Below, one piece after another: positions 1-11,389 of a DNA stretch of 11,389 nt. Location: assembly GCA_007120055.1 (NCBI GenBank), contig SKOL01000479.1:1-11389 (forward strand). Direction: 5' to 3'. Position 1 is the first letter of the stretch, and every line of letters starts with the position of its first letter. Made by a program: the position numbers and the translations under genes. The notes below the pieces were generated by a model. The model ran no database searches and was not told where the DNA came from. It was given only the letters and a program-made list of their open reading frames with translations. This DNA comes from Anaerobacillus sp. Its GTDB lineage: Bacteria; Bacillota; Bacilli; Bacillales_H; Anaerobacillaceae.

Positions 1-1
1 A

Positions 2-190
2 ACTGATAATTTAGTGAATACCGCTGAAGAAAACAAACAAATCTCAGAAATATCTGCAAGTAACACGCAAACAATCGCTGCCTCTGTAGAAGAACAGACT
101 GCCTCTGTTGAAGAAGTGGCAGCAGCAGCTGAAACGTTAGCACATATGGCAGAAGATCTGCAAAATTTAGTTAAATCATTTAAATTATAA
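2..190 (+). CDS. Methyl-accepting chemotaxis protein, C-terminal end (5'-truncated by the window)
   Basis: The frame is open from the window edge and gives 62 residues ending in VKSFKL. The segment is a heptad-like helix rich in Ala, Glu, Ser and Thr. It contains SASNTQTIAASVEEQTASVEEVAAA in two short runs, the usual descending arm of the signalling coiled coil of chemoreceptors, where methylated or deamidated Glu/Gln pairs sit (here EEQTAS). The closing pattern, MAEDLQNLVKSFKL, is typical of Bacillus chemoreceptors. The family relays ligand or redox signals to CheA/CheW at the inner face of the membrane. The sensor, HAMP and CheA-binding tip lie upstream of the window, so the ligand and subtype cannot be judged. 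A strong terminator begins 3 bases after the stop, so this gene ends its transcript and is not linked to what follows. Confidence 0.93.
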   Translation, partial: TDNLVNTAEENKQISEISASNTQTIAASVEEQTASVEEVAAAAETLAHMAEDLQNLVKSFKL

Positions 191-192
191 TG

Positions 193-222
193 AAAGAGGG
201 TGCGGTGTAGCACCCTCTTTTT
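193..222 (+). terminator. Rho-independent terminator of the chemoreceptor gene
   Basis: A perfect 11-bp stem, AAAGAGGGTGC (193-203) with GCACCCTCTTT (210-220), closes a 6-base loop GGTGTA and runs into a T tract. It starts just after the chemoreceptor stop codon. Confidence 0.95.
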
Positions 223-277
223 AATTGTTTAGGAAATTATAAATTCAAATTACCTGTGGATAACATTTCAACACAAA

Positions 278-420
278 AGCTGTCTAGCTTCAGCGCCTAG
301 CTTCTCGAGCGTTTCGGTCCATCAAGATTTGCCTAATCAAGAGGAAGAATCAAGAGGAGGCAAAACGTTGCTGGCCCTCCAACGCTTTTCGAAGCTTACC
401 AAGGCGCTTGCGCTTCTCCT
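278..420. repeat. Dispersed Bacillaceae-type foldable repeat (TGTCTAGCT...GGCGCTTGCGCTT)
   Basis: The left end (AGCTGTCTAGCTTCAGCGCC) and the right end (CCAAGGCGCTTGCGCTTCTC) match, from memory, a non-coding element scattered through intergenic regions of many Bacillaceae. The two halves pair: AGCGCCT 292-298 with 402-408, AGCTTC 299-304 with 391-396, AGCGTT 308-313 with 381-386, and TTTGCCT 328-334 with AGGCAAA 358-364. The transcript could therefore form a long interrupted hairpin. The apical loop contains two copies of AATCAAGAGGA (335-345 and 348-358), a 13-base period. No protein is encoded. Function is unknown; it could be a miniature mobile element or a structured RNA. Confidence 0.7.
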
Positions 421-430
421 GTTATGTAGT

Positions 431-481
431 AGGTTGGTTTAACAATGCAAATAACTATTGTTCAAACTCAGCCCTCAACCT
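431..481. repeat. Interrupted inverted repeat (hairpin)
   Basis: AGGTTG (431-436) pairs with CAACCT (476-481), and inside it GTTTAACAAT (437-446) pairs with ATTGTTCAAAC (457-467) with one bulged base, leaving a 10-base loop. There is no clean T tract on either side and no gene close enough to need it as a terminator. It may be a remnant of a repeat element. Confidence 0.5.
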
Positions 482-570
482 TTCAATTTCTTTATCAGTT
501 ACCCCAATTTACTTACCTCATAAACAGAACTTTTGTTATTTTACACGCCAAGGGATTTGAGTTCGTCTGT

Positions 571-740
571 GTACGGACATGAGATACGTTATTTTGTCGA
601 AAGTGTCTATATTTCAAAGTTATGCGGACATCCGTTCCTCTATTTACTGAAAAAGACCTCGATTCGAGCTAAAGGAATAGGTGTCCGCGAAATAGAAAAA
701 TTTGCTAAGATTCATAAAAATAGCGGAACGTATGTCCGCT
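571..740. repeat. Nested inverted repeat with four GCGGACA-type units
   Basis: Four related units are arranged symmetrically. Two point right (CGGACAT at 574-580, GCGGACAT at 624-631) and two point left (GTGTCCGC at 681-688, ATGTCCGCT at 732-740). The units in each arm are about 50 bases apart. The arms also match beyond the core: 571-595 resembles the reverse complement of 715-740, and 622-646 resembles that of 671-690. Near the axis lies the palindrome CTCGATTCGAG (658-668). From memory, similar GCGGACA / TGTCCGC repeats are scattered in many Bacillus genomes. An open frame of 74 codons crosses the element but looks accidental. Confidence 0.65.
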
Positions 741-932
741 TAGATAGTAGGGACTAGGCATGAAAATTACATTAACCAATCGTGTCAGGAAGCCAGTACA
801 TACTAATCAAACGAGCCCCATTATCGCAGTAGAAGAAGGGCGAAACACCCGGGAACCCCCGTTCCGTGGTACTAATCTCTCATCAACCAGCATAAAAATA
901 GATTAATAGAGTACTATAGATGAGGTGAGGAT
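741..932. other. Non-coding spacer with no recognisable gene
   Basis: A short open frame (760-906, 48 codons) has no ribosome binding site and an unlikely composition. The only structure I see is a small hairpin, CGGGAAC-CCC-CGTTCCG, at about 850-866, and two copies of TACTAATC (801-808, 870-877). The end of the stretch carries GAGGTGAGG (920-928), the ribosome binding site of the following decayed gene. No promoter stands out. Confidence 0.5.
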
Positions 933-1658
933 ATGCAGAGGGTTCATCCGCGGACGATGATTGTTGAGTTTATTGACCGATTGTTTGTCGTTTCGGTTTC
1001 GATATTGGTGATGTTTGTATTTATTTATATGTTTCGTGATTTTGGACAAGTAGTTAAATTGATCGTGATTATAGGGGCATTTCCAGTGATCTTTCATTTT
1101 TGGTTGATTATTCTCATCCCGCTTGAATATCGGAGTTGATGAGAAAAACCTTTTCATAGCGCCAATCATTAAGAAAAACGACGTGAACAAATTAATCAAA
1201 GGCTACTTGCCAGAGTTTAAAATAGACGCCCCTCTAGAAATGAAGAAGCCACCAACACCATATTATCAACTAGCGCTCGCATACTGCATCACAGTATCAA
1301 TCATGCTAGCCACCATCGTCGGACTTTTATCGAAACTATTTATTTGGCAATTGTTTTTTGCACTACTTGTCATTCCATTTATAATTTTCAGTTCCAAATG
1401 AAGTGGCGCCATTCAGCTGTTGGGGTAGATGAAAAACTCATTTATCTTCGTTATTACGAGTTCGGAAAAAGAGTCCATTTTTATGTCAAAAAAGAGTTCG
1501 TACAATCCACCGGCACGATAGAGGATTACTTTCAAAGAAAAGTAGGCTTATGCACCTACTACCTGTCCGTTGCCTCCGAGCAGAAAACAGAAGTTTATTG
1601 TTGTCGTAATGTCAATTTAGTGGAGGATGAAAGTTTTTTGGTTGGGGGGTGGGGGTGA
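933..1658 (+). pseudogene. Decayed YdbT-like bacterial PH-domain membrane protein gene
   Basis: Three overlapping frames join into one family-like protein. The start is good: GAGGTGAGG 4 bases before ATG 933, then MQRVHPRTMIVEFIDRLF and two hydrophobic helices ending IPLEYR. At about 1131 the frame shifts and continues with IGVDEKNLFIA and PIIKKNDVNKLIKGYLPEF, then two more hydrophobic segments (about 1260-1390). At about 1385 it shifts back and gives a typical last PH-like (DUF304/bPH_2) repeat: GVDEKLIYLRYYEFGKRVHF, then FVQSTGTIEDYFQRKVGL. YdbT proteins are about 490 residues by memory; here only about 240 remain. GVDEKNLFIA is an early part of a PH repeat and PIIKKNDV a late part, so the intervening repeats seem deleted at about 1160. 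The end is also odd, running into two G tracts (1644-1649, 1651-1655). Intact relatives are membrane proteins of unclear role, often next to ydbS; no ydbS is seen here. Sequencing error could explain one shift but not the deletion. Confidence 0.72.
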
Positions 1659-1747
1659 TACCATTTCTGACATAAATCATGCCTTAATGAATATATTTTT
1701 ATAGGCTTGTTTTTAAGCTGGATAAAAATTTCATTTGAGGTGTGGGG

Positions 1748-2101
1748 ATGATTGATTACATAAAAAATTTGGATACTATGATGTGGGCAGGTCTTATTTT
1801 AACAATTAGTTCTTTAGTGCCGATTTCCATTATTATATATCCAAAAATAAAATTAAAGAGTTGCATTCGAAAGATTACTGTTGATAAGGAACGACCAGAC
1901 GTCGAACATATAAAAAAAACTGACTATGGATATAGAGCTTTCGTAAAGCTCCCAAAAAGTATGTGTGAAGCTCAATTTGTGTCTCGAGAAGAAATTTTGC
2001 AAGATTTTATTAACTATCAAATATACATTATTCCCGAAAAAGACTTTATTATCGTGGATGTAGTAAAGAAGAAAGAAAAATATAAAGAAAGAGCGTCATA
2101 A
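1748..2101 (+). CDS. Small single-pass membrane protein, possibly related to the N-terminal part of FtsK-like conjugation coupling proteins
   Basis: The protein has 117 residues. I chose ATG 1748 because GAGG (1737-1740) lies 7 bases upstream; the GTG at 1742 in the same frame is too close to it. Residues about 10-30 (MMWAGLILTISSLVPISIII) form one membrane helix, followed by a basic stretch (KIKLKSCIRK) that should be cytoplasmic. The soluble part has TDYGYRAFVKLPKSM, EEILQDFINYQIYII and DFIIVDVVKKKE, and a highly basic end. The pattern 'tdyGy...lP...F...eei...l...i.i......i.vv' resembles the region ahead of the motor domain in FtsK/SpoIIIE-like coupling proteins of integrative conjugative elements. 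That is a motif-level impression only. No ATPase domain is present, so it would be a remnant or a stand-alone small protein. A terminator follows the stop, making this a single-gene unit. Confidence 0.68.
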   Translation: MIDYIKNLDTMMWAGLILTISSLVPISIIIYPKIKLKSCIRKITVDKERPDVEHIKKTDYGYRAFVKLPKSMCEAQFVSREEILQDFINYQIYIIPEKDFIIVDVVKKKEKYKERAS

Positions 2102-2115
2102 TTAGTGGATTTTGA

Positions 2116-2150
2116 AGCTGAAAGTGCATCAAGGCATTTTCAGCTCTTTT
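2116..2150 (+). terminator. Rho-independent terminator of the small membrane protein gene
   Basis: AGCTGAAAGTGC (2116-2127) pairs with GCATTTTCAGCT (2134-2145), 12 bp with one G-T pair, around a 6-base loop, followed by CTTTT. It lies 14 bases after the stop codon at 2101. Confidence 0.85.
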
Positions 2151-2171
2151 GATTCATTGAAATTAAAAAGT

Positions 2172-2204
2172 TAATAAGTTAAGTGCCTGGCACTTAACTT
2201 ATTA
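2172..2204. repeat. Perfect 16-bp palindrome with GTGCCTGGCAC core
   Basis: TAATAAGTTAAGTGCC (2172-2187) is followed by a single T and its exact reverse complement (2189-2204). The core GTGCCTGGCAC is, from memory, strongly over-represented in intergenic regions of Bacillaceae, with flanks that vary but stay self-complementary. There is no T tract on the + strand, and a complete terminator already lies just upstream. It could act as a back-up or bidirectional transcription barrier, or be a copy of a mobile palindrome. Confidence 0.75.
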
Positions 2205-2322
2205 GCTGAGAAATTATAACTAGAAAAAAATACTCATAAAACTTCATAAATTATTAATAAAAGGAAAGTTTTCTCAATATTAGTAAATGGTGAGAGGATT
2301 CTCAGGTATAGTTGTCGAAGTT

Positions 2323-2351
2323 TTAGGAAAAAGGGGAATTTTTGGTATATT
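2323..2351 (+). promoter_or_regulatory. Possible extended -10 promoter of the vWA gene
   Basis: TGGTATATT (2343-2351) has the TG of an extended -10 element one base before TATATT. The matching -35 position (2323-2328, TTAGGA) is poor. Transcription would begin near 2358 and leave a leader of about 22 bases holding the ribosome binding site. This is the best candidate between the palindrome and the gene, but weak. Confidence 0.25.
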
Positions 2352-2379
2352 ACATAAAATCATTCATAGGGAGAGAGAG

Positions 2380-4605
2380 ATGACAACTAAATTATTAAAA
2401 TCAATTGTATTTTTCATTTCTTTTCTATTATTATTTCAAATTCCAATTCAAGCAGAGACGAGTATTTCGAAAAAAAGGGTTGTTAGTTTAATTCACGACG
2501 ATTCTGGAAGTATGTGGTTTACGTTTGATGAGCATGGACAAAGGTTACCAAGTGATAATTGGAAGTTTGCCAATTACGCACTGCAAAGCTTAACAGGCCT
2601 ATTAGGAAAAAATGATGAATTTTACGTAGTACAAATGACAGATCCGTTAAATGCCGAAAAAATAAATATCGGCTACGGAAGTCGGCAGCGAGAAATAAAT
2701 CGGATTGCCGAGTGGGAAGATCGTGGTTGGACACCGTTTGATACGGTGATTACGGCTACAGAACGTTTAAAAGAATCTGCAAGCGAAGACCCTAGTGCAG
2801 AGTATTGGTTCATTATCGTTATGGATGGTGTATTTAACGAATTAGACTACACGCATATTGACGATGAAGACGAATTGAATGAAAACTATGCGTTTGCCTC
2901 TGAAACGTTAGAAAACTTTGCAAGATATATGAATGAACGAGAAATAAAGTTCAATTCAATTTTAGTAACGATTGAATCGTTTTTAACGGAAGATGAGATT
3001 ATCCAAATGGAGTATTTTAAGGACATTTGGAAAGACAAGGTGAACGGCTTACACCTAACCGCTGAAGATGAAGTAGAAATTATTGAACGAATCAACGAAG
3101 TAGCTGCTTTAATTACGAATCGTGATCCGAATGCAACAGAAAGTAGTGTTGATTTAAAGCCTCGCTTTAATGGAAATGAGGTAACTATTGAATCACCCTA
3201 TCCGTTAAGAAGAATGACTGTGCTTCAACAAGCACCTGAAAATAATGTTAGTGCAGAACTAATAGAAATAATAGTGAATAATTCTTCTACAGATTATTCG
3301 ATAAACGGTCCGTTTCAAATGAAGACCCCTTACGATATCGAGCAATTACGAGGAGATTTGTTCGGTTCAGTATCACATGTTGCTCCAGTAAATACTGAAG
3401 AAGTCATACCTGCTGGGAGCTATACGCTCGTGTTTGACGAAGAGATTACGAGTGATCAACAAGATTACTTTCACTTTATCGCAGAATCAGCAATCGATTT
3501 TCACGTTTCATTACTAAAGCCTGAATCTGACGGTACATATAGTACAGATCGCGAAACATTCTTTTTCGGGGCCGATATGGTGATGGAAGTAGAACTCGTA
3601 TCACTCGGAGAAGAGGAAAAGAAAATTACTTTTCCTAACCTTAACGCTGATACCGAGGTGAAAATTACTGGGGAGTTCAACGACGAAACGATTACTTTCA
3701 AATGGAATGAAGAAAGACAAAGCTTTCTCGGAGAATTTATAATGCCGGGCGAATACAGTGAGGCGATGGTAACAACGGTTGTCCACGGTTTTTATCATGA
3801 AACGAAAAGTGTACCGCTACAAGGTGTCGGAGGGCGTGAGATGGAGCTACAGTTGTTGACGAACGAATGGCGGGCTCACTTAAATGAAATAAATGACGCT
3901 TCACCAGTTCAATTGCAACCTTATATTAATGATCGTCCTATGACAGAAGAGGAGCTTACAGAAGTGTTTGAAACTGTGCAGGTAAATACAGAAGCAAACA
4001 TTAATTACGAGCTTCGCCAAAATGGCAGCATTATTGAAGTCGTTCCTAAACAAGGTGCCTTGCCGATGTTTATGCCTACTGGAGAGCTGCAAATGCTCGC
4101 TTCAGTAAAAGGGAAATATGATGGGGAAGAAGCTTCAGTTCCTTTTAAACTCTATATAGAGGATATTTCATGGTGGCAAAAATACGGGATTTATTTATCG
4201 TATTTCGGGGCAGGACTTTTATTTTTCATATGGTTATTTGGAATTTTAAAAAAGCCGCGATTTGCGAAAAACTCATCCTACATGAATTATACGACCGTAC
4301 AAATATTAAACGGAAGATCATTTGGAGAATACACAAATACAGAAACGTTTAAAACAAATTTCTTTAAGCGATGGTTTATTCCATATAAACCTGAAAGTAA
4401 GAATATCCAAGGAATCGTCTTTAAGGCAACAAATAATAGTGATCGGATTTTAATTGCAAAAGAGTCCCAGTCACCAGAGATGATTTATCAAGGGCATCCA
4501 TTAGGAGAAGATAGTCGAAAAGAAGATTTGTTAATTTTTACAAATGATTCGATTGTCGTTGAGAGACATAATCAAAAAGAAATTTATAAATATGAAAAGT
4601 CATAA
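2380..4605 (+). CDS. Exported, membrane-anchored von Willebrand A domain protein
   Basis: The protein has 741 residues. I chose ATG 2380 because GGGAGAG lies just upstream and the protein then begins with a classic signal peptide: MTTK, a hydrophobic stretch about 5-22, and likely cleavage after IQA (residue 25). The in-frame ATG 2287 would bury this peptide behind 31 residues and has no suitable binding site. A vWA domain follows: RVVSLIHDDSGSM carries the metal site DxSxS (D40, S42, S44), GWTPFD supplies T118 and FIIVMDG supplies D149, so all five MIDAS ligands are present. About 300 further residues look beta-rich and extracytoplasmic. One membrane helix (about 603-623) leads to KKPRF and a cytoplasmic tail of about 118 residues. 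Ligand unknown. Its position ahead of the tubulin-like gene matches the vWA partner of FtsZl-1 systems. The gap to that gene is 156 bp with no clear terminator, so shared transcription is likely. Confidence 0.92.
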   Translation: MTTKLLKSIVFFISFLLLFQIPIQAETSISKKRVVSLIHDDSGSMWFTFDEHGQRLPSDNWKFANYALQSLTGLLGKNDEFYVVQMTDPLNAEKINIGYGSRQREINRIAEWEDRGWTPFDTVITATERLKESASEDPSAEYWFIIVMDGVFNELDYTHIDDEDELNENYAFASETLENFARYMNEREIKFNSILVTIESFLTEDEIIQMEYFKDIWKDKVNGLHLTAEDEVEIIERINEVAALITNRDPNATESSVDLKPRFNGNEVTIESPYPLRRMTVLQQAPENNVSAELIEIIVNNSSTDYSINGPFQMKTPYDIEQLRGDLFGSVSHVAPVNTEEVIPAGSYTLVFDEEITSDQQDYFHFIAESAIDFHVSLLKPESDGTYSTDRETFFFGADMVMEVELVSLGEEEKKITFPNLNADTEVKITGEFNDETITFKWNEERQSFLGEFIMPGEYSEAMVTTVVHGFYHETKSVPLQGVGGREMELQLLTNEWRAHLNEINDASPVQLQPYINDRPMTEEELTEVFETVQVNTEANINYELRQNGSIIEVVPKQGALPMFMPTGELQMLASVKGKYDGEEASVPFKLYIEDISWWQKYGIYLSYFGAGLLFFIWLFGILKKPRFAKNSSYMNYTTVQILNGRSFGEYTNTETFKTNFFKRWFIPYKPESKNIQGIVFKATNNSDRILIAKESQSPEMIYQGHPLGEDSRKEDLLIFTNDSIVVERHNQKEIYKYEKS

Positions 4606-4761
4606 GTATAAAATATTGTGACGAAAGTAAAGCGTTGGTGAAAGTTGTGAAAATTGGTATTACAGGTGGGAGCTAACTTTTTTCACCTAATATTATAAAT
4701 TCACTTAGTTTGTGGAATTCATCACTGTAAAACAATTTAAAAGACGGAGAGGAGACATGTC

Positions 4762-7700
4762 ATGAGTAATAATGTACCAACAATATTAGTAGGATTAGGC
4801 GGTATTGGTAGTAGTATCGTCAATAAGATTTACGGGGAAATCCCGTCTGACAGCAGGGATAATGTAGCGATTCACGCTTTTGATACCGATGTTAATACCA
4901 TTCAAAAAATGGAACATTTAGTAGGGAGCATTACGCAAACGAGTACGAAAAAGTCAGTCGGTGAATATTTACATCAAAATGAGGATTTGTTAACTTGGTT
5001 TCCAGATAACCCACACGTCCGAAAGAAAAATATGACTCAAGGCGCAGGACAAATACGTGCAGTCTCACGATTAGCGTTTCGTGCGGCAATGGCAGAAGGG
5101 AAAATGAACTCATTATGGGAAGGCATTGATGATATTTTCCCGGTGAATAGCGATAAAATGATTCATGGAGTACGTGTGATAATAATTAGTTCTATGGCAG
5201 GCGGGACAGGGTCTGGAATTTTCCTACAAGTTGCGATGTACTTGCGTGAAATGTTAGAAAAAAAGTTCGGGCATTCAAGTGTACTTATTCGCGGTGCTTT
5301 TCTTTTACCTGATATTTTCGTACGAACAAACACAATTGATGGAAGACAGTGGGAAAATGTTCGTGCCAATGGTTATGCATGTTTGAAAGAATTAAATGCA
5401 ATTACGTTAAGTGCTGCAGGCGAATTAGTTAATGAATCTGACGTCACGATCGATTTAGAATACCGTCCGAACCAAGTCGATCTTGAAGGAAGAACGACTC
5501 ATGCAATTACGGGTCGACAATTACCGTTTGATTTTTGCTTCTTGTATGATTATGAAAATTTACGTGGTCAACATTTAAGTTCAGTCAGTCAATATATCGA
5601 TCAAGTGTCAAGAACAATATACTTGCAGCTTTTTAGTCCAATTTCAGCTAAGCATTTTTCACAAGAGGACAATCAAATTATTGAGCTTATTTCCTCTGAA
5701 GGTAGGGGACGCTATTGTGGAGCGGGGGCTGCAACGCTTACATATCCGTATGAATCTGTTATGGAATATTGCGCGTTAAAATGGGCGACTTTAGGTCTTG
5801 ATGAAGCTTGGTTAAAGCTGGATGAAATTTTTGAAGAAGAACGAACTCGTTATGAGCGAGACTTACGCCGAGGCATTAATCGTGAACGCCCTAAACGAGG
5901 TCAACGTTTTATATGGAATTTGGAAAATAATGCAAATGAGGAAAGCCCAAACCCTCTCTTTAAACTAGTTTCTCAACAAGTGAGAGAAGAACTTAAAGAT
6001 GGAAAGTCCGGTAAATCAAAAGCAATTTTATTTTTAGACGAAGTGGAAAATCGCGTTGAAAAAACGTTAGATAATGATGGAGAACTAAAAAGTTTTGAAG
6101 CAAACTGTCGTATAGATGATGGCAAATTAAAAGTAAAAGATAATACGAAAAATGAGATTAGTAGAGTTGAAGCACATCTTCACCAATACTATGAGCAAAT
6201 TAGTAAAAAAATATATGATTTTCGTACAGCAATTGCCCACCAAATTATCGATCAAGATGCAGATGCCATTGGGGGAACAGAAGGAAGAGCATATCAATTA
6301 AATACGTGGTTTTTACGTAAACCTACACCAATTCATCCGATTGCTGCGAGATACATACTTTATCAAATTCGAGAAGAGTTAAATAAGCGAATTATTGATC
6401 AGCGTACGAAAAACACACGCTCTAAAGAAGAGATTATTAAGTATGAAAGCACGTTTAATTTGCGTGAAACAGATACGGTTGAAACAGCGATGCAGAGGGT
6501 CGATCAAGCGTTAAATCAAGGTTTCTTCCGTAGCTTATATAAAAATGAATTAAAAGAATTCACAAAAGAATATGTGACGAAGTCTGCTAGACAACTTGCA
6601 GTGTTGAATAACTACAAAAAAGATTTATTACTTGAACTAGTGTACACATCAATACTTCAAGCCGTTGAAACGATGATTCGAGATTGGGAACGATTCTTCG
6701 AAAATTTAAAAGATACTCGCGAAAGTTTACTAGAGGAAATCAATAAGCGTGCTGTACAATACGATCGTAATAATGATCAAACAAAGGAATATGTGTTAGC
6801 GACGAAAGAGCATTTAGAAAAAACGTGGGAAAGCATTCGTCAATCTGTTGACACAGGAGCGTTACCTGATGAGATTTCGGAGCAAATTTATTTAAGTCAT
6901 TATCGCCAATATTGTCGTCGAAACGAACAGACGTATAGCAATTATATGGAAGAAATTAAGGTTGAAGAGCTTTATCGTAATAACGTGTTAGGGCATTGTC
7001 GTCAAGAATTAAAAACACGCTATCATGAGCGTCTTGATTTATGTGTTGTTCAGGCTTTAAGAAGGGAAGCGCAATACAAAGGTAAGGATGTAAATGAATA
7101 TATGAAAGACCGAATTGGTGGGCTTGAAAATTTGGCAAGTCCGTATATTCCTTCGATTAATAATAGTAGTAAATTGAAGTTTTGGGGAATTCATACCGAT
7201 ACATCTGAAAATTTAGGTGAAAGTTTATGTCACGATTTATTCGATGGGAAAGAAGTTTGTGACGATGCATTCTCGAAATACGAAATCGTTCGTTACTTAG
7301 CTCATTACGGATTAAGTGTAAAAGATTTTGCGAAATTTTCTTCAGGAGAAATTTCAGATACACATGAGCGCCAACCAGGTGTTTACTATGAGGCATACCG
7401 TCGTCGTGTAGATCACTTAAATAATGGAGCTTCAACGGTTACACCTCATTTAGATAAACGTTGGCATTTACCGGCGTTTATGCCTGACTTGAATCCGCAA
7501 CAGGTAGATCTTGATACGAAGAAAAATGACCGTGCCTTTCTCCTAGGAATGATTTACGGTTGGATTGAATTAGTTGGTGATTCAGGGCGGCTCGTATACC
7601 AATACCACGGAAACACGGGATCAAAACTAATTTTAAAAAGCGGTACAGTCGTAACCGAAGAGTTTTACAATCTTCATAATTCACTTAATCATAACCCGAC

Positions 7701-8124
7701 AATTTATGAAGAAATTGTTGAGAGAGCAGAGAGAGAAAAGCAACTAGATCGCCGGCGTTCCAATACAATTACCAATCATCAATTTATTTTAGGAGCAAAA
7801 CAAATTTCTTCAGTTACCAAGGATAATGTAACGAATATTTTAGATGTTACATTTGCTTATGAAACAGAAGGAATGGGAGAACCTTCATTACCAGCAAGCG
7901 CTAATAGGCTTCGGGATCGACTATTTGATGAAATCGAAAATTATTATTTAACGATGTATGGTAGCCATCGTGAATACCAAAGTAAACAAGAAGCGATCGC
8001 ATTTATAAATGAACTTTGGGAAAATTCAAGCTTCCGTAAAATTACGGATGAGAAATCTGCAGAATATGCGAATTGGAGAAATTCGATCGATATTAAGCTT
8101 AGTAAATTAAAGCAACACGTTTAA
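4762..8124 (+). CDS. Large tubulin-like protein of the FtsZ/tubulin superfamily (FtsZl-1 type)
   Basis: The protein has 1120 residues. The start is fixed by GGAGAGGAG (4746-4754), 7 bases before ATG 4762. The N-terminus has a Rossmann-like strand and glycine loop, TILVGLGGIGSSIVNKIYGE (7-26). AFDTD follows at 39-43 and GAGQIRAVSRLAF at 94-106. The superfamily phosphate-binding signature GGTGSG is at 147-152, after hydrophobic VRVIIISSMA. RANGYACLKELNA (201-213) fits the region of the nucleotide-contacting asparagine. The GTPase-like part covers roughly the first 330-400 residues. The remaining 700 or so are mainly helical and charged, with a likely coiled coil at about 640-695 and a compact-looking region at about 905-950. 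FtsZ has about 380 residues and lacks this extension. No signal peptide or membrane helix is visible, so it should be cytoplasmic. Expected role: nucleotide-dependent assembly at the membrane with the neighbouring membrane proteins. Polymer formation and GTP use are inferred from the family. Confidence 0.9.
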   Translation: MSNNVPTILVGLGGIGSSIVNKIYGEIPSDSRDNVAIHAFDTDVNTIQKMEHLVGSITQTSTKKSVGEYLHQNEDLLTWFPDNPHVRKKNMTQGAGQIRAVSRLAFRAAMAEGKMNSLWEGIDDIFPVNSDKMIHGVRVIIISSMAGGTGSGIFLQVAMYLREMLEKKFGHSSVLIRGAFLLPDIFVRTNTIDGRQWENVRANGYACLKELNAITLSAAGELVNESDVTIDLEYRPNQVDLEGRTTHAITGRQLPFDFCFLYDYENLRGQHLSSVSQYIDQVSRTIYLQLFSPISAKHFSQEDNQIIELISSEGRGRYCGAGAATLTYPYESVMEYCALKWATLGLDEAWLKLDEIFEEERTRYERDLRRGINRERPKRGQRFIWNLENNANEESPNPLFKLVSQQVREELKDGKSGKSKAILFLDEVENRVEKTLDNDGELKSFEANCRIDDGKLKVKDNTKNEISRVEAHLHQYYEQISKKIYDFRTAIAHQIIDQDADAIGGTEGRAYQLNTWFLRKPTPIHPIAARYILYQIREELNKRIIDQRTKNTRSKEEIIKYESTFNLRETDTVETAMQRVDQALNQGFFRSLYKNELKEFTKEYVTKSARQLAVLNNYKKDLLLELVYTSILQAVETMIRDWERFFENLKDTRESLLEEINKRAVQYDRNNDQTKEYVLATKEHLEKTWESIRQSVDTGALPDEISEQIYLSHYRQYCRRNEQTYSNYMEEIKVEELYRNNVLGHCRQELKTRYHERLDLCVVQALRREAQYKGKDVNEYMKDRIGGLENLASPYIPSINNSSKLKFWGIHTDTSENLGESLCHDLFDGKEVCDDAFSKYEIVRYLAHYGLSVKDFAKFSSGEISDTHERQPGVYYEAYRRRVDHLNNGASTVTPHLDKRWHLPAFMPDLNPQQVDLDTKKNDRAFLLGMIYGWIELVGDSGRLVYQYHGNTGSKLILKSGTVVTEEFYNLHNSLNHNPTIYEEIVERAEREKQLDRRRSNTITNHQFILGAKQISSVTKDNVTNILDVTFAYETEGMGEPSLPASANRLRDRLFDEIENYYLTMYGSHREYQSKQEAIAFINELWENSSFRKITDEKSAEYANWRNSIDIKLSKLKQHV

Positions 8125-8137
8125 AGGTGGGTGACGA

Positions 8138-10225
8138 ATGCATACAGTTGTTATTCAAATGCAAGATCAGCCTCAAGATTGGCACCTTGTAGAACCGTTT
8201 TTCTACAAGGGCCGTTCTTCGGGCCAACTTTCCTTTTTTAAAATTGATAAAACTGATCATTACGATCAACTTTATGTAGACATTAATCGTCACCTGTCGC
8301 AAGAACGAATTTCGCAGTGGCAAGTGATTGTTGTAATGTATGTGCCAACTATTTCACACGGGCAAATTTCGATTACGAATCAATTTAAACTTTTTTCAAA
8401 AAACGTACTAACTCCGTTTTCAGACCAGGAATTTAATCCAGATAACATCATTTTTGTTGTGCTCGATCCATTGAAACGAAATACTTCCAATGCCCCAGAA
8501 GATAATGGGGCCCATTCTTTTTGGCAAATAGACAATTTCGGATATTATCCTATAAGCGAAAAACTTTTATTTGCACATAATATGTTTGTTCAAGAAGAGC
8601 TAGAGCAACTTGATGAGGTGTGGGGGAATGGCATTGATTTAAAGAAAGCTGGACTTCTAGAAAAACCTGATCCCGCCTATTATGAAATGATTATAGAAAA
8701 GAAAAAACGAGTTTTAGAAACGTTAAAAAGCTTTGTCGAAGAAAAAAAACAGTTTGCAATTAATAGCTCAGATGGAAGTGATCCCGAATTTTTAACGGTA
8801 GGGATGTTAGAAGACATTTATGAATTATTTGAAAAGCGTCTAGAAAAATTGATTGAGCCACCACTTTCACAAAGTTTAATAACGTATTCTCCATCACAAC
8901 AATTGGCAAATATTTTAAAGGAAAAAAACTCTTTATTATCAGTCATTGAAAATATGAAGTTAGTTCGTCAAGACTTTTTAGGCTATACCGTTGAAAAAAG
9001 AACGAATGCACTTATCTCAGTTGCACTATTCATAAGCCAATTAGCAAGTGATAAAGAGTTAGTGAATCAAATTCCAAAAGGAACAATTAGTGAATTAAAA
9101 GCGTTAATCAATAAAGAGAAGCTTTCTGATATGTTGACAAACTATTATTCGTGCTTAAAAGCAGCAAAAATGAAAATTGAATCAAAAATATTTGAAAGGC
9201 AAAGCGTGAAAAAAAATAAATTTGAAGACGTAAAAGCACCGCCTTATTCAGCTGGTTCTTTAGAAGATGAGGATATCAAGCCAATACAATTTAAAATGCA
9301 AAAAAGGCTGACATTTATGGATGAATGGCAGAATGATGTTGATCATGTTAGTAATCTTATCGAAGCTAACCAACACAAAATTATTGAGCAAGCAAAATCA
9401 GGTTGGAGAAGTTTGGATATAAATAAACGCAGTAAACTAAATGCAGTAGGGGAAGAAGTTGAAATCCATGATTATTTAGAAGGGCTTAAGGACAAGGTTC
9501 AGCGTCTATATATAGAACTAGGTGAACTGGAGCCAGGAGGAGATAAAGAACAATCAAAATGGAAAAGATTTATCGAGAAAAAAGGATTCGATTTAAATTT
9601 TTTTGTTAAGGCTTGTCCGACAACCTTCCAGGCTGTACTAGGTTTTTTGATCGTATTCTTATTTTTACTAGGACCTCATCTATATACTTTAAATTGGCAA
9701 TCGCAGCATTTTCGAGATCATTGGTTAGATTACACGATCATTCCGTTAGTTTTTACCGGAGCTATCTTGCTCGTTTGTTTAATTTTAAAGCGATCAATGG
9801 AAAAACCTATTAAACAAATACTTGAGAGTGTTCGTAATAGACGGGGGCATTTATTTGAACAGCAAAAAGTTACACAAAGTAAATATAATCATTATTTAAA
9901 CAAGTTATATGAACTTTATCGTGTTAGACAGCAATATTTATCCGTGAAACAACAATACGAAATTGAGAAGAGACAAAACTATTATTACCGCTACCACCAA
10001 AGTAGGATTGATGAATTTATCGATTCTTGTGAACACTTTATGAGTCAATTAGGGCTCATGAAAATGACCGACGAAAAACGTTTTAATGAATTTTTTGAAG
10101 CAAAATTCGCACCACATAAAGATGTCGTAGAAAATCCTATTTATTCACCTCTTGATTGTCATTCGGCAAAAATAGAGGATACTTTTCAACCTAAACTAAT
10201 TAAAGATCAGGTGTATCCGTTATGA
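8138..10225 (+). CDS. Membrane-hairpin protein with long helical/coiled-coil arms, unrecognised family
   Basis: The protein has 695 residues. AAAGGTGG (8123-8130) lies 7 bases before ATG 8138, and the gap to the tubulin-like gene is 13 bp, so the two are co-transcribed. Residues 1-150 have beta-strand-like segments (WQVIVVMYVPT at 61-71, IIFVVLDP) that suggest a small globular domain. Residues about 160-490 are charged and mainly helical. Two membrane helices (about 497-517 and 533-550) are joined by a short loop of some 15 residues, so both large arms should face the same side. No signal peptide is seen, and that side is most simply the cytoplasm. After KRSMEKPIKQ comes a coiled-coil-like region (about 552-665) rich in Tyr, Gln, Lys and Arg. 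I do not recognise the family. The shape suits a membrane adaptor for the tubulin-like protein. That role is inference from gene order and topology. Confidence 0.88.
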   Translation: MHTVVIQMQDQPQDWHLVEPFFYKGRSSGQLSFFKIDKTDHYDQLYVDINRHLSQERISQWQVIVVMYVPTISHGQISITNQFKLFSKNVLTPFSDQEFNPDNIIFVVLDPLKRNTSNAPEDNGAHSFWQIDNFGYYPISEKLLFAHNMFVQEELEQLDEVWGNGIDLKKAGLLEKPDPAYYEMIIEKKKRVLETLKSFVEEKKQFAINSSDGSDPEFLTVGMLEDIYELFEKRLEKLIEPPLSQSLITYSPSQQLANILKEKNSLLSVIENMKLVRQDFLGYTVEKRTNALISVALFISQLASDKELVNQIPKGTISELKALINKEKLSDMLTNYYSCLKAAKMKIESKIFERQSVKKNKFEDVKAPPYSAGSLEDEDIKPIQFKMQKRLTFMDEWQNDVDHVSNLIEANQHKIIEQAKSGWRSLDINKRSKLNAVGEEVEIHDYLEGLKDKVQRLYIELGELEPGGDKEQSKWKRFIEKKGFDLNFFVKACPTTFQAVLGFLIVFLFLLGPHLYTLNWQSQHFRDHWLDYTIIPLVFTGAILLVCLILKRSMEKPIKQILESVRNRRGHLFEQQKVTQSKYNHYLNKLYELYRVRQQYLSVKQQYEIEKRQNYYYRYHQSRIDEFIDSCEHFMSQLGLMKMTDEKRFNEFFEAKFAPHKDVVENPIYSPLDCHSAKIEDTFQPKLIKDQVYPL

Positions 10226-11389
10226 TGGAGATAAGATTAATTGCGATATCGTTCATAAGTTTCTTAGTGATCATTGGAAGTCTTTGGGTAGCGAATTATA
10301 AAAAAGAAGAGCGTTATAAGCAAATGTGGGCACCGCTACTTGCCATGGTGTTTACTATTATCGTCCTACAATTTAATTTTATTTTTGATAATCCGATCGT
10401 TGAGTTTTTATTTGAGCGGTTTCCTGTTTTAGAAGGGTATTTGATACTTTTTTATAATGCTTTTATCCTCATCATTTTTTTAGCAATAAAAACGTTTTTT
10501 AAAGTCGGTGACAAAGGATTTCGCTGGATCCGTTCCAAGTTTAAAGGGGCTGGCCAAAGAAAAAATATTTTGGTCGTACTATTAATAAAACTTTTACCGG
10601 AATCGTATCGCCAAAAGGCAATTACGAGAAAAAATAAAGATGTTACCGTTGCAATGGCCTATGAAAAAGGGATTCGTGATGTCACGTTAAAACCTGAATG
10701 GTTGTTTATGAGAAAGCTATTTTTATACGCAAGTTTTATTCCATTAGTGGTCATTTTCTTATATATCGTTAGCATTTATGTATCGAGTGTAAATGCAATC
10801 ACTATATTTTTACCAACATATCCAGCACTGTCACTTATTTTAATTTTAGAGGTGACTTGGTTTTTAGGTGGAAACAAGCCACAATATCGAACAGGAAATT
10901 TTTACGGGAAAGACGCAGAAGGAACGACGAAGGTAAAGTATGAAAAGCTTTATGACCATTATCGTTCCCTTTGGCCAGAGCAAATTTTAACGAACGGGCA
11001 ATTAACGTCCCCCTCAGCAGTACAGTTAGGGGTATCCTTTAATTATGGAGATACGATCACAACAGATGCCCGACGTCAATACGTAGAGATTTGCGAGCGA
11101 CTAAAGCGAGAAAGTATACCACTTGTTCAAAGTCATACTGAATTTTTGCTTCATATGCTTGAAGAAAAAGATGTGCTTATTGAAGATCCGGTGTATGATG
11201 ACATTCGCCATTTTCTTTTCCCAGCCATTTATGCGACTCTCGTTAAAAATAAAAAGCTCATCGTCGTCGCTAAAGATAAGGCCGCAGCTGAAGCTACGGT
11301 AGATTGGTTAAAGCAAGGATTGAGAGAAACTAGTGGTTTAGAGTTTCTTTGGAAAATTGCGACGTTAGAGAAAGCGTTTGACGATAATG
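10222..11389 (+). CDS. Multi-spanning membrane protein, N-terminal 389 residues (3' end outside the window); possible ATPase or helicase-like region ahead
   Basis: The start ATG 10222 overlaps the stop of the preceding gene as ATGA, typical of translational coupling. AGGTG (10209-10213) lies 8 bases upstream. A second ATG at 10225 is an equally possible start. The frame stays open to the window end. Five membrane helices are visible at about 4-24, 36-56, 71-91, 166-188 and 192-214, with a basic loop (about 92-135) between the third and fourth. From about 215 on the protein looks soluble. The stretch VLIEDPVYDDIRHFLFPAIY (318-337), then LIVVAKDKAAAEATVDWL (346-363) and LWKIATLE, resembles lead-in regions of large helicase-like or translocase ATPases. 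No Walker A or DEAD box is reached before the edge, so the enzyme class is unproven. Context suggests it is the fourth component of the tubulin/vWA module. Confidence 0.85.
   Translation, partial: MMEIRLIAISFISFLVIIGSLWVANYKKEERYKQMWAPLLAMVFTIIVLQFNFIFDNPIVEFLFERFPVLEGYLILFYNAFILIIFLAIKTFFKVGDKGFRWIRSKFKGAGQRKNILVVLLIKLLPESYRQKAITRKNKDVTVAMAYEKGIRDVTLKPEWLFMRKLFLYASFIPLVVIFLYIVSIYVSSVNAITIFLPTYPALSLILILEVTWFLGGNKPQYRTGNFYGKDAEGTTKVKYEKLYDHYRSLWPEQILTNGQLTSPSAVQLGVSFNYGDTITTDARRQYVEICERLKRESIPLVQSHTEFLLHMLEEKDVLIEDPVYDDIRHFLFPAIYATLVKNKKLIVVAKDKAAAEATVDWLKQGLRETSGLEFLWKIATLEKAFDDN

What the first reader, a model, noticed from the sequence alone, without database searches (positions are those of the whole stretch)
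2380..11389. Four-gene tubulin-like / vWA membrane module, probably an FtsZl-1 type remodelling system
A divergent tubulin superfamily protein (GGTGSG at 147-152) sits between an exported vWA protein and two membrane proteins, with gaps of 156 bp, 13 bp and a 4-base overlap. Makarova and Koonin described a tubulin family, FtsZl-1, linked to vWA proteins and proposed a membrane-remodelling role. This locus fits, and adds two membrane partners in a Bacillaceae setting. Function (vesiculation, sporulation, defence, envelope stress) is open.
Basis: partly seen in the sequence, partly recalled or inferred. Interest (0 to 1): 0.88.

Follow-up and report, generated by a model that had tools for sequence, protein, structure and literature searches.

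The report
Tubulin-like module with membrane-anchored protease
A bacterial gene cluster combines a tubulin relative, an outward-facing sensor-like protein and a membrane-anchored, apparently dead helicase that in related clusters carries a protein-cutting domain; it looks more like a surveillance or defence device than a membrane-shaping machine, but this is a prediction from sequences and models, not an experiment.

Summary
In detail: A (vWA-like, 2380-4605), B (Tubulin_2, 4762-8124, Pfam E 5e-67), C (two TM helices, 8138-10225) and D (10222 onward, cut by the window end), with the stated gaps. A-B-C-D recurs in 9 of 11 window-type loci of a 299-genome order sample, and long D genes occur only in those 9 genomes. 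B is FtsZl1 (2010), so family and vWA link are known; relatives with DO-GTPase/GAP1 were already predicted to be conflict systems (2020). New here: (1) relatives' D is about 1280 aa: TM helices, an SF2/MrfA-like fold without Walker A, four cysteines and an HExxH...E metallopeptidase; (2) the B model shows a complete two-domain tubulin/FtsZ fold split by a long helical insertion, with a candidate T7 loop, bearing on a doubt left open in 2010; (3) a CARF-HEPN gene adjoins 3 of 12 A-B-C-D loci, and truncated D tails adjoin such genes in two more genomes; (4) Thermaceae relatives sit by BrxL in defence islands. I favour a membrane-bound surveillance/conflict module (0.4). Flanks of window-type loci are mostly ordinary, and no function was tested.

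The parts
2380..4605 (+). Gene A: exported vWA-like protein, signal-like N-terminus, vWA/MIDAS region, one TM stretch, C-terminal tail
   Evidence: ORF, start and ribosome-binding site, MIDAS pattern, profile match to a PF00092 protein, hydropathy
4762..8124 (+). Gene B: FtsZl1 / Tubulin_2 protein, 1120 aa; GGTGSG at residues 147-152; modelled complete tubulin/FtsZ fold split by a helical insertion
5656..5676 (+). Codons of B residues 299-305 (FSQEDNQ), candidate T7 loop; D303 and N304 invariant in 70 homologues
   Evidence: Conservation; T7 equivalence is my reading of the FtsZ-like stretch around it and of the model's secondary structure, not a computed superposition
8138..10225 (+). Gene C: 695-aa protein with a two-TM hairpin (about 493-550), no known domain
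   Evidence: ORF, hydropathy, no Pfam match over cut-off, 7 database relatives
10222..11389 (+). Gene D, first 389 residues only (runs off the window): four TM-like stretches and the start of the helicase-like fold; at the Walker A place it reads DVLIEDPVYDDIRHFLF
   Evidence: Open ORF, hydropathy, tblastn to D of L001 and L002 at 29-32%; fold and metallopeptidase inferred from relatives

Best explanation
The four genes form a membrane-bound, GTP-driven surveillance module of the FtsZl1 family, most likely used in conflict with invaders (phage or other foreign DNA) or in a related stress decision. B is a complete tubulin/FtsZ-type protein whose GTP-dependent assemblies act as the switch at the inner face of the membrane. 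A places a vWA domain outside and a tail inside; C is a two-TM tether. D is the output: a membrane-anchored SF2/MrfA-like pseudo-helicase (a candidate nucleic-acid-binding sensor that lacks the usual ATP site) joined, in relatives, to a metallopeptidase. In some genomes a CARF-HEPN RNase gene beside the operon adds a second output. Shown: gene order, conservation, motifs, absence of Walker A, HExxH...E in relatives. Predicted by models: folds of B and D. Inferred: topology, assembly at the membrane, sensing, triggering and the defence role.
Against: Ten genes scanned beside five loci (L043, L045, L047, L050, L058) are mostly ordinary, not defence genes. No PADLOC match for A-D of the window, four D relatives. 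No window-type locus among IMG/VR hits; D has no plasmid match. 9 of 12 A-B-C-D loci have no CARF-HEPN gene in view. An A-B-only clade exists, whose B groups with a 1750-member cluster of the B. cereus group, which looks more like a stable chromosomal gene than a mobile defence gene. BrxL and DO-GTPase/GAP1 relatives are distant and lack a detectable D.
Confidence: 0.4

Rival explanations
1. Membrane remodelling (Makarova and Koonin 2010; the reader's view): B filaments bend or pinch the membrane, with A, C and D as membrane anchors, giving vesicles or internal membranes.
For: B is a full tubulin/FtsZ fold by model; A, C and D have TM stretches; the 2010 paper argues so from membrane-associated partners.
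Against: It does not explain a peptidase and a helicase-like fold in D or the CARF-HEPN link. A reviewer of the 2010 paper already asked how a cytoplasmic FtsZl1 acts with exported partners.
Confidence: 0.15
2. Envelope or DNA-damage stress response: D is a membrane-tethered relative of the repair helicase MrfA with a peptidase that removes damaged or cross-linked protein, gated by B and by the vWA protein.
For: MrfA is the top Foldseek match of D; metallopeptidase motif. MrfA's repair role is recalled.
Against: The ATP site is lost; genuine MrfA genes are present besides D in 6 of 7 genomes tested; accessory distribution, 9 of 299 genomes.
Confidence: 0.2
3. Transport or DNA uptake machine: D and C form a membrane complex that handles DNA or protein, with B as a GTP-driven scaffold.
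For: Multi-TM D and two-TM C; solute-binding or transport genes near some distant FtsZl1 loci and a reviewer's similar proposal in the 2010 paper.
Against: No ATPase site in D; no channel-like fold was identified; those transport genes are lineage-specific.
Confidence: 0.1

Closest known systems
FtsZl1 family with vWA operons (Makarova and Koonin 2010, PMC2875224; Pfam Tubulin_2)
   Same: B is a Tubulin_2 protein with the GTP loop, helical middle and C-terminal parts, next to an exported vWA protein
   Different: Here the partners are C and the pseudo-helicase/peptidase D; the model finds the C-terminal tubulin domain and a T7-like loop that the 2010 paper could not identify
GAP1-N2 'tubulin theme' conflict systems (Kaur et al. 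2020, PMC7159879, passages only)
   Same: Tubulin-domain protein plus extracellular vWA protein in Firmicutes, membrane-linked
   Different: The window-type loci show no DO-GTPase, GAP1 or second vWA gene; C and D stand in their place
MrfA, DUF1998 (MZB) SF2 helicase
   Same: Predicted fold of D; a DUF1998-like stretch and four cysteines in the expected order
   Different: D has TM helices, no Walker A, a degenerate DEAD place and an added metallopeptidase; the sequence link is not significant
CARF-HEPN RNases (Csx1/Csm6 type), gene E beside 3 of 12 loci; not in the window
   Same: PADLOC CARF1--CARF_HEPN E 7e-110 for the L001 copy; conserved RNxSRxxH in strong copies
   Different: No Csm1/Cas10 match over cut-off in the five genomes tested, so it seems not to serve a type III CRISPR system
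Thermaceae vWA-tubulin-X-BrxL loci
   Same: vWA and Tubulin_2 genes in the same order
   Different: X is not related to C by profile comparison, BrxL follows, no D; set in defence islands

Membership tests
FtsZl1 (Tubulin_2) | N-terminal tubulin-type GTPase domain with GGTGSG loop | tested here: met
   PF13809 E 5.2e-67; residues 147-152
FtsZl1 (Tubulin_2) | Extended helical/coiled-coil middle and mostly helical C-terminal part | tested here: met
   Secondary structure of the model
FtsZl1 (Tubulin_2) | Operon partner with vWA domain | tested here: met
   MIDAS pattern and profile match; not by direct Pfam hit of the window's A
FtsZl1 (Tubulin_2) | Filament formation | not testable with these tools
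   Model only; needs purified B
GAP1-N2 tubulin-theme conflict system | DO-GTPase and GAP1 genes in the locus | tested here: not met
   Absent from the window's scanned proteins; C and D do not match the type-2 GTPase or GAP1 profiles. The window ends inside D, so genes beyond it are unseen; in L001 the next gene is CARF-HEPN
MrfA / DUF1998 helicases (gene D) | SF2 helicase fold | tested here: met
MrfA / DUF1998 helicases (gene D) | Walker A (GK[ST]) | tested here: not met
   Absent in 21 rows
MrfA / DUF1998 helicases (gene D) | MZB (DUF1998) profile match | tested here: not met
   PF09369 hits other genes but not D at E<=1 in 7 genomes; profile comparison with six MrfA proteins gives 1.1% probability
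HExxH metallopeptidase with downstream Glu (tail of D in relatives) | HExxH plus a conserved downstream Glu | tested here: met
   11 of 12 rows (P0012 lacks the region); 10 of 10 loci whose D reaches it. Not visible in the window
HExxH metallopeptidase with downstream Glu (tail of D in relatives) | Match to a curated peptidase family over cut-off | tested here: not met
   Best are DUF6782 and BSP below cut-off
Known defence systems (PADLOC 2.0.0) | Match of core proteins to a PADLOC model | tested here: not met
   No match for window A-D at E<=1 or four full D proteins
Known defence systems (PADLOC 2.0.0) | Protection against phage | not testable with these tools
   Bench experiment needed

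The most novel reading that the evidence does not exclude
A tubulin-based immune complex at the bacterial membrane: a dead MrfA-like helicase tethered by TM helices senses incoming nucleic acid, and a tubulin-family GTPase assembly activates the metallopeptidase fused to it, sometimes backed by a CARF-HEPN RNase that works without type III CRISPR.
Probability: 0.25. Interest if true: 0.88.

Novelty: new variant of a known kind. Interest (0 to 1): 0.62.

Why it matters
FtsZl1 proteins were described in 2010 without a tested function and with doubt about whether they can polymerise. A model with the complete two-domain fold and a candidate T7 residue (B D303) makes polymerisation and GTP hydrolysis testable with single mutants. 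A conserved partner that joins a membrane anchor, a dead helicase fold and a metallopeptidase gives this branch a first testable output, and the CARF-HEPN and BrxL neighbours suggest where to look for a phenotype.

Tried and rejected
Own genome: none held. Viral contigs: 137 stretches matched a pattern, none confirmed. Phage collection: one unannotated gut contig. D on plasmids by tblastn: no match, although a profile later found a D-like protein on an Azospirillum plasmid. NCBIfam: one sub-cut-off hit. PADLOC: no match for the core. B and D profiles against PDB sequences: one meaningless hit each at E 0.25 and E 3, so the fold claims rest on models. MrfA is not among the 50 entries listed by VIA-align for D; that excludes nothing. 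Defence-island view for window-type loci: not claimed. An A profile built from window-type loci alone does not hit the first gene of the type-2 loci; the A label for those comes from an iterated profile. Rows set aside: in the order sample the short over-cut-off hit in G276, two extra G169 rows and six genomes with only below-cut-off hits were not mapped; in the phylum sample G533, G545, G346 and G650 were not; 4 of 15 plasmid records were not opened. Statements on the literature rest in open-licence PMC papers only.

Full report
WHAT IS THERE. The window has a four-gene run on the plus strand: A 2380-4605, B 4762-8124, C 8138-10225, D from 10222 past the window end. Gaps are 156 bp, 13 bp and a 4-base overlap, as reported. 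A begins at ATG 2380 behind a purine-rich ribosome-binding site. B matches Pfam Tubulin_2 at E 5.2e-67. The window's A, C and D have no Pfam match over cut-off. A is vWA-like by its MIDAS residues in the window-type loci printed and by a profile match (83%, E 8e-6) to a protein with a PF00092 hit. Hydropathy gives A a signal-like start and one TM stretch, C two, the window's D four (five in L001 D, in its first 215 residues), B none.

IS IT MORE THAN CHANCE. No genome is held for the window, so I used two named relatives (Alteribacter natronophilus L001, a Bacillus MAG L002) and samples around L002's genome. In 299 genomes of its order, 14 have a Tubulin_2 match over cut-off: 11 window-type, 2 type-2 and one short hit that I did not map. 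Nine of the 11 have A-B-C-D in this order; of these L044 has broken A, C and D and L002 is cut by its contig end. The other two (L041, L042) have A-B only; L042 is Ectobacillus antri to judge by its contig length. With the window, L001 and L058 from the phylum sample, 12 loci have the set. Long D genes were found in 9 of 299 genomes, all among the 11; the hypergeometric value is 1e-15, without correction for relatedness. A tree of 36 B proteins puts the A-B-only loci, together with the B. cereus-group cluster P0076 (whose surroundings I did not read), on the D-bearing side; D homologues also go with the deep rows L058 and an Azospirillum plasmid locus L061. Loss of C and D in that clade is the simplest reading, but some deep rows are long branches and a fork nearby is poorly supported.

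CONTEXT OF WINDOW-TYPE LOCI. Next to the operon in L001 (downstream), L045 (downstream) and L050 (upstream) lies a CARF-HEPN gene (3 of 12 loci; the window and L002 end before the downstream side; Pfam and PADLOC were run on the L001 copy). In the 299 genomes six have such a gene, two of them weak matches. In G149 and G172 it adjoins the operon; in G211 (one of two copies) and G255 (weak match) it adjoins a truncated D tail, which suggests that the operon was once there and was lost. In G093 no A-D piece was found around it; the surroundings in G005 were not read. Csm1 and Cas10 models give nothing over cut-off in G149, G172, G211, G093 and G255. Against a defence-island setting, ten genes scanned beside five loci (L043, L045, L047, L050, L058) are a prephenate dehydrogenase, a DUF2339 protein, a TetR regulator, a radical SAM enzyme, a subtilase, a methyltransferase, an NFACT protein, an MFS transporter, a transposase (L058) and one protein without a match.

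DISTANT RELATIVES. Eight Paenibacillus-like loci carry vWA, tubulin, X and further genes; 7 of 8 show a second vWA gene. In L039 these include DO-GTPase2 and GAP1-N2/GAP1-M, the set that Kaur et al. 2020 (PMC7159879, passages only) describe for Firmicutes and predict to be a biological conflict system. In three Thermaceae plasmids vWA, tubulin and X are followed by BrxL (an IS copy lies between in one), and a fourth has a truncated tubulin gene, X and BrxL; Hma, DrmD-like, DruE-like or Cas genes lie near in three of the four. In four Deinococcus plasmids an OmpA-type gene follows within a few genes; the one scanned has weak ZorA and ZorB matches. Of 15 plasmid records I opened 11. The Azospirillum ramasamyi locus has a D-like protein by profile (97% hhalign); X of the Thermaceae and type-2 loci does not match C or D.

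READING. Two separate groups of relatives point to conflict functions, the window-type set has its own repeated link to a CARF-HEPN gene, and D has the make-up of a sensor joined to a protease. I therefore favour a membrane-bound surveillance or conflict module at 0.4, with stress response (0.2), membrane remodelling (0.15) and transport (0.1) as rivals. The structural statements on B and D are firmer than the function. In the searches made (open-licence PMC papers only) I saw no experimental paper on FtsZl1 and none that describes this D family. A 2023 study (PMC9871819, passages) sets the Tubulin_2 group apart as sparse and divergent, and a 2026 BREX paper (PMC12839542, one passage) describes other vWA systems with fused peptidases, without mentioning tubulin.

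Noticed in passing
window 2172-2204: Near-perfect 15-bp palindrome (TAATAAGTTAAGTGC...) upstream of A, after a terminator-like hairpin at 2116-2145; could be a repeat element or an operator.
   Followed up: no
window 933-1658: Three consecutive overlapping plus-strand ORFs (933-1139, 1123-1401, 1344-1658) with membrane-like stretches in changing frames; may be a frameshifted gene or unrelated short ORFs.
   Followed up: no
window 2-221: End of an ORF (2-190) that looks like the tail of a chemotaxis receptor (my impression; no such Pfam hit), followed by a strong terminator-like hairpin at 192-221.
   Followed up: partly
L062/L067, L064, L065, L097: Thermaceae plasmids: tubulin-like gene (truncated in L097) and gene X followed by BrxL; three of the four with Hma, DrmD-like, DruE-like or Cas genes near.
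   Followed up: partly
L098, L099, L100, L102: Deinococcus plasmids: tubulin-like gene followed within a few genes by an OmpA-type gene; in L100 weak ZorA/ZorB matches and a kinase-like match.
   Followed up: partly
L071 1834-2037, L083 9639-9902: Truncated tails of D left beside CARF-HEPN-like genes in genomes without a window-type tubulin gene.
   Followed up: yes
L066: Azospirillum sp. TSA2s plasmid: tubulin-like gene beside caspase-family and OmpA genes.
   Followed up: no
L063 (MT836542.1): A 9.8-kb unverified 'Bacteriophage sp.' gut contig carries A-like and B-like genes with no annotation; probably a bacterial contig.
   Followed up: partly
P0076: A B-family cluster of 1750 members from the B. 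cereus group bears the source name 'phosphonate ABC transporter permease', evidently a wrong name.
   Followed up: no
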